From Kyrpidia spormannii (GTDB lineage: Bacteria > Bacillota > Bacilli > Kyrpidiales > Kyrpidiaceae): a stretch of 64,000 bases of DNA. Position numbers and translations under genes: made by a program. The stretch is taken from positions 1,178,001 through 1,242,000 of the forward strand of contig NZ_CP024955.1 in the NCBI RefSeq assembly GCF_002804065.1, written 5' to 3'. How positions within the stretch are numbered: position 1 is the first letter of the stretch; each line of letters starts with the position of its first letter. The notes under the pieces are model-generated. The model was not told the origin of the DNA and did not search any database. It saw nothing but the letters and a program-made list of their open reading frames with translations. Positions 1 through 64,000 of this stretch are shown here, piece after piece.

Positions 1-329
1 GACCGTGATCCGGCTGGGAGTTCCGGAACTGCTTCGGGGAACTCTGCGCTCGACGAATGCGATCGAATCAGCCAATGAGAAGGTGCGGATGGTGAGTCGG
101 AACGTCAAGCGCTGGCAGAATGGGGAACAGGTTCTGCGCTGGGCGGCTGCAGGATTTTTGGAGGCGGAGAAAAAGTTCAGGACCGTCAAGGGATTTCGCC
201 AAATCCCTCTGCTCCTTGATGCATTACACAAATGTGTACATCCTCAACCACAGCAGGAAAACAAATCCATCACCGCGTAAATTGAAGAAAAAGGCCGTCA
301 CGAAAATCCACGACGACCGGGACAACCTC
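1..329 (+). mobile_element. IS256-family element, right end only (copy 1)
   Basis: The first 329 bases match the last part of the complete IS256 copy at 13347-14795 almost base for base, and the shared sequence stops at the same point (GGGACAACCTC). The left part lies outside the window. At the few positions where copies differ, copy 1 agrees with copy 3 (21553-23001) rather than copy 2. Confidence 0.93.
2..280 (+). CDS. IS256-family transposase, C-terminal part (cut by window edge)
   Basis: About 92 C-terminal residues of a mutator-type DDE transposase, identical in all but trivial positions to residues 342-433 of the complete copy at 13445. It includes the STNAIESAN segment that carries the catalytic glutamate of the DDE triad and is followed by a TAA stop. 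The reading frame is intact here, unlike copy 3, which is frameshifted at the same region. The N-terminal part is outside the window, so whether this copy is active cannot be told. Confidence 0.92.
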   Translation, partial: TVIRLGVPELLRGTLRSTNAIESANEKVRMVSRNVKRWQNGEQVLRWAAAGFLEAEKKFRTVKGFRQIPLLLDALHKCVHPQPQQENKSITA

Positions 330-629
330 TTGCTGGAACAGGAGTACGGTTACAGTGCTACTTGTTGGCCGAGCCAGTGCGGCGGGTACTGAGATTGTCT
401 TCCCGTGGCTGGCCTCTGAGCCGAAAGCGGTGCGGAGGATCTATCTTCAGCGCACGGGGCGGCGCGCCGGAGGGCAGCTTCATGGTGAAGGCGCCACACG
501 TGGCGAGCACGTTCAAGATGTTGCTTGGCGTACACAAGTGTATCGCAGGCCACGAATTTAAGGGCAGATCGGCGGGCAGTCTAAAGGACGACGTGGAAAT
601 ATCCGTGATGAAGGGGGTATACAGGAGAG
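330..629. other. Intergenic stretch, no gene recognised
   Basis: Several short overlapping frames are open here but none has a convincing ribosome site or recognisable protein similarity. The GC-rich tract at 430-560 could be decayed coding DNA. The last bases hold the ribosome site of the gene at 630. Confidence 0.5.
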
Positions 630-1160
630 ATGAAGAGAGTTGCCTTTCTGTTGGCGAATGATTACGAGGACTCCGAAATAAAAACACCGTACGAAGCCAT
701 CAAAAGTGCGGGTTACGAAACAGTGATTGTTGGGTTGAAGAAGGGCGAACAACTTGTAGGCAAGAACAGGCAAGCGAGGTATACGGTTGATGCATCGATT
801 GACGAAGTGCGAGCAGACCAGTTTGACGCGGTTGTCATTCCGGGCGGCTCGTCACCGGAAAACCTGCGGCTGAATCAACAGGTACTACAGTTCGTGAAAG
901 ACATGGATCGGCAAGGCAAAGTGATCGCAGCAATTTGCCATGGACCGCAAATTTTGATCAGCGCAGGTCTTACCAAAGGTAAGAAGATGACCTGCTACCC
1001 TCCCTTAAGGGATGACTTGATTAACGCAGGCGCGACATACGTCGATCAAGAGGTAGTCGTTGACGGCAACTATATTACGTCGCGTATGCCGGCTGACGAA
1101 CCGGCGTTCATCCGCGAAACGCTGAGCAAACTGCGCACGCCAGTCAGTCAACCTTCATGA
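630..1160 (+). CDS. DJ-1/PfpI family protein (protease-like or glyoxalase-like)
   Basis: A 176-residue protein with the full-length class I glutamine-amidotransferase-like fold of the PfpI branch. The nucleophile elbow AICHGP places Cys103 followed by His104, and an acidic residue near position 16 fits the conserved glutamate of the family. PGGSSPENLR and the ISAGL and SRMPAD segments are typical of PfpI itself. PfpI was described as a protease; later work on relatives favours deglycase, glyoxalase or chaperone roles, so the substrate is open. The start has an AGGAG just upstream and an alternative AAGGGGG 12 bases away. It stands alone and is followed by a terminator-like hairpin. Confidence 0.9.
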   Translation: MKRVAFLLANDYEDSEIKTPYEAIKSAGYETVIVGLKKGEQLVGKNRQARYTVDASIDEVRADQFDAVVIPGGSSPENLRLNQQVLQFVKDMDRQGKVIAAICHGPQILISAGLTKGKKMTCYPPLRDDLINAGATYVDQEVVVDGNYITSRMPADEPAFIRETLSKLRTPVSQPS

Positions 1161-1736
1161 CGGACGTTTTGACAGCAGAGCCAGGTAACCCCTCGGCGAG
1201 AGCAGGAAACCTTGGCAGTCATGGGATATGGACTCAGTGAAGAATTGCCATTCGGCTTCCACTGCGGCCCGCTGTCGCGGCGAGCTCTGCAAACACCAAT
1301 GCCGTGATAGCATGCATGGTATGGACGCTAAGAAGGGGCGTGTTCGCGCCCCGCGTTTCTTTTTCCCCCTACATGAAAAAGTCCGTTGTGCAGGAAGCCG
1401 GATTCAGTCATGATGTCGTCCTCATGCGCTCTGCCTTCCGGATGGCAACCACATTTGCGAACACTATTCGTTTATGCCGTGCAGGTGTATTCTAGTCGAT
1501 CACGGGTACTGATCACCCTGCTCCCGGATGGTATCCTGTACCACCTGCTTACTCGCCTGCATTGCCGCCCCACGGATTTCCCCTCGCATTAACCTTTCCG
1601 GACCCCTGCACACCTGTCGATCAGTCCACGGGACGGTAGGTTTCTCCCGGGCCTCTTTCTTTTTGGAGGGGGTGAGAAGGGGGGACATACAAGACGCATC
1701 CATGTCGCCGCTCTGATTGGTGCCGAACTGTGGCTG
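1161..1736. other. Intergenic stretch with one terminator-like hairpin
   Basis: No gene with a usable start and recognisable product was found. The stretch holds the hairpin at 1331-1366 and, near its right end, coding potential that joins the YdjM-like gene in another frame (1672-1736). Confidence 0.5.
1331..1366 (+). terminator. Rho-independent terminator-like hairpin
   Basis: GGGGCG at 1335-1340 pairs with CGCCCC at 1347-1352, extended by AAGAA/TTCTT-type pairing, and is followed by a T-rich run. It lies 170 bases downstream of the PfpI gene. Confidence 0.5.
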
Positions 1737-2279
1737 ATGCACGTGCACCAGCCGGTCCTCACGTGGCCCACGGCCGCGGCGCTCCTTGGAGCGTATTTCG
1801 CCGGTCCCATTGCCGACGTGGACCAGCCGCAATCCTACGTCGGCCAGCGTGTCTGGCCCCTGGCGGTTCTTCTGAGCGTGGTCGGGATGCGCCACAGGAG
1901 GCTGACCCACTCGCTGCTGTTCCTGGCAACGCTATGGGCGCCCCTGCGATTCCTGCCCGTGCCGGACGTCGTGCGCTGGGCGGTCTGGATCGGATATGCC
2001 AGTCACCCGGCGATTGACCCCCTGAACGAAGAGGGGGTGGAGCTTCTTTGGCCGTGGAGGTTCCGGGTGAAATTGCTGCCGAACCCGCTGGCCATTCCGG
2101 TTGAGTCGTTCCGGGAAACCGTCTTGAGGAGGGTGATGGCGGCCTTCAGCGCGCTCCTGTTTGCCGGCTACGTCCGTCCGGCCCTCAGGCAGGTCCCGTT
2201 CGCGGGGCCGGCGTTAGCGGCGGCGTCGGACGGGTTGATCCGGTTGTTTCCGGCGTCCATTCAGGCACTAATCCGTTAA
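1737..2279 (+). CDS. YdjM/DUF457-type membrane-bound metal-dependent hydrolase family protein, 5' end damaged
   Basis: The 180 residues from ATG show the hallmarks of the YdjM family: an ADVDQPQS segment, RRLTHSLLF, a GYASHPAID segment with conserved His and Asp, and hydrophobic helices before and after. Family members begin earlier with a TH-xx-GA-xG motif. Here the equivalent residues (RRIHVAALIGAELWL) are encoded directly upstream in the same frame but without a start codon. A GTG at 1672 with a good GGAGGGG site lies in another frame separated by a run of six G, so a one-base change in that run would restore a full-length gene. It is either translated from 1737 or a frameshifted pseudogene. 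Neighbouring TcpE suggests it belongs to a conjugative element remnant. Confidence 0.7.
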   Translation: MHVHQPVLTWPTAAALLGAYFAGPIADVDQPQSYVGQRVWPLAVLLSVVGMRHRRLTHSLLFLATLWAPLRFLPVPDVVRWAVWIGYASHPAIDPLNEEGVELLWPWRFRVKLLPNPLAIPVESFRETVLRRVMAAFSALLFAGYVRPALRQVPFAGPALAAASDGLIRLFPASIQALIR

Positions 2280-2400
2280 AACGAGGTGATTGCTCAATTG
2301 GACCGATTGACAATTTTGTGCATCTCTTGTTAAGCCTAATCCTTTTCGTGATGATGGGTGCCCGGATGCTGCGGATGCTCCACCGTCATGAATACGGCAA

Positions 2401-2544
2401 TTGATTGCCACGATCTTGCTCTTCGGCATCGCCTTCTGGTTCACCACCGACCCCAACAGCATCTTGAATATTTTCAAGTCCATCGTCAGTTCCGCCGGGG
2501 GCAAGATCGGCGGTGGCGGCGGAAGCGGCGGGTCGGGGATGTGA
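2401..2544 (+). CDS. Small membrane peptide with Gly-rich tail, upstream of tcpE
   Basis: From a TTG codon, 47 residues can be read: one hydrophobic helix (ILLFGIAFWF), a short amphipathic segment (NSILNIFKSIV) and a tail made almost only of Gly and Ser. The stop lies 3 bases before the tcpE start. In related Gram-positive conjugation operons a small membrane protein (ConC or TcpD type) often precedes the TcpE/ConD gene, which is the reason for calling this a gene. No clear ribosome site is visible and an upstream in-frame stop means the 5' end may have been lost. Confidence 0.45.
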   Translation: MIATILLFGIAFWFTTDPNSILNIFKSIVSSAGGKIGGGGGSGGSGM

Positions 2545-2547
2545 GCA

Positions 2548-3147
2548 ATGGCGTACAGAACCTATCGTAACCTGTACCGGATCCGGCCGTCCGTGTCCTC
2601 AATAGGCCAGGGGCGGTACCGCCTGCGGTTGCCGAGGGGAGTTCAGATTACGGCGGACACCGTGATCCTGGCGATTGTCCTGTGGATGCCTTCATGGGTC
2701 ATTGTGGGGCAACTCGTGTCCGCATGGATCCCGCTTCCCTCCTGGTTCCTCGGGGTGTGCGCCGCCGGTCTTATCGGATACCAATTAAGCAAACTGGACC
2801 CGGCGGGCAAGACCGTGGTGGCATTCTTGTGGGATCTCGCGAAATACCTGACGCGCCCGAAGGTGCATGACGGTTGGGATGCCAGGCCAAGCCCGAAGGG
2901 GCGGCCGGAGCCGGTCTCGTGGCGGGCGAAGGTCGCGCTCGTCGAGGACAGCCGGGTGGGAGCCTTCCCGGCAAGGGGGGTGACGCAGTTGGAGTTGCGG
3001 GTGGCGGCGAACGTCCGGGTGAAAAAGGGAGTGGTGAAAGTGCAACACAGAGGGAAGAGGCTGGTGCCGCGGTGGTACGAGGTGACGGAGGATGGGCGTG
3101 TGCTGGCAAAGAGGCTGACACCGAAGTTCTGCAAGTCGAAATCGTAA
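2548..3147 (+). CDS. TcpE-family conjugal transfer membrane protein
   Basis: A 199-residue protein. The N-terminal segment YRTYRNLYRIRP and the later KTVVAFLWDLAKYLTRPK are typical of TcpE/Tn916-Orf17/ConD proteins, which are inner-membrane parts of Gram-positive type IV secretion systems. Two hydrophobic helices lie at roughly residues 38-60 and 65-82. After residue 105 there is a charged cytoplasmic tail. In complete elements the VirB4-like ATPase gene follows directly; here it is missing and the sequence turns into the promoter region of a metabolic gene, so this is a fragment of an integrative conjugative element. Confidence 0.8.
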   Translation: MAYRTYRNLYRIRPSVSSIGQGRYRLRLPRGVQITADTVILAIVLWMPSWVIVGQLVSAWIPLPSWFLGVCAAGLIGYQLSKLDPAGKTVVAFLWDLAKYLTRPKVHDGWDARPSPKGRPEPVSWRAKVALVEDSRVGAFPARGVTQLELRVAANVRVKKGVVKVQHRGKRLVPRWYEVTEDGRVLAKRLTPKFCKSKS

Positions 3148-3175
3148 AAGTGGGAAATCAGTCATGCTATATGTC

Positions 3176-3205
3176 TTGACATATCCAAGAAATTATTGCT
3201 ATGAT
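3176..3205 (+). promoter_or_regulatory. Candidate sigma-A promoter
   Basis: TTGACA at 3176-3181 and TATGAT at 3200-3205 with an 18-base spacer, upstream of the dehydrogenase at 3374. A second TTGCTATGAT copy occurs at 3315-3324 without an equally good -35 box. Confidence 0.55.
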
Positions 3206-3373
3206 TCCGTATATGAAATAGTATATCTCTATTTGAAACTGCGATGTTAATTGGCGGATGATCGGATAAGAAGAAATATCCTGGTTTTTGATAAAAGTTT
3301 GTTTAATAAAATTCTTGCTATGATTGTGATGAGCCGAGTAGTGATTAGGGTTTTGTGAAAGGAGAGCTAGAAA

Positions 3374-4327
3374 GTGCGGGATGTAAAACGGATCGGTATA
3401 GTAGGAACTGGTACGATGGGGGAGGGGATTGCTTATCAGGCAATAATGAACGAATTTGAAGCATGGCTATATGACGTTCAGGTGGAGACTCTGGAACAAG
3501 CAGTCGAGAAAATCGCAAGATTGGTTAAACAGCAGAGTGACAGAGGCCGAATCTTAGGGGATCTTGCAAATATACTGGAACGGTTAAGAACTGTAGGCGT
3601 TCTCGGGGATCTGTGCTCCTGCGATTTTATCATTGAGGCGGTGACCGAGGATCTTGCGGTGAAACACAGTGTGTTTCAGGAACTGGACGCGGTGTGCGCC
3701 CCGGACGTGGTATTGGCGACTAACACCTCGGCCAAAAGCATCACCGAGATCTCTGCCGCAGCCACCAGACCGGAACGGGTGGTGGGCATGCATTTTTTCA
3801 ACCCCGTCCACCGCATGGAGTTGGTGGAGGTGGTCCAGGGGCTGGAGTCTGCCGACTGGGCGGTGGAACAAACCGAGGCCGTTGGCCGCCGCTTGGGCAA
3901 GGAGACGATTCGGGTGAACGAGCGCCCAGGGGTTGTCACCAGTCGGATCAGTGCCTTGGTCGGCAATGAGGCGTTCTATATGTTGATGGAAGGCGTCAGT
4001 TCGGCGGAGGAGATCGACAAGGCTATTAAGCAGGGATTGCATTTTCCCATGGGTCCCTTTGAGCTTGGTGATTTGGTGGGCTGGGATACCCGGCTTCATG
4101 TGCTGGAATACCTCCATCAGAGCCTCGGGGAAAAATTCCGCCCGTGTCCTCTGTTGGTTCAGTACGTGCGTGCCGGCCGGTTGGGGAAGAAGGTCGGCCG
4201 GGGGGTGTACGAGTACGACGAGCAGGGGCGCAGGATACCCGGCTCCGCCAGCAGCTTGAGACGTCGTGATGGGGCGCCGGGGGATGGAAGAAACCGGGGC
4301 CGGGCCGGGGTGCACTCGGACGAGTGA
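3374..4327 (+). CDS. 3-hydroxyacyl-CoA (3-hydroxybutyryl-CoA) dehydrogenase
   Basis: A 317-residue protein with the N-terminal Rossmann motif GTGTMGEGIA (residues 10-19), the EAVTED and NTSAKSITEI segments, the HFFNPVHRMELVEVV motif with the catalytic His, and the C-terminal domain segment LHFPMGPFELGDLVG. It oxidises 3-hydroxyacyl-CoA to 3-oxoacyl-CoA with NAD. GTG start with AAAGGAGAG upstream. The last 30 residues, after GVYEYDEQGRR, are not typical of the family and may be a degraded tail. Base composition changes sharply near 3640: the first 90 codons are AT-richer than the rest. It probably formed an operon with the acyl-CoA dehydrogenase that follows. Confidence 0.9.
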   Translation: MRDVKRIGIVGTGTMGEGIAYQAIMNEFEAWLYDVQVETLEQAVEKIARLVKQQSDRGRILGDLANILERLRTVGVLGDLCSCDFIIEAVTEDLAVKHSVFQELDAVCAPDVVLATNTSAKSITEISAAATRPERVVGMHFFNPVHRMELVEVVQGLESADWAVEQTEAVGRRLGKETIRVNERPGVVTSRISALVGNEAFYMLMEGVSSAEEIDKAIKQGLHFPMGPFELGDLVGWDTRLHVLEYLHQSLGEKFRPCPLLVQYVRAGRLGKKVGRGVYEYDEQGRRIPGSASSLRRRDGAPGDGRNRGRAGVHSDE

Positions 4328-4342
4328 CGGCCAATCGGCGGT

Positions 4343-5491
4343 GTGAAAGGCCGAGGGACTGATGTAAACAAGGGGATTGTTGTAGTGGATGTGGAACTGT
4401 CGAAGGAGATCGAACAATTCCGACTCGTGGTCCGGGATTTTGTCAATCGGGTCGTGGAACCGGCGGCCGGCGTCATCGAAGATGAGGACCGCATTCCTGA
4501 GGAGCTGGTGCAACAGGCCAAACAGCTGGGGCTTTTCGGACTGTCGATTCCTGGCGGCTTCGGCCTCAACATGACCGAGAAATGTGTGATCCTTGAGGAG
4601 CTGGGCAAGACCCACAACGGGTTCACCAGCTTTATCGGGGCCCACAGCGGGATCGGAAGCGTCGGAATCATTGAACTCGGCAACGAGGAACAACGCTTGA
4701 CGTTTCTGCCGGCCATGGCGGCAGGGGAGAAGATCGGGGCCTTCGCCCTCACCGAACCCGAAGCCGGTTCCGATGCGGCTAATCTGCGGACCACGGCGGT
4801 CCGCAAGCGAGACCGGTGTATTCTGAATGGCATAAAGCATTTTATCACCAACGGTCCTGAGGCAGACGTCGTGACGGTCATGGCGGTGACCGATCCATCC
4901 AAGGGGATTCGCGGCATTACTTCTTTCTTGGTCGAGGCGGGTTTCCCGGGATTTCGCAAAGGACTGGCGGATCGCAAAATGGGTCTTCGGGGTTCCCACA
5001 TCTGCGAGCTGTTTTTTGAGGATTGCTAGGTACCGGTGGAAAATCGACTAGGGGAGGAAGGGGAAGGATATGTCAATGCCCTGAAAATCCTCACGAACGG
5101 CCGGGCGTCTCTCGGGGCGCGGTGTCTGGGGTCCTGCGAAAAACTGTTGGAGTTGTCCACCGATCAGGCACTTCAGCGGGTGCAATTCGGCAAACCGATC
5201 ATTGGGAATCAGGCCGTGGCACACATGCTCGCCGACATGGCCGTAGAGATCGAAACCCTGAGAAGCGTCTTGTATCGGGTGACCGCCATGGTCGACCGGG
5301 GGGAGAACACGATCAAAGAGTCGGCTATTGTCAAACTTTACGCCTCGGAGGTCTATAACCGGATCGCCGACCGGGCGGTACAAATCTTCGGTGGGATGGG
5401 GTACATGCGGGAGGTGCCGGTGGAACGGTTTTACCGGGATGCCCGGATTACCCGGATTTACTAGGGAACGTCAGAAATTCAGCGCAATATC
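4343..5491 (+). pseudogene. Acyl-CoA dehydrogenase, 5' part: two in-frame TAG codons and IS21 insertion
   Basis: The reading frame encodes a medium-length acyl-CoA dehydrogenase: N-terminal helical domain, FALTEPEAGSDAA (FAD/substrate loop), HFITNGPEA, and after the first stop the C-terminal domain with QFGKPIIGNQAVAHMLADM and QIFGGMGYMRE. A TAG at 5027-5029 interrupts FEDC/VPVEN where relatives have Arg, Lys or Gln; a second TAG at 5462-5464 replaces the Glu of the RIYEGTSEIQRN motif that supplies the catalytic region's end. Both stops keep the frame. Immediately after QRNI the IS21 element starts at 5492. GTG at 4385 is the start best fitting the family; GTG at 4343 is also open. Confidence 0.88.
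5483..5491. repeat. IS21 target-site duplication, left copy
   Basis: CGCAATATC here and at 8124-8132 flank the element exactly. The right copy continues the acyl-CoA dehydrogenase frame (RNI/IAAQ), which proves the insertion point. Confidence 0.9.
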
Positions 5492-5597
5492 TGTTGATAT
5501 ACACTGAAAATGGACCCCAGATCGTCAGTGAAAATTGACCCCCACCAGATAGACTGGTACGCTCCTACTAATCTGAGTGGGAGCGGGGGAGAAAGGG

Positions 5598-7052
5598 TTG
5601 ATCTCTATCGAGGATTGGACTGCGATTCGAGCACTCCATGCCCGCGGTGTCAGTATTAAGGCGATTGCGCGGCAACTGGGAATTTCGCGCAACACTGTGC
5701 GTCGTGCCTTGCGGGGAGACGATCCACCCAAGTATGTGCGAAAGAAGCCGTCGGCTCGGGCAACAGACCCATTCCTGGAGCACATTCGACAGATGTACGT
5801 GGAAAAACAATTGATCGGAACACGAATCTATGCGGAGTTGCAGAAGATGGGGTACCAAGGTTCACTTTCTGCGGTTCACCGGTGTCTGCAGCGGCTGAAG
5901 AAAGAACAGCCGCACACCGAAGTGCGGGTTCAGCGGATGGAGACGGCTCCAGGTGAACAAGCCCAGTTCGACTGGTCGGAGTACTCAGTAAAGATAGGAG
6001 GCAAGGAGGTCAAGGTATACGCGTACCGTTACATTCTCAGTTATAGTCGAATGCGATACACGCACTTTGCGCTGAATCAAACGCTGGAGACGGTCCTGGA
6101 AGCTCTGGAGTGCGGGATTCGCCACTTTGGCGGTGTGCCTGAGAGGGTGCTGATCGACAATGCCGGTCAAATGGTCGTGGATCATCGGCCGGATGGAGCT
6201 GTACGGTACCACCCGGAATTTCTCAAGGTCATGGGACTGTACCGGATGGACCCGTATGCATGCGCCCCGTACCGCGCCCAAACGAAGGGGAAAGTGGAAC
6301 GGGCCTTCTATATGCTGGAACAGCATTTCCTCAAAGGGACGGAGTTCAAAGACTTTGAGGACCTCATTACCCAAGGGAAGTCCTTTGACGAATCGGAGAA
6401 TCAGCGGGTGCACCGCCGGTTGGGACAAACCCCGTTGGAGCGGTTTGAGGCGGACCGGGCGGCTTTACGGCCCCTCCCCGAGCGCAGGTATGTCGACAGT
6501 GTGCGCGTCTTGCGCCGCGTCAGCAGAGACGGATACATCTCCGTCGATCACGTGGAATACTCGGTCCCGCCCTCCTACCTCGGCCGGGAGGTGTGGGTGA
6601 CGCAACCCAGGGGGGCATATGTCGAGATGTACGGCCCAGACGGCACCTTCTTGTGTCGGCACGTCAAATCGAGAGACACCGGCTCGATCCACACGCTGCC
6701 CGAACACCAGGCGCCTCACCGGGAGCGTGTCTCGGTTCGTCAGCGATTCTGCGAGGTGTTTCCCAGCGGTGCGGCATTCTACCAAGGGCTCACCCGTCGG
6801 TATGCCCACAACGCTCGGTACCATGCCGCCCGCATCCTGGACATGCGCAGCACCTATAGCGACGAGTCTATTGAAATGGCCCTGAAGGAGGCCTTGGCTT
6901 ACGGAGCCACGGACGAGAAGGTCGTGTTGAAACTGCTGGCCAACTACCCGACAAAACCGGCCGCCTCTTCGAGAAACGTCGAGGTCCAGGCGTTATCTCG
7001 GCGCGCCGACACCATTCGCCCGTTGTCCTACTACAGTCAACTGTTGCATTAA
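5598..7052 (+). CDS. istA: IS21-family transposase IstA
   Basis: 484 residues from TTG at 5598; a GTG at 5577 is also in frame but lacks a ribosome site and is longer than usual. The N-terminus is a helix-turn-helix (AIARQLGISRNTVRRAL). The integrase core shows Asp in FDWSEY (residue 125), Asp in LIDNAGQMV (187) and Glu in KGKVERAF (234), a complete DDE triad. The C-terminal Mu-type domain contains HVEYSVPPSYLG. IstA with IstB moves the element by a replicative, circle-forming route. istB starts 15 bases downstream. Confidence 0.95.
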   Translation: MISIEDWTAIRALHARGVSIKAIARQLGISRNTVRRALRGDDPPKYVRKKPSARATDPFLEHIRQMYVEKQLIGTRIYAELQKMGYQGSLSAVHRCLQRLKKEQPHTEVRVQRMETAPGEQAQFDWSEYSVKIGGKEVKVYAYRYILSYSRMRYTHFALNQTLETVLEALECGIRHFGGVPERVLIDNAGQMVVDHRPDGAVRYHPEFLKVMGLYRMDPYACAPYRAQTKGKVERAFYMLEQHFLKGTEFKDFEDLITQGKSFDESENQRVHRRLGQTPLERFEADRAALRPLPERRYVDSVRVLRRVSRDGYISVDHVEYSVPPSYLGREVWVTQPRGAYVEMYGPDGTFLCRHVKSRDTGSIHTLPEHQAPHRERVSVRQRFCEVFPSGAAFYQGLTRRYAHNARYHAARILDMRSTYSDESIEMALKEALAYGATDEKVVLKLLANYPTKPAASSRNVEVQALSRRADTIRPLSYYSQLLH

Positions 7053-7067
7053 CAAGGGGGAGTTCCC

Positions 7068-7826
7068 GTGACCGAAGATGCGATGGAGACCCTGAAACAA
7101 CATCTCAAAACGCTCCAACTGCCGTATATGCGGGAGGTGGTGGAACGGGAAATTGAGAACGCGGTGAAAATGAAGCTGACTTACCAAGCTTTTCTCACGC
7201 GGCTCGTGGAAGCGGAAGTGTTGCAGAAGACCAACCGGTCCATTGCCACGAAGATTCATCTGGCGCGATTCCCGCGGATCTGTACATTGGAGGAGTTCGA
7301 TTTCTCGTTTCAACCTTCGCTCCATGCCGCGGAGATTCGGGAATTGGGAGAACTCGGCTTTATCCACCGAAAAGAAAACGTTATTTTCCTAGGTCCTCCA
7401 GGGGTTGGAAAAACGCACTTAGCGATTGCCCTTGGGGTCAAAGCGTGCACGGCCAGACTCCGGGTCGCGTTTTTCACCGCCTCTGAACTGGCGGATCTCT
7501 TGTATGCCAGTTTAGCGGATCGTTCCACGCCCCAAAAGCTGGCGTCGCTGAGCCGCTACCACCTGCTGATCATCGACGAGTTGGGCTACATGCCCATGGA
7601 CAAGCAACGGGCGAACCTCTTTTTCCAGCTCGTCAGCAAGCGCTATGAGACGGGATCAATCATCCTGACGACCAACATGCCTTTTGACGAGTGGGACAAG
7701 GTGTTTGGCGATACAATTGCTTCTGCCGCCATCATTGATCGTCTGGTGCATCACAGTCACATTTTTCACATTCAGGGTCACAGTTACCGGATGAAGGACA
7801 AGCTCAAGGCCGATGCCTCCGCCTAA
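7068..7826 (+). CDS. istB: IS21-family ATPase helper IstB
   Basis: 252 residues, GTG start with AAGGGGGAG upstream. It is a DnaC-like AAA+ ATPase: Walker A GPPGVGKTH at residues 109-117, Walker B LLIIDELGYM with Asp170/Glu171, and a sensor region ILTTNMPFDEW. IstB binds DNA, selects the target and stimulates IstA. The gene is full length and lies in the usual order behind istA. Confidence 0.95.
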   Translation: MTEDAMETLKQHLKTLQLPYMREVVEREIENAVKMKLTYQAFLTRLVEAEVLQKTNRSIATKIHLARFPRICTLEEFDFSFQPSLHAAEIRELGELGFIHRKENVIFLGPPGVGKTHLAIALGVKACTARLRVAFFTASELADLLYASLADRSTPQKLASLSRYHLLIIDELGYMPMDKQRANLFFQLVSKRYETGSIILTTNMPFDEWDKVFGDTIASAAIIDRLVHHSHIFHIQGHSYRMKDKLKADASA

Positions 7827-7862
7827 TCACCAGCCCGGCGGACTTGGTACCCCATGTTGTCC

Positions 7863-8011
7863 GTGCGTGTGCGACACGCACACGTGGCCGTTGTCCCCTA
7901 AGGGCCCCCCATCGGCCCGCAGCCGCGAGGTCAAGGGCGCCCTTGGGCGAGCGAAGCGTCCCTTGACGGAGCGGCCAGGGCCGATACACTCGGCCCGTTG
8001 GGACAACGGCC
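7863..8011. repeat. Nested palindromes in the non-coding tail of the IS21 element
   Basis: GTGCGTGT/ACACGCAC (7863-7881, 3-base loop) forms one hairpin. GGCCGTTGTCCC at 7886-7897 is an exact inverted copy of GGGACAACGGCC at 8000-8011, enclosing 102 bases that themselves contain CCCTTGGG- and GGGCGCCC-type pairings. IS21 elements do not normally carry such a tail. Confidence 0.8.
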
Positions 8012-8123
8012 GACGACGATGAACCCTGAGTGACGACACGACATGGCAAGCAATGACTTCCGTTTTCTGAGGGGGGTCAAAATTCAGTGCCAAACCGGGG
8101 TCAATTCTACTTGACGATCAACA

Positions 8124-8132
8124 CGCAATATC
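8124..8132. repeat. IS21 target-site duplication, right copy
   Basis: CGCAATATC, identical to 5483-5491. Confidence 0.9.
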
Positions 8133-8195
8133 ATTGCGGCACAACTGAAGTGCGAATCTGTCAGAAGTGAAGTTGGGGATAAGATTAAACTATGA
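8124..8195 (+). pseudogene. Acyl-CoA dehydrogenase, displaced 3' end
   Basis: Read in the frame set by the duplicated target site, the sequence gives RNIIAAQLKCESVRS and ends at TGA 8193-8195. This is the C-terminal tail expected after the QRNI motif of an acyl-CoA dehydrogenase, so the gene once ran without interruption from 4385 to here. Confidence 0.8.
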
Positions 8196-8234
8196 TGACC
8201 GTTATTTTAGAATTTTTTACTTGTAACTATTTGC

Positions 8235-8262
8235 TTGACAAACAGATAAAGTAACCTATAAT
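8235..8262 (+). promoter_or_regulatory. Consensus sigma-A promoter of the carboxylase operon
   Basis: TTGACA at 8235-8240 and TATAAT at 8257-8262 with a 16-base spacer, both perfect hexamers, 150 bases before the first carboxylase gene. The long leader of about 145 bases leaves room for regulation. Confidence 0.8.
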
Positions 8263-8415
8263 TTATAAATAGGAACTAGAGTTTCAAATATGAATACAGT
8301 TCCATTGTGACCTTTCATTACTTTAAAAGGGGGTGGAACTTGAGCGGGAATTTGTCACGTGGTCTTATTCTGACTAAACAAAGGATTAAAATGAACTGAA
8401 GGGGAGGGTTGGTTT

Positions 8416-10593
8416 GTGAAAACGTCCTTGCTTGAACTAGTTGAACAACGGGATAGATTGACCGAAGAAACGGGCAAATACTACGGGGTTCATGAGTTAA
8501 CGCTAAAAGAGAATGATCCGGTTAAATACGAACGTTTTTACTCACGTCTTCATGCAACTATGGTGGCGGCATACGAAGTTTCGCGGTACGTTACGGCGTC
8601 TCCCGGCGCACGAGAAATGGGTGAGGTTCTTTGGGGACTACTTACTCCTGAGGGAGATGCGTTGGCGATTTCGGCAGGTTTCTTCAGTCACATTAATTCG
8701 GGAAAGTATGCTATTCGTTTTATGGCAGAGCATCACTACGATCAAAATCCCGGTATCCGTGATGGCGATGTTTTCGTTACAGACGATGGCGAGTCAGGTG
8801 GCGCCCCACATCCTGGAGATACTTACACTTACGTGCCGATCATGGTTGGAGATGAATTAGTTGCTTGGGCTATGGGAATAAACCATATTATGGAGGCCGG
8901 GGCCCCAATTGCTGGTAGCTGGCCGGGGTTTGCTGTGGACACATTTATGGATGGATTTGTTGTACCACCGATCAAGACGGGGGAGAATTTACGCCAATTT
9001 ACTTGGTGGGAGCAAATGTGGCTACGACGTACCCGTGCGGGGACACTAAACAATCTAGATGACAAGATGCGGCTTGCTGGTTGTGCCATGATCCACAGAG
9101 AAATCCATAAAATCATTAGTGAATTCGGTCTTGACTACTATAAGCGTGCCATTCGCGAAATAATTGAAGAAAGTCGGCAGATGATAACAGACAATGTTCG
9201 AAGGACCATGGTACCCGGAAGATATGATGGTGCTGCATTCCGAGCTGTTAAGTATAAGGGGTTACAATCAATATGGGAGCATGCGGATAAAGATCAGATT
9301 ATATCCATACGTCAACGGCTTGTTGTTAATGGTGATGGAACAATAGATGCGTACCATGACGGCAGCTCTCACTGGGACTATCACGCCTGGAATGGATATC
9401 CTGGTGGGGCCGACGTAGCCTTTTATCTTAGCATGATTAATAATTTTGCTTATAACACGAAGCCTACCTCTGCCGTATCTTGGGTTATGAAAACCCACTA
9501 TCCGAAACATTCGATTTACAATCCTGGAGTGAATGTTGCAAGCTTCTCTAATATCTGGGCACAATCAATGGCTCTTAACAGCATAGGTTTTAACTCTGTA
9601 AACCGAGGGAGATTCGCAATAGGATATCTTGAAGAATCTTTCCAGGCTGAGGGAGACTGGGAGGGCATCCAAGGAGCGGGGGTACTACCTGATGGTACGC
9701 CTTATGGGGTTACAAACTTTGAAAATGTGGGCGGTACTGCCATGGGTGCTTTTTGCTTTCGTGATGGCCAACCTATCGCTTGGGCCGAGTGGACTCAATT
9801 GGCTAATATTGGAAACGCAGAGGAATTCGAATACCTGATTCCTGCGACTTTCTATCTGGGGCGCAAGCTTTTGCCGGATTTCTTCGGTCACGGAAAATAC
9901 CGGGGCGGCCCTGGTCAAGCCATTCTTCATTGGGTAGTACGACCAGGGGAGCTGTACCTAAGTCGTGGTGGAGCGGGTGTGGCTTACTGTACATTTGTGG
10001 CCCAAGGTATGAGCGGGGCTTACCCGGCTCCAGCGAATTTTCACATTTCGGCTCGCGGCACAAATATTTATGATCTCATTTCAGCAGGTAAACCAGTACC
10101 ACGTGATGGAATAGAACTCATCCAAATGGCTGAAGAAGGAACGCTTAAAGTTGATCAACTGGATATTTGGCGCTACGATATGCCACCAATTCGACTTCAA
10201 GATGGCGATCTGGTAGCGACATGTAATGGTTCTTCGGGTGGATGGGGCGATCCTATTGAACGTGATCCAAATCTAGTTCTGGATGACGTATGTCAAGGCT
10301 GGCTTCAACCCGATACAGCAAAAAAGGTTTATGGGGTGGTATTGGAGAAAACGAATGAGGGTTGGACGATAGACCAAGAGTTAACAACGGTACTACGTAA
10401 GAGTATATATAAAAAACGTCTTGACGACAGCGTTCCTTTCGAAGAATTCTGGGAGGAAGAAAGAAATTTACTTCTTACGCATAATATCATTGAGCCTGTG
10501 CGGTATATGTACACCCATACAGTTAGTGAAATTTACGATTTCGATAAGGAAGTTAAGGAATTCTGGCAACTACCGGAAGATTTTTCTTGGTGA
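8416..10593 (+). CDS. Acetone-carboxylase-type alpha subunit (hydantoinase B/HyuB family)
   Basis: 725 residues, GTG start with AAGGGGAGGG upstream. HyuB-type features include FVTDDGESGGAPHPGD, HINSGKYAIRF, and the C-terminal NGSSGGWGDPIERDP segment. In acetone carboxylase (Xanthobacter, Rhodobacter) the alpha subunit carries the metal and carboxylation site; the complex turns acetone, bicarbonate and ATP into acetoacetate, AMP and phosphate. It is the first of three genes in the order alpha, gamma, beta; the presence of the gamma gene separates it from hydantoinases and oxoprolinases. The true ketone may be larger than acetone. Base composition is clearly AT-richer than the flanks, suggesting acquisition with the operon. 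Confidence 0.87.
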   Translation: MKTSLLELVEQRDRLTEETGKYYGVHELTLKENDPVKYERFYSRLHATMVAAYEVSRYVTASPGAREMGEVLWGLLTPEGDALAISAGFFSHINSGKYAIRFMAEHHYDQNPGIRDGDVFVTDDGESGGAPHPGDTYTYVPIMVGDELVAWAMGINHIMEAGAPIAGSWPGFAVDTFMDGFVVPPIKTGENLRQFTWWEQMWLRRTRAGTLNNLDDKMRLAGCAMIHREIHKIISEFGLDYYKRAIREIIEESRQMITDNVRRTMVPGRYDGAAFRAVKYKGLQSIWEHADKDQIISIRQRLVVNGDGTIDAYHDGSSHWDYHAWNGYPGGADVAFYLSMINNFAYNTKPTSAVSWVMKTHYPKHSIYNPGVNVASFSNIWAQSMALNSIGFNSVNRGRFAIGYLEESFQAEGDWEGIQGAGVLPDGTPYGVTNFENVGGTAMGAFCFRDGQPIAWAEWTQLANIGNAEEFEYLIPATFYLGRKLLPDFFGHGKYRGGPGQAILHWVVRPGELYLSRGGAGVAYCTFVAQGMSGAYPAPANFHISARGTNIYDLISAGKPVPRDGIELIQMAEEGTLKVDQLDIWRYDMPPIRLQDGDLVATCNGSSGGWGDPIERDPNLVLDDVCQGWLQPDTAKKVYGVVLEKTNEGWTIDQELTTVLRKSIYKKRLDDSVPFEEFWEEERNLLLTHNIIEPVRYMYTHTVSEIYDFDKEVKEFWQLPEDFSW

Positions 10594-10610
10594 GAGGATG
10601 AGGTGGCACC

Positions 10611-11162
10611 ATGGAAATCACAAAAGAGATCATTTCAAATCTGTTGGACGGACGGTTGGCTGACAGCGACGTTGAACAGTTGCAACGCATGCATGAGAAA
10701 GACGCCGATCGGTTTTGGAAGTATCTCGAGGTTCTTCAAGAACGTGTTCAGTGGAATGACAAAATCTTGCTACGCCTGACTGACCACCTATATATCGTGC
10801 GAAATGGAAACGGTGCAAGGGTTGTGAAATGTGATTGCGGCCATGAGTTTGGCGACTATAGAGTCAACTGGAAAATAGCATCCAGGGTACGCGTCCGACG
10901 AACAGCTGAGGAATTTAAAGAGGTGTACACTCCTGATCAAGCTATTCCAGAGCCAGGTTGGATGACTATTAGAGAGTACTTTTGCCCAGGATGTGCTGCT
11001 CAATTGGCGGTAGAGGTAGTTCCTCCAGGCTATCCCCCGATTTTCGATTTGTTGCCTGATTTGGACCGGTTGTACCGGGAATTGGGGCGACCGCTGGAGG
11101 ACGAGAGCGAAGATTGGTTTCGTGATCGAACCATGGATGTGGTTGCTAATTTTAGGAGGTGA
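10611..11162 (+). CDS. Acetone carboxylase gamma subunit
   Basis: 183 residues; ATG 17 bases after the alpha gene, with AGGATGAGGTGG upstream. The protein matches acetone carboxylase gamma subunits along its length: ILQERxxWxDKI-like VLQERVQWNDKI (residues 41-52), a CDCGHEF knuckle (Cys74, Cys76), VNWKIASRV, IREYFCPGC (Cys125, Cys128) and PPIFDLLPDLDRLYRE. Four cysteines probably hold zinc. The small subunit is specific to ketone carboxylases and is the strongest argument for the function of this operon. Confidence 0.88.
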   Translation: MEITKEIISNLLDGRLADSDVEQLQRMHEKDADRFWKYLEVLQERVQWNDKILLRLTDHLYIVRNGNGARVVKCDCGHEFGDYRVNWKIASRVRVRRTAEEFKEVYTPDQAIPEPGWMTIREYFCPGCAAQLAVEVVPPGYPPIFDLLPDLDRLYRELGRPLEDESEDWFRDRTMDVVANFRR

Positions 11163-11169
11163 TTTATCA

Positions 11170-13323
11170 GTGCCGTCCAAAGAGTTTATTATTGCGATTG
11201 ATGCCGGGGGTACCATGACCGATTGCATCCTGGTTCAACCTGATGGAGAATTTGCCGTTGGTAAAGCCTTGAGCAATCGTGAGGACGAGGCTTCAAGTTA
11301 CCTTGAATCGGTACGAGATGCGGCTTCTTTCCTGGGCCTATCGTCTAATGATGTACACAAGTCGGCAGATTCAAGTGTCTACACGGGTACTGCGATTTTA
11401 AATACGATTTTGACCCGTTCGGGCGCTGTAGTGGGTCTAATCGTCACGCGCGGGTTTGAACACATCACGGTTATGGAAGCTGGTTTGACCTGGGTTGGGG
11501 AACCCCAAGAGCACCTTCTACACCAACAATTACGTCGTCACACCCCGCCGCTTGTTGATCCCGGCAACGTCATAGGTGTGAGTGAAAGGATTGCGGGGAA
11601 TAACATGTTTCCTGGTCGTGATGTTAAGCCTGGAGAGGTTCTTATACCTTTGAATCGCGAAGAAGTAAGACAAGCTGCTGAGCGTCTCATTACTCAAGGT
11701 GTTGAAATCATCGGTATCATGTTTGTCAACTCATATGTAAATCCTAATCATGAGTTGACGGCCAAAGAAATAGTCGAGGAAGTGGCCCGTGAACGCGGGA
11801 CTAGGGTAGACGTAGTAACGTCGAGTGAAGTGGCTCCGGTTATGAAGGAAAACTATAGGGTGAAAAGTTTAATTTTCCAAGCACATGCTGCTGAAAAGGT
11901 TCGTACCCAGTTAAAGAGGGTAGAAAGGGCCGCGCAAGAAGAAGGATTAGAAAGCCCTCTTTATACGCTTCTTTCTTATGGGGGGGCAGTGACTGTTGAT
12001 TATCCTCGGCTATATGAAACTGTTATTTCTGGTCCGATAGGGGGACTTACAGGCGCGCAGGTGGTCGGCAATACGCTTGGCATTAAAAATTTGGTTACTG
12101 CCGACATGGGCGGTACAAGTTTCGATGTCGGACTTGTAGTAGACCATTTGATTGAAGTTCGACGGTATGCAGACTTTGCACGACACCGTTTAGCAACCCC
12201 TATGGTAGCAATTGACTCGGTTGGCTCAGGAGCTGGATCGGTTGTTCGAGTTGATCAATACAAGAGGTTGCATGTTGGTCCAGAAAGCGCTGGATATAAA
12301 GTAGGACTCTGCTATCAATATCCTGATCTTACTATAACAGACATCAACGTGGCGCTTGGTTTTGTGGATCCGGATTATTTTTTAGGGGGGAAGATTAAAC
12401 TAGATCGTGACCGTGCTCTGGCGGGATTAGAAGAACGCGTGGCACGTCCGCTCGGTCTTGATCCCTTTTTTGCGGGTGAAGGAGTTCTTGAGGTTATTCA
12501 TAGTCAAATGCGTGATCTTATGCGAAGCATGCTACTATCGAAAGGATATAACCCTAGTGAATTCACGGCTCTTTGTTACGGTGGGGCCGGACCAGTACAC
12601 ATGCGTGGCTTCACCGAGGGGGTAGGTCTGGCGGAAGTTATTACGGTGCCTTGGGCTGCAGCGTTCTCCGCTTACGGGGCTGCGTGTGCCGAACACTACC
12701 AGCGGTATGAAAGAAGTCACGTGACATTGTTGCCCCCAGGTCTCAGTCTCGAGGACAAGCAAGGTCTCGCAGAAAATATTAATAGTGGATTTCGACAATT
12801 GGAGGAACGAGCCATTGCCGAATTGAAGGACAGCGGGATCGATCCGAAGACTGTCATGTTTCGTTACGGCGTATATGCTCGTTACATTGGACAATTGGAA
12901 AGCTTTGATACCCCTCTAAATTTCCGGCCCCGGACTGTTCGGGATCTTGACCGGATAGTGGATCGATTTGAGGAAGTCTACACAAAGATCTACCCGGAGG
13001 GGGCTCGTTTCCCTGAGACAGGCTACGCGGTGACTGAAATCTACATTCATGCCGTAGTCCCTCGTCCACGTCCTGAACTCCGGGAGCACATTGTAGCAGG
13101 CGAGAAGCCGGACGATTCCGCCTTTGTTGGCACACGACAGGTCTTCTACGGGGGAAGATGGCAGCAGTTTGACGTCTGGCAGATGGAAACGCTTAAAGCG
13201 GGGAACATCGTGCGGGGACCAGCCATCATTCGTGATCCCATGACGACTGTAGTTATCCCTCCGAAATACGAAGTCGCATTCGATCGTTTCCTTGTAATGC
13301 ATTATCGAAAGGCTACGGTCTGA
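11170..13323 (+). CDS. Acetone-carboxylase-type beta subunit (hydantoinase A/HyuA family)
   Basis: 717 residues from GTG 11170, which has AGGAGGTG eight bases upstream; an ATG at 11122 overlaps the gamma gene and is less likely. ASKHA-type nucleotide-binding features: IAIDAGGTMTD near the N-terminus, GTAILNTIL, TADMGGTSFDVGLV in the middle, and GSGAGSVV. The beta subunit hydrolyses ATP to activate bicarbonate (and the ketone as an enol phosphate). It lies 7 bases behind gamma. A stem-loop followed it directly before an IS256 insertion split that stem-loop. Confidence 0.87.
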   Translation: MPSKEFIIAIDAGGTMTDCILVQPDGEFAVGKALSNREDEASSYLESVRDAASFLGLSSNDVHKSADSSVYTGTAILNTILTRSGAVVGLIVTRGFEHITVMEAGLTWVGEPQEHLLHQQLRRHTPPLVDPGNVIGVSERIAGNNMFPGRDVKPGEVLIPLNREEVRQAAERLITQGVEIIGIMFVNSYVNPNHELTAKEIVEEVARERGTRVDVVTSSEVAPVMKENYRVKSLIFQAHAAEKVRTQLKRVERAAQEEGLESPLYTLLSYGGAVTVDYPRLYETVISGPIGGLTGAQVVGNTLGIKNLVTADMGGTSFDVGLVVDHLIEVRRYADFARHRLATPMVAIDSVGSGAGSVVRVDQYKRLHVGPESAGYKVGLCYQYPDLTITDINVALGFVDPDYFLGGKIKLDRDRALAGLEERVARPLGLDPFFAGEGVLEVIHSQMRDLMRSMLLSKGYNPSEFTALCYGGAGPVHMRGFTEGVGLAEVITVPWAAAFSAYGAACAEHYQRYERSHVTLLPPGLSLEDKQGLAENINSGFRQLEERAIAELKDSGIDPKTVMFRYGVYARYIGQLESFDTPLNFRPRTVRDLDRIVDRFEEVYTKIYPEGARFPETGYAVTEIYIHAVVPRPRPELREHIVAGEKPDDSAFVGTRQVFYGGRWQQFDVWQMETLKAGNIVRGPAIIRDPMTTVVIPPKYEVAFDRFLVMHYRKATV

Positions 13324-13331
13324 CAAGTAAC

Positions 13332-13346
13332 GCGGGGCGCCTATAA
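13332..13346 (+). terminator. Left half of a stem-loop split by IS256 copy 2
   Basis: GCGGGGCGCC at 13332-13341 pairs over 10 bp (one G-U) with GGCGCTCCGC at 14811-14820 once the 1449-bp IS and one target duplicate are removed. The restored hairpin, nine bases behind the beta gene, would be a terminator or attenuator. Confidence 0.5.
13339..13346. repeat. IS256 copy 2 target duplication, left
   Basis: GCCTATAA, repeated at 14796-14803 directly outside the right end. Confidence 0.88.
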
Positions 13347-13376
13347 GGCGTTGTCCCAGGTTTCGTGGAAATTTGA

Positions 13377-13444
13377 AGGTGGCGGTCTCCTGAACCCGTT
13401 TGGTATAACGGGATTGGGCACAACAAGAAAGGAGAACGCCACCT
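13377..13444 (+). promoter_or_regulatory. Stem sequestering the transposase ribosome-binding site
   Basis: AGGTGGCGGTCTCCT (13377-13391) is complementary, with one mismatch, to AGGAGAACGCCACCT (13430-13444), which contains the transposase Shine-Dalgarno and ends at the ATG. A nested hairpin CCCGTT/AACGGG closes the loop. The same arrangement is present in copy 3 (21583-21651). Confidence 0.75.
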
Positions 13445-14746
13445 ATGAAATCAAGGGTACATCAAATTGTGAGAAATGACCAGAGCCTGTTTTCGACACT
13501 AGATCCTTTTCAGCAGTTCACCCTCCAACTGTCGCTACTGGACGTGATGGAGAGCGCGAAAGAGGGACTCATGGCCTTGGCGGTTCAAACCGGGCTTCGA
13601 GTGATTCAACTCATGATGCGAGAGGAAGTCGAAGCTTTGGTGGGCCCCAAAGGGAAACACAATCCAAAGCGCAAGGCTGTGCGACACGGAAAGGAAAAGG
13701 GCTCCGTGATGCTTGGGGGCCGGAAGGTGGCTGTGGAAAAAGTTCGGGTACGCAGCGTCGACGGTCATGAAATCCCGCTGGAGACCTACCAGGCTTTTCA
13801 GGATCCAACGCTGCTGACCCAGGCCGCGTTGGAGCGGATGATTCATGGCTTGTCGACCCGAAACTATGCGTTTGGTCTTGAGCCGGTCGGAAACGAGGTG
13901 GAAACCTCCGGCACGAGCAAGAGCGCCGTTAGCCGGCGTTTCATTGCCGCCACGAAGAAGCTGCTCGAAAAACTCATGCAGCGGCGCCTGGACGACCGCC
14001 GGTACGTGGCGCTAGTTATTGACGGGATCGTCATGGCGGACCACACCGTAGTGGCGGCATTAGGGATTGACGTAGGGGGACAGAAGCAGATCCTGGGCAT
14101 CTGGGAGGGAGCGACAGAGAATGCGACAGTGTGTAAAGGACTGCTGACCGATCTTGTGGACCGGGGACTGAAAACCGATGATGGGATCCTGGTCGTCATC
14201 GACGGGAGTAAGGCTTTGCGTGCCGCAGTACGGGACGTGTTTGGAGAGACGGCATTGGTTCAGCGGTGTCAGGTGCACAAGGAGCGCAATGTCCTGGAGC
14301 ATCTGCCGGAGAAACAGCGAGATTGGGTCAAGAGGCAATTGCGGGAGGCCTGGCGCCAGGAAACCGAAAAAGAGGCACTGGCGGCCCTGCGGCGCTTGGC
14401 GGCACAACTTGAGAAGTCGCATCCAGGAGCAGCAGCCAGTTTGCGCGAGGGGATGGAAGAGACCGTGACCGTGATCCGGCTGGGAGTTCCGGAACTGCTT
14501 CGGGGAACTCTGCGCTCGACGAATGCGATCGAATCAGCCAATGAGAAGGTGCGGATGGTGAGTCGGAACGTCAAGCGCTGGCAGAATGGGGAACAGGTGC
14601 TGCGCTGGGCGGCTGCAGGATTTTTGGAGGCGGAGAAAAAGTTCAGGACCGTCAAGGGATTTCGCCAAATCCCTCTGCTTCTTGATGCATTACACAAATG
14701 TGTACATCCGCAACCACAGCAGGAAAACAAATCCATCACCGCGTAA
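13445..14746 (+). CDS. IS256-family transposase (intact)
   Basis: 433 residues, the usual length for IS256/mutator transposases. The catalytic residues can be placed: Asp193 in VIDGIVMAD, Asp253 in VVIDGSKALR and Glu363 in STNAIESAN, with the CQVHKERNV segment (C/H motif) between the second Asp and Glu. An AAAGGAG ribosome site is present but buried in a stem. The gene is alone in its element. Confidence 0.96.
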   Translation: MKSRVHQIVRNDQSLFSTLDPFQQFTLQLSLLDVMESAKEGLMALAVQTGLRVIQLMMREEVEALVGPKGKHNPKRKAVRHGKEKGSVMLGGRKVAVEKVRVRSVDGHEIPLETYQAFQDPTLLTQAALERMIHGLSTRNYAFGLEPVGNEVETSGTSKSAVSRRFIAATKKLLEKLMQRRLDDRRYVALVIDGIVMADHTVVAALGIDVGGQKQILGIWEGATENATVCKGLLTDLVDRGLKTDDGILVVIDGSKALRAAVRDVFGETALVQRCQVHKERNVLEHLPEKQRDWVKRQLREAWRQETEKEALAALRRLAAQLEKSHPGAAASLREGMEETVTVIRLGVPELLRGTLRSTNAIESANEKVRMVSRNVKRWQNGEQVLRWAAAGFLEAEKKFRTVKGFRQIPLLLDALHKCVHPQPQQENKSITA

Positions 14747-14795
14747 ATTGAAGAAAAAGGCCGTCACGAAAATCCACGACGACCGGGACAACCTC

Positions 14796-14803
14796 GCCTA
14801 TAA
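14796..14803. repeat. IS256 copy 2 target duplication, right
   Basis: GCCTATAA, identical to 13339-13346. Confidence 0.88.
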
Positions 14804-14824
14804 CCTTCTGGGCGCTCCGCATCC

Positions 14825-14858
14825 TTGTGAGATTGTGGGCATTTGAATGGTGTATAAT
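14825..14858 (+). promoter_or_regulatory. Candidate promoter of the SDR gene
   Basis: TATAAT at 14853-14858 with weak TTGTGA/TTGTGG elements upstream at poor spacing. It overlaps the first in-frame ATG (14847), which argues that the SDR starts at the later ATG. Confidence 0.4.
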
Positions 14859-14915
14859 ACAGTTTCAATGGTTGTATCGAATAGCCCGTTGACACAATTG
14901 GGGGTGCGCGGACAC

Positions 14916-15674
14916 ATGGACTTAGGTTTGAAGGATAAAATTGTTTTCGTTGGGGGACTTGGCTCAATTGGCCAAGCAATTATTCACCAGTTGCTTCAGG
15001 AGGGCGCTCAAGTTGCAATCGGTTATCGCAATCGTGAAGAGGTTGTCCAGCGTTTTAGGCACATTGCGTTCGAGCAGGTATTACCTGTTCGGTTTGACAT
15101 AACCAACTTAGAGGAATGTGAACAGGCGGCGGGACAGGTGATTGATCGATGGGGAAGATTGGATGTTCTGATAAATACTATTGGTTTCGAACACTCTATC
15201 CAACCCTTTCTTCAAATGGATATGGACTCTTTGCGTCGTACAGTAGAGGTGGAGTATTTAGGAACGGTCTACTTGGTTCGTTCAGTTCTCCCCCATGTTA
15301 TTAAAGCCCAAGGACGGATCGTGCTGGTTGGGTCAGATTCAGGCAAAGTTGGTAATCTGGGTATGGCCGTTTCGGCAGGTTGCAGAGGGGCAGTTAATGC
15401 CTTCGCAAAATCCATAGCTCGGGAAGTTGCACGAAATGGGGTACTAGTCAACGTAGTAGCTCCTGGTCCTACGGAAAGTGAACTATGGGAAAAGGAAAAA
15501 GTCAAAAGTCCTTTTGCGGAAAAAATCAGTCTCGCTATGGAACGAAGCGTACCATTACATCGTTTACCCAAGGCGGAGGAGGTAGCCTCTCTGGTTGTTT
15601 ACTTAGCCTCTTGGACCAATGGTGCAATAACGGGTCAAGTTGTCAGCGCTTCAGGCGGGCTCACAATGTGCTGA
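14916..15674 (+). CDS. SDR-family protein with replaced catalytic Tyr/Lys (BadH-like)
   Basis: 252 residues from ATG 14916; an earlier in-frame ATG at 14847 overlaps a TATAAT box. It is an SDR by fold: GGLGSIGQAI at the nucleotide-binding turn, NTIG in place of NNAG, and PGPTESELWE after strand six. It resembles 2-hydroxycyclohexanecarboxyl-CoA dehydrogenase (BadH) in the region after the active site. Where BadH-like enzymes read AVYSACKGG this protein reads AVSAGCRGA, so the catalytic Tyr is Ser153 and the Lys is Arg157; Ser140 of the triad remains. It may be non-catalytic, a binding protein, or act by another mechanism. First gene after the IS256 copy. Confidence 0.8.
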   Translation: MDLGLKDKIVFVGGLGSIGQAIIHQLLQEGAQVAIGYRNREEVVQRFRHIAFEQVLPVRFDITNLEECEQAAGQVIDRWGRLDVLINTIGFEHSIQPFLQMDMDSLRRTVEVEYLGTVYLVRSVLPHVIKAQGRIVLVGSDSGKVGNLGMAVSAGCRGAVNAFAKSIAREVARNGVLVNVVAPGPTESELWEKEKVKSPFAEKISLAMERSVPLHRLPKAEEVASLVVYLASWTNGAITGQVVSASGGLTMC

Positions 15675-15877
15675 GAATATCTGGGGAATTGGCAAGTTTG
15701 GATTGGGGGTGAAGATCTAGCTATCATACTATCGGGAATCCATTGAAGATGTGCTTAGTAACTACCTGAATTTAGCAATAAATACGCAGGAGGACAGGGG
15801 TTCGGGTTTCATAGTGTAGGATTGGGACCCATTCGTAGTATCCTCAAAAAACAAATCCTTTAAAGGAGGAAGGATTC

Positions 15878-16687
15878 ATGGAATATATGGATATTTTGTT
15901 TGATAAACACGGTGGTGTTGTTACTATCACAATCAACCGACCCGAAGTACTCAACGCTTTCCGACCCAGAACAGTGAATGAGTTGATCCATGCCTTTGAA
16001 CAAGCTGGAGATAATCCTGAGGTGGGCGTAATCATCTTGACCGGAGCTGGAGATAGGGCATTCTGCGTCGGAGGTGACACTAAAGAATGGAAAAGTGGTG
16101 TGGGGTATACTGGGGCTTCTTGGGTCGGGATCGGGCTTCCAATTGATCGGCTACATCGGACCATACGTAGTGTGCCTCAGCCCGTGATTGCTGCGGTCAA
16201 TGGCTATGCTATTGGAGGTGGAAACGTTCTGCAGGTGGTTTGCGATCTGGCAGTTGCCTCAAAGACTGCAGTGTTTGGACAGGTTGGTCCCCGCGTCGGG
16301 AGTTTCGATGCTGGCTTTGGTACTGCCTATCTAGCACGTCTAGTAGGTGAGCGAAAGGCGCGGGAGGTATGGATGCTGTGTCGCCGTTACTCCGCTGAGG
16401 AGGCCTTGAGCATGGGCTTGGTGAATGCTGTAGTCGAACCTGAACAACTCATGCCCACCGTGCGGCAATGGGCCGAAGAAATCCTTGCACTGAGCCCTAC
16501 AGCCCTTAAGATCACTAAGGCATCCTTCAACGCCGAGACTGAGCACATCTCCGGCCTTACACAGTTGGCGTTCGGAGCATTGGGCTTGTACTACACTACT
16601 TTGGAGTCCAAAGAGGGGCACCAAGCCTTTATGGAAAAGAGGAAATCAGATTTTAGCCTTTTCCGGAATTTGCGACAGGAGGAATAA
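15878..16687 (+). CDS. BadI/MenB-type enoyl-CoA hydratase superfamily hydrolase
   Basis: 269 residues, ATG with AAAGGAGGAAGG upstream. Crotonase fold with the oxyanion-hole segments GAGDRAFCVGGD and GYAIGGGNVLQVVCDL. The stretch FGQVGPRVGSFDAGFGTAYLAR and REVWMLCRRYSAEEA are characteristic of the branch holding MenB (dihydroxynaphthoyl-CoA synthase) and BadI (2-ketocyclohexanecarboxyl-CoA hydrolase), which act on beta-keto acyl-CoA thioesters. No men genes are nearby, and a ketone carboxylase and an acyl-CoA ligase flank it, which favours a BadI-like retro-Claisen cleavage role. It ends 3 bases before the ligase gene. Confidence 0.85.
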   Translation: MEYMDILFDKHGGVVTITINRPEVLNAFRPRTVNELIHAFEQAGDNPEVGVIILTGAGDRAFCVGGDTKEWKSGVGYTGASWVGIGLPIDRLHRTIRSVPQPVIAAVNGYAIGGGNVLQVVCDLAVASKTAVFGQVGPRVGSFDAGFGTAYLARLVGERKAREVWMLCRRYSAEEALSMGLVNAVVEPEQLMPTVRQWAEEILALSPTALKITKASFNAETEHISGLTQLAFGALGLYYTTLESKEGHQAFMEKRKSDFSLFRNLRQEE

Positions 16688-16690
16688 CCG

Positions 16691-18631
16691 ATGCGAGCTC
16701 CTATTATATGGCAACCTTCTGATGCTTACACAAATGGATCTCATTTACAACGATTTATGCAAAAGCTTAATATTGAGAGTTACGATGCACTTTACCGTTT
16801 TTCAATAGAGAACACAGATGAATTCTGGAAATCCACCCTCGAAGAACTTGGCATAGAGTGGTTCGAACCTTATAAGGTATTTGTGGATCTTGAACGGGGA
16901 AAACCATGGCCTTACTGGTTCGTGGGAGGGAAAATCAATCTAACGTACAATGCACTGCGCCGTGCTCAGGACCCCGGAGTCCGAGACCGGGTCATCCTTC
17001 GCTGGGAGGGAGAGGACGGAACGGTACGAACTCTCAGTTACGCGGAAATGGAGGAGCAAGTGGCCCGCTTTGCTGGAGTGTTGCAGATGCTGGGAGTGGG
17101 TAAAGGAGATCGAGTGGGCCTTTACATGCCGATGATTCCGGAGGCAGCCATTGCCCACCTGGCCATTGCACGCATTGGTGCCATCTCAGTGCCCATGTTT
17201 TCCGGATATGGGGTCGAGGCGGTCCTGATTCGCCTTAAAGACGCAGGGGTCAAACTTATTGTCACCGCCGACGGTTTCTACCGACGGGGAAGGGTAGTGT
17301 CGATGAAAGAGGTAGTCGACAAGGCCGCCGAAGGATACGGAAGCCTGGAAAGCATTGTGGTGGTTCGTCGGCTCGGAGTTGAGGTGTCATGGAGAGAAGG
17401 CAGGGACTGGGCTTGGGATGAACTTTTAAAGACGGCCGAACCTGTCACTATCCAGCCAATGGACGCCAATGATCCCTTTTTGATCATATATACCTCTGGT
17501 ACCACTGGGAAGCCCAAAGGGACTGTCCACTACCACGGTGGTTTACCCCTTAAAGCTACTCTCGATACCGCCCAGTTTTTCGACCTTCGAGAGGGCGAAA
17601 CTCTTTTTTGGCTCACCGACATGGGCTGGCTTGTAGGTCCTATGATAGTGAGTGCAGCGCTTACTCTTGGGGCTACGCTGGTGATGTATGAGGGAGCGCC
17701 GGATTACCCTGGGTGGCATCGCCTGGCTCGTATTATAGAGCATCATCAGGTTACTCATTTGGGGGTATCCCCAACGTTAGTACGCGCTTTAATGCAACAT
17801 GATGAGGCGCTTTCTGGTGACCTAAGCTCGTTACGAATGTTGCTTAGCACCGGTGAGGTATGGGACTCTGAATCTTACCTTTGGTTTTTCAATGAGTTCG
17901 GTGGAGGAAAACTACCCATCATCAACTTCTCAGGTGGAACAGAGATTTCCGGTGGTATCCTAGGCAACGTAATCTATCGGCCTATTAAGGTGGGTGGTTT
18001 CAACTCCGTGGCACTTGGAATTAAGGCCGCTATTTGTGACGAGATGGGACGCCCCGTCTGCAATCAGACAGGCGAATTATCGGTCCTTGAGCCGTTTGTG
18101 GGAATGACCCAGGGGTTTTGGAAGGAGCCAGACCGTTATCTAGAGACCTACTGGGGTCGGTTCAACGATATCTGGGTACATGGGGACTTGGCCTTTCAAG
18201 ACGACGATGGACAGTTCTTCATTTTGGGCCGTAGTGATGATACTTTGAAAATTGCCGGTAAGCGGCTTGGCCCGGCGGAGGTGGAGGACTTGGTTACTAC
18301 GTTGCCACACGTAACCGAAGCCGTTGCGGTGGGGATACCTCACCCTCAGAAGGGTGAGCAGCTTCTGGTGTTTGTGGTTCCCAGGGGAGAGGAAAATCCT
18401 GAGGAACTTTCGGTTGCCGTGTCGAGACTTGTTGAGGAGCGTTTAGGCAAGTCTTTTCGACCGGAGCGAGTTATTCTAGTTTCTCAGTTACCTAAGACTC
18501 GCACCGGAAAGCTGATGCGACGAGTGGTACGTCAACTCTACATGGGTGAAGTAACGGGAGATTTGTCCTCATTGGACAACCCACAGGCAATCACGGCGAT
18601 CAAGGCTGCCATCGATGGCCAGCACGGGTAA
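16691..18631 (+). CDS. AMP-forming acyl-CoA synthetase (acetoacetyl-CoA/propionyl-CoA synthetase-like)
   Basis: 646 residues with an N-terminal ACS-type cap (residues 1-60), the P-loop YTSGTTGKPKG, the aromatic FSGGTEIS motif, the hinge GRSDDTLKIAGKRLGPAE and the C-terminal RTGKLMRR with the catalytic Lys. It forms an acyl-adenylate and then the CoA thioester. The size and the N-terminal cap match acetyl-CoA-synthetase-like enzymes for short acids. Position directly behind the BadI-like gene, and downstream of a ketone carboxylase, suggests that it activates the carboxylation product (acetoacetate or a cyclic or longer beta-keto acid). AGGAGGA ribosome site lies in the end of the upstream gene, so the two are probably coupled. 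Confidence 0.88.
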   Translation: MRAPIIWQPSDAYTNGSHLQRFMQKLNIESYDALYRFSIENTDEFWKSTLEELGIEWFEPYKVFVDLERGKPWPYWFVGGKINLTYNALRRAQDPGVRDRVILRWEGEDGTVRTLSYAEMEEQVARFAGVLQMLGVGKGDRVGLYMPMIPEAAIAHLAIARIGAISVPMFSGYGVEAVLIRLKDAGVKLIVTADGFYRRGRVVSMKEVVDKAAEGYGSLESIVVVRRLGVEVSWREGRDWAWDELLKTAEPVTIQPMDANDPFLIIYTSGTTGKPKGTVHYHGGLPLKATLDTAQFFDLREGETLFWLTDMGWLVGPMIVSAALTLGATLVMYEGAPDYPGWHRLARIIEHHQVTHLGVSPTLVRALMQHDEALSGDLSSLRMLLSTGEVWDSESYLWFFNEFGGGKLPIINFSGGTEISGGILGNVIYRPIKVGGFNSVALGIKAAICDEMGRPVCNQTGELSVLEPFVGMTQGFWKEPDRYLETYWGRFNDIWVHGDLAFQDDDGQFFILGRSDDTLKIAGKRLGPAEVEDLVTTLPHVTEAVAVGIPHPQKGEQLLVFVVPRGEENPEELSVAVSRLVEERLGKSFRPERVILVSQLPKTRTGKLMRRVVRQLYMGEVTGDLSSLDNPQAITAIKAAIDGQHG

Positions 18632-19003
18632 CCGGGGTATTGCGCTGGAGGAATCGGACAGGTTAGTCAGTATTTAATGAACTATGTCCGGATTATGACC
18701 TGGATAGGAACTTGTTCACTCTAGGAAGATCTATAGTGAATATAATTGTATATAAAAATAATAGCAACTTAAAAAACGCACATGTGGGATCAGTATATTT
18801 ATCATTGTGGTTGCTATGCATCTTAGTATCTTTTCCGGTTTGTCTAGAATAAAATTTATAAATGTCTGATTCCCAAAACGATTATTTTGGATGGTGTAGA
18901 TGCTTCCCGAGGTGGTCGACTGATTGCGGCCAAAGGCATTGGTGTGGTTGCGAAGTGCTATATAGACAGTCAACCTAGGGGGAAGATACAGGAGGGTTAA
19001 ATC
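18632..19003. other. Non-coding stretch before the IclR gene
   Basis: AT-rich. ATAGCAAC (18761-18768) and GTTGCTAT (18810-18817) form an inverted repeat 41 bases apart. Bases 18883-18975 read as a possible protein relic (IILDGVDASRGGRLIAAKG) without start. An operator for the IclR protein could lie here. Confidence 0.4.
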
Positions 19004-19786
19004 TTGGACGAAAAATATATTATTCCATCGGTAGACCAAGCCTGTCGACTCCTGCATCTGCTCAGCCGGATGCAACACAGGAACAAGACCTTCGGGGAAA
19101 TATGCAAACTGCTGCAAACCCCGCGAACCACGTGCCTACGTCTGTTGAAGACGTTGGTCGCCCAAGGGTTAGTTCATTATGACGAGCGGACTCGTCGATA
19201 TAATCTTGGACCCTATCTCGTGGTGCTTGGTGCGCGGGCAGCAGAGTCCTTAGATTATCTGGAGATAACCAAGTTCGCAGTCACCGAGGTTGCCAGGAAG
19301 ACAGGTTTGACGACGGTGGCCGCTCAGAGGATCCGCAAAGACCGGTTGACTTATGTGGTCAAAGAAGACAGTATCAGCAATGTACACGTCACCGTGTCCC
19401 TGGGGCAACAGTTTCCTATCGATCGCGGATCTTTCGGAAAATGTTTCTGTGCTTATATGGACGACAAGGAGTTACGGGATGTTGCTGCAGAGCGTTATGG
19501 AGAAGTGTTCATATCGGAATTGGATCAAATCCGACGTCAGGGATACGCCTTGAGTTACCAGGAACAGGTCAAAGGGATCAACGGGGTGGCAGCACCGGTT
19601 TTTGATTCCTCGGGCCGGGTGTTGCTGGCTATTGCCTGCATCGGAATCGCGGATCAGTTTCCGACAGATAAGATGAACGAATGTGGAGAACGACTGAAGG
19701 AAATCGCGATGCGGGTGACTCGTGAAATGGGAGGTTATTTTCCAGAAGTAGAGGAACTTACGGAAAGAGCAGAAAGGTTACCCTGA
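19004..19786 (+). CDS. IclR-family transcriptional regulator
   Basis: 260 residues from TTG with GGAGGG eight bases upstream. The N-terminal winged helix-turn-helix spans residues 8-65 (FGEICKLLQTPRTTCLRLLKTL as recognition part) and the C-terminal effector domain has the GSFGKCFCAY and GINGVAAPVFD segments of IclR_C. IclR proteins commonly sense small organic acids or aromatic intermediates and control adjacent catabolic operons. It sits between the ligase gene and the citrate-synthase-like gene, all in one direction, so it is the likely regulator of this island. Confidence 0.92.
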   Translation: MDEKYIIPSVDQACRLLHLLSRMQHRNKTFGEICKLLQTPRTTCLRLLKTLVAQGLVHYDERTRRYNLGPYLVVLGARAAESLDYLEITKFAVTEVARKTGLTTVAAQRIRKDRLTYVVKEDSISNVHVTVSLGQQFPIDRGSFGKCFCAYMDDKELRDVAAERYGEVFISELDQIRRQGYALSYQEQVKGINGVAAPVFDSSGRVLLAIACIGIADQFPTDKMNECGERLKEIAMRVTREMGGYFPEVEELTERAERLP

Positions 19787-20515
19787 ATCGAAATGAGCCC
19801 ATGTCCGCGAAGTTCGATCTCCGCACGTTCCATCGGAGGTCCCTCTGTTTCATCGCCTTGCCACATGAAGAAAAGGTTAGCGAAAGGCAGGACGAAGGAG
19901 CCTTTGATAGTGTGAAGGGCCTTTCCTGCCTTGGAGAGGAATTTCGAGGTGTGATGAGGGTGTGAAATTCGGTGGGGGGACTTAGGATGGTGTCCCGTTA
20001 ACGGAATTTACCCATTTGGCCAGATGACTTTCTGTCTATGGTTATGGGACTTTGATTCCATCAAGACTTGCGCAGAATATCATCGTACCGCTGCGCTATT
20101 TCGCGGTTTACTTGTCGGCAAGCAAATCCGGCTCCCCCTCTGCCAGAGGGAGGAGCAGTTGTCAAGGAAGGGACCAAAGGTCCAGCGTCAGCGGCCCTTA
20201 CAGCCCGACGACCGATCGCAATTTATAGACGAGGGCAAAGGCCGTAGCATGAATGCGACATCGCGCAATATCGGGAGCGTGTGTCCAATCTATAGGAGTT
20301 AATCCGGTGCCAATCTTACGCATATCAGCCTGCTGGCCGTGGTCTATATACAGGTTTTCGGGCCAAGGCTCTTCCTCGCAAAATAAAAACCTACGGGACT
20401 AGGAAGTTGACAAGCCTCGTTCATATCAAAGGGCAAAGTGTGCGATAAATCTGCGACTAGGACAGAGAGTCACGTATGAAATGACTAACGAAAGGAGAAA
20501 TGGCAGAAACGTATC
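19787..20515. other. Long intergenic stretch, no supported gene
   Basis: A 92-residue frame at 20024-20302 has no ribosome site or known similarity. A stem-loop of about 10 bp (CTCCCCCTCT/AGAGGGAGGAG) lies at 20132-20154. An AAAGGAG site at 20491-20497 serves the next gene. Parts may be IS debris. Confidence 0.5.
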
Positions 20516-21298
20516 ATGAGTACCTCAAAGGAGTTGCGATCAGATATTGCCTGGAGTACTGCAGACCGCGTAGTTGTCAAAGGTTTCGACCTCGCGAAAG
20601 ATCTTTTAGGACAAATAAACCTAGGAGATATGGCGTTTATTGAAATTTTTGATCGATTGCCGACCTCGGATGAGTCCGTTATGTTAAATGCACTTTTGGT
20701 TAGTTTTGTTGAACATGGCTTGACTCCCAGCGCCTTAGTAACGCGCCTTACCTATTTAGGAGCTCCTGAGTCATTTCAGGCTGCTATCGCGGCTGGTATT
20801 TTGGGGCTTGGTACGGTGTTTGTTGGCACAGTGGAGGGTTCAGCCCGGATGTTACAGGAGGCGCTAGAGGGAGTCCCTTCGGAAGAACCTCTTGATACTA
20901 TTGCGAAAGAGATTGTGGCGCGGCATCGACAGGCAAACCAAAAGATACCCGGAATTGGTCATCCTATTCATAAACCGATTGATCCTCGTGCTGAACGATT
21001 ATTAGAGATTGCTACAGATTGTGGGTTTTCAGGAAGATACGTTCAGCTGATGTGGCTTGTGTCGCGTGTTGCGTCTGAGCACTATTCAAAGACGTTGCCG
21101 GTTAATGTAACTGGCGCGATTGGGGCTATTGCTAGCGAGATGGCGATACCGTGGAATGTCTGTCGTGGGCTGGGTGTTATTGCTCGGTCCGTAGGGTTGA
21201 TTGGACATATTCGTGAAGAAATGGGTCAACCGATTGCTCGCGAGATATGGTTTCGTACTGAAGCAGAGGCGACGCGTCATCTTAGACCCGATCTTTAA
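20516..21298 (+). CDS. Citrate-synthase-superfamily protein, citryl-CoA-lyase-like, with altered active site
   Basis: 260 residues, which is the length of the single-domain citryl-CoA-lyase group rather than of citrate synthase. The first catalytic His is in VEHGLTPS (His67) and the second in GIGHPIHKPIDPRAE (His149). Relatives have Asp in an NVD-G segment; this protein has LPVNVTGAIG, placing Thr199 at the catalytic Asp. The Arg/His-rich tail GLIGHIREEMGQP is present. It may cleave or form a C-C bond in a CoA thioester, or bind one without classical catalysis. It closes the AT-rich island and is followed by a strong terminator. Confidence 0.75.
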   Translation: MSTSKELRSDIAWSTADRVVVKGFDLAKDLLGQINLGDMAFIEIFDRLPTSDESVMLNALLVSFVEHGLTPSALVTRLTYLGAPESFQAAIAAGILGLGTVFVGTVEGSARMLQEALEGVPSEEPLDTIAKEIVARHRQANQKIPGIGHPIHKPIDPRAERLLEIATDCGFSGRYVQLMWLVSRVASEHYSKTLPVNVTGAIGAIASEMAIPWNVCRGLGVIARSVGLIGHIREEMGQPIAREIWFRTEAEATRHLRPDL

Positions 21299-21394
21299 CT
21301 GTTATCGATATGCCATAATGCCCGAATGCTAACGGGATTGCCTGTCCAAACATGGGTAGAATGACCTGCGTGAATACATTGTAGGATCAGTTAA

Positions 21395-21428
21395 GGCCGA
21401 CAAGAGGAGATTCTCGTCGGCCGTTTTT
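21395..21428 (+). terminator. Rho-independent terminator
   Basis: GGCCGAC (21395-21401) pairs with GTCGGCC (21416-21422), with inner GAG/CTC pairing, followed by TTTTT. It closes the transcription unit of the citryl-CoA-lyase-like gene. Confidence 0.85.
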
Positions 21429-21552
21429 CGTGTGCCCGGCATGGTGTCAAGACCGAAATAAATTTCCTCGAAAAGATCAATCGAAAATTCCCCAGTTGCA
21501 TCAGTGGTGGTTAGCATGTGGTCCCAGGAAACTGAACAAGCGACAGGGTCGC

Positions 21553-23001
21553 GGCGTTGTCCCAGGTTTCGTGGAAATTTGAAGGTGGCGGTCTCCTAAA
21601 CCCGTTTGGTATAACGGGATTGGGCACAACGAAGAAAGGAGAACGCCACCTATGAAATCAAGGGTACATCAAATTGTGAGAAATGACCAGAGCCTTTTTT
21701 CGACACTAGATCCTTCTCAGCAGTTCACCCTCCAACTGTCGCTACTGGACGTGATGGAGAGCGCGAAAGAGGGACTCATGGCCTTGGCGGTTCAAACCGG
21801 GCTTCGAGTGATTCAACTCATGATGCGAGAGGAAGTCGAAGCTTTGGTGGGCCCCAAAGGGAAACACAATCCAAAGCGCAAGGCTGTGCGACACGGAAAG
21901 GAAAAGGGCTCCGTGATGCTTGGGGGCCGGAAGGTGGCTGTGGAAAAAGTTCGGGTACGCAGCGTCGACGGTCATGAAATCCCGCTGGAGACCTACCAGG
22001 CTTTTCAGGATCCAACGCTGCTGACCCAGGCCGCGTTGGAGCGGATGATTCATGGCTTGTCGACCCGAAACTATGCGTTTGGTCTTGAGCCGGTCGGAAA
22101 CGAGGTGGAAACCTCCGGCACGAGCAAGAGCGCCGTTAGCCGGCGTTTCATTGCCGCCACGAAGAAGCTGCTCGAAAAACTCATGCAGCGGCGCCTGGAC
22201 GACCGCCGGTACGTGGCGCTAGTTATTGACGGGATCGTCATGGCGGACCACACCGTAGTGGCGGCATTAGGGATTGACGTAGGGGGACAGAAGCAGATCC
22301 TGGGCGTCTGGGAGGGAGCGACAGAGAATGCGACAGTGTGTAAAGGACTGCTGACCGATCTTGTGGACCGGGGACTGAAACCCGATGATGGGATCCTGGT
22401 CGTCATCGACGGGAGTAAGGCTTTGCGTGCCGCAGTACGGGACGTGTTTGGAGAGACGGCATTGGTTCAGCGGTGTCAGGTGCACAAGGAGCGCAATGTC
22501 CTGGAGCATCTGCCGGAGAAACAGCGAGATTGGGTCAAGAGGCAATTGCGGGAGGCCTGGCGCCAGGAGACCGAAAAAGAGGCACTGGCGGCCCTGCGGC
22601 GCTTGGCGGCACAACTTGAGAAGGCGTATCCAGGAGCAGCAGCCAGTTTGCGCGAGGGGATGGAAGAGACCGTGACCGTGATCCGGCTGGGAGTTCCGGA
22701 ACTGCTTCGGGGAACTCTGCGCTCGACGAATGCGATCGAATCAGCCAATGAGAAGGTGGGATGGTGAGTCGGAACGTCAAGCGCTGGCAGAATGGGGAAC
22801 AGGTTCTGCGCTGGGCGGCTGCAGGATTTTTGGAGGCGGAGAAAAAGTTCAGGACCGTCAAGGGATTTCGCCAAATCCCTCTGCTCCTTGATGCATTACA
22901 CAAATGTGTACATCCTCAACCACAGCAGGAAAACAAATCCATCACCGCGTAAATCGAAGAAAAAGGCCGTCACGAAAATCCACGACGACCGGGACAACCT
23001 C
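21553..23001 (+). mobile_element. IS256-family element, copy 3, no target duplication
   Basis: 1448-1449 bp, both ends conserved, same orientation as copies 1 and 2. Flanks AGGGTCGC and TAAGCGGG do not match, so the left and right sides were probably brought together by recombination between copies or by deletion. Confidence 0.92.
21652..22952 (+). pseudogene. IS256-family transposase, frameshifted
   Basis: Nearly identical to the transposase at 13445 up to NEKV (residue 369). One C is missing at about 22757 (AAGGTGGGATGG instead of AAGGTGCGGATGG), giving a stop two codons later. The rest of the protein continues in the next frame from 22761 to 22952. Catalytic Asp193, Asp253 and Glu363 lie before the shift but the C-terminal 64 residues are lost. 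Confidence 0.92.
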
Positions 23002-23004
23002 TAA

Positions 23005-23777
23005 GCGGGAGGAGGTGCGCCTCAAGCACCGGATCGACGAGATATACACAGATCACCCGGCGTATGGGTCTCGACGGATGACTGCCGTACTACGCCGTGA
23101 GGGGGGATGTCAATCGTAAACGTGTACAACGCTGCATGCGAGAGATGGAAATTGCAGGAGTATGCCCTGGCCGAACCTCAGCAAACGGAATGTTCAGCAT
23201 CAAGTCTATCCGTACTTGCTGCGCAACGTTCGGGCCAGTCACAACAACCATGTATGGGGGATTGATATCACCTATATTCGGCTCAAAAAAGGCTGGATGT
23301 ACCTAATGGCTGTAATCGATTGGCATTCTCGGTACATTGTGAGCTGGCGACTGGACAGACCATGGACATTCAGTTTGTCCTAGCCGCCGCTCAATCGGCT
23401 CTCGAACAGGGGAAACCGGAGATCTGGAACAGCGACCAAGGAAGTCATTTCACCAGTCCACAGTACATGAAATTGCTGAAAGAGGCGGGTGTGCAAATCA
23501 GCATGGACGGCCGGAACAGGCTGTGGATAACATCTTCACCGAGCGGTTCTGGCGGACGCTCAAGTACGAAGAGGTGTACACGAAAGAGTACGCCAACCCC
23601 AGGGAGGCGAGGGAGTCCATCAGAACGTTCATTCACCATTACAATCATGAGCGGCCACACCAATCGCTGGGGTACCACACACCTGCCGAGATTTACCTGA
23701 AGGGAATGAGGCCAGAAGACCCTATACGTCCTCAAGTCTCTACCGAACATACATATTGTGGAAAGGAGAGTGCTTAA
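23005..23777 (+). pseudogene. IS3-family (IS150/IS2-like) OrfB transposase remnant, several frameshifts
   Basis: Pieces of one integrase-type transposase appear in order in different frames: HRIDEIYTDHPAYGSRRM, then RKRVQRCMREMEIAG, then HVWGIDITYIRLKKGWMYL (first catalytic Asp), then IWNSDQGSHFTSPQYMKLL (second Asp), then FTERFWRTLKYEEVY and HHYNHERPHQSLGY (Glu region). At least four shifts break it. It begins directly at the right end of IS256 copy 3; the N-terminal part and OrfA are missing. Confidence 0.88.
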
Positions 23778-24168
23778 AGACAAGGGGAAGCCGCTTTGCT
23801 CCTCCCCTCTGGCCTTTGGCCATTCACCCCTCCTGCTCCTCCAACAACGAGGGAACGGGTCGGTGGAGAGTCGAGGATATAGCTTAGCAACGCCGGAAAT
23901 TTTGTCTTGACAACTGGGACCACCGTAACCCTCCGGCGTATGGGTGACGAACTGCGCGAAGGGAACGCCGCCGGAGCCGGGTATGTACTCATCCGCGACA
24001 CCGCCCGGGGGTCGGCGGAGAATGCGTGAAGGTTTCGAAGTGGGGAGGCGGACGGGATGGAAGCTTTCAAAATGGGGAGCGCAAGAGGGAAAGCGGTTCT
24101 ACAAGTGGCTGGAACAAAAGATTGACGACCCGCCTTCTTTACTGACATTACACATTATTTCAAATATT
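23778..24168. other. Decayed coding DNA, no intact gene
   Basis: On the plus strand 23926-24029 reads TTVTLRRMGDELREGNAAG and on to a TGA, a coding-like fragment with no start that I cannot assign. The rest shows nothing. Confidence 0.4.
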
Positions 24169-24321
24169 TTACGCCGTCAGCCAATCTAAGGACTGGTTAT
24201 CGAAAAGACGGTTATTATGGCTGTCACGCTGTACATTTGGGACCAGTCCCTTATCGGTATAGAAGCGAACGGTATGTTCCGTCAGACCAAGCAGTCTAGC
24301 GACTTCTTTCACAGTGTACAT
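24169..24321 (-). pseudogene. MerR-family regulator, N-terminal DNA-binding part only
   Basis: From ATG (GAGGTG eight bases upstream) 50 residues are read: MYTVKEVARLLGLTEHTVRF then YTDKGLVPNVQRD, NNRLFD and DWL, the exact helix-turn-helix plus wing of MerR proteins of the type that control aldo/keto reductase and SDR genes. A TAA then cuts the protein; the dimerisation helix and effector domain are missing. A matching 19-base-spacer promoter lies divergently upstream, and an SDR and an aldo/keto reductase follow downstream on the other strand, so this was probably their regulator. Confidence 0.82.
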
Positions 24322-24352
24322 CGTACAACACCTCAAGATTTTGATCGCCAGC

Positions 24353-24383
24353 TTGACTTCGTGTTACTCGAATGTTGTACGCT
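24353..24383 (+). promoter_or_regulatory. MerR-type promoter with 19-base spacer
   Basis: TTGACT (24353-24358) and TACGCT (24378-24383) are 19 bases apart, the over-long spacer typical of MerR-controlled promoters. The spacer contains CTTCGTGTTACTCGAATG, an imperfect dyad of the kind bound by such regulators. Confidence 0.55.
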
Positions 24384-24461
24384 CGTTGTAGTTCAAGCCA
24401 CTTGAACTTGTAAACCCTGCCTCGAGCGGATATCAACGGGGCGAAAATCAGGAGTCGATAC

Positions 24462-24611
24462 ATGAGCACTTGGTCTGAGGATGAGCTGCGTAAAATCGCC
24501 GAGGCGGATGACTTGCATATTTCACCCTTTTGCGAGGAAGGAGTTACCTGAGGCGCCCCGACCTGGATCTGGTCAGTCGTCGTCGGTGACCCGGTGTATG
24601 CGCGCGCCTAC
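24462..24611 (+). pseudogene. DUF2255-family protein, N-terminal part with in-frame TGA
   Basis: ATG with AGGAG upstream opens MSTWSEDELRKIAEADDLHI then SPFCEEGVT, stop TGA 24549-24551, and without frame change GAPTWIWSVVVGDPVYARAY. This matches the start of DUF2255 proteins, where the stop position is normally Tyr. After ARAY the sequence jumps to a transporter fragment. Confidence 0.65.
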
Positions 24612-24864
24612 ATCTTGTTCATGGTCGTTTGGGCCGGTGCAGAACTATAACCTGTTGTCACTTGCACCTGAGGCGTCCGGCATTGCCCTGAGTTTGAACA
24701 TTTCCTTTGTGCAGTTCGGTTTTGCCACTGGTGCAGCAGCCGGAGGCGTGGTGGTCAATGGCTCGACCATAATGGCCATCGGTTGGATGGGTGCAGTAGC
24801 GGGGACCGCAGCGTTGTTGGTGGCGTTCGTCTTGCATCGATGGATTGGCAGGTATAGACGATAG
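24612..24864 (+). pseudogene. MFS transporter, C-terminal fragment
   Basis: Starts with ILFMVVWAGAEL in one frame, then from about 24642 in another frame NYNLLSLAPEASGIALSLN, followed by two hydrophobic helices and a basic end HRWIGRYRR. This is the last third of a DHA1-type drug efflux permease, where LAPEASGIALSLNxS is characteristic. It is fused to the DUF2255 relic by deletion. Confidence 0.7.
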
Positions 24865-24907
24865 GCGAGGTTTAGGTGGTCAACAACGTCGGAAGGGAGT
24901 GTTTTGC

Positions 24908-25654
24908 ATGGAGAATCGAATCCATGGAAAGGTCGTCGTCATCACGGGCGCCAGCAGCGGGCTGGGCGAAGCCACCGCGCGCCATCTGTCGGCCCAGGGG
25001 GCCATCGTGGTGTTGGGGGCACGGCGTGAGGCACGCCTTCGGGCGCTGGTCGATGATTTGAAGGCACAGGGTGGACAGGCCCTCGCGGTGAAAACGGATG
25101 TCACGCGGTACGAGGACGTGAAGCACCTGGTCGACTCCGCGGTGGAGGCGTACCAGCGGATCGACGTGATGATCAACAACGCTGGGCTGATGCCTCATTC
25201 GCCGCTGGAGCGCCTGAAAATCGAGGATTGGAACCGGACCATCGACGTGAACATCAAGGGGGTGCTGTACGGCATCGCGGCGGCACTTCCCTATATGAAG
25301 GTGCAGAAGTCCGGGCACATCATCAACGTCTCCTCCGTGGCGGGGCACAAGGTCCGCGCCGGAGGCGTGGTTTACGCGGCGACCAAGCACGCCGTGCGCG
25401 CCCTGACGGAAGGGTTGCGCCAGGAGGTCAAACCGTACAACATCCGGACGACGGTGATTTCTCCGGGTGCGGTCGACACGGAGCTGCCGGACAGCATCAC
25501 GGAACCGGACGTGTCCGCCGAGATGCACCAGTTTTACGCTACGTACGCCATCCCCGCTGATTCGTTCGCGCGGGCGGTCGCCTATGCCATCAATGAGCCG
25601 GAAGAGGTGGACGTCAACGAGATCCTGTTCCGTCCGACGCGCCAGGAGCTGTAA
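24908..25654 (+). CDS. SDR-family oxidoreductase
   Basis: 248 residues from ATG 24908 with GGAAGGGAG upstream; an earlier in-frame ATG at 24845 overlaps the MFS relic. Classical SDR with TGASSGLG (residues 13-20), NNAG (90-93), Ser142/143, Tyr156 and Lys160 in YAATK. The C-terminal ends with [15 protein letters not shown], as in the YvaG/serine-3-dehydrogenase-like group that reduces diverse carbonyls with NADPH. It is followed 54 bases later by an aldo/keto reductase; both were probably under the MerR regulator now truncated upstream. Confidence 0.9.
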
Positions 25655-25669
25655 TTCGTCCGGGCCTAG

Positions 25670-26695
<1,026 letters not shown>

Positions 26696-26737
26696 CCAAA
26701 AGATGGCCCTGTCCGGTTGGGGCAGGGTCATCACCGT

Positions 26738-26753
26738 GCGTTTGCGCAAACGC
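26738..26753. promoter_or_regulatory. Perfect 16-bp palindrome, candidate operator
   Basis: GCGTTTGCGCAAACGC, fully self-complementary, 48 bases before the alcohol dehydrogenase start. A CCCTG/CAGGG stem at 26707-26727 precedes it. It could be a regulator site or part of a terminator for the aldo/keto reductase. Confidence 0.45.
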
Positions 26754-26800
26754 GGCGGGATGAACGTTGAGGTTATCCGAGTGAAAGGGGAAGTTGTAGC

Positions 26801-27700
26801 GTGAAAGGTACGGTCATGTACGCTCCCGGGGATGTACGGTTTGAAGACTTGCCAGATCCAATCATCCAGAAACCGACAGATGCCATCCTTCGCATTGTCG
26901 CGACTTGCGTTTGTGGTTCCGACTTGTGGCCGTATCGGGGGATCAGCTCGGTCACACGGCCGACTCCGATGGGCCATGAGTACTGTGGCGTGGTCGAAGA
27001 GGTCGGCAGCGAAGTCAAGTTGGTCAAACCGGGCTAGTTCGTCATCGGCTCGTTCTTTGCCTCCGACAACACATGCGTCATCTGCCACCATGGGTACCCG
27101 TCCTCGTGTCAGCACAGGGAGCCGGTTGGCGGTGCGCAGGCCAGACGGTTGCGTGTACCTCTGGCGGATGGTACGCTCGTTCCGGCACCAGAATACCCAC
27201 CCGAGGATCTGATTCCCAGTCTGTTGACACTGTCTGACGTGATGGGGACCGGATGGGTTGCTGCGGACACGGCCAGCGTAAAGCCCGGCTCCACGGTTGT
27301 AGTCGTGGGCGACGGCGCGGTTGGGTTGTGCGGCGTGATCGCGGCCAAGGAAATGGGGGCGGAGCGGATCATCGTGATGAGCCGCAACCCGGTCCGCCAG
27401 AACTTGGCTCGGGAATTTGGCGCAACCGACATCATTCCTGAACGTGGTGACGAAGGAGTGGCTCGTGTGAAGGAGTTGACGCATGGTGTCGGTGCGGATT
27501 CTGTGCTCGAGTGTGTCGGTACGCAGGAATCGATGATGCAGGCGGTGCACAGTACGCGCTCGGGTGGCTACACGAGTTTCGTCGGCGTGCCGCACGGGGT
27601 GGAGCTCAACGGGCAGGAAGTGTTCTTTAGCCAGGTGCACCTGCACGGAGGGCCGGCTCCGGTACGGCGTTATCTGCCTGACTTGATTGACCTGGTGTAA
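26801..27700 (+). pseudogene. Zinc-dependent alcohol dehydrogenase, amber codon and C-terminal truncation
   Basis: GTG start with AAGGGGAAG upstream. N-terminal catalytic domain with CVCGSDLWPYRG and GHEYCG, the usual zinc ligands. After KLVKPG a TAG at 27035-27037 stands where relatives have Gln or Asp, and the same frame continues FVIGSFFASDNTCVICHHGY, the NAD-binding GDGAVGLCGV and on to YLPDLIDLV, stop. Relatives extend about 40-50 residues further, so the C-terminus is also cut. Third gene of the SDR-AKR-ADH row. Confidence 0.85.
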
Positions 27701-27750
27701 GGATTTCTCTCTCCTCCAGCATAAAGTGAGAATCTTGGAAGGAGTGTGAT

Positions 27751-27988
27751 TCAGTTCTCCAACAATCTCAGGAACTCTTCCACGGAGATCCCGGCCTGCC
27801 TGAGTATCGACCGCAGAGTTTCCGGAGCCAGCTCGTCATGCAACGGAACGATGGCCTGCCTGCCGTCCTTGCGCCGGACTTTCACGCGGCTTCCCTTTTG
27901 GCTCACTTTCATAAATCTTCATAAATCCGGCGCGGCCCAGCGCCGTGACGGATTCCGCCCCGGACACGATTGGCAGGCGCGGGCTCAA
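27751..27988 (-). pseudogene. hicA: HicA toxin, frameshifted by a 10-bp tandem duplication
   Basis: Read from TTG overlapping the hicB stop, the frame gives LPIVSGAESVTALGRAGFM and then fails. A second frame gives VSQKGSRVKVRRKDGRQAIV and continues HDELAPETLRSILRQAGISV to the stop at 27751. Between them TTCATAAAT occurs twice with a 10-base period (27908-27916 and 27918-27926). Removing one unit restores GFMKVSQKGS, the canonical HicA core with its conserved region around the Gln-Lys-Gly. HicA is a double-stranded-RNA-binding-fold mRNase; here it is almost certainly dead. Confidence 0.85.
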
Positions 27989-28206
27989 GCCTGCTTCACC
28001 TCAATGTCCACGGGTGCGATGATCGGGCCGGTGTCCGGCAGGTCGGTGGTTGGCGTGTTCTCGAAATAGAGTTCCAGGGCCTCACGGAGGTTGGCAAGAG
28101 CTTCTTCAAGGGTCTCGCCCTGGCTGGTCACTTCCACTTCGAGGCAGCGGGCCACGTACCATTTGCCCTCTTTGGTGACGGCGGCGGTGAGGCGTCGGCG
28201 GGGCAT
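27985..28206 (-). CDS. hicB: HicB-family antitoxin
   Basis: 73 residues with GGAGGAA upstream. The sequence KEGKWYVARCLEVEVTSQGE followed by TLEEALANLREALELYFE is the partial-RNase-H-like HicB fold. It overlaps the toxin start by 3 bases. The order antitoxin-toxin (hicBA) and small size without an added DNA-binding domain fit the short HicB type. Because its toxin is frameshifted, it is an orphan antitoxin in practice. Confidence 0.85.
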   Translation of the reverse strand: MPRRRLTAAVTKEGKWYVARCLEVEVTSQGETLEEALANLREALELYFENTPTTDLPDTGPIIAPVDIEVKQA

Positions 28207-28224
28207 GTGGGTTCCTCCTTTCGG

Positions 28225-28497
28225 TTAGCGTCGAAAAGCCGGGTCGTGATGGTCGATGTTGCGGAGCAGGAAGGTGTCGTTTCCGACGAATTCAAGCGTT
28301 ATCCTGATGTCCATGTTCACGGAGCACTCGTAGAGGCCGTCTGTTCCGCGCACCCGCTTGAACCGCAGCGAGGGATGGGCGGGTGGGAAGCGTTCCAAAA
28401 GCGTGAGGGTCTTAAGGACAGCGGGACGGATGTCAGGATTGGCCCGGACAAGTTTCGCGTATTGCCGGTCAAACCGACGGGTGGTCTCAATCTTCAT
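28225..28497 (-). CDS. RelE/ParE-superfamily toxin-like protein
   Basis: 90 residues from ATG 28497. The pattern RRFDRQYAKLVRANPDIRPA, a middle LRFKRVRGTDGLYECSVNMD and the C-terminal ITLEFVGNDTFLLRNIDHHD is that of RelE/YafQ-like mRNA interferases, with the LLRNIDHHDPAF end close to the YoeB/HigB region that carries the catalytic His. It overlaps the upstream gene by 11 bases, typical of toxin-antitoxin pairs. The hicBA locus follows directly on the same strand. Confidence 0.78.
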   Translation of the reverse strand: MKIETTRRFDRQYAKLVRANPDIRPAVLKTLTLLERFPPAHPSLRFKRVRGTDGLYECSVNMDIRITLEFVGNDTFLLRNIDHHDPAFRR

Positions 28498-28753
28498 CGC
28501 TGTCGCCCTTGGCGGCCACCCGGTCAAGGTGCCGCATAGCTTCATCGGCAGTATCGAACGGCCCGCTGATCCGCCCGGATGCCTTGTCTTCGTCGGCCTC
28601 CCGTTCCCCTGCCTGCCAGTATTCGGTCCAGAACCACGACTGGTCCCGGTCGCTTTCGACGACGGCCCGCAGCGCTTCGTAGGCGATTTCCAGGTCTTCG
28701 GGGTCCGTGATTTGGTCGACCAGCCTGTGGAGTTCTTCCTTGGTGACGGCCAT
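28487..28753 (-). CDS. Antitoxin-like partner of the RelE-type toxin
   Basis: 88 residues from ATG 28753 (GGAGCGAAC upstream): acidic, mostly helical, MAVTKEELHRLVDQITDPED, with a C-terminal acidic tail ending GDSDED. It overlaps the toxin gene by 11 bases. No recognisable DNA-binding motif is seen, so the family is unclear; the call rests on gene order, overlap, size and charge. Confidence 0.65.
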   Translation of the reverse strand: MAVTKEELHRLVDQITDPEDLEIAYEALRAVVESDRDQSWFWTEYWQAGEREADEDKASGRISGPFDTADEAMRHLDRVAAKGDSDED

Positions 28754-28796
28754 TGGCAGTTCGCTCCTTCCGATTGGTTGGTGGCAAGGATATTGT

Positions 28797-29015
28797 ACCA
28801 CGGGCGGCTGCAACTCGAATATTTGCAGGCGGAACTGGCCCGCCAGATGAAGGCCGTGAAGCCAGGAACTGCAAAGCCAGGGCGTCACCATCATCGAGGC
28901 CGAACGACGGGCCATGGATGTCCGGGTGTGGTACAAGGTGAACGGACGCCACTACGAAGCCTTGTTCATGACGCCCATGCTTCATGCGGAAGTGGAAGGA
29001 GTGTTCCACCGGTGA
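28797..29015 (+). pseudogene. Relic of an unidentified small protein
   Basis: Two coding-like pieces: RRLQLEYLQAELARQMKAV (28803-28859), a coiled-coil-like helix, and after an indel VTIIEAERRAMDVRVWYKVN then HYEALFMTPMLHAEVEGVFHR to TGA 29013-29015. No start is left. It may come from the same conjugative element as TcpE. Confidence 0.4.
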
Positions 29016-29246
29016 CTGGGCGAGACCCCAAAATGACTTGGGTGTAGGGATGATTCCACAAATAGTATTAAAACTATTACCATTATTTGGCTTATTATAA
29101 ACGAACAATCCGGCAAAGGGACGGGTTCGTGGTGAAGGAGGCCTGTCTGCCCTTGACACTGTTGGGCCTGAACAGGAATCGGTGTGCAACCGTTTCAGCT
29201 TGCCGGTGGTCTTATGATTATAGAACAGTACGAAGGGGGGCGGGCG

Positions 29247-29783
29247 GTGAAACGGCACGCCAACAGATCGCAGAATGCCGCGATTGAAGATGAGGATAGT
29301 CTCACGCGTTTTGCGGAGGAGGTGGGGCCGCGCGCACTGCGTCTTGCGTTTCGTTGGACGCGCAATCGCCAAATGGCCGAAGATGTGGTCCAGGAGGCGT
29401 TCCTGCGGACTTGGCAATCAAGGACGAGGATCGCGGAGAGCTCGCACGCCTGGTTCTTCAAGATTCTTTGGAATGTGTTCCTCAATCACCAGAAACGAGT
29501 GAGATCCAACCGGGAGAGTGGTTTGGAACATGACACGCCGGTGCTTGAAATGGACCAATCTTACGAACGGATTGATGACAGGCTGGACATTGAGGGATTG
29601 CTGGCTACACTGCCCGAGATGGACAGACACCTGCTCGCGATGCGTTACGGGGAGGATTTCACCATCCAGGACATATCCGATATCACGGGCATGCCCGTGG
29701 GTACGGTGAAGTCCAGAATTCACAGAGTACTGAAACAACTTCGGAAGTCTCGGCCTTCCCTTCTTTGTTGTCCATTTTCTTAG
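29247..29783 (+). CDS. ECF-type RNA polymerase sigma factor
   Basis: 178 residues from GTG 29247, with AAGGGGGG ten bases upstream; ATG 29214 and ATG 29184 are in-frame alternatives. Region 2 is clear: LRLAFRWTRNRQMAEDVVQE then AFLRTWQS. Region 4 reads LLATLPEMDRHLLAMRYGED then IQDISDITGMPVGTVKSRIH. No anti-sigma gene follows; the next gene is a sigma-54 activator on the same strand. The last residues are Cys-rich (LLCCPFS). Its stimulus is unknown. Confidence 0.9.
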   Translation: MKRHANRSQNAAIEDEDSLTRFAEEVGPRALRLAFRWTRNRQMAEDVVQEAFLRTWQSRTRIAESSHAWFFKILWNVFLNHQKRVRSNRESGLEHDTPVLEMDQSYERIDDRLDIEGLLATLPEMDRHLLAMRYGEDFTIQDISDITGMPVGTVKSRIHRVLKQLRKSRPSLLCCPFS

Positions 29784-29896
29784 GTCCATTATAGAATATG
29801 TACTGCCGAAACGAAAATGACGACGGTGGTGCGAGCGGTGCGGATTGTTAGTTCTGCATCCAGAGGTTCCTCTCAAACAAGGAGCTGATCCGGCCC

Positions 29897-31933
<2,037 letters not shown>

Positions 31934-31942
31934 GCCGCGACA

Positions 31943-31961
31943 GGGCAAACCGGTTTGGCCC
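31943..31961. terminator. Stem-loop between convergent genes
   Basis: GGGCAAACCGGTTTGGCCC is a near-perfect inverted repeat between the converging sigma-54 activator and M20 genes. No T-run follows, so it may not be a classical terminator. Confidence 0.35.
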
Positions 31962-32015
31962 GGGGCAAGTCGGAGAGCGCGGATGGAGCGCGCCCTCCGG
32001 TGACGTGTGGGAAAG

Positions 32016-33140
32016 TCAAACGCGTTCGAGCAGATGCGCAAGCAGGGCCGCGCGCTGCGTGATATAGGGGATGAGGATGTGCTCGTGTTCGGCATGCGGC
32101 CCGTCCCCCACGGCGCCGAGACCGTCGAGTGTCGGCGCGCCGACCGCGGCGGTGAAGTTACCGTCACTGCCTCCGCCGACCATCGCCTCCTGCAGCGGCA
32201 AACCGAGTTCGCGAGCGATGTCCTGAGCCAGACGGAACAGTTGCCCGGTTTTTTCCGTGCGTTCCATCGGCGGGCGGTTGATTCCTCCGCTGACGGTGAC
32301 GCTCAGGCCAGGGCGGCTCGGCTTTAGGTCTTCCATGATGCGATGGATTCTGTCCGCTTCATCCCACGTCACGGTGCGGACGTCCACGTCGGCCTCGGCC
32401 CCCTCGGGAACCACGTTGCTGCGGGTGCCGCCGTGCACGACGCCGACGTTGACCGTGGTACCGCGATCGTAATCCGTCAGACTCTCCAAATACTCCACCA
32501 ACCGCGCCAGCTCGCGTACAGCGCTGATGCCATCCTCGTGGTGATTGCCCGCGTGTGCAGCGCGTCCGCGGACGCGGACTTTGTAGATGGATACACCTTT
32601 GCGCGCGGTCTTCAATGCACCGGTCACCGCCTGGGCGGCCTCCACGACAAACACCGCCTTGCTCCTTTTCGCCTCCTCTTCGATGAGCGCGCGTGACGTG
32701 ATGCTGCCGACCTCCTCGTCCGAATTGCAGAGGAAGACGATCCGCTTGTTCACCGGCAGCCCCAGCTCACGCAGGGCTTTTGCGGCCCACAGAGCCTGCA
32801 CCAGTCCGGCCTTCATGTCGAGGATGCCGGGTCCGTAGATCCTGTTCTCTTCCACACGGTAAGCCAGCCGCCCCGGTTCCCACACAGTATCGAAATGGCC
32901 CACGATGAGCACCTGCTCCTCACCTTTGCCAAAAATGAATTTCATGTGATTGCCAACCTGATCCTGCCGGTACACCTCCGGTGTAATGCCGAGGTGCTCC
33001 CGGAACTGTTCGGCCAGGACCTTGCCGCACGCATCGACGCGCTGCTTATCATAAGTGGGGGACTCCGCACGGACGAGCGCTTCGATGCAAGATATCATCC
33101 GTTGCTGCTGGGATTGCAGGTATTCATGGATGTCGGACAC
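32016..33140 (-). CDS. M20-family metallopeptidase (carboxypeptidase G2/ArgE-like)
   Basis: 374 residues from GTG 33140 with GAGGAG ten bases upstream; a longer frame to 33200 would run over the sigma-54 promoter. Zinc ligands are visible in VGHFDTVW, GPGILDMKAG and SDEEVGS, with a late ligand His in DGPHAEHEHIL. The lid domain holds RGRAAHAGNHHEDG. Such enzymes remove an N-acyl, N-carbamoyl or C-terminal amino acid group. No signal peptide is seen from the chosen start. It is transcribed away from the SDR operon and has its own -24/-12 promoter. Confidence 0.88.
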   Translation of the reverse strand: MSDIHEYLQSQQQRMISCIEALVRAESPTYDKQRVDACGKVLAEQFREHLGITPEVYRQDQVGNHMKFIFGKGEEQVLIVGHFDTVWEPGRLAYRVEENRIYGPGILDMKAGLVQALWAAKALRELGLPVNKRIVFLCNSDEEVGSITSRALIEEEAKRSKAVFVVEAAQAVTGALKTARKGVSIYKVRVRGRAAHAGNHHEDGISAVRELARLVEYLESLTDYDRGTTVNVGVVHGGTRSNVVPEGAEADVDVRTVTWDEADRIHRIMEDLKPSRPGLSVTVSGGINRPPMERTEKTGQLFRLAQDIARELGLPLQEAMVGGGSDGNFTAAVGAPTLDGLGAVGDGPHAEHEHILIPYITQRAALLAHLLERV

Positions 33141-33183
33141 CCTATGACCACTCCTCGCATTGGACTCCACGCAGAGAATGGCT

Positions 33184-33199
33184 AGCAAGAAGAGTGCCA
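33184..33199 (-). promoter_or_regulatory. Sigma-54 (-24/-12) promoter of the M20 gene
   Basis: On the minus strand TGGCACTCTTCTTGCT: TGGCAC, 5 bases, TTGCT, matching the consensus TGGCAC-N5-TTGCW exactly. The expected start of transcription is about 30 bases before the GTG. Confidence 0.85.
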
Positions 33200-33227
33200 A
33201 CCATTGTGTGATGCCCTCATGACGCCG

Positions 33228-33246
33228 CGGTCACCAAGGATGACCG
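33228..33246. promoter_or_regulatory. Inverted repeat, candidate activator site
   Basis: CGGTCA-N7-TGACCG between the two divergent sigma-54 promoters. Confidence 0.45.
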
Positions 33247-33354
33247 TACTGATGATGACGGGTCGGCGGCTGGAGACGTTCCTAATCGCCTGAATCAACC
33301 CAAAAGAAAACCCAAAATGAAACCTAAAGTTTGGAGCTCAGCCGTGATCCTCCA

Positions 33355-33364
33355 CACAGCTGTG
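33355..33364. promoter_or_regulatory. Palindrome, candidate activator site
   Basis: CACAGCTGTG, extended as CCACACAGCTGTGCGG, about 80 bases upstream of the plus-strand sigma-54 promoter, the usual distance for an enhancer-binding protein. Confidence 0.45.
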
Positions 33365-33439
33365 CGGTGGGTAGCTTCGACAGAACGTCTGCCAGCCACA
33401 AACCGCTCCATTTCTATTTTTCGCAGCAACGTGGCTCTT

Positions 33440-33455
33440 TGGCATTTCTCTTGCT
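33440..33455 (+). promoter_or_regulatory. Sigma-54 (-24/-12) promoter of the SDR operon
   Basis: TGGCATTTCTCTTGCT: TGGCAT, 5 bases, TTGCT, a near-perfect consensus with the invariant GG and GC ten bases apart. It lies 70 bases before the SDR ATG. Confidence 0.85.
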
Positions 33456-33525
33456 AGCGTGATCAGGATACCGGCGTGCAATTGGAGCCGCGCATGTGAC
33501 AGACACTCAAGGGGGTGAAGATGCA

Positions 33526-34311
33526 ATGGCACTCGAAGGCAAGCGCGTGCTGGTGACCGGGGGCAATGGCGGTATCGGGCGGGCCATCGCGCGAACGTTC
33601 GCGGCAGCGGGTGCTGACGTGACGAGCGTGGACAGGCGCGTCCAGGAGGAAGCCGAATCTGATATCACGGATGTGGCCTTCGATCTCTATCAGACTGACC
33701 GTCTTCCTCATTTGGTGGAGGACCTGTGGCAGCAAGGGCCCGTTCACATCCTCGTCAACTGTGCCGGCATCTATCCGTCGAGCCCCGCCCTCGTGATAGA
33801 TGAGAGCGCCTGGGATGCGGTGCTGGACCTGAACCTGAAGGTGCCGTTTCTCCTCTGCCGTGAGCTGGCCGGGCGAATGATCCAGGCGAATATCACGGGG
33901 TCCATCGTGAACATCGCCTCCACCGCGGCTCACACGGCGCGCCCCGGCGTGGCGCACTACGCGGCGTCCAAGGCCGGATTGGTGATGCTCACGCGAGTGC
34001 TTGCGCTCGAGTGGGCACCGTACGGGATTCGTGTCAACGCCGTATGTCCGGGCCTCGTCGAGACCGACACGCTACTCGCCAGCCTCGTCACGCCCGTGCT
34101 CACGCAGGAGCATGTGGAAAAGGTCGCCAAGGTACCGATGCAGCGGGCGGCGGAGCCGGGCGAGATCGCGAATGTGGTACGGATGCTGGCGGACGACGCG
34201 GTCTGCGGCTACGTGACGGGCCAGGCGCTGTTTGTCGACGGGGGTTACACCGCGGGCCAGACGTTCCCGTCCTTTCAACTGCAGATGCAGAGCGTGTTGG
34301 ACAGAATCTGA
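33526..34311 (+). CDS. SDR-family oxidoreductase
   Basis: 261 residues from ATG 33526 with AAGGGGG upstream. TGGNGGIG (11-18), NCAGIYPS (78-85), Ser132, Tyr145 and Lys149 in HYAASKAG form a complete classical active site. The end has DGGYTAGQTFPSFQ. The GIYPSS motif recurs in the second SDR of this cluster (38148), suggesting that both act on related compounds. First gene of the sigma-54 operon; the M28-like gene follows after 22 bases. Confidence 0.9.
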   Translation: MALEGKRVLVTGGNGGIGRAIARTFAAAGADVTSVDRRVQEEAESDITDVAFDLYQTDRLPHLVEDLWQQGPVHILVNCAGIYPSSPALVIDESAWDAVLDLNLKVPFLLCRELAGRMIQANITGSIVNIASTAAHTARPGVAHYAASKAGLVMLTRVLALEWAPYGIRVNAVCPGLVETDTLLASLVTPVLTQEHVEKVAKVPMQRAAEPGEIANVVRMLADDAVCGYVTGQALFVDGGYTAGQTFPSFQLQMQSVLDRI

Positions 34312-34333
34312 GGCTTCAAAGGAGGCGATGCCG

Positions 34334-36100
34334 GTGAGATCTATCGACAAATCAGAGCGTGAGCTCATCGCCGCCGTTGACCGGGTCCGGCTCGTCGAGT
34401 GGAACCGGCGTTTGGTCCGCGAGGTGCGGCTGTCCGGATCAGCGGAGGAGGCCAGGGCCTTCGATGAGGTGCAAGCCGAATTGGAGCGGCTGGGCTTTAC
34501 GACGAAGCGGATGTCAACGGATGCGTACATCAGCCTGCCGATCCGCGCGTCGCTCGAGGTGAACGGGGAAGCCGTGGACTGTATCACGCACTCGATGAGC
34601 GCGTCGGTGCAGGACCTTCAGGCATCCCTGGTCGATCTCGCCCCGTTGCCGCCCGACCGCTGGTCCGCAGACATCCTTGCCGGGCGCGTCGGGTTGACCG
34701 ACGGGTTGGCGGTGCCGGGCCTCGTGGTGCGTGCGATGGAATGCGGCGCAGCGGGCATGGTGTTTGTCAATGGGGACTTGACGTACGAGATGATTGTCTC
34801 GCCCGTCTGGGGCCATCCCACGCCGGAGACGCTGGACAGACTGCCGACGATTCCGGTGGTATCGGTGACGCGGCACGGGGGAGAGCGGATTCGCGAGCTG
34901 ATGCGCGGCGGTACGGCGGAATGCGTCATGACGACCGTTGTGGACACGGGCATTCGGCCCATCCCCGTGCTCACCGCGGAAATTAACGGCCGCGAGACGC
35001 CGGAGGACTTTGTCCTGTTCAGTGGCCATATCGACTCGTGGCACTACGGGGCGATGGACAACGCCAGCGCTAACGCACTCATGGTGGAGGTTGCGCGGGT
35101 GGTTGCGGCGCATCGGTACGAGTTGCGCAGATCACTTCGGCTCGCCTTCTGGTCCGGGCACTCCCACGGCCGTTATGCGGGATCCGCGTGGTACTGCGAT
35201 ACGCATTGGGAGGAGCTGCATGAGCACTGCATGGTACACATCAACGTCGATTCCGTGGGCGGCCGTGGCGCCACCGTGCTGAGCGAGGCAAACGCGATGG
35301 CCGAAACGAAGCCGCTGGCGGCCGAGGTTATCGAGGCGCTCACCGGTCAGTCCTTCGTTGGCACCCGCTACGGTCGATCCGGCGATCAGTCGTTCTGGGG
35401 TCCCGGCGTCCCCTCGCTGTTCATGGGCCTGTCGGAGCAACCAGCCTCCGATGATCCCGCCGCGCGCGCCTTCGCTCAACTCTTCGGCGGCGGCAACACG
35501 GGCGGTTTCGGTTGGTGGTGGCACACGACGGAAGACACCCTGGACAAGATTGACCCGGATCTGCTCGTGCGCGATACGCAGATCTATCTGCTGGTGATCT
35601 GGCGCTTTTTGACCGATCCGTTGCTGCCCATCACCTGCTCAAAGGCGGCGTTGGATGTCGAGTCCGCGCTGATGCGCTGGCAGAGCCGCGCCGGGGAACA
35701 CCTGGATTTGTCGGAAGCTATCCGCCGTGCGCGCGAATTGACACAGCGGCTGCGGGCTATCGATGCACAGATGCCGGACCTGCAAGACCCCGCCGCGCGC
35801 GAAACCTGCAACCGCCTGATCATGCGGATGTGCCGCCTGCTTGTGCCGCTCAACTACGTGAAGGGCAGCCCGTTTGATCATGACCTCGCCCTGTCTCAGT
35901 CGCCCTTGCCGAAGCTGGCGGACATCGATCGGCTGGCGGCCGAAGCGCCGGGCACGCTCCGCCACAGGGCGCTGCAAACGGCGCTGCGCCGTCGCTCGAA
36001 CGAGGTATGCCACACGCTCAAGGAGGCCATCCGCCTGGCGGACGAATGGTCCGACGTACTGACGAATGCGCGGCGGCAGGAGGAGGGAGCGAGCGAATGA
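34334..36100 (+). CDS. M28-like metallopeptidase-fold protein with altered Glu pair
   Basis: 588 residues from GTG 34334, eight bases after GGAGG; ATG 34328 is too close to that site. The protein has an N-terminal segment, a PA-type insert (about 100-210) and the M28 core: FSGHIDSWHYGAMDNASA supplies His and Asp ligands, HINVDSVGG another Asp, and WWWHTTEDTLDKID the last His. Where M28 peptidases have the Glu-Glu pair (catalytic base and ligand) this one reads WSGHSHGRYAGS, so both are replaced. A long C-terminal helical extension follows (about 420-588). It may be a hydrolase with other chemistry or a binding protein. Overlaps the next gene by 4 bases. Confidence 0.8.
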   Translation: MRSIDKSERELIAAVDRVRLVEWNRRLVREVRLSGSAEEARAFDEVQAELERLGFTTKRMSTDAYISLPIRASLEVNGEAVDCITHSMSASVQDLQASLVDLAPLPPDRWSADILAGRVGLTDGLAVPGLVVRAMECGAAGMVFVNGDLTYEMIVSPVWGHPTPETLDRLPTIPVVSVTRHGGERIRELMRGGTAECVMTTVVDTGIRPIPVLTAEINGRETPEDFVLFSGHIDSWHYGAMDNASANALMVEVARVVAAHRYELRRSLRLAFWSGHSHGRYAGSAWYCDTHWEELHEHCMVHINVDSVGGRGATVLSEANAMAETKPLAAEVIEALTGQSFVGTRYGRSGDQSFWGPGVPSLFMGLSEQPASDDPAARAFAQLFGGGNTGGFGWWWHTTEDTLDKIDPDLLVRDTQIYLLVIWRFLTDPLLPITCSKAALDVESALMRWQSRAGEHLDLSEAIRRARELTQRLRAIDAQMPDLQDPAARETCNRLIMRMCRLLVPLNYVKGSPFDHDLALSQSPLPKLADIDRLAAEAPGTLRHRALQTALRRRSNEVCHTLKEAIRLADEWSDVLTNARRQEEGASE

Positions 36101-36750
36101 ACTTCCTCGTGGTGGGTGCAGGTGCGATTGGCGGCGTGATCGGCGGCTATCTGTCCCGGGCCGAACACCGGGTGCTGTTTGTGGATAAGGATCCGGATCA
36201 CGTGCGGGCGCTGCGGGAGCAGGGTCTCTCCATCCGTACTGCGTCGGAGACGTTTAACATCCCCGTGGATGCGCTCTCCAGTGACGCGTTCGCGGCGGAG
36301 GCCACGCCGCTGGACGACGTGGACGCGGTGCTGCTCGCGGTGAAGGCGCAGCATACGGAGGATGCGGTGGCCCCGTTCTCCCATCGTCTACCGGAGACGG
36401 CCTGCGTGGTCTTGCTGCAAAACGGCCTGTGCGAGGACGTCATCGCCCGTTACGTCGAGCCGGAGCGCACGGTGGGCGCGTTCGTCAACCTGTTTGCGGA
36501 TTGCTTCGAACCGGGCGTGGTGGAATACGGCGGCATGGGGAGCCTTTTCATCGGCGAGCTTGACGGTCCGCGGGGGGAAGACGGAAGTCCCGTGGCATCT
36601 GGGGCCGGTGATTCAGGAAGGTCGCCGGCTCGACACGAGATGCGGTTGAACGGCTGCTCGATATGATCCGCGCGGCAGAAACCGGTCAGCGGCCACTGTC
36701 CTTGATCAACTTGGAGGAACTCAAACGATACACGAAGGAGGCAGGCTGAA
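36097..36750 (+). pseudogene. 2-dehydropantoate 2-reductase-like (PanE/ApbA) gene, internally deleted
   Basis: Start ATG overlaps the M28-like stop (ATGA). The N-terminal Rossmann domain is intact: MNFLVVGAGAIGGVIGGYLS, LLAVKAQHTEDA, LLQNGLCEDV. After GSLFIGELDGPRGED the frame is lost; the expected C-terminal end VERLLDMIRAAETG followed by RPLSLINLEELKRYTKEAG is present in another frame (36639-36750). About half of the C-terminal domain is missing. Its partner enzymes in the operon are intact. Confidence 0.8.
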
Positions 36751-36752
36751 AG

Positions 36753-38063
36753 ATGTCAACCGTGCTGGGCGTAAACGCGGGAGATGTCCCGTTGCAGCAG
36801 GGGAGAGCGGTGCGCAAGGCCATCATCGCCGGCTCCATCGGCAACGTCATGGAATGGTACGACTGGTCCATCTACGGATTTTTCGCGTCAGTGATTTCCA
36901 AACATTTTTTCCCATCCCAGGACCCTGTCGCGTCGCTTCTTTCAACGTTTTTGGTGTTCGCGCTCGGCTTCGTGATGCGGCCGCTGGGTTCGCTGGTGTT
37001 CGGGCCGTACGGTGACCGCGTGGGTCGCCGCAAGGCGCTGGCCCTCGCCGTCATCCTCATGGCCATCGGCACGTTCGTGATTGGCGTCATCCCGACCTAT
37101 GAACAGATTGGCGTGGCTGCACCCATTCTGCTCGTTATCGCGCGCCTGATCCAGGGCTTCTCGGCTGGCGCCGAGTGGGGAAGTTCGACGTCGTTCCTGG
37201 TCGAGTACGCGCCGCGCAACCGCCGCGGATTTTACGGCAGTTGGCAGCAATTTAGCACCGGGGCGGGGTTGTTGTCGGGATCGCTCGTGTCCACGTTGCT
37301 CATCCTCTCCTTGCCGGCGACTGCACTGGAGTCGTGGGGGTGGCGCGTGGCGTTCCTCATTGGCATCGTGCTCGGTTTGGTGGGTCTGTACCTGCGGATG
37401 AAGATGGAGGATACGCCGAAGTTCATCCAGGCGGAGCAGATGGAGAACGTCGCCAAACAGCCGCTGAAGGAAATGGTGACCAAGCACCCGCTGCAGGTCC
37501 TGCAGGCCATCGGTTTCACCATCTCCTGGACCGTGTCTTATTACATCACGTTCACCTATCTGCCGACGTACGTCAAGACGGTCGTTCACATGTCGTTCGG
37601 GGCCGCGATGCTGTCGAACGTTATCATCCTAACGTTCTTCATCCTGCTCATTCCTTTCGTCGGTGCCCTGTCCGACAAAATTGGGCGTAAGCCGCTGCTT
37701 CTGCTCTCGTGTGCGGGATTCGCCATCCTGTCGTATCCGATGTTCCTGCTCATCAACCGCGGCAGCTTCTTCATGATCCTTCTGCCGCAGTTGATCCTCG
37801 CGCTATTCGAGTCGTTCTTCGCTGCTCCCGGTCCGGCCGCGCTGGCGGAGATCTTCCCAACGCGGGTGCGCAACAGCTCCCTGTCCGTCGGCTACAACAT
37901 CGGTGTGGCGCTTTTCGGCGGCACGGCGCCGTTCATCGCGACCTACCTGATCTCAGTTTCGGGCAACAAGCTGTCTCCGACTTGGTACGTGGTCATTTGC
38001 GCCGTCATCACGTTCCTCGTGTTGCTCGGTCTCAAGGATCGTTACCGTGAGGAGCTGAACTGA
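36753..38063 (+). CDS. MFS transporter of the metabolite:H+ symporter (MHS) family
   Basis: 436 residues, 12 hydrophobic segments. Typical MHS signatures: GNVMEWYDWSIYGF in helix 1, GDRVGRRKAL between helices 2 and 3, QGFSAGAEWGSSTSFLVEYA in helix 4-5, and RGFYGSWQQFS. Family members (KgtP, ProP, ShiA types) import organic acids, betaines or similar solutes with protons. As the only transporter in this sigma-54 operon it probably brings in the substrate. AAGGAGG lies in the end of the preceding pseudogene. Confidence 0.93.
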   Translation: MSTVLGVNAGDVPLQQGRAVRKAIIAGSIGNVMEWYDWSIYGFFASVISKHFFPSQDPVASLLSTFLVFALGFVMRPLGSLVFGPYGDRVGRRKALALAVILMAIGTFVIGVIPTYEQIGVAAPILLVIARLIQGFSAGAEWGSSTSFLVEYAPRNRRGFYGSWQQFSTGAGLLSGSLVSTLLILSLPATALESWGWRVAFLIGIVLGLVGLYLRMKMEDTPKFIQAEQMENVAKQPLKEMVTKHPLQVLQAIGFTISWTVSYYITFTYLPTYVKTVVHMSFGAAMLSNVIILTFFILLIPFVGALSDKIGRKPLLLLSCAGFAILSYPMFLLINRGSFFMILLPQLILALFESFFAAPGPAALAEIFPTRVRNSSLSVGYNIGVALFGGTAPFIATYLISVSGNKLSPTWYVVICAVITFLVLLGLKDRYREELN

Positions 38064-38081
38064 ATCCGAAGTGGTTGTGAA

Positions 38082-38119
38082 GGGCGGCGGTGCACCGCGC
38101 TGCCGACGCGCCGCCGCCC
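38082..38119 (+). other. GC-rich stem-loop between transporter and SDR
   Basis: GGGCGGCGG (38082-38090) pairs with CCGCCGCCC (38111-38119). No T-run; could be a partial terminator or mRNA-stability hairpin. Confidence 0.45.
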
Positions 38120-38147
38120 TGCGGTGTGCATTCAGGAGGTGGACAGA

Positions 38148-38918
38148 TTGTTTAAGTCGAAGAAGGTGGTGGTGACGGGGGCGGCGGGCGTTATTGGCAA
38201 GTGGATATGTACGGCCTTTGCGCGGCAACGGGCACACCTCTGCGTGACGGACGTGAGGTCCGACGCGCTAGCGGCTCTCCATGCCGACCCGCACATCGGC
38301 CCTGCCATTGCCCTGCACCACGTGACGGACCTGCGGTCCGCCGACTCCATCGGTGCACTGGTGGACGCGGTGGAGAGGCAGTGGGGCGCGCCGGACATCG
38401 TGATCAACAACGCCGGCATCTACCCGAGCCGGCGGCTGCTCGATGTGGACGCAGCGGAGTGGTCGGAGGTGATGGCCGTCAACCTGACCGCGCCGTTTCT
38501 CCTTACGCAAGCCTTTGCGCGCCTGATGCAAGCGCGGCAGGTGACTGGATGTTTCGTGAACATCGTCTCCAAATCCGCGCACCGCCCTCGGCCAGGCGGC
38601 GGCCCTTACGCAGTCTCCAAGGCAGGACTGGCGATGTTGACGCGGGCTTTTGCCCTCGAGCTCGCACCGCTGGGCATCCGTGTCAACGCGGTGAGCCCCG
38701 GCCTTGCGCCGGGTAGCGAGGTGAACGCGCTGTCCGACGAATATATCGCAACGATGTTGCGCCGGATCCCGCTTGGCCGCCCGTCGAACGCTGATGACGT
38801 GGGTGCGGCCGTCCTGTACCTGTGTTCTGATCACGCCGCCTACATCACCGGCGCCACCCTCGTCGTCGACGGTGGCAGCGCGGCGGGAGAGTTCGAGTTG
38901 CCGGAGGCGCACGCTTGA
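38148..38918 (+). CDS. SDR-family oxidoreductase
   Basis: 256 residues from TTG 38148, with AGGAGGT eight bases upstream; GTG 38124 is an in-frame alternative without a site. TGAAGVIG at the N-terminus, NNAGIYPS, a Ser in IVSKSAH, and PYAVSKAGL with Tyr and Lys give a complete active site. The GIYPS motif is shared with the SDR at 33526. It belongs to the sigma-54 unit and is followed by a deacetylase-like gene after 75 bases. Confidence 0.9.
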   Translation: MFKSKKVVVTGAAGVIGKWICTAFARQRAHLCVTDVRSDALAALHADPHIGPAIALHHVTDLRSADSIGALVDAVERQWGAPDIVINNAGIYPSRRLLDVDAAEWSEVMAVNLTAPFLLTQAFARLMQARQVTGCFVNIVSKSAHRPRPGGGPYAVSKAGLAMLTRAFALELAPLGIRVNAVSPGLAPGSEVNALSDEYIATMLRRIPLGRPSNADDVGAAVLYLCSDHAAYITGATLVVDGGSAAGEFELPEAHA

Positions 38919-38993
38919 GCGCGATGTGCTAAAGTTTGAAGGGCTTCGCTGCGGTCAGGCCCCAACCCCAAAAACTCGAGGAGGATGAGAAAG

Positions 38994-39860
38994 ATGTCAG
39001 CACCATGGCCCAACGGAGCACGCGTGGCGGTTTGCCTGAGTTGGGATGTGGACGGGGAGTCCGCGCAATACGTCCGGTTTCCGGACCGGGCCCCCAATCA
39101 GCTGAGCGAACTGCACCAGAGACTGTACGGTCCGCAGGTGGGCATCTGGAAGGTGCTTGACCTACTTCGCAAATACGACATCCCCGGCACGTTCTACATC
39201 CCGACTTACACCGCCAAGCTTCACCCCGACGTCGTCGAGGCGGTCCAGAAGGACGGGCATGCTCTCGGTCTGCATGGCCACCTGCATCACAGTCTGGAAG
39301 TGCTGACGCTAGAGCAAGAGGAGGAAATCCTCGTTCACTCGCAGCAGATCTTTCGCGAGCTCACCGGCTCCGTACCCCGTATCTTCCGCGCCCCGTCGTG
39401 GGAACTCAACCGCTGGACCCCCGAACTTCTCGTGCGCCACGGCGTCCTGTCCGACTCCAGTCTTATGGACGACGAGAAACCCTATGCGCTTGAGACGCCC
39501 GCCGGGCAGCTCATCGAGATCCCCATCCACTGGCTGCTCGATGACGCCGAGCACTGGAACCACTCCCGCGCCAACCGGGACAAGGCCATTGCCGATCCTG
39601 ACGCGGTGTTTCGCCTCTGGAGCACTGAATTCGACGGCTACTACGCCTCTGGTGGGTGCTACGTTCTGACACTCCACCCGTTCATCAGCGGCCGCTGGGC
39701 GTACATGGCTGTCGTGGAGCGGCTCATCCGGCACATCCGTCAGTACCCCGGCGTGTGGTGGACCACACTCGACAGGGTCACGGACTGGGCGCTGGAGAGG
39801 CTCGCCCAGCAGGAACTTCCGGTTCGCCAGTCGCCGGCGCCGGAGCCACTGGAGTTTTGA
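38994..39860 (+). CDS. Polysaccharide-deacetylase-fold (NodB) hydrolase, imidase/PuuE-like
   Basis: 288 residues from ATG 38994 with GAGGAGG ten bases upstream. The NodB motifs are present in modified form: LSWDVDGES (Asp pair), HALGLHGHLHHS (metal His pair), RAPSWELN, and LHPFISGRW near the end. No signal peptide is seen, so it is cytoplasmic and is unlikely to act on cell-wall sugar. Soluble members of this branch open cyclic imides or allantoin. Its place beside an M20 and an M28-like protein suggests hydrolysis of an amide or imide in the unknown pathway. Confidence 0.82.
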   Translation: MSAPWPNGARVAVCLSWDVDGESAQYVRFPDRAPNQLSELHQRLYGPQVGIWKVLDLLRKYDIPGTFYIPTYTAKLHPDVVEAVQKDGHALGLHGHLHHSLEVLTLEQEEEILVHSQQIFRELTGSVPRIFRAPSWELNRWTPELLVRHGVLSDSSLMDDEKPYALETPAGQLIEIPIHWLLDDAEHWNHSRANRDKAIADPDAVFRLWSTEFDGYYASGGCYVLTLHPFISGRWAYMAVVERLIRHIRQYPGVWWTTLDRVTDWALERLAQQELPVRQSPAPEPLEF

Positions 39861-39921
39861 GGAAAACGTGACGTCCCTGGAAGAATTGACCGGGCATCTC
39901 AGGCGGGTGCCCGGTTTATTG

Positions 39922-40513
39922 GTACGCCCGGCATGGGCGGTGTCTCTATGGTGGAAGTCCCGAACGGGGCTTGGCGACACACCGTTAGCTAAGAGCAAGA
40001 GTGTCCATCGCGAGGTGGCATGCGAAGGAAGCTGGAGGCAAACCCTCGGCCCGATGAACAAGAACCTCATACGAGCCCTCACGGCGAGGAACACACCGAT
40101 CGCCATGGAGGAACGAATCCGACGGCTGAACACGTATCTGGGCGGCTGGATGGGGTACTTTGCCCTGGCGGAAACGCCGAGCACCTTCGAAGAAATCGAA
40201 GGATGGATACGGCGGAGGCTGCGGATGTGTCTCTGGAAACAGTGGAACCGGGTACGGACGCGATATCGTGAACTGCGCACTGGGATTGCCGGAGTGGGTG
40301 GTGCACCCATTCGCCAACGCCCGCAAAGGGCCATGGCAATGGCACACGGGCCGATAAACAGGGCCCTGGGCAACGCCTACCGGCAGGCCCAAGGCTTGAT
40401 GAGTTTAACCGAACGTTACCGAAGGCTCCGTCAAGCTTGGTGAACCTCCGGATGCGGACCCGCAAGTTCGGCGGTGTGAGAGGACGGGGGCTGGCCGCCC
40501 CCTCCTACTCGAT
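39922..40513 (+). mobile_element. Group II intron remnant (internal deletion)
   Basis: The 5' part (39922-40050) has the GTACGCCCGG start, the GTGTCCATCGCGAGGTG segment and GAAGGAAGCTGGAGGCAAAC of group II intron domain I. It is joined to the last part of the maturase gene, then domain V (GGATGCGGACCCGCAAGTTC region) and a domain VI stem GGGGGC/GCCCCC ending CTACTCGAT. Most of domains I-IV and of the reverse transcriptase are missing, so it cannot splice alone. Confidence 0.8.
40054..40443 (+). pseudogene. Group II intron reverse transcriptase/maturase, C-terminal piece
   Basis: Residues match the maturase (X) domain and the end of LtrA-type proteins: RIRRLNTYLGGWMGYFALAE, IRRRLRMCLWKQWNRVRTRY and RALGNAYRQAQGLMSLTERY, ending RRLRQAW. 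Between them, 40272-40350, the expected LPEWVVHPFANARKGPWQ is read in another frame, so two compensating frameshifts exist. The whole polymerase domain is gone. Confidence 0.85.
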
Positions 40514-40663
40514 GTCCAGTTTCTTGGGGCCATTATACCCGGAGCATCGCTTGTGTAGCGATCGAGTAGGGAACCGCCAAGGACGTCAGGGGAAGGGCGT
40601 TGTGGATACTGCGCCAGGCAATGAATGCCCAAGTGGTCAAAGACCTTTTCGGGTGATCACCTG

Positions 40664-41101
40664 TTAATCACCCTTGCGCTTAAGATAGACTCGTCCCTGC
40701 GTCACAAGAACAGTTTCATCCTTTTGATTCGTAACAGTAAATTTAAGGGCAACCAATCCTCCATTTCCTTTGGATGAAGGTAATGTCTCGGTTACTTCAA
40801 CGTCCGCGTATAACGTATCGCCTGGTCGAACTGGCGCTGTCCACTGTACAAAGTCCAGCCCGGTACCGCCGATGATTTCTGTTCCGAATCGATTGGTTCG
40901 GATCCACTCACTCCAAACCATACTCAACGTGTGAAATCCGGAGGCGATGATCCCTTTGAAAATCCCATTTTTCGCAAACTCAGGATCAATATGTATGGGC
41001 TGCGGGTCATAGCGATGAGCGAATTCGTAGATTTCCTGTGAGGTTAAGATGATGGGATTTAGCTTGAAGTGCTGGCCAACGAAAAACTCCTCAAAATACA
41101 T
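40664..41101 (-). CDS. MaoC-family (R)-specific hydratase-like protein
   Basis: 145 residues, ATG with GGAGGAAC upstream. Single hot-dog domain with the hydratase-2 motif YDPQPIHIDPEFAK and GIIASGFHTLS. Members hydrate trans-2-enoyl-CoA to (R)-3-hydroxyacyl-CoA or are mesaconyl-CoA-type dehydratases. It is a lone gene on this strand; a GGTGAT/ATCACC hairpin overlaps its stop codon (40652-40672). Confidence 0.88.
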   Translation of the reverse strand: MYFEEFFVGQHFKLNPIILTSQEIYEFAHRYDPQPIHIDPEFAKNGIFKGIIASGFHTLSMVWSEWIRTNRFGTEIIGGTGLDFVQWTAPVRPGDTLYADVEVTETLPSSKGNGGLVALKFTVTNQKDETVLVTQGRVYLKRKGD

Positions 41102-41311
41102 AAGTTCGCAGTTCCTCCCTCCAATTACAAGAATGAAGCATCTCTATTTTGACGGCTGTGGTGTAGGCGCTGAGCTCATTTGGCGGTGTTTTTCTCACCG
41201 ACATTGGAGTGACGATTGTACCGACGGCTATCCTGTGAAGCGATTACTGTACCGACACTTGACAAAAACGACCGCTTTCCGGGTGGGAGGCGCGTGCAAT
41301 CCTGAGCCTCG

Positions 41312-41566
41312 TCAGGGCAAAAACTCGCGGTCCAAGTCGATTTCAAGACCCACGGCCTTCGGATCGAAGTCCAGTCTGATGGCAGCGTTTTTCGACCTGG
41401 TTAGGATGTCGTAGTACGCGAACGCGATTCCAGACTCGAACTTGTCCTCGGGATGCCGCCTGGCCACGTCGCGGTGGTGCCGGGCTTCTTCCAGCAGATT
41501 GGAGATCCACTGCTGGAAGATCAATCTGGCTTCTTTCGCTGTCGGCGTTGGATTTCCATCTGGCAA
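41312..41566 (-). CDS. Hypothetical protein
   Basis: 84 residues from TTG, not recognised. Mostly helical and charged: RLIFQQWISNLLEEARHHRD, then GIAFAYYDILTRSKNAAIRL and a C-terminal acidic end. A 31-residue frame with a plausible site (MDKWKREIKTFHEQIW, 41521-41616) overlaps upstream in another frame, so a frameshifted longer gene is possible. The start codon here lacks a clear ribosome site. Confidence 0.4.
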   Translation of the reverse strand: MPDGNPTPTAKEARLIFQQWISNLLEEARHHRDVARRHPEDKFESGIAFAYYDILTRSKNAAIRLDFDPKAVGLEIDLDREFLP

Positions 41567-41897
41567 ATCCAGATTTGTTCATGAAAGGTTTTGATTTCCC
41601 GTTTCCATTTGTCCATGATCCCTCTCTTCCACTCGGGACTAAAATAGTCCCAAGAGTCGCGCTTCAAGGCTCGTGCGGGATCGCGAATTTTGCGCTGATG
41701 AATTCCGCGTCAAAGACGAGAACGTCGGGATCGAACTGGATAGCTCGTTGAATTTTGCGCATGGGACCACCTGTGAATGGAATGATACACCGTTTTGCAA
41801 ATTGAATCAATTTGAAAATCCCGCGACGCTCCAAAGTGCTGTTGGGCGAGCGTAAGTCAGCAGAATGCTTACACAACTGCTTGGGAGGTGCTAACCA
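41567..41897. other. Intergenic stretch, weak coding signal
   Basis: On the minus strand a frame reads MRKIQRAIQFDPDVLVFDAE (41664-41762) without known similarity. Nothing else is supported. AATGCTTACACAACTGCTTGGGAGG before 41898 supplies the next ribosome site. Confidence 0.35.
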
Positions 41898-42318
41898 ATG
41901 CAGACAGCTCGGGCTGAGTTACATGCGCTTGTGGACCGGTTGCCTATAAAGGACTTGCTTAAGGTGAAGCGGTTTTGCGAAGCCTTGATGGCGGGGGATG
42001 ACGTGGCGGACGATGGCTTGCCGCACCGCAAGGTGACTCTGGAACGGCTGCGTGAACTGAAACCGGAAGTTCTCGCTATAGCGCGGCAATATCGCCGCGG
42101 ACGTCCGGGTGTTCGGCTCGGTGGTCCGGGGCGAGGTGGACGAGTTCAGCGGCGTGGATTTTTTGGTACGGTTCGAGAAGGACGTGTCATTATTTGATTT
42201 GGCGGGCCTTCAGGAGGACCTTGGGGACTTGCTCGGATGTCCGGCGCATGTGGTGGCCGAGGATTCCTTGCGCCCGGAGATTCGGGCTGTCGTGATGGGC
42301 GAGGCGGTGGATTTGTGA
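41898..42318 (+). pseudogene. MNT-type nucleotidyltransferase with fused N-terminal segment, frameshifted
   Basis: The first frame gives MQTARAELHALVDRLPIKDL and a helical segment like those of small antitoxins, then LERLRELKPEVLAIARQY. One base too many near 42092 shifts the frame; the next frame continues ADVRVFGSVVRGEVDEF then SGVDFLVRFEKDVSLFDL and ends EAVDL. This is the MNT fold, but the GS-x8-SDxD metal motif reads SGVD, so one catalytic Asp is gone. Probably the remains of a HEPN-MNT toxin-antitoxin type locus. Confidence 0.75.
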
Positions 42319-42440
42319 AGAGGCAAAAACAATCGCCCTCTCCCGATTATCAGGAAAAGGGCGATGTATGGTAGAATGGTGATGGTGGATTAGAAAAACG
42401 CTCGCCTCCGCCGGGAAGTTTCCCGAAAGGAGGCTAAGCT

Positions 42441-42551
42441 ATCGAACCTCGTGAATATCGCCTGGTCATGGTTGTACTGGCGTTCCTCTCGGTGGTCCTG
42501 AGCATCGTCGGGTTGGTCGTAGGCATTGATGTTTTAATGCCTGGCTTCTGA
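42441..42551 (+). CDS. Very small hydrophobic peptide (possible type I toxin/holin-like)
   Basis: AAAGGAGG (42426-42433) is followed seven bases later by ATC, from which 36 residues are read: IEPREYRLVMVVLAFLSVVL then SIVGLVVGIDVLMPGF. It has one strong membrane helix. No ATG/GTG/TTG is in place, so translation is doubtful. A perfect stem-loop begins at the stop codon, and TCGCCC/GGGCGA pairing lies upstream (42329-42363). The arrangement resembles small membrane toxins of Bacillota. Confidence 0.4.
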   Translation: MEPREYRLVMVVLAFLSVVLSIVGLVVGIDVLMPGF

Positions 42552-42570
42552 CGAGCTCCCACCTCGTCAG
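42548..42570 (+). terminator. Perfect 8-bp stem-loop at the end of the small peptide frame
   Basis: CTGACGAG / CTCGTCAG with a 7-base loop; no clear T-run after it. Confidence 0.5.
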
Positions 42571-42922
42571 AGGCTCTGGTGCAAGGCCCGGCGGAGCGAG
42601 TTCCCTTAATATCCGTATTTTGGCGAATAGATGCCATTTCAACCGACGCAAAAAAATCTTAACCGATAGGGGTATAACTCGCTCTCTGTTGGAGAGAGAG
42701 GGATGATTCGTTTGTTTGCCATTCCGAGCAGGCTGCATCATGGAACAATCAAAGAAGCGGCGGACCAAACGATTCGCAATGGACTGATTTGTTTGCTGGT
42801 ATGGGGGCCGTTTTGGCGTTGCGAGTAGATCCGAAAGCACTTTCCAAGGCGTCGGGTGCTTTCAAGAGCGTGGGGCAGAATGGGCCAGATATGTGTTATA
42901 CCATCGGCTGGAATTGTGCGAC
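42571..42922. other. Intergenic stretch, no gene seen
   Basis: Contains a CTCTCTgttgGAGAGAG hairpin (42690-42706) and nothing else I can support. Confidence 0.45.
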
Positions 42923-43560
42923 GGGGTTGTCCCGCTCCTCGTAGATTTTCGTGGCGGCTTTTTTCTTCAATTCCGCCTCGAGAAAACCAGCGGCAGCCCA
43001 ACGCAGCACCTGTTCCCCATTCTGCCTGCGCTTCACGTACCGACTCCCCATGCGCACCTATTCATGTGCCGATTCAATCGCATTCGTCGAACGCATTGTC
43101 CCCCGCAACAGTTCCGGAATACCCACTCGGATCACGGTCACGGTCTCTTCCATTCTTTCCCGCATGCTGGTTGCAGCCCCTGGATGCGCCTTCTCAAGCT
43201 GCGCCGCCAATCGCCGCAGGGCCGCCAGCCCCCTCTTTCTCGGTATCCTGACGCCAGGCCTCCCGCAGTTGCCGCTTGCCCCAGTCTCTCTGTTTCTGAA
43301 TGACTCGAAGTCCCGTTTGCACCGCCAAAGCCATCAGCCCTTCTTTGGTCGATTCCATCACAATCCAACGGGGATAGCTGAATGGCCAAATGCTCGGAAG
43401 CATCGAGTCTGGAAAATTGCTTCTGGTCTTTCAGGACAATCTGGTGTACTCTTGATCTTGTAGGTGGCGCTCTCCTTTCTTTGTTGTTCCCAATCCCGTT
43501 ATACCAAACGGGCTCAGGAGACCGCCACCTTCAAATTTCCACGAAACCCGGGACAACTCC
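42923..43560 (-). mobile_element. Decayed, internally deleted IS256-family copy (copy 4)
   Basis: In minus orientation both ends are recognisable: GGGGTTGTCCC at 42923-42933 (right end) and CCCGGGACAACTCC ending at 43560 (left end), including the ribosome-site stem. The transposase is reduced to pieces of its start and of its C-terminal third with many substitutions. It is clearly older than copies 1-3 and now forms the upstream region of merA. Confidence 0.82.
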
Positions 43561-43663
43561 AGTTGCTTCATTACTCTGGCTACGGGTATCTATCTGGTTT
43601 TTTACTGGTTGCCGTGTGTCAGTTGGATTCCATAGTTTTGCGACAGAGAGGGGTTCCGAATTC

Positions 43664-45322
43664 GTGAGTGATAAATTGCGGGTACGACTTGCTGTGCGAG
43701 GAATGACTTGTACAGGTTGCGCGGAACACGTGCACAAAGCCCTGGATAGTGCTGGGGCTGAGAGGATATCCGTCAACTTTCGCCGTGGAGAGGCGATATT
43801 TGAGGTTGATGATGCGCCCGGTATTGAGGCGGCAAAACGAGCAGTAACCGAGATCGGTTATGAACCCGGTGACGCAGAGATTCTCAATCGTATGGCAAGC
43901 GGTTCGGAACTCGATGGGACCGGTGGCGACGAGTATGATCTTCTTATCATCGGATCCGGTGGTGCCGCATTCTCGGCAGCGATCCAGGCCGTTTCTCGCG
44001 GTGCGAAGGTGGGCATGATCGAACGCGGCACCATTGGTGGAACCTGCGTGAACATCGGTTGCGTGCCGTCGAAAACCCTGCTGTGCGCTGGAGAGATCAA
44101 ACGTCTGGCAGGAAAGCATTCATTTGCCGGACTGCAAACATACGCCGGGCCAGTGGACTTGAAGGCATTGATCGCTCAGAAGAACGAGCTCGTCGAGGAA
44201 CTGCGCCAGCACAAGTATATTGATCTAATCGATGATTATGGTTTTGAACTCATCCGGGGAGAGGCCCGATTCGTGAATGAAGGGACGGTAGAAGTGGGTG
44301 GGCGACCGATCACGGCCCGGAACTTTCTTATTGCCACAGGAGCTTCGCCGGCAGTTCCGGATATTCCGGGACTCAAAGACGTGGACTATCTCACAAGCAC
44401 CACGGCACTGGAGCTTCAGGAAGTGCCAAAACGTCTTGCGGTGATCGGTTCCGGCTATATCGCAATGGAGCTGGGCCAGCTTTTCCATAACCTTGGCACC
44501 GAAGTGACGCTTGTCCAGCGAAGCAATCGGATCCTCAAAGATTTCGATCCCGAAATTTCGGAAGCTGTCACACAGGCTTTGACTGAACAAAGCATTCAAC
44601 TGATCCCGGGCGCCTTGTTCCAACGCGTTGAGCAGGAGGGCGACATCAAGCGAGTTCACATTACGGTGGAGGGGAAGGAGCGGATCATTGAGGCCGAGCA
44701 GCTTCTTGTTGCCGCGGGACGCACTCCCAACACGGATGCACTCAATCTCGAGGCTGCAAACGTGAAGGTCGGCGACCGTGGCGAGGTTCTCGTGGACGAA
44801 TACCTGCGGACGACCAATCCCCGCATCTACGCTGCTGGCGACGTCACCATGGGACCGCAATTTGTCTACGTGGCGGCGTATGAGGGATGGGTGGCAGCCG
44901 AAAATGCGGTTGGTGGCGGCAGTCATAAAGTCGATCTGACTGTTGTCCCGGCTGTGACGTTTACGAACCCGGCCATCGCGACAGTCGGGCTCACAGAAGT
45001 GCAAGCCAGGTCTGCTGGATACGAGGTGATTACATCGGTGTTGCCTCTGGATGCCGTTCCAAGAGCACTCGTCAATCGCGAGACAACAGGTGTGTTCAAA
45101 CTTGTGGCGGATGCGAACGCGGGGAAGATTCTCGGTGCGCATGTGGTGGCAGAAAACGCTGGTGAAGTCATCTATTCGGCAGTTCTTGCTGTAAAGTTCG
45201 GCCTGACCATTGAGGATCTGCGGAACACCATGGCACCGTATCTCACCACGGCAGAGGGACTCAAACTGGCGGCCCTCACGTTCGACAAAGACGTGTCCAA
45301 GCTGTCGTGCTGCGCTGGATGA
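43664..45322 (+). CDS. merA: Mercuric reductase
   Basis: 552 residues from GTG 43664 (AGAGGGG upstream); the frame is open further upstream only because it runs into the dead IS256. It has an N-terminal heavy-metal-binding domain with GMTCTGC (Cys16, Cys19), the FAD motif [12 protein letters not shown], the redox pair in GGTCVNIGC (Cys128, Cys133), NAD motif [10 protein letters not shown], and the C-terminal LSCCAG pair (Cys549, Cys550) that hands Hg(II) to the active site. It reduces Hg(II) to Hg(0) with NADPH in the cytoplasm. No merR, merT or merP lies nearby, so it is an orphan resistance gene. Confidence 0.95.
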
Positions 45323-45399
45323 TGGAACACTATCATCGACGTTGAATGTAAAAATATGGTATCATTAGCAACGACACAGCGTCTTAAGGAGGGATTCGG

Positions 45400-46059
45400 G
45401 TGATCGAAGCAGTTGTATTCGACGCCTATGGTACGTTGTTTGATGTGCATTCCGTGGTAGATGCATGCGAGGATTCCTTTCCTGGATACGGTGAGCAAAT
45501 CAGCCAAATCTGGCGACAGAAACAGCTTGAATACACTTGGCTGCGTGCCTTGATGCGTCAGTACGCAAACTTCGAAGAAGTTAATCGAGATGCATTGAAG
45601 TATACGCTCCATCAACTGAAGTTGAAGTTCGACAATAGCATTGTTGAAAGGCTATTGAATGCCTACCTTCGACTCGAACATTATTCTGAAGTGCCACAGG
45701 CTCTTAAGGCTTTTCAGCCATACAAGTTGGCGATTTTGTCGAATGGGACTACGAACATGCTCGAAACCGTGGTTCGGAATACTGGACTTCGGACGTATTT
45801 TAACGATATTCTCAGTGTGGACGAGTTGCAAACGTACAAACCGGATCCACGGGTGTATGAATTGGCGGTTTCGACATTAGGGGTAGTCAAAAAGCAAATT
45901 CTGTTTGTCTCGTCGAACGGTTGGGATGTAGCCGGGGGAAAAGCATTTGGATTCACTGTCGCATGGGTCAATCGACAAGGTAAACCGCATGAAGAGTTGG
46001 GAGTGCGGCCAGATTACGTTGTACGGAACCTTCTCGAGCTTGTGGACACAGTTTCCTGA
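45400..46059 (+). CDS. Haloacid dehalogenase type II-like HAD hydrolase
   Basis: 219 residues from GTG with AAGGAGGG upstream. The HAD motifs are those of (S)-2-haloacid dehalogenase: FDAYGTLFD with nucleophile Asp8, LSNGTTNML (motif II), KPDPRVYEL (motif III Lys) and FVSSNGWDVAGGKAFG (motif IV). The cap domain spans about residues 15-95. It would release halide from short 2-haloacids. It follows merA by 77 bases but with its own ribosome site. Confidence 0.9.
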   Translation: MIEAVVFDAYGTLFDVHSVVDACEDSFPGYGEQISQIWRQKQLEYTWLRALMRQYANFEEVNRDALKYTLHQLKLKFDNSIVERLLNAYLRLEHYSEVPQALKAFQPYKLAILSNGTTNMLETVVRNTGLRTYFNDILSVDELQTYKPDPRVYELAVSTLGVVKKQILFVSSNGWDVAGGKAFGFTVAWVNRQGKPHEELGVRPDYVVRNLLELVDTVS

Positions 46060-46169
46060 GTTGATGGAGAGTACAAATTTTGAACCTGTATGTGAGAAGA
46101 AATGTGCCTGAGGAGAATAGGATAGTCGAAGAACGGATTTTTCAAGGTTGGGTTTCGATTAAGCCGAAA

Positions 46170-46456
46170 TGAGACGATGTTCCCGGCTTTTGCATGGGTT
46201 TGGTTTGCATGAGTGGGCGGAATCCGACCGGGCTCGACTCGCGTTCGCTTTCCACATGCGCTTCACCAAGCGAACCCGAGATGAAGCGCACAAAAGTGGT
46301 GATCGCCTGGTGGATGGGTACGCACGGATCGAACAACTCGCGTGGGACGGGTTCCATGAAGGCCATACCTTGCAGGCCGCGGTCGAAGCCTATCGAGACC
46401 GGTACAGCTGCTATCCGGAGGCTGTGTTGGCCGATAAGGTCTACCGGAACCGATAG
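46170..46456 (+). pseudogene. IS5/IS1182-type transposase remnant
   Basis: A fragment without a proper start reads IEQLAWDGFHEGHTLQAAVE then YRDRYSCYPEAVLADKVYRN, stop. This is a piece of the DDE domain around the second Asp of IS1182-like transposases. The flanks are lost; no ends were found. Confidence 0.65.
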
Positions 46457-46562
46457 CCAGGCTCATTTCTCATTCAAATGTCAGAGTGATGTTCCCTGAG
46501 AGAGGATGGGGGGAAATGAGACACGTTTAGTCGAAGACATTTACATGATAGGGGTGAGGGGC

Positions 46563-48020
46563 ATGGAGAATTTGGATGTATTTGTCGACTTCGCAAAAAA
46601 CATGATGAAGCAAGACGTTGTCATTGCTCCTTGGTTAACTTGGGGGGACGGACAAAATCGAATCCCCACCCATTTGCAGCGCGACATTGAGGGGATTGCG
46701 GAGAGGTTCGCGCATTTGCATTGGCGTCCGGACTGGCGGATCACTCTTACCGGGAGTTATCCCATCAGCAGGAACCGAGTTGCGGAAGCTTACCGAGAAA
46801 CGGTTTCCAGCACCGCGGTGTATTTGAGTCATCTGGAGCTTGGCCAATTGAATGTAACCGAAGAAATGGTAAAAGTCGCAGAAAGGTTAACCGAAAACTT
46901 TGTCGCTCAAACCGATCCAAAGGTTTTTGTGACGTTCTACCTTCTGACGGTCATATATGAAGACCTACAAGCATTGGAGTACTACGGCTCGATGCAAGCG
47001 AATGATTTTGTCCGAGGACACTTGCACAGACCCTGGGGGACGGAGACGCTCAGTGGGGAGCTTGAAGCCGCCGTCTCTGCTGAGGCGGTCGAAGTCGACA
47101 CTGCTGCCGACCTTGTGCGACTGACTTCTCGGGGCAAGGAAATGTTGCATTACATTGAAGGGATATTTCGTGAATCCGGGTTTTTCACATCCCGATCCAA
47201 GCTGATTCGACTCAATAATTTCAATCATGTGGATGATATCGCTTCCATGATGGAAGCGCTGGTTCCAACTGCATGTGAGCACAGGAAAACGGTGGTTGAA
47301 CTCAGCGGCATTCAGCCCGGCATGGCTGTGCTCGAATTGGGCAGCGGCACCGGTGCACTGACATTTGAGGCCGGGTTGTTCCAAAGGGTTGGACCCGATG
47401 GCCGTCTGGTCGCAACTGATCCGTCCACAAGTATGCTGGCATCGGTGAGGCGCAAACGAGAATCTTACAACGCCCATTGGGTGGAAGTCGTCCATGGGAA
47501 GGCCGAACGTCTGCCCTTTCCCGCGAACACGTTTGACAGTGTGATTGGATACGCTTTTCTGCACCTGACTGACATGGACGAGGCGCTGAGGGAGATCGCC
47601 AGGGTGTTAAAACCCGGCGGGTCATTGATCACATTGCATCCATTGCATTTTCCCGCTCGGAATGAGTTCTTCTTAGAATGGTTTGCACCATTGCTAAAGA
47701 CGGGGGGCACGCCCAGGAATCAGGACAATCTGCCCGGACCTGATACTGTCCCATCGGCGATGGAGCCGCACTATGAGATTGTCCATCTTCAAAGCCTCGA
47801 CTTGGAAATGCATTATACTTCACCGCGCACGGTCGTGGAATTTTTTGTGGGGATTGTCGATGTTTTTGAGGAACAGATGGCAACGCTTCCATGGCGTGCG
47901 CGTCATGACATGGTCCAGCAACTCATCAAGAGAGGAGAGGAGGTATGCCGAAAGTATCCACCCGAAAGTCTTGTCGAGATGCATCCTGGTCAGTTCATTC
48001 GGGCAATCGTGCGAAAGTAG
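46563..48020 (+). CDS. SAM-dependent methyltransferase with long N-terminal domain
   Basis: 485 residues from ATG 46563 (AGGGGTGAGGGG upstream). The C-terminal half is a class I methyltransferase: motif I VLELGSGTGALTFE, acidic VATDPS, and motif post-II SVIGYAFLHLTDMDEALREIARVLKPGG as in the UbiE/Coq5 type. The N-terminal 230 residues are helical with ITLTGSYPISRNRVAEAYRE and a winged-helix-like part. Substrate unknown. The gene stands alone, followed by a small stem-loop. Confidence 0.83.
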   Translation: MENLDVFVDFAKNMMKQDVVIAPWLTWGDGQNRIPTHLQRDIEGIAERFAHLHWRPDWRITLTGSYPISRNRVAEAYRETVSSTAVYLSHLELGQLNVTEEMVKVAERLTENFVAQTDPKVFVTFYLLTVIYEDLQALEYYGSMQANDFVRGHLHRPWGTETLSGELEAAVSAEAVEVDTAADLVRLTSRGKEMLHYIEGIFRESGFFTSRSKLIRLNNFNHVDDIASMMEALVPTACEHRKTVVELSGIQPGMAVLELGSGTGALTFEAGLFQRVGPDGRLVATDPSTSMLASVRRKRESYNAHWVEVVHGKAERLPFPANTFDSVIGYAFLHLTDMDEALREIARVLKPGGSLITLHPLHFPARNEFFLEWFAPLLKTGGTPRNQDNLPGPDTVPSAMEPHYEIVHLQSLDLEMHYTSPRTVVEFFVGIVDVFEEQMATLPWRARHDMVQQLIKRGEEVCRKYPPESLVEMHPGQFIRAIVRK

Positions 48021-48058
48021 GTTTCGGGGTGGGCGTTTCCGGCGTAAACTTTCTAAAG

Positions 48059-48075
48059 TTCCCTCTCTGAGGGAA
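48059..48075 (+). terminator. Short stem-loop behind the methyltransferase
   Basis: TTCCCTC/GAGGGAA with 3-base loop; no T-run. Confidence 0.4.
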
Positions 48076-48401
48076 AGGATGCCTGTGCGAAAACGGCCTT
48101 CGAAGCGTTGACGCCGGGACGGCAGCGGGCATACATCCTGTATTTTTCTCAGGTTAAGCAATCCAAGACATGGCAAACACGAGGAGAAGCCGATCGCAGG
48201 GAGGCTTTCCCCTTAATCCCAACTCTTGAATCCATTCACAGCTCAACCCACCGCAAACGGCGAAGAGCCAGTATTTTTGCGTGGCAACCGACAGATTCGC
48301 ATGGATGGCGTCTGACCTGGCTTCCATGCACGGCCCGAAGCAGGTGCGGCTGTGGTATAGAAAAACTTCCACCCCTCATGATGCGACCATCGGGTGATGG
48401 T
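48076..48401. other. Intergenic stretch, possible transposase debris
   Basis: No frame with start, ribosome site and similarity. Sequence at 48225-48300 looks like decayed coding DNA but could not be assigned. Confidence 0.4.
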
Positions 48402-49403
48402 TCACATAGGACTCGAAGATATCTTGTCTCGCTTGTCGTTCTGACTGTACAATTGTTCGACGTCGTCCCAGTGCTCGAGAAGGACATTGACCATGGCGGG
48501 GTCGAATTGCCGACCGCGCTTTTCACGTAAGTACTCCTGGACACTTGAGCTGCTCCAAGGGGTTTTATACGGGCGACGGGACAAAAGTGCGTCCGTCACA
48601 TCTGCGACAGCCACAATTCGCGCACTTTCAGGGATTTCATCGCCTCGAAGGCCATTGGGATAGCCGCCGTCCACATGTTCGTGGTGGCACTCGGCAATGT
48701 CCTTGGCCATGACCAAAGCTTCGTTGTATCCGTAGATTTTGGCCATGTTGTCATTGAGGCGCATCAGGAGTTCAGCCCCCATGGTGGTGTGTGTCTCGAC
48801 CAGGCGCCGTTCCTGGTGGGTCAAGGGACCCGGCCTGAACAGAAGTTCCCTGGGAATGTACAGTTTTCCCACGTCGTGCAGGACCGAGGCTGTGCCCACC
48901 CATGTCGCCTGAATCTCCGGCCATCCCAGCCATCGGGTCAAGAATGTAGAAATGTGTCTCACCCGGAACAGGTGGGGTGCCACCGAAGGATCCCCGGCTT
49001 CGGCAATTTCGGCGATCAGGAAAAACAACTGCTGGTAGGAATCTGAAATGTCCTGTGAGGTGATGTTCTGAACGTCCCGACAAACGCCGAGATAATAGAG
49101 TCCGTCAGGACGATGCACGGGTGTGATGGTCAAAGAAGAGTTCCAGAGACGGCCGTCCGGACGGCGGTTGGTGAGGATGCCTTTCCAAACTTGGGCGTTT
49201 CCAAGGCACTCTTTCATCGACCGGTATACCGAAGGGTGCGTCAATCCGGATTTGATGTACCCCGCGTCTTTGCCGATGATGTCCTCGCGCCGATAGCCGC
49301 TTGCTTCTTCGTAAGCGTTGTTCACAGTGAGAATTCGGTGATCCGCGTCGGTGACGATCACTGGATCCCCGAGAAGCAGATAAGGATCATACCAAGTTGC
49401 CAT
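48402..49403 (-). CDS. PAS-HD-GYP domain protein with one-residue deletion in the GYP motif
   Basis: 333 residues from ATG 49403. A PAS domain (about 12-125: VTDADHRILTVNNAYEEASG, YYLGVCRDV) is followed by an HD-GYP domain (about 140-320) with VLHDVGKLYIPRE and HTTMGAELL. HD-GYP proteins hydrolyse cyclic di-GMP. The signature HHExxDGxGYP is here HHEHVDGGYPNG: one residue between DG and GYP is missing compared with the paralogue at 51273 (HHEHVDGSGYPKG). Activity is therefore doubtful. The paralogue faces the other way 1.9 kb downstream. Confidence 0.9.
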   Translation of the reverse strand: MATWYDPYLLLGDPVIVTDADHRILTVNNAYEEASGYRREDIIGKDAGYIKSGLTHPSVYRSMKECLGNAQVWKGILTNRRPDGRLWNSSLTITPVHRPDGLYYLGVCRDVQNITSQDISDSYQQLFFLIAEIAEAGDPSVAPHLFRVRHISTFLTRWLGWPEIQATWVGTASVLHDVGKLYIPRELLFRPGPLTHQERRLVETHTTMGAELLMRLNDNMAKIYGYNEALVMAKDIAECHHEHVDGGYPNGLRGDEIPESARIVAVADVTDALLSRRPYKTPWSSSSVQEYLREKRGRQFDPAMVNVLLEHWDDVEQLYSQNDKRDKISSSPM

Positions 49404-50128
49404 TCGTTTTCCCCGCCTTGAGATGCTTGTTGCTTTCAAGATCATGCGCTGTCCCTGCCGGGCAACCGCAAAAAAACTTTTTCTTGCACACGCCGCTGTG
49501 GGTAAGATTCCTCCAAAAAGGGTGACAGCCCGTTCCACCGTTCCTGTGTCCGTCGGGCGGCGGCGCTGGTCCCTTCGGCGTGGTCGGCCGCCGTTGACGC
49601 CGTTTCGCGGATTTGCTTGGTGTCGTGAGCATTCGGGCGTCAAGCGCCCAATTCCGGACAGTTTTTCATTGCCTCCAATCATATAAGATGTAGAGAATTG
49701 GTCCATACATCCAACTTCACGCTTACTCTATAGTGAGAACGTCGGGCAATCAAGGGGCCACCCTGCGCATCGATGAACATTTATAGAAGGAATCATGAAG
49801 AAAGGTAATATGTCCGAGGACTCGCTTTCTTCTTTAGTCGAGCAAGTTTCTGTTGATAAGTGGAGTCGGGAGTTGGATCATCAATTGATGACAAAGGCGG
49901 TCCGAAAAAACAACAAGCAACCCCGCCAGGGAACCCGACGGGGCAGTTTGCCATGCCATGCTCTTCGAACAGGTATTCCAGGCACGGATAGGGGTCCAGA
50001 ACGTTATAACCCAGATAATGGGCATGTCGGACTCAACATGCCGATGGGATTCTTGCTGAAGGTTCGGGGAAAAAAGGGACATCGAAAAAGGCTCGTCTGG
50101 ATACGAGGTTGACAGAACGGGCTCAGGG
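49404..50128. other. Long intergenic stretch
   Basis: No supported gene. Frames on either strand are GC-rich shadows. It holds the terminator at 49904-49943. Confidence 0.5.
49904..49943 (-). terminator. Terminator for the methyltransferase at 50129
   Basis: On the minus strand CCCCG (complement of 49939-49943) pairs with CGGGG (complement of 49921-49925) with inner GGG/CCC pairing, followed by TTGCTTGTTGTTTTTT. Confidence 0.5.
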
Positions 50129-50758
50129 CTATTCATGAGCCTGATCGGCTTTGTTTGGAGAGGCGACGATCATCCGAAAAACATCCACAAAACCAATTAA
50201 CCGCACGCGATCGATAGAAAAACCCGCCAATCGGAGATTTTCCATCGTTTTGCGGTTGACGTTGGCTCCCACCATTCGGACGACGAGGGGATTCAGCACA
50301 TGGAGCAGGAGGGCGATGAGAAGGTGGTCGCTCAGCATGTGTTCGATCATGTACAGGCGCCCCTCCGGCTTGAGGACCCGGCGGATTTCGCGAAGGCCTG
50401 CCACAGGGTCGGGGACGGAACAAAACACACAGGTGGATACCGCGGAGTCAAAGGTATCATCTTCAAATTGTAGATGTTGCACGTCCATGTGAAGCAAGCG
50501 GACCCTCGCCCGACTTTTTTTTGCCCGCTCTTCTGCGTATCTTAGCATGCGGGGGCTGAAATCGATAGCGGTGACGTGGAGCCCTTCCGGATAAAGTGGC
50601 AGATTCACCCCGGTTCCGACGCCCACTTCCAGCACCTCACCTCGAACTTGGTCGAGGAGTTCGGCCCGGTATTTATCCTTCACCATCCGATCCATCTTGT
50701 CAAACAGGGGCGCGATGCGATCATACCGGCGCCGGATTGTATCGGAAAGGTCCGGCAT
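50129..50758 (-). CDS. Class I SAM-dependent methyltransferase (UbiE/PmtA-like)
   Basis: 209 residues from ATG 50758 (GGAGGTGGGGAGG upstream). Motif I VLEVGVGTGVNLPLYP, acidic end of strand 2 in AIDFSPRML, motif II DSAVSTCVFCSVPD and VLKPEGRLYMIEHM. The IRRRYDRIAPLFDKMD start and GFSIDRVRLIGFVDVFRMIVA end fit phospholipid or quinone methyltransferase relatives. Lone gene; substrate unproven. Confidence 0.88.
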   Translation of the reverse strand: MPDLSDTIRRRYDRIAPLFDKMDRMVKDKYRAELLDQVRGEVLEVGVGTGVNLPLYPEGLHVTAIDFSPRMLRYAEERAKKSRARVRLLHMDVQHLQFEDDTFDSAVSTCVFCSVPDPVAGLREIRRVLKPEGRLYMIEHMLSDHLLIALLLHVLNPLVVRMVGANVNRKTMENLRLAGFSIDRVRLIGFVDVFRMIVASPNKADQAHE

Positions 50759-50939
50759 ATGCCTCCCCACCTCCGTTGCTCACGGGCTCGATTTTTAAGC
50801 CTAGGATACCACATGCGTCGAGACCGGTCATGGGCAATATTCCGGCGGTTGATCGGACGGCGGCAAGAGAGCTGTTGAAGGAAATATTATCCGTGGCGAC
50901 GAAACTATAAGAAACAAGAATTGTCGAGGAGGGACTTTC

Positions 50940-51221
50940 ATGGGGACCACGGCTCGAGTTACTCTGCGAGGAACCTCCGACCATTTTCCTGAGCCGCACG
51001 ATATGGAAATATATGTAAATAGTGCGGGGGGGGGGGGGGGGGGGGGTAGTGGCCCATTAATTACAATATATGGATCTTATTATATTTACCCCCACTCTGA
51101 CCATTCTCCGCCATACCCTGCGCCAATTCCTCCGTTCCCCAGACAGGTTTCCGCCTCAGCGGTCTCTCTGTCGAATACGGCCTCGACTTTGCAGAACGTG
51201 ACAGATCGATTTAAAGTGTAG
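50940..51221 (+). CDS. Small unidentified protein with poly-Gly tract
   Basis: 93 residues, ATG with GAGGAGGG seven bases upstream, so translation is likely. Not recognised. N-terminal RVTLRGTSDHFPEPHDMEIY and YVNSA, then seven Gly encoded by a pure G run, then SGPLITIYGSYYIYPHS and a Pro-rich part. The frame depends on the length of the G run. It lies just upstream of the PAS-HD-GYP gene at 51273. Confidence 0.6.
   Translation: MGTTARVTLRGTSDHFPEPHDMEIYVNSAGGGGGGGSGPLITIYGSYYIYPHSDHSPPYPAPIPPFPRQVSASAVSLSNTASTLQNVTDRFKV
51026..51046 (+). repeat. Homopolymeric tract of 21 G
   Basis: The run lies inside the small gene at 50940. Tracts of this length are unstable during replication and are a hallmark of phase-variable genes, but they are also prone to sequencing error. 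Confidence 0.85.
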
Positions 51222-51272
51222 CGGCGCACCTGAACAGCCGGGAACAGTAGATGTACTGGAGGTCAACAACAG

Positions 51273-52277
51273 ATGGGAAACTGGTATGACCCGTATATGC
51301 TTCTCGATGATCCGGTGATTGTAGCCGATGCCCGTCACAGGGTGTTGGCCGTGAACCCGGCGTATGAACGGGCCAGTGGCTTCAGGTGCAAAGATTTGAC
51401 CGGTAAGGAAGCGGTCTATGCGAAACCCAAAGGGTTGATCCCCGGCACCTCCGCATCTGTCTGCGAACACGTGGAACGCGGACAGGGATGGAAAGGGATC
51501 GTAACCTGCGAGCGGGCGGACGGGGAGTTATGGAATTTCTCCCTCACGGTGACACCGGTGCGCGCTTTCGGTCAGGTTTACTACCTTGCGGTGTGCCGCG
51601 ATCTAGAAGAACTCAGGTATCAGGCGATCTCCGAGTCCTACGAACAGCTATTTTTGCTGATTGCACAGTTGGCTGAAACCGGTGACCCGTCGGTGCAGCC
51701 GCACTTGGATCGGGTAGGCCGACTCTCCCGGTCCCTCGCGGAATGGTTGGGATGGCCGGAGGCCCGGGCGAGGTGGTTGGGGATGGCATCGGTCCTGCAC
51801 GACGTGGGAAAGCTGTACATTCCCCGGGAGATCTTGTTCAAACCCGGTCCGTTGACCCCGGCGGAACGGCGGTTGGTGGAAACCCACACGACCCAGGGCG
51901 CCGAACTCCTGACTCGTTTCAGTGAGAATATGGCGAAAATCTACGGCTACAACGAGGCGCTATTAATGGCTCGGGAGATTGCCCAGTGTCACCATGAACA
52001 CGTGGATGGCAGCGGATATCCGAAAGGTCTCCGTGGCGAAGAAATCCCCGAGAGCGCCCGGATCGTCGCCCTGGCGGACGTGACCGATGCCCTTTTTTCG
52101 CACCGTCCCTATAAAATTCCCTGGGCTGCCTCTCAGGTACAGAGGTATTTGCGCACCAAAAGTGGTCGCCAATTCGATCCTAAGATGGTTCGCGTTCTTC
52201 TCGACCACTGGAAGGAAGTGGAGGAACTGTATCGCCTTCAGCCCGCCATCCCCACAGGCATTATCGGTAACGGCTGA
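51273..52277 (+). CDS. PAS-HD-GYP domain protein (c-di-GMP phosphodiesterase-like)
   Basis: 334 residues, ATG with CTGGAGGT upstream. Same architecture as the gene at 48402: PAS domain (VADARHRVLAVNPAYERASG) and HD-GYP domain with VLHDVGKLYIPREILF, HTTQGAELL, the complete HHEHVDGSGYPKG signature and LADVTDALFS. It probably hydrolyses c-di-GMP in response to a PAS-bound signal. The two proteins are alike along their whole length, so they arose by duplication, and they are encoded in opposite directions. Confidence 0.93.
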   Translation: MGNWYDPYMLLDDPVIVADARHRVLAVNPAYERASGFRCKDLTGKEAVYAKPKGLIPGTSASVCEHVERGQGWKGIVTCERADGELWNFSLTVTPVRAFGQVYYLAVCRDLEELRYQAISESYEQLFLLIAQLAETGDPSVQPHLDRVGRLSRSLAEWLGWPEARARWLGMASVLHDVGKLYIPREILFKPGPLTPAERRLVETHTTQGAELLTRFSENMAKIYGYNEALLMAREIAQCHHEHVDGSGYPKGLRGEEIPESARIVALADVTDALFSHRPYKIPWAASQVQRYLRTKSGRQFDPKMVRVLLDHWKEVEELYRLQPAIPTGIIGNG

Positions 52278-52513
52278 GTGTCGTTCTCGTGCCGGCAGCC
52301 GGTGGAAAGGCAGACGGCAGCAGGTTGGGAGGACGATGAGGCCATCGATCCACGGAAATCTTATGTGGACACCGGGCGCATGGGCCCGGTGCCCAATTGT
52401 GGCGGCCGGGTTCGCGTCTGCCCGGATTTGCCCGCTCCCGGGCAGAAACAATGTCGAGAGTTGTCCGCGTCCGCAACGTACGGGGACTCTTGGTATGCCA
52501 ATGATCCTCGGAA

Positions 52514-53962
52514 TTACAGTGAGTCCCCGCGGTCCGGGCGAAGTTCATACAGAATATAACGGAACTTGCGCTCGTTGATACCTAACACCTTGCAGACTTT
52601 GCTTTTATCTTTTTGGTACTTAAACCACAGGTGTTCCACAACCCGGAATAACACTTCACGATTCAATTGTTTCAGGGTTTGCTCGAGTTCCTCCAACGTG
52701 CAGTCCTTTTTTTGCAGCCAATCCTGAAGGATCCTTTTTGTCAGTTGATCGAGATCTTGATCCCAGGAGAAACCATCCGGATCCTGCCTGCAGCCCTCCA
52801 CCGCGTGCCGAATTCTGGCCGGGAGATGCTCCGGAGTGATCGGCCCCTTGCCCGCCAGAGCCATGGCATGGCGAAGGGCCTGATTCAGTTCTCGCACGTT
52901 TCCCGGCCAGGCGTAGGCGGTCAAATACCGTTCGACGTCTGGTGACACGTGGTCTTCCGGAAAATCCTGTCGCTTCAAGAAATCCCTCATCATGAGCAAA
53001 ATGTCGTCCTTTCGATACCGAAGCGGGGGAATTTCCAGACGAATGCCATCCAACCGGTACAAAAGATCTTCCCGAAACGTCCCCTCGGCGGCCAATTGAT
53101 CCACCGGGCGATTGGTGGCGGACAAGATCCGGGCGTCGCTGCGAATGGGCGATCGTCCGCCAACTCGCAAAAACTCTTTCTGTTCCAGAACCCGAAGCAG
53201 TACCGTCTGGAGGCGGACGGGCATGTCTGCCACCTCATCGAGCAGCAGGGTCCCTTTGTTGGCCAGTTCCAGCAGTCCCTGACGGGTTTCCGTTGCCCCG
53301 GTGAACGACCCCTTTTCGTGTCCGAAGAGTTCACTTTCCAGCAATGTATCGGAAATAGCTGCGCAATTGATGGCCAAGAAGGGGTTGTTCTGCCGGGAAC
53401 TCGCCTCATGCACAAACCGCGCCACCTGCTCTTTTCCCACCCCGGTCTCACCCAGGATCAGAATCGGGATGTCTGAATCGGCGATGCGCATGGCGATTCG
53501 CAGAATGGGCAGCAACGGGGAATTCGCAGAGCAGATCATCCCAATCTTTCGGAGGATCGGACACAGATCCGGCCAGGGGTCATCCTCGTCCCGGTTTGGG
53601 TCGGGTTGCTTTAAATAAACACCCAGTTGGCGCTGCAGTTGATCGATATCTGTGAAGGGCTTTTCGATAAAATCCCGGGCTCCTGCTTTCATGGCCTGCA
53701 CGGCGGTCTTCACCGAGGCGTATCCGGTGATGGCTATGACGGCACAATGGGGGTGCTTTCGGGTGATCTGGTTGATCAGCTGGACCCCATCCACCGGGCC
53801 GAAACGAATGTCCACCAATGCGAGATGGAACTCCTTCTCCAATTGGAGGTTAAACTCTTCCACGGTGTGTGCTGAAGACGTCGCGACCCCGCGTTGGGCA
53901 AAAAAGCGTTGGAAAAAACGGGTGATCCCGGGATCGTCATCAACGACCAGGACGTGGATCAT
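52514..53962 (-). CDS. NtrC-family sigma-54-dependent response regulator
   Basis: 482 residues. Receiver domain with VVDDDPG, phosphoacceptor Asp51 and Lys101; AAA+ domain with Walker A GETGVGKE (171-178), sigma-54 contact loop in the GSFTGA form (218-223), Walker B LLLDEVAD; and a C-terminal Fis-type helix-turn-helix (KVCKVLGINERKFRYILYEL). It overlaps the histidine kinase gene by 23 bases and forms one unit with it and the Fe-dependent alcohol dehydrogenase upstream. The likely target is the -24/-12 promoter of the AdhP gene at 57982. Confidence 0.95.
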   Translation of the reverse strand: MIHVLVVDDDPGITRFFQRFFAQRGVATSSAHTVEEFNLQLEKEFHLALVDIRFGPVDGVQLINQITRKHPHCAVIAITGYASVKTAVQAMKAGARDFIEKPFTDIDQLQRQLGVYLKQPDPNRDEDDPWPDLCPILRKIGMICSANSPLLPILRIAMRIADSDIPILILGETGVGKEQVARFVHEASSRQNNPFLAINCAAISDTLLESELFGHEKGSFTGATETRQGLLELANKGTLLLDEVADMPVRLQTVLLRVLEQKEFLRVGGRSPIRSDARILSATNRPVDQLAAEGTFREDLLYRLDGIRLEIPPLRYRKDDILLMMRDFLKRQDFPEDHVSPDVERYLTAYAWPGNVRELNQALRHAMALAGKGPITPEHLPARIRHAVEGCRQDPDGFSWDQDLDQLTKRILQDWLQKKDCTLEELEQTLKQLNREVLFRVVEHLWFKYQKDKSKVCKVLGINERKFRYILYELRPDRGDSL

Positions 53963-55298
53963 TGTGCGTCACCTCACCTCCCTGGGTTGAGTGGACGGCG
54001 GGAAGAAGGACGGAAAACACAGTGCCCTCGGGGCCCGTGTTTTCCAGGAGCACATCCCCACCGTATTTTCGAGCAATGCGCCGAGCGCTGCTCAGTCCCA
54101 GTCCGGTGCCCTTCCCGGGAGGCTTGGAGGTGATGAATGGTTTAAACAAATCCGGCAAGATGGATGGATCAATTCCGGGCCCGGTGTCGCTGCATCTCAA
54201 CAAGAGGCTCCCGTCTTTTCGGTTGCCCGATAGGATCAACCGACGCACGGGCTGATCTTGCATGGCATCGCAAGCATTCGAAAGGAGATGAGTCACCATT
54301 TGGACCAACTCCGAGGAGACGCCCCAAGTGTACAACGGACCTTGGGAGAAAAACAAACGAACATCGATGGCCCGCTCTTTGAACACGCAATAAAGGCTTT
54401 GAAGCGCATCATCGACGATCCGCTCCAACGAGGTCACTTCAGGCTGCAGATGAACCTCTCCGCCCCGGGCCACCACCAACAAGCGTTGCACCGCATCCCT
54501 GCACCGCAGTCCGGCCGACAGAATGTCTTCCCCCAATTCCCGCAGCATTCCTTCATCCAACTGCTTCATCAACAACTGAGCATTACCGAGAAGAATGGTG
54601 AGAGGGCCATTGAGCTCATGGGCCACCTCGCCAGCGATTTCGCCCATGATGGCAAACCGGTTGATTTGGCGCAATTCACGTTGGTAGCGTTGAATCCGTC
54701 GATACAAGAGCGCATTTTCTAAGCATACCTGGAGATGGTCGGTGAAGCGGGCCAGGAACTGTTCGTCTTTCGTCCAGGCTGTAGATCGGGGGTGGAATGT
54801 AAGGATCAACGCCCCGAAGCGGGCATTCGCCCTTCCCAAAAGGCGAAACCAAAAGCGATCGTCCTCGGCTGCCAGGAAGTCTGCTTCCATGATCCCCTCG
54901 GCGCGAAAATCTCCCCCAAGCCCTTCGGCACTCGGCAAGTCTTTGTCCAATGTCGTGCACCGGTCACCCGGAACCGGTATCATGGTGGCGTTGCGACCGG
55001 ATGTATCGTAGATCGTCAGTGTCGTTTGATCCTCAATTTCTCGCAGAGTTAGAATAATGCGGTTTAAACCCGGCCATCCCTCCAAAAGAGAACCGAGAAA
55101 TCCCACCCATTCCACAGGAGATGCCTGAACGTGAAACTCGGTGACAAGGCGATTCAGCAATTCCAACTGGACATTGCGTGTGGCCAAGGTGTACACAGTC
55201 TGCTGAAGTTCTCGGTAGTATGTTTTTTTGGACGAATAAACCCCCGTCAGTCTTTCCAGTAACTGATCCAATTTTTCGGGTGTCGTCAAGGCACTCAC
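53940..55298 (-). CDS. Sensor histidine kinase with GAF-like domain
   Basis: 452 residues, GTG start with GGGGA upstream. No membrane helix is seen, so it is a soluble sensor. A GAF-like domain (about 55-195) precedes the HisKA domain with His227 in GEVAHELNGPLTILLGNA, and the ATPase domain has NACDAMQD, DTGPGIDPSILPDLFKPF and GTGLGLSSARRIA. It is the partner of the overlapping NtrC-type regulator. A cytoplasmic ligand such as an aldehyde, alcohol or redox signal is a guess from the neighbouring dehydrogenases. Confidence 0.93.
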   Translation of the reverse strand: MSALTTPEKLDQLLERLTGVYSSKKTYYRELQQTVYTLATRNVQLELLNRLVTEFHVQASPVEWVGFLGSLLEGWPGLNRIILTLREIEDQTTLTIYDTSGRNATMIPVPGDRCTTLDKDLPSAEGLGGDFRAEGIMEADFLAAEDDRFWFRLLGRANARFGALILTFHPRSTAWTKDEQFLARFTDHLQVCLENALLYRRIQRYQRELRQINRFAIMGEIAGEVAHELNGPLTILLGNAQLLMKQLDEGMLRELGEDILSAGLRCRDAVQRLLVVARGGEVHLQPEVTSLERIVDDALQSLYCVFKERAIDVRLFFSQGPLYTWGVSSELVQMVTHLLSNACDAMQDQPVRRLILSGNRKDGSLLLRCSDTGPGIDPSILPDLFKPFITSKPPGKGTGLGLSSARRIARKYGGDVLLENTGPEGTVFSVLLPAVHSTQGGEVTHNDPRPGR

Positions 55299-55337
55299 CG
55301 TCCATTCCCCACACGAGTGCCACGCCGGGTCGACATT

Positions 55338-56486
55338 TTACCAAGCGGCTTCGAACAATGCCAAGAGGTCTGTGTGGGACATGTCCCTCGGATTGGTGGC
55401 CAGACACGGGTCTTGAACGGCCCGGGAGGCGTATTCGCCGATTAACTCCCTCGGAATCTCCAAGTCGCGAAGTCGACTCGGTATACCGATGTCGGTACAC
55501 AGTCGCTGAATGGCACGTATGCTTTTCTCGGCGGCCTCCATAGGATGGGCGTGGTCGATGTGCTCGCCGAATGCTTCGGCCACATCCCGGAATCGATCTG
55601 GACAGGCGAGAAGGTTGAATTCGGTCACATAGGGCAACAGGACTCCGTTGATCAGGCCGTGAGGCAGATCCAGCATCCCGCCGATGGCGTGACTCATTGC
55701 GTGTACGGCTCCCAGCACGGCATTGGAGAAGGCGATTCCCGCCTGCAGGCTCGCCATCATCATGGACTCCTTGGCCCCGCTGTTGCTGCGGGATGCCACT
55801 GACTGGCGAAGGGAGGTGGCGACCAGCCGTATCGCCCGGAGTGCGTAACCATCTGTCAAAGGAGTGGCAGCCCGGGACACATAAGCTTCGATGGCGTGGG
55901 TCAAGGCGTCGATACCCGTGTATGCCGTCAGTTCGGCTGACTTTGTCATCAAGGTGGTCGGATCGCTGAGACAAATGTCGGGAATAAATGACTTTGAGAT
56001 CATCACCATCTTGGATCTTCTGCTCGTATCTACGATTACCGCAAACTGGGAAACGTCGGCCCCGGTGCCGGCCGTGGTGGGGATAGCCACGAGCGGAGGG
56101 AGCGGGTGCCCCACTCTGTCCGTCCCTTCGAATTCATGTACCCGGGTGCCGTGTACGACCACGGCTCCTATGGCTTTGGCTGCATCGATGACCGAGCCCC
56201 CTCCAATGGCGACCAAGCAATCACAGTGCTCTTGTAGATACTGCTTCACCCCGCTGTCGATCTCGACATCCTTGGGGTTTGGGGTGAGCGCGCTCCACAA
56301 GGACCACGGAACATCCACTTCGTCCAAACATTGAGTGACTTTCTTAGTCCATCCTGCTTCGACCACTCCCGGATCCGTCACCACCATGGCCCGACTGCCT
56401 CCGAGGCGAATCACAGCCCGTCCGACTTCCAGAAGAGCCCCATTTCCAAAAATAATCTCCGGAACGACAAACTTCGTGAGTCGCAA
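55338..56486 (-). CDS. Iron-containing alcohol dehydrogenase
   Basis: 382 residues from TTG 56486 (GGGAGG seven bases upstream); TTG 56501 is an in-frame alternative. NAD motif AIGGGSVIDAAKAIG, PTTAGTGADVSQFA, metal ligands in DALTHAIEAYVSRAATPLTD and HAMSHAIGGMLDLPHG. Type III ADHs oxidise or reduce short alcohols and aldehydes, often 1,3-propanediol or butanol types. It is the first gene of the unit ADH, kinase, regulator, which suggests that alcohol oxidation is what the two-component system controls. Confidence 0.93.
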   Translation of the reverse strand: MRLTKFVVPEIIFGNGALLEVGRAVIRLGGSRAMVVTDPGVVEAGWTKKVTQCLDEVDVPWSLWSALTPNPKDVEIDSGVKQYLQEHCDCLVAIGGGSVIDAAKAIGAVVVHGTRVHEFEGTDRVGHPLPPLVAIPTTAGTGADVSQFAVIVDTSRRSKMVMISKSFIPDICLSDPTTLMTKSAELTAYTGIDALTHAIEAYVSRAATPLTDGYALRAIRLVATSLRQSVASRSNSGAKESMMMASLQAGIAFSNAVLGAVHAMSHAIGGMLDLPHGLINGVLLPYVTEFNLLACPDRFRDVAEAFGEHIDHAHPMEAAEKSIRAIQRLCTDIGIPSRLRDLEIPRELIGEYASRAVQDPCLATNPRDMSHTDLLALFEAAW

Positions 56487-56575
56487 AGTGGCCCCTCCCA
56501 ATCAGAAGGTCTTACCGATGATTATACAACAAAGTTCAACAAATAGCTGAATACCGAAAAGATTCGACATAAATA

Positions 56576-56592
56576 GGCCCCATGGAGGGGCC
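56576..56592 (-). terminator. Terminator behind the DUF4242 gene
   Basis: GGCCCC/GGGGCC stem with a 5-base loop; the minus strand continues TATTTATG. It lies between the DUF4242 gene and the Fe-ADH unit. Confidence 0.55.
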
Positions 56593-56615
56593 GTGATATG
56601 ATAAAGTCTTAGACT

Positions 56616-56888
56616 TCACTCGCCGGTTGTAGGGTCCATAATATCATGAATCACCTCAATGCGATCGACTGGGAATCCACCTTTCCGGGCGTGTTCAGCG
56701 ATCTGCTCTTCTGTTTGTGCTCGGTAGACACAGTAGAGCTTATCATTCGTCACATAACTGTGCACCCATTGAATACCTGGGCCCAGATCCTGCAGCACCT
56801 GATTGGACTTCTTCGCGATTTGGTGAAGCTCTTCCCGGGAAAGCTTGCCCGCTCCGGGGATCGAACGCTCGATGATGAACTTGGGCAA
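56616..56888 (-). CDS. DUF4242 (SCO4226-like, nickel-binding) protein
   Basis: 90 residues from TTG 56888 (AAGGGGG six bases upstream). FIIERSIPGAGKLSREELHQ, GIQWVHSYVTNDKLYCVYRA and AEHARKGGFPVDRI are characteristic of DUF4242, a ferredoxin-like-fold family in which a Streptomyces member binds nickel. Function unknown. It directly follows the AdhP-type gene on the same strand (31 bases apart), so it is probably cotranscribed from the sigma-54 promoter. Confidence 0.88.
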   Translation of the reverse strand: MPKFIIERSIPGAGKLSREELHQIAKKSNQVLQDLGPGIQWVHSYVTNDKLYCVYRAQTEEQIAEHARKGGFPVDRIEVIHDIMDPTTGE

Positions 56889-56919
56889 GTTGGTTCCCCC
56901 TTTGCGTAATGTGGAGCTG

Positions 56920-57930
56920 TCAGATTTCAAACACCAGCCGAGCCTTGGCTTGGGCGCTTTCAACTTCGTGGAAACATTGGTTGACGTCATCCAGGTTGCG
57001 CTTTTCGTACATCACTTTTGTCAAGCCGGAGGCGTGGATGTCGAACACTTCCTGCAGATCCACTCGGGTTCCCACAATCGATCCCTGAATCCGGATGGCG
57101 TTGAGGACTGTTTCGAAAATCGGAATCTGAACGTAGTTGTCGGCCGGGAGCGCCACAAACACCACAGTACCGCCGGGATGGAGGCACTGATATGCTTGCT
57201 CAAAGGCCTTCGGCGACACCGCCACGCTGATGGCGGCGTCCGCTCCACCGAGTTTCTGGATTTCCGCCACGGCATCCTGTTTTCTTCCGTTGATGACAAA
57301 ATCCGCCCCGAGCTGTTTGGCTAAATCCAACTTTTCGTCCACCAGATCCACCGCGACCACAGACGCGCCGGCAACTTTTGCGTACTGCATGGCCAAGTGC
57401 CCAAGGCCACCAATGCCGAACACCGCTACCAGGGAGGAGGGTCGAGCGCCCGACATCTTAACAGCTTTGTACGTGGTTACCCCAGCGCAGGTCAGCGGTG
57501 CCGCGTCGAAAGGATCCACTCCTTTCGGAACAATTCCGACATAATCCGCATACGCCTTGGCATACTCCGCATAAGCGCCGTCCAAGATGTATCCGGTCTG
57601 CTTCTGGCTCTGGCACAGCGTCTCCCATCCGCTTACGCAGTATTTGCAGTGACCGCAGGCATACCCAAGCCAGGGAATGGCCACCCGATCCCCTTCTTTG
57701 ACTCGGGTCACGCCTTTGCCGACACTTTCGACGATCCCGACGCCCTCGTGACCGGGAATGAAGGGTAGCTTGGGCTTGATCGGCCAGTCGCCGTGGGCGG
57801 CGTGGATATCCGTGTGGCAAAGTCCGGAGGCTTCAATCTTTACGACAATCTCGCCTTCGCCGGGTGTGGGCTTCGGCACGTCCTCAATGCGTAACGGTTC
57901 GCTGAAACTGTGAACGACAGCAGCCTTCAT
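56920..57930 (-). CDS. adhP: Zinc-dependent alcohol dehydrogenase, AdhP/ADH-T type
   Basis: 336 residues, close to the 337 of Geobacillus ADH-T. Catalytic zinc ligands Cys38 (SGLCHTD), His61-Glu62 (GHEGVG) and Cys near 148 (PLTCAGVTTYKA); structural zinc Cys92, 95, 98 and 106 (ACGHCKYC...LC); NAD motif GIGGLGHLA. It oxidises primary short-chain alcohols to aldehydes. It has its own sigma-54 promoter about 50-65 bases upstream and repeats further out, and lies next to a sigma-54-type two-component system and a second alcohol dehydrogenase. Confidence 0.95.
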   Translation of the reverse strand: MKAAVVHSFSEPLRIEDVPKPTPGEGEIVVKIEASGLCHTDIHAAHGDWPIKPKLPFIPGHEGVGIVESVGKGVTRVKEGDRVAIPWLGYACGHCKYCVSGWETLCQSQKQTGYILDGAYAEYAKAYADYVGIVPKGVDPFDAAPLTCAGVTTYKAVKMSGARPSSLVAVFGIGGLGHLAMQYAKVAGASVVAVDLVDEKLDLAKQLGADFVINGRKQDAVAEIQKLGGADAAISVAVSPKAFEQAYQCLHPGGTVVFVALPADNYVQIPIFETVLNAIRIQGSIVGTRVDLQEVFDIHASGLTKVMYEKRNLDDVNQCFHEVESAQAKARLVFEI

Positions 57931-57981
57931 CCACCATCAACCTCCATTACAATGATTGAAATGTGGTACGCCCTCATGCTC

Positions 57982-57997
57982 AGCAAAAATGATGCCA
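57982..57997 (-). promoter_or_regulatory. Sigma-54 (-24/-12) promoter of adhP
   Basis: Minus strand TGGCATCATTTTTGCT: TGGCAT, 5 bases, TTGCT, GG and GC ten bases apart. It lies 52 bases before the adhP start. Confidence 0.85.
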
Positions 57998-58081
57998 TGT
58001 CAGAATCAATCCGAAAGATGCAAAAAACAGAAGTATTTTCGGGTATACGGCATATTCTCTTGGGCATCTATCCGACGGATA

Positions 58082-58118
58082 GTCCGATTTTTTGGATTCA
58101 TTGGTCCGATTTTTTGGA
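58082..58118. promoter_or_regulatory. Tandem upstream activator repeats of adhP
   Basis: GTCCGATTTTTTGGA occurs at 58082-58096 and 58104-58118, exactly 22 bases apart (two helical turns), each an imperfect TCC-N8-GGA dyad. A TATCCG-A-CGGATA palindrome abuts on the promoter side (58069-58081). The distance of 85-120 bases to the -24/-12 promoter fits an NtrC-type enhancer. Confidence 0.65.
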
Positions 58119-58210
58119 ATCGGTTCATGGGCCCATGGGCCAAGGAACTAAGAGTATGCAAAAGTTTTCCCTGCCGCATGTTCGTGGGGGCCTGGCTCCG
58201 ACGGTAGAGA

Positions 58211-58244
58211 AAACCCGGCCAACATCCTTGGGACATTGGCCGGG
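58211..58244 (-). terminator. Terminator of the acyltransferase gene
   Basis: CCCGGCCAA (58214-58222) pairs with TTGGCCGGG (58236-58244); on the minus strand the stem is followed by TTTTCTCT. Confidence 0.75.
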
Positions 58245-58275
58245 CCGGAAAGTTGCCAAGGCCGCTTGTTGGTGA

Positions 58276-60576
58276 TCAATGTGGACTGGGTATAGTTGTG
58301 GGGGATGGACGCCCACCCGGTTCATCTCCCCGTTGCAACGGTGACTCATCTTCAGGTGCCGGGGGGACCGAGAGTGAAGCCTTGATGGTACTGTCCGTGG
58401 TCGCGGGTCGTTTCGCGGAAGATGCCGGATGCCGCACGGACAAGGTGAAGTCCTGCACATCTAGAGCACTTCGGGAAGGGAGGGGTGATAACGCCCTATT
58501 GGGCCGAATCGCGGCGGCGACAAGTTCGGCGTATGCCCTGGATCCTTGGGGAGTCAAATGGACCCCGTCGGAATAGAACCATTCGGTTTTCCCTGAACTG
58601 GCGCGATACCAGTCAATGACCGTGAGATCCGGGTGGCGGGCGGCGGCTTCGGCGAGGGTACGATTGACCACGTCCTGCCAAGGACGGGGGACCCGGACGT
58701 TGATCGCCAGGACCCGCCGGGGGGCCAGTTGGGCTAACAGATCGTCCAGTTGCCGGTCTGTGAAAGGTCCATTGGTGCCGAGCTCGATGATGACGGTGTC
58801 TCCGAGCTTTCCGGTGCGCTCCAATTCAGCGGCCACGTCACCCGCCTGGATGAATTGTCGACCGACCTTGCCATCCACGACAATTCCCGGCAAGAGGTTC
58901 TGCAGGTACGGTGCGGCGTCGAGAAGGACCGAATCGCCTACCACAGTGATTCCCGTGCCTACTTTCCCATCCTGGCCGGGATTCCCGCCTTGATTCCCGG
59001 AGGATCGGGGATTGTCCGAGGGACCGGAAGGCGAGGTTCCAGTGCCCGGCTCACCCCCGCCCGAAGAAGGTGCCCCGTCCGCGCCCTCCGTGGATCCGTC
59101 AGTAGAGGTTGACGGTCCCGGGGTGGACGGCGGAGGGCAGGTGCCCCCTGAGCCCTGGTGGGGTGTCCCCGGGCGAGTGCCCGCGCTCCCTCCAGGCTGT
59201 GAAGTAGGCGCTACAGAGGTGGGCTCCGGCGGGGTGCCGCCCATGCCCGGAACGGGAGCCGTGACAGAAACGGCAGTTCCTCCACCTCGCCATGGACCCC
59301 ACCCCAGGACATTCGCGCCCGCATGAGCGTGAAGCCACGATCCGGCAACGATCAGCAGGAGCGCCGCCGACAGCGCGGCCGCGCCGGTCAGGCGTGCGGG
59401 CCCCACAACTCGAACTCGACCGCCTTTGCGCAAGGTTGTCCACAGTCGGCCCAGAGAGCCAAGGGCGGGGGCCGCACCGCCAACTTGGCCCCCGGATTTT
59501 CCCCGGCGTAAAATGGGCTTCTCGATAAAACGCCAGGATAGGGCGGCCAACCCGATGCTCGCCGCTACCTGGAGTCCCGCCCGGATTCCATCCCACTGGC
59601 CGGCAGTGTTCAGAGGAGTCGTCAGGACGATGACGGGATAATGCCAAAGGTAGATCCCGTAACTGCGCACCCCGATCCACCTCAGGGGTGCCCATCCCAG
59701 GATGCGCCCGAAAGCCACACCGGGGTGCGCGGCGGCGGCCACCATTGCCAGGGTGGCCAGGGAGAGCAGCAGCATCCCTCCCGGATAGAGAAAAGGTCCG
59801 TACTCATCGGACGTCAAGATCAGAATCAAGACCACGAGGAGCCCCGCGATGCCCGCAGCGGAGAGCAGCCGCCGGCGCCCCCGGGAAAGGGCCGCTGCCA
59901 AATGTCGGCTCGGCCAAACCAGGGCCAGGGCCGCGCCGAACAGCAGCGCAAAGGCCCGGGTGTCCGTCCCGTAATAGACCCGACTGGGGTCAACTCCCGG
60001 CTGATAAATCCACGCCATCGCCCCGGCCGAGAGGATCGCCCCCGTCAAAATCCCGGTCAACATCCAGCGTCGGGACAAGCGGCGGAGTCCCAAGGCCAGC
60101 AGCAAGGGCCACAGCAGGTAGAACTGTTCCTCTACGGCCAGGGACCACAGGTGTCCAAAAGGAGAGGGCGGCCCGAATTGTTGAAAGTACGAGATGTGAT
60201 GAAAAATATACCACCAGTTGCTCACATAAAAGAAGGCCGCTACCAAGTCCCCCCAGAGGCTCCCCAGCCGTCCGGGATCGGAGACAAGCAAAACGAGAAT
60301 CACGGTGATCAGCAGCAGCCACAGTGCCGGGATGAGGCGGCGAAAGCGGCGCATCCAGAAATCCCGAAGATCAATCCGACCTGTTTGACGCCATTCTTCT
60401 GCCAAAAGATCGGTAATGAGGTACCCCGACAACACGAAAAAAACGCCTACCCCCAACATCCCACCCGGGGCCCAGCCCGGGTTCAGGTGGTAGGCAAGGA
60501 CCGCGAGTACCGCCAGTGCTCGCAATCCATCCAGCCCGGGCATGTAGCGGCCGCCGCTTCTCATCGGTTCGGGCAT
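58276..60576 (-). CDS. OafA/OatA-type membrane acyltransferase with SGNH domain
   Basis: 766 residues from ATG 60576 (GAGGGG nine bases upstream). The N-terminal 370 residues are an acyltransferase-3 domain with GLDGLRALAVLAVLAYHL and FFVLSGYLIT, about ten helices, and LWSLAVEEQFYLLWPLLL. A Pro/Ser/Gly-rich linker of over 100 residues follows, then an extracellular SGNH hydrolase domain with VVGDSVL, ELGTNGPF and DGVHLTPQG. Such proteins O-acetylate peptidoglycan or surface polymers outside the membrane. The C-terminal tail after the SGNH domain is long and Pro-rich. Monocistronic with its own terminator. Confidence 0.9.
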   Translation of the reverse strand: MPEPMRSGGRYMPGLDGLRALAVLAVLAYHLNPGWAPGGMLGVGVFFVLSGYLITDLLAEEWRQTGRIDLRDFWMRRFRRLIPALWLLLITVILVLLVSDPGRLGSLWGDLVAAFFYVSNWWYIFHHISYFQQFGPPSPFGHLWSLAVEEQFYLLWPLLLALGLRRLSRRWMLTGILTGAILSAGAMAWIYQPGVDPSRVYYGTDTRAFALLFGAALALVWPSRHLAAALSRGRRRLLSAAGIAGLLVVLILILTSDEYGPFLYPGGMLLLSLATLAMVAAAAHPGVAFGRILGWAPLRWIGVRSYGIYLWHYPVIVLTTPLNTAGQWDGIRAGLQVAASIGLAALSWRFIEKPILRRGKSGGQVGGAAPALGSLGRLWTTLRKGGRVRVVGPARLTGAAALSAALLLIVAGSWLHAHAGANVLGWGPWRGGGTAVSVTAPVPGMGGTPPEPTSVAPTSQPGGSAGTRPGTPHQGSGGTCPPPSTPGPSTSTDGSTEGADGAPSSGGGEPGTGTSPSGPSDNPRSSGNQGGNPGQDGKVGTGITVVGDSVLLDAAPYLQNLLPGIVVDGKVGRQFIQAGDVAAELERTGKLGDTVIIELGTNGPFTDRQLDDLLAQLAPRRVLAINVRVPRPWQDVVNRTLAEAAARHPDLTVIDWYRASSGKTEWFYSDGVHLTPQGSRAYAELVAAAIRPNRALSPLPSRSALDVQDFTLSVRHPASSAKRPATTDSTIKASLSVPPAPEDESPLQRGDEPGGRPSPTTIPSPH

Positions 60577-60749
60577 ACTGTCCAATCCCCTCATCCCTCG
60601 AAGATATCTTTTATCCACATCATACAGACGAAATGGGATCGGCATGTGTTACGGTTGACCATTGGCGCGAATCCTGTGTCCAGTTTGTGATATGCTTAAA
60701 CGGGGCGCTAATAAGAGGGCAAGATTTTGCGGAAAAAGAGGGGTTAACG

Positions 60750-61451
60750 GTGAAAATTGTTTGTTTCGGGGACAGCGTGACCCGGGGAATCTCCTTTTTT
60801 AGGGGCCGATTGCGCATCCAGCGACAGAATTACCCGTATTTTCTTCAGGAACGGTTAGATGGGGAAGGAAGAGATATTCAGGTGGTCAATAAAGGGGTGT
60901 GGAATGACACCTCGACCCATCTTTTACAGCGTCTCAAGGCCGATGTCCTGGACCTGGATCCGGATCTTGTACTCATCGAAATCGGGGGCAACGATTGTAA
61001 TTTTCGCTGGGACGAGGTAGCAGCCAGTCCCCACGATGTTCATGAACCGATCGTTCCACTGAGGGAGTATTTAGAAAATGTGACGAGGCTGGTCAAGGAA
61101 ATCGATGGGAGAGGAACCTTGCCGGTCCTTCTCACCCTGTTGCCCCTCGACCCCGTTCGGTATTACCGACATTTGGTTCGATTCTACGGCGATAAACTGG
61201 GGCATTGGATCGGCCTCTGCGGCGGGATTGAGCATTGGCATGGCATGTACAATCGTTTCCTGCGGCGATTGATCAGCGACTTAAATATATCTTGGATTGA
61301 TCTGCGCAATCGATTCAAGCGAAAGGGTGACTTGCAGGAGTTACTCAGTGACGACGGCGTTCATCCTTTACCAACGGGTTATCGGGCGATGGCGGAGTGT
61401 ATCCTGGAGGGCCTGATCGAGCTCGGCCTGGCGAAACCGGCCAGGGGTTGA
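60750..61451 (+). CDS. SGNH/GDSL-family hydrolase
   Basis: 233 residues from GTG 60750 (AGAGGGG upstream); the frame is open further but would overlap the divergent acyltransferase start. Block I is FGDSVTRG with the nucleophilic Ser, block III IEIGGNDCNF, block V DDGVHPLPTGYRAM with Asp and His. No signal peptide from this start, so cytoplasmic. It is divergent to the acyltransferase that itself carries an SGNH domain; both might act on the same acylated polymer or precursor. Confidence 0.87.
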   Translation: MKIVCFGDSVTRGISFFRGRLRIQRQNYPYFLQERLDGEGRDIQVVNKGVWNDTSTHLLQRLKADVLDLDPDLVLIEIGGNDCNFRWDEVAASPHDVHEPIVPLREYLENVTRLVKEIDGRGTLPVLLTLLPLDPVRYYRHLVRFYGDKLGHWIGLCGGIEHWHGMYNRFLRRLISDLNISWIDLRNRFKRKGDLQELLSDDGVHPLPTGYRAMAECILEGLIELGLAKPARG

Positions 61452-61507
61452 TTGGCGCCGAATGGGCGCGGCCCCCGGGCCGGTAAGGGGATCCAGTGCC
61501 TGCACCG

Positions 61508-62419
61508 TCAGACTTCGGACAACCGATTTTGAACTTTGGGCTTGTCGTAGGCCACGTCCCGATACCGGGCCGGAAGGTCGCCGCAGAAGGGCCAGTTGCG
61601 CCGTTTAAGAAGTTCCAGGGGCGTTTCCCAGGCAATCCGCTTTTGCGCCTCGTCGGAGATCGGCATCTCTTGGAATCGTTTCCATGAAGCCCCTACCGAT
61701 TCGATGGCCATGGCGTAATCGCTGCCGTACAGAACCCGGTCTGCATATCGCTCCATCAAGGGATACAGGGTCTCACCGAGCCCGTCCTCGTCGGCGGAGG
61801 CCACGGCCCCGGTCCCGTCCAAGTACAGATTCGGGAACCTCTCCAGCCAATCAAAGGCCTTAGGGATCTCGGGATATAACATGTGGGCCGCGACGGTGAT
61901 CAACTTCGGGTGCCGCTGGAGGATCTGTTCCAAATCCGGGGTGATGCCGGAGCGGCCATAAAAGGCATCGTAACCGGTGTGGACGAAAAAGATGGCTCCC
62001 GTGTCCTCCAGGTACTGATAGACCGGCTCGAGCAAGGGGTGGGACAACTCCAGCCTCTGGGCGTACGGGTGCAGCTTGAGACCGACAAAATGGCGGTTCT
62101 CCAAGGCCTCCCGAACGATCGGTAGGGGATCGCCATCGTGAACGTGGACAGACACAAAGGGCAATGCTTCCGGGGTTCGCAGGGCGAACTCCGTCTGCCA
62201 GTCCAGAATCTCGACACTTGTCTTGGGAAAGATGGGAAAAAAGAAGTTAAAAAAATACGTAATTCCGGTATCCCGGATGTGCCGCAGCAGGTCCTCCTCG
62301 GTGGTCGTCTCCGGATCCAAACCCATGTTAAAACCGGCTTTGACCGCCCAGCGGATGCCGCTTTTCATCCGCTTTTCCGCCATGATGTGCATGTGAGCGT
62401 CCAGTCGGTACGAACTCAT
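61508..62419 (-). CDS. Amidohydrolase-2 family protein
   Basis: 303 residues, TIM-barrel amidohydrolase of the ACMSD type: DAHMHI at the start, FVGLKLHPYAQ, FFVHTGYDAF, a barrel His in VAAHMLYPE and YGSDYAMA with the last Asp. The group includes decarboxylases and lactonases as well as hydrolases. ATG overlaps the stop of the upstream dehydratase gene by 4 bases, so the two are coupled. Confidence 0.87.
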   Translation of the reverse strand: MSSYRLDAHMHIMAEKRMKSGIRWAVKAGFNMGLDPETTTEEDLLRHIRDTGITYFFNFFFPIFPKTSVEILDWQTEFALRTPEALPFVSVHVHDGDPLPIVREALENRHFVGLKLHPYAQRLELSHPLLEPVYQYLEDTGAIFFVHTGYDAFYGRSGITPDLEQILQRHPKLITVAAHMLYPEIPKAFDWLERFPNLYLDGTGAVASADEDGLGETLYPLMERYADRVLYGSDYAMAIESVGASWKRFQEMPISDEAQKRIAWETPLELLKRRNWPFCGDLPARYRDVAYDKPKVQNRLSEV

Positions 62420-63426
62420 GTCCTGTCTCCCTCCTTTTGCGGTCCCGGTTTCTGGTCTTCCTCGATCCAGCGCCGCACCAGGTCGAGATCAACGTTTCCG
62501 CCGCTGAGCACGCAGACGATGGGGCCGCCGCCCGCCGAGGTGCCGGCCTGGGTCGCGGCGGCCACAGATACACAACCCGAAGGTTCCACGAGCAATTTTT
62601 CTTCCCCGAGCAGCTCGAGCAGTGTCCGGTGAATCTCCGCATCACCCACCAGCACCAACTCGTCTACATATTTTTGGACAATCGGGAAAGTAAAAGTTCC
62701 CGGGTGGCTGGACCGCAGGCCGTCGGCGACGGTGGTGCTCACTCCAATATCCACGATGTGGCCCGCACGGCGGGAAAGATACGTATCATTGGCGAGCTCC
62801 GGCTCCACTCCGTAGATCCGGGTGCGGGGCGACCGATTTTTGATCGCTGTGGCAATGCCGGAGATCAGCCCGCCACCGCCCACGGGCACGAATACCGCCT
62901 GTACCTCGGGCAGCTGTTCGAGGATTTCCAGACCAATCGTCCCCTGGCCGGCGACGACGTGGGGGTCGTCATAAGGGGGAATAAAAATAAACCCGCGTTC
63001 TCTTGCCAAATTCTGTGCCAGGTCGATCCGTTCGTTTGATGTTTTCCCGTGTCGGATCACTTCGGCCCCGTGGCGAAGAATGGCCTGTTCTTTGACCGGC
63101 GCTACATTTTCCGGCACGATGACGGTACAGCCCAGTCCCAGGGACTTGGCAGCAAAGGCGACGGCCTGGCCGTGGTTTCCTGAAGAACCGGTGATCACTC
63201 CGAGGGGAGATGACCCGGATTCAAGTAGGGATTTGATCTTGTTGGTTGCCCCGCGAAGTTTGAACGAACCTGTGCGCTGCAGGTTTTCGCATTTCAGATA
63301 GACGGGCGCACCGGCCTTCTCCGAGATGCGGGGGGCGTACAGTAGGGGAGTGGTGGTTACCTGCTCCCCAATGCGCCGGCGCGCTTGTTCGATGTCTGAG
63401 AGCGTCACCGCGTCTTCGTGGTTCAT
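62416..63426 (-). CDS. Threonine/serine dehydratase-like PLP enzyme
   Basis: 336 residues. Fold type II PLP enzyme: GSFKLRGATNKI with the Schiff-base Lys, SSGNHGQAVAFAA, GGGGLISGI phosphate loop and VLSGGNVD near the end. The length matches catabolic threonine dehydratases and serine racemases without a regulatory domain. It removes ammonia from Thr or Ser to give a 2-oxo acid. In the order quinone-oxidoreductase-like, dehydratase, amidohydrolase it forms a three-gene unit. Confidence 0.9.
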   Translation of the reverse strand: MNHEDAVTLSDIEQARRRIGEQVTTTPLLYAPRISEKAGAPVYLKCENLQRTGSFKLRGATNKIKSLLESGSSPLGVITGSSGNHGQAVAFAAKSLGLGCTVIVPENVAPVKEQAILRHGAEVIRHGKTSNERIDLAQNLARERGFIFIPPYDDPHVVAGQGTIGLEILEQLPEVQAVFVPVGGGGLISGIATAIKNRSPRTRIYGVEPELANDTYLSRRAGHIVDIGVSTTVADGLRSSHPGTFTFPIVQKYVDELVLVGDAEIHRTLLELLGEEKLLVEPSGCVSVAAATQAGTSAGGGPIVCVLSGGNVDLDLVRRWIEEDQKPGPQKEGDRT

Positions 63427-63475
63427 CCTTCGAATCCTTCCTCTCTCCAGGGGGCCGGCCAGGCCTGGCCCGGTG

Positions 63476-64000
63476 TTAGCGAACTTTCAGGATGATTTTA
63501 CCCCGGGAGTGACCGGATTCGCTCAGTTCGTGGGCCTTGGCAACCTCCTCCAATGGCAACACAGCGCCGATGGCGGGTTTGATGTGTCCCTGTTCGATCC
63601 ACTTCCCGATCTCCTCCAGCTTTTTTCCGTCCGGTTGCAGGAAAAAGTAAGCCCGGCGGATGCCTTTTTGTTCGGCCAGGGCCAAGTCCGGCGGCATGAC
63701 GATAGACACCAACATGCCCCCTTTTTTTAGGACGTTCATGCTGAGAAGTTGCACCTCGCCGCCGAGGGTGTCGAACACCACATCCAGATCCCGAAGGGTC
63801 GCGGTAAAATCCTCCTGGGTGTAGTCAATGACCCGGTCTGCGCCCAATTGTTTTGCAAAATCGACGTTCCGTGTGCTGACCGTCGTAATGACCTGGGCAC
63901 CGAGGAGTTTTGCAATCTGAATCGCAAAGCTGCCGACTCCGCCCGCCCCGGCGTGGATGAGCACGGTGTCGCCAGGTTTCACGCCGGCATGATCGATCAG
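63476..64000 (-). CDS. NADP-dependent MDR-family oxidoreductase (quinone-oxidoreductase-like), start outside window
   Basis: The last 175 residues of a medium-chain dehydrogenase. The frame is open to the right edge (LIDHAGVKPGD), followed by the nucleotide-binding IHAGAGGVGSFAIQIAK, VSTRNVDFAKQLGAD and the C-terminal EVAKAHELSESGHSRGKIIL. The absence of zinc ligands cannot be judged because the catalytic part is cut off. First gene of the unit with the dehydratase, 49 bases upstream of it. Confidence 0.9.
   Translation of the reverse strand: MIDHAGVKPGDTVLIHAGAGGVGSFAIQIAKLLGAQVITTVSTRNVDFAKQLGADRVIDYTQEDFTATLRDLDVVFDTLGGEVQLLSMNVLKKGGMLVSIVMPPDLALAEQKGIRRAYFFLQPDGKKLEEIGKWIEQGHIKPAIGAVLPLEEVAKAHELSESGHSRGKIILKVR

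Follow-up and report, generated by a model that had tools for sequence, protein, structure and literature searches.

A long poly-G tract in the leader of an HD-GYP gene of Kyrpidia spormannii EA-1: a candidate contingency tract with counterparts at MCP and EAL-Spo0E genes

The leader, the tract and the HD-GYP gene

The window analyzed in this work is a 64,000-nt stretch of the Kyrpidia spormannii EA-1 genome (contig NZ_CP024955.1, positions 1,178,001 to 1,242,000), and coordinates are those of the window unless another stretch is named. The features of the locus, all on the forward strand, are as follows, with the basis of the assignment in parentheses.

50881..50893, + strand: upstream leader block GAAATATTATCCG, unchanged in K. 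tusciae (K. tusciae alignment)
50926..50933, + strand: Shine-Dalgarno-like GAGGAGGG (sequence)
50940..51221, + strand: 93-codon leader frame running through the tract; chimera of leader and MCP stump rather than a conserved protein
51026..51046, + strand: 21-G tract, whose K. tusciae counterpart has 18 G (sequence, K. tusciae alignment)
51052..51074, + strand: 23-nt block GCCCATTAATTACAATATATGGA 3' of the tract, identical in K. tusciae (alignment)
51144..51218, + strand: remnant of a deleted sCache_2 MCP gene, comprising its last 25 codons (76% amino acid identity to the MCP in L104)
51273..52277, + strand: PAS-HD-GYP protein of 334 aa, predicted c-di-GMP phosphodiesterase type, with its own ribosome site GGAGGT

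The ribosome site and 93-residue frame of the original prediction proved exact to the base: GAGGAGGG at 50926-50933 is followed, after a 6-nt spacing, by the ATG at 50940-50942, and the frame stops at the TAG at 51219-51221. The tract is likewise exactly 21 consecutive G. It is read as the last base of a GCG codon (Ala), six GGG and one GGT, and therefore encodes seven Gly. With 22 G, a TAG directly 3' of the run is predicted to end the product at 36 aa, and with 20 G a stop after VVAH, four codons on, is predicted to end it at 39 aa. The leader frame is cut at both of these lengths, and the HD-GYP gene has a ribosome site of its own.

The c-di-GMP-type regulator gene expected next to the frame is indeed present as the PAS-HD-GYP gene from 51273, which matches the Pfam families HD_5 (6e-31) and PAS_9 (2e-8) and contains the HD-GYP motifs (HD, HHE..DG.GYP) as HDVGK and HHEHVDGSGYPKGL; by its domains, it is predicted to be of the c-di-GMP phosphodiesterase type. 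Two PAS-HD-GYP paralogues, 66-72% identical to this gene, occur in EA-1 (window 48405-49706 and L099 1239-2171), one of which follows a globin-type MCP gene; neither was seen in K. tusciae. A scan of genome contigs with the HD-GYP protein returned distant relatives only, and the HD-GYP locus of the sister genus (L090) has neither a comparable G-tract arrangement nor an intact MCP gene upstream. An Rfam scan of the window gave no riboswitch, including the c-di-GMP-I class, at the leader. Elsewhere in the window, the scan returned only a match to a group II intron (RF02001, 46.8 bits), at 40004-40142.

Long G-runs in two Kyrpidia genomes and a decayed MCP gene

The number of G-runs expected by chance was estimated from the nearest-neighbour frequencies of the window, which give about 2e-5 runs of at least 21 G per genome. 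The EA-1 genome (single contig, 3,352,175 bases) contains exactly three G-runs of at least 10, of lengths 21, 22 and 25, all of them adjoining signalling genes: the HD-GYP gene of the window, an MCP gene at 2.94 Mb (L040; domains 4HB_MCP, HAMP and MCPsignal) and, at 2.85 Mb, an EAL gene (L039) with the run within its first codons. In genome coordinates, the runs lie at 1229026 (window), 2939320 (MCP) and 2849983 (EAL). The window tract is not a product of chance. Homologues with other tract lengths, which the original prediction had proposed to look for, were found in K. tusciae (G001; 3,384,766 bp, PMC3236038), with 18 G (HD-GYP), 14 G (MCP) and 29 G (EAL) at the same places; this genome was sequenced by 454/Sanger, so its exact tract counts are soft. 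The window locus thus displays two marks of a contingency locus, a run far beyond chance and a length that differs from K. tusciae (soft count).

It is scarcely credible that the tract arose as a sequencing or assembly artefact. Poly-G is hard to sequence and several draft contigs end in such tracts, but the EA-1 assembly was made from PacBio reads corrected with MiSeq (PMC5773743), and sequencing of K. tusciae with another chemistry also gave a long tract at this site, between conserved flanks, which leaves only the exact count liable to err. The 23 bases 3' of the tract are identical between EA-1 and K. tusciae, whereas the fourfold sites in the HD-GYP gene agree at 57%, and identity over 23 bases would be expected at about 3e-6 per starting position if the sequence were neutral. 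A 16-G run was also seen in K. tusciae L042 (2194-2209) right before a TGA, the apparent end of the pyruvate dehydrogenase E1 alpha gene, and just 5' of E1 beta; EA-1 has no run of at least 10 there.

The leaders of EA-1 and K. tusciae are about 70% identical, and the changes within the frame are distributed over the three codon positions as 8/8/9 before the tract and 9/8/10 behind it, an evenness that gives no sign of selection on a protein. A codon-position test found a coding signal in neither the HD-GYP leader nor the poly-G MCP leader, and a Pfam search with the 93 aa returned no match. In a genome-wide search, the last 25 residues of the frame matched the C-terminus of an sCache_2 MCP encoded elsewhere in EA-1, with 76% identity (E 5e-4) and the same end point. 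The stretch from the leader to the HD-GYP gene is longer in K. tusciae and holds three pieces of the same MCP, collinear and on the same strand, namely the start (LSSFRIKLAVILL), the end of the sensor domain and a signalling part, not all in one frame. MCP remnants thus lie behind the leader in both species: an MCP gene once stood between leader and HD-GYP gene and has since decayed. In EA-1, a deletion fused the leader to the MCP stump and so produced the 93-codon frame. Elsewhere in EA-1, a paralogue of the HD-GYP gene is preceded by an MCP gene in the same orientation, a layout that fits a former MCP-HD-GYP operon.

These comparisons do not support the designation of the frame as a small gene. 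A real gene for a 93-aa protein, with production switched by the tract, would account for the good ribosome site, for a frame that is open in the same phase in both species, and for the stops that close both other frames directly behind the tract. This explanation is nonetheless very unlikely given the absence of codon-position bias, the lack of a family match and the C-termini, which differ between the two species because the EA-1 end is the MCP stump; judged from these sequences, the 93-codon frame is not a conserved protein.

A different reading, possible if somewhat doubtful, takes the tract as a relic that served the lost MCP gene, is now without effect on the HD-GYP gene and has its length kept by mutation balance. 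Consistent with this are the decay of the MCP gene in both species, the HD-GYP gene's own ribosome site, the leader frame without a coding signal and the predicted folds of the leader RNA, whose stability is no better than that of shuffled sequences. Despite the decay of the MCP gene, however, the tract still measures 18 and 21 G and the 23 flanking bases are unchanged.

Poly-G tracts at MCP and EAL-Spo0E genes

The leader tracts of the poly-G MCP gene comprise 22 G in EA-1 (L040 2321-2342) and 14 G in K. tusciae (L041 2270-2283). In K. tusciae the frame through the tract ends overlapping the MCP start; the corresponding EA-1 frame breaks off at the tract. This arrangement would fit translational coupling, although the leader itself carries no codon signal.

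The EAL gene is preceded by a c-di-GMP-I riboswitch (Rfam RF01051) that scores 84-85 bits in EA-1 and K. tusciae. G002 and the sister genus G003 share the gene and its tract, as do many genera of f7, another family of the same class, suspected to be the Alicyclobacillaceae because Kyrpidia has been placed as the sister group of Alicyclobacillus (PMC3236038). The riboswitch lies upstream of nearly all f7 poly-G loci scanned and was not found in the stretches scanned from G002 and G003. The encoded proteins end in a Spo0E-like domain (PF09388). Members of the Spo0E-like family dephosphorylate Spo0A~P in Bacillus. EAL-Spo0E fusions behind a riboswitch and a poly-G tract were seen in L039 (1572-2597; EA-1, 2.85 Mb), L043, L136, L141 and other f7 loci.

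Each EAL locus was classified by frame from whichever start codon had the best ribosome site, a choice that was a matter of judgement in some loci. Of 15 classified loci, 6 are in frame (EA-1, G298, G157b, G235, G124 and G410) and 9 are out of frame (K. tusciae, G002, G003, G217, G063, G401, G091, G113 and G289), with exact tract counts uncertain in draft genomes, several contigs of which break inside the tract. Among the f7 loci that the protein search listed, the EAL frame is open 3' of the tract. An in-frame share of roughly one third is that of a freely slipping run, whereas an ordinary coding repeat would keep the frame at every locus. The same tract in many genera, together with the mixed EAL frames, makes phase variation at the EAL locus likely, and these loci probably outrank the window locus as a find.

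Long homopolymers can cause transcriptional slippage, in which RNA polymerase adds or drops G's and each cell holds a mixture of frames over unchanged DNA. Besides this known capacity, such slippage would explain why out-of-frame EAL genes remain intact. Lengths nevertheless differ in every pair of relatives, as slippage of the DNA predicts, and while the two processes can coexist, transcriptional slippage is considered an unlikely explanation of the tracts. It is less likely still that the tract is a spacer within a promoter or operator, with a length that tunes transcription and not translation. The AT-rich DNA conserved on both sides of the tract without a codon pattern would suit a spacer, but a scan of the window leader for promoter and terminator consensus sequences found no promoter-like site, and the EAL tracts lie behind the riboswitch and the start codon and are therefore inside the transcript.

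The flanks of the window and EAL tracts were compared with each other and with dinucleotide shuffles. The mean score was 15.4, against 12.9 for the shuffles, and none of 300 shuffles scored as high; the best single pair was reached by 7 of 300. The flanks of 19 unrelated G-runs, drawn from runs of 10-16 in K. tusciae and G002 and from several runs in f7 genomes, scored lower (6.8-11.6). Since the likeness is moderate and the flanks are AT-rich, kinship of the window leader with the EAL cassette is plausible but unproven.

Interpretation and comparison with known systems

Taken together, these observations make the 21-G run a probable contingency tract, hypermutable and located in the 5' leader of an operon that once comprised MCP and HD-GYP genes. 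Slipped-strand replication would add or remove G's, giving rise to cells with differing tract lengths, and the Kyrpidia tracts at the EAL, MCP and HD-GYP loci would form one set. Its clearest and perhaps ancestral member would be the riboswitch-controlled EAL-Spo0E phosphodiesterase, in which a tract in the first codons would gate the protein by frame. Behind the window leader, the MCP gene has decayed in both species. The candidate phase-variable switch of the original prediction thus stands as to the reality of the tract, the length difference from K. tusciae, the further tracts at EAL and MCP genes and the EAL loci mixed in and out of frame, and falls short of any evident effect on HD-GYP translation. 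The HD-GYP gene is equipped with a separate ribosome site, and in K. tusciae about 400 nt lie between the end of the leader frame and this gene, which renders an effect of the tract uncertain; whether the window tract length still modulates HD-GYP expression is accordingly a matter of some doubt, and we hold it possible rather than probable.

The HD-GYP ribosome site, the moderate flank likeness and the soft K. tusciae counts were weighed against the contingency reading, as was the record of a cathode-adapted EA-1 population, whose variants above 50% include no tract change (PMC7823960; the main text is without a table of lower-frequency variants). An intergenic GG insertion at 1515328 from the same study was considered and set aside, as its site is outside any poly-G tract.

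The best-known cases of homopolymer phase variation concern surface genes in host-associated bacteria. The poly-G and poly-C contingency loci of Campylobacter, Neisseria, Bordetella and Treponema resemble those described here in that a long run of one base sits at the 5' end of a gene, its length varies among relatives, and frames open and close. They differ in that theirs mostly concern surface structures in a host-associated setting, whereas in Kyrpidia, a thermophilic and free-living spore former, the tracts adjoin c-di-GMP and chemotaxis genes, and switching within a strain would be expected. In Clostridioides difficile, the phosphodiesterases pdcB and pdcC are phase-variable through inversion (PMC9286219). 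The random on/off state of a c-di-GMP phosphodiesterase is the effect expected here as well, but in C. difficile a recombinase inverts a promoter segment, whereas the Kyrpidia homopolymer is expected to slip. Among genes under a c-di-GMP-I riboswitch (RF01051), the EAL gene of the tract set belongs to a familiar type and the window locus, without a riboswitch, does not. Literature searches, outside which most subscription journals lay, found no report of a homopolymer switch on c-di-GMP genes, none to the point on phase variation in Alicyclobacillus and none of this EAL-Spo0E arrangement. Set in this context, the putative combination of a riboswitch and a poly-G frame switch on an EAL-Spo0E fusion would be the most novel part.

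Kyrpidia spormannii is a heat- and acid-loving, free-living spore former studied for cathodic biofilms. Phase variation in such an organism would apparently be aimed at the second-messenger network and chemotaxis, and if the tracts switch, biofilm differences among EA-1 cultures may have a simple, countable genetic cause. A broader proposal is offered tentatively, as a single joint claim: across Kyrpidia and the related family, a poly-G frame switch, mostly on top of a c-di-GMP riboswitch, would randomly toggle an EAL-Spo0E fusion, with the Kyrpidia tracts also placed before MCP and HD-GYP genes and the window tract still working. Were this true, single cells would vary in how much c-di-GMP they contain and in how ready they are to sporulate.

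Two further arrangements were observed at EAL loci. In G289, two near-identical poly-G leaders of the EAL type, each with 21 G, lie about 4.5 kb apart (L174 and L182), and the EAL frame behind them looks broken. At paralogous EAL loci of f7, the G-run is short or interrupted (L137, about 1435-1445, and L156, about 1478-1485; GGGTGGGCGG and GGGGGG), and these are possibly locked forms of the switch.
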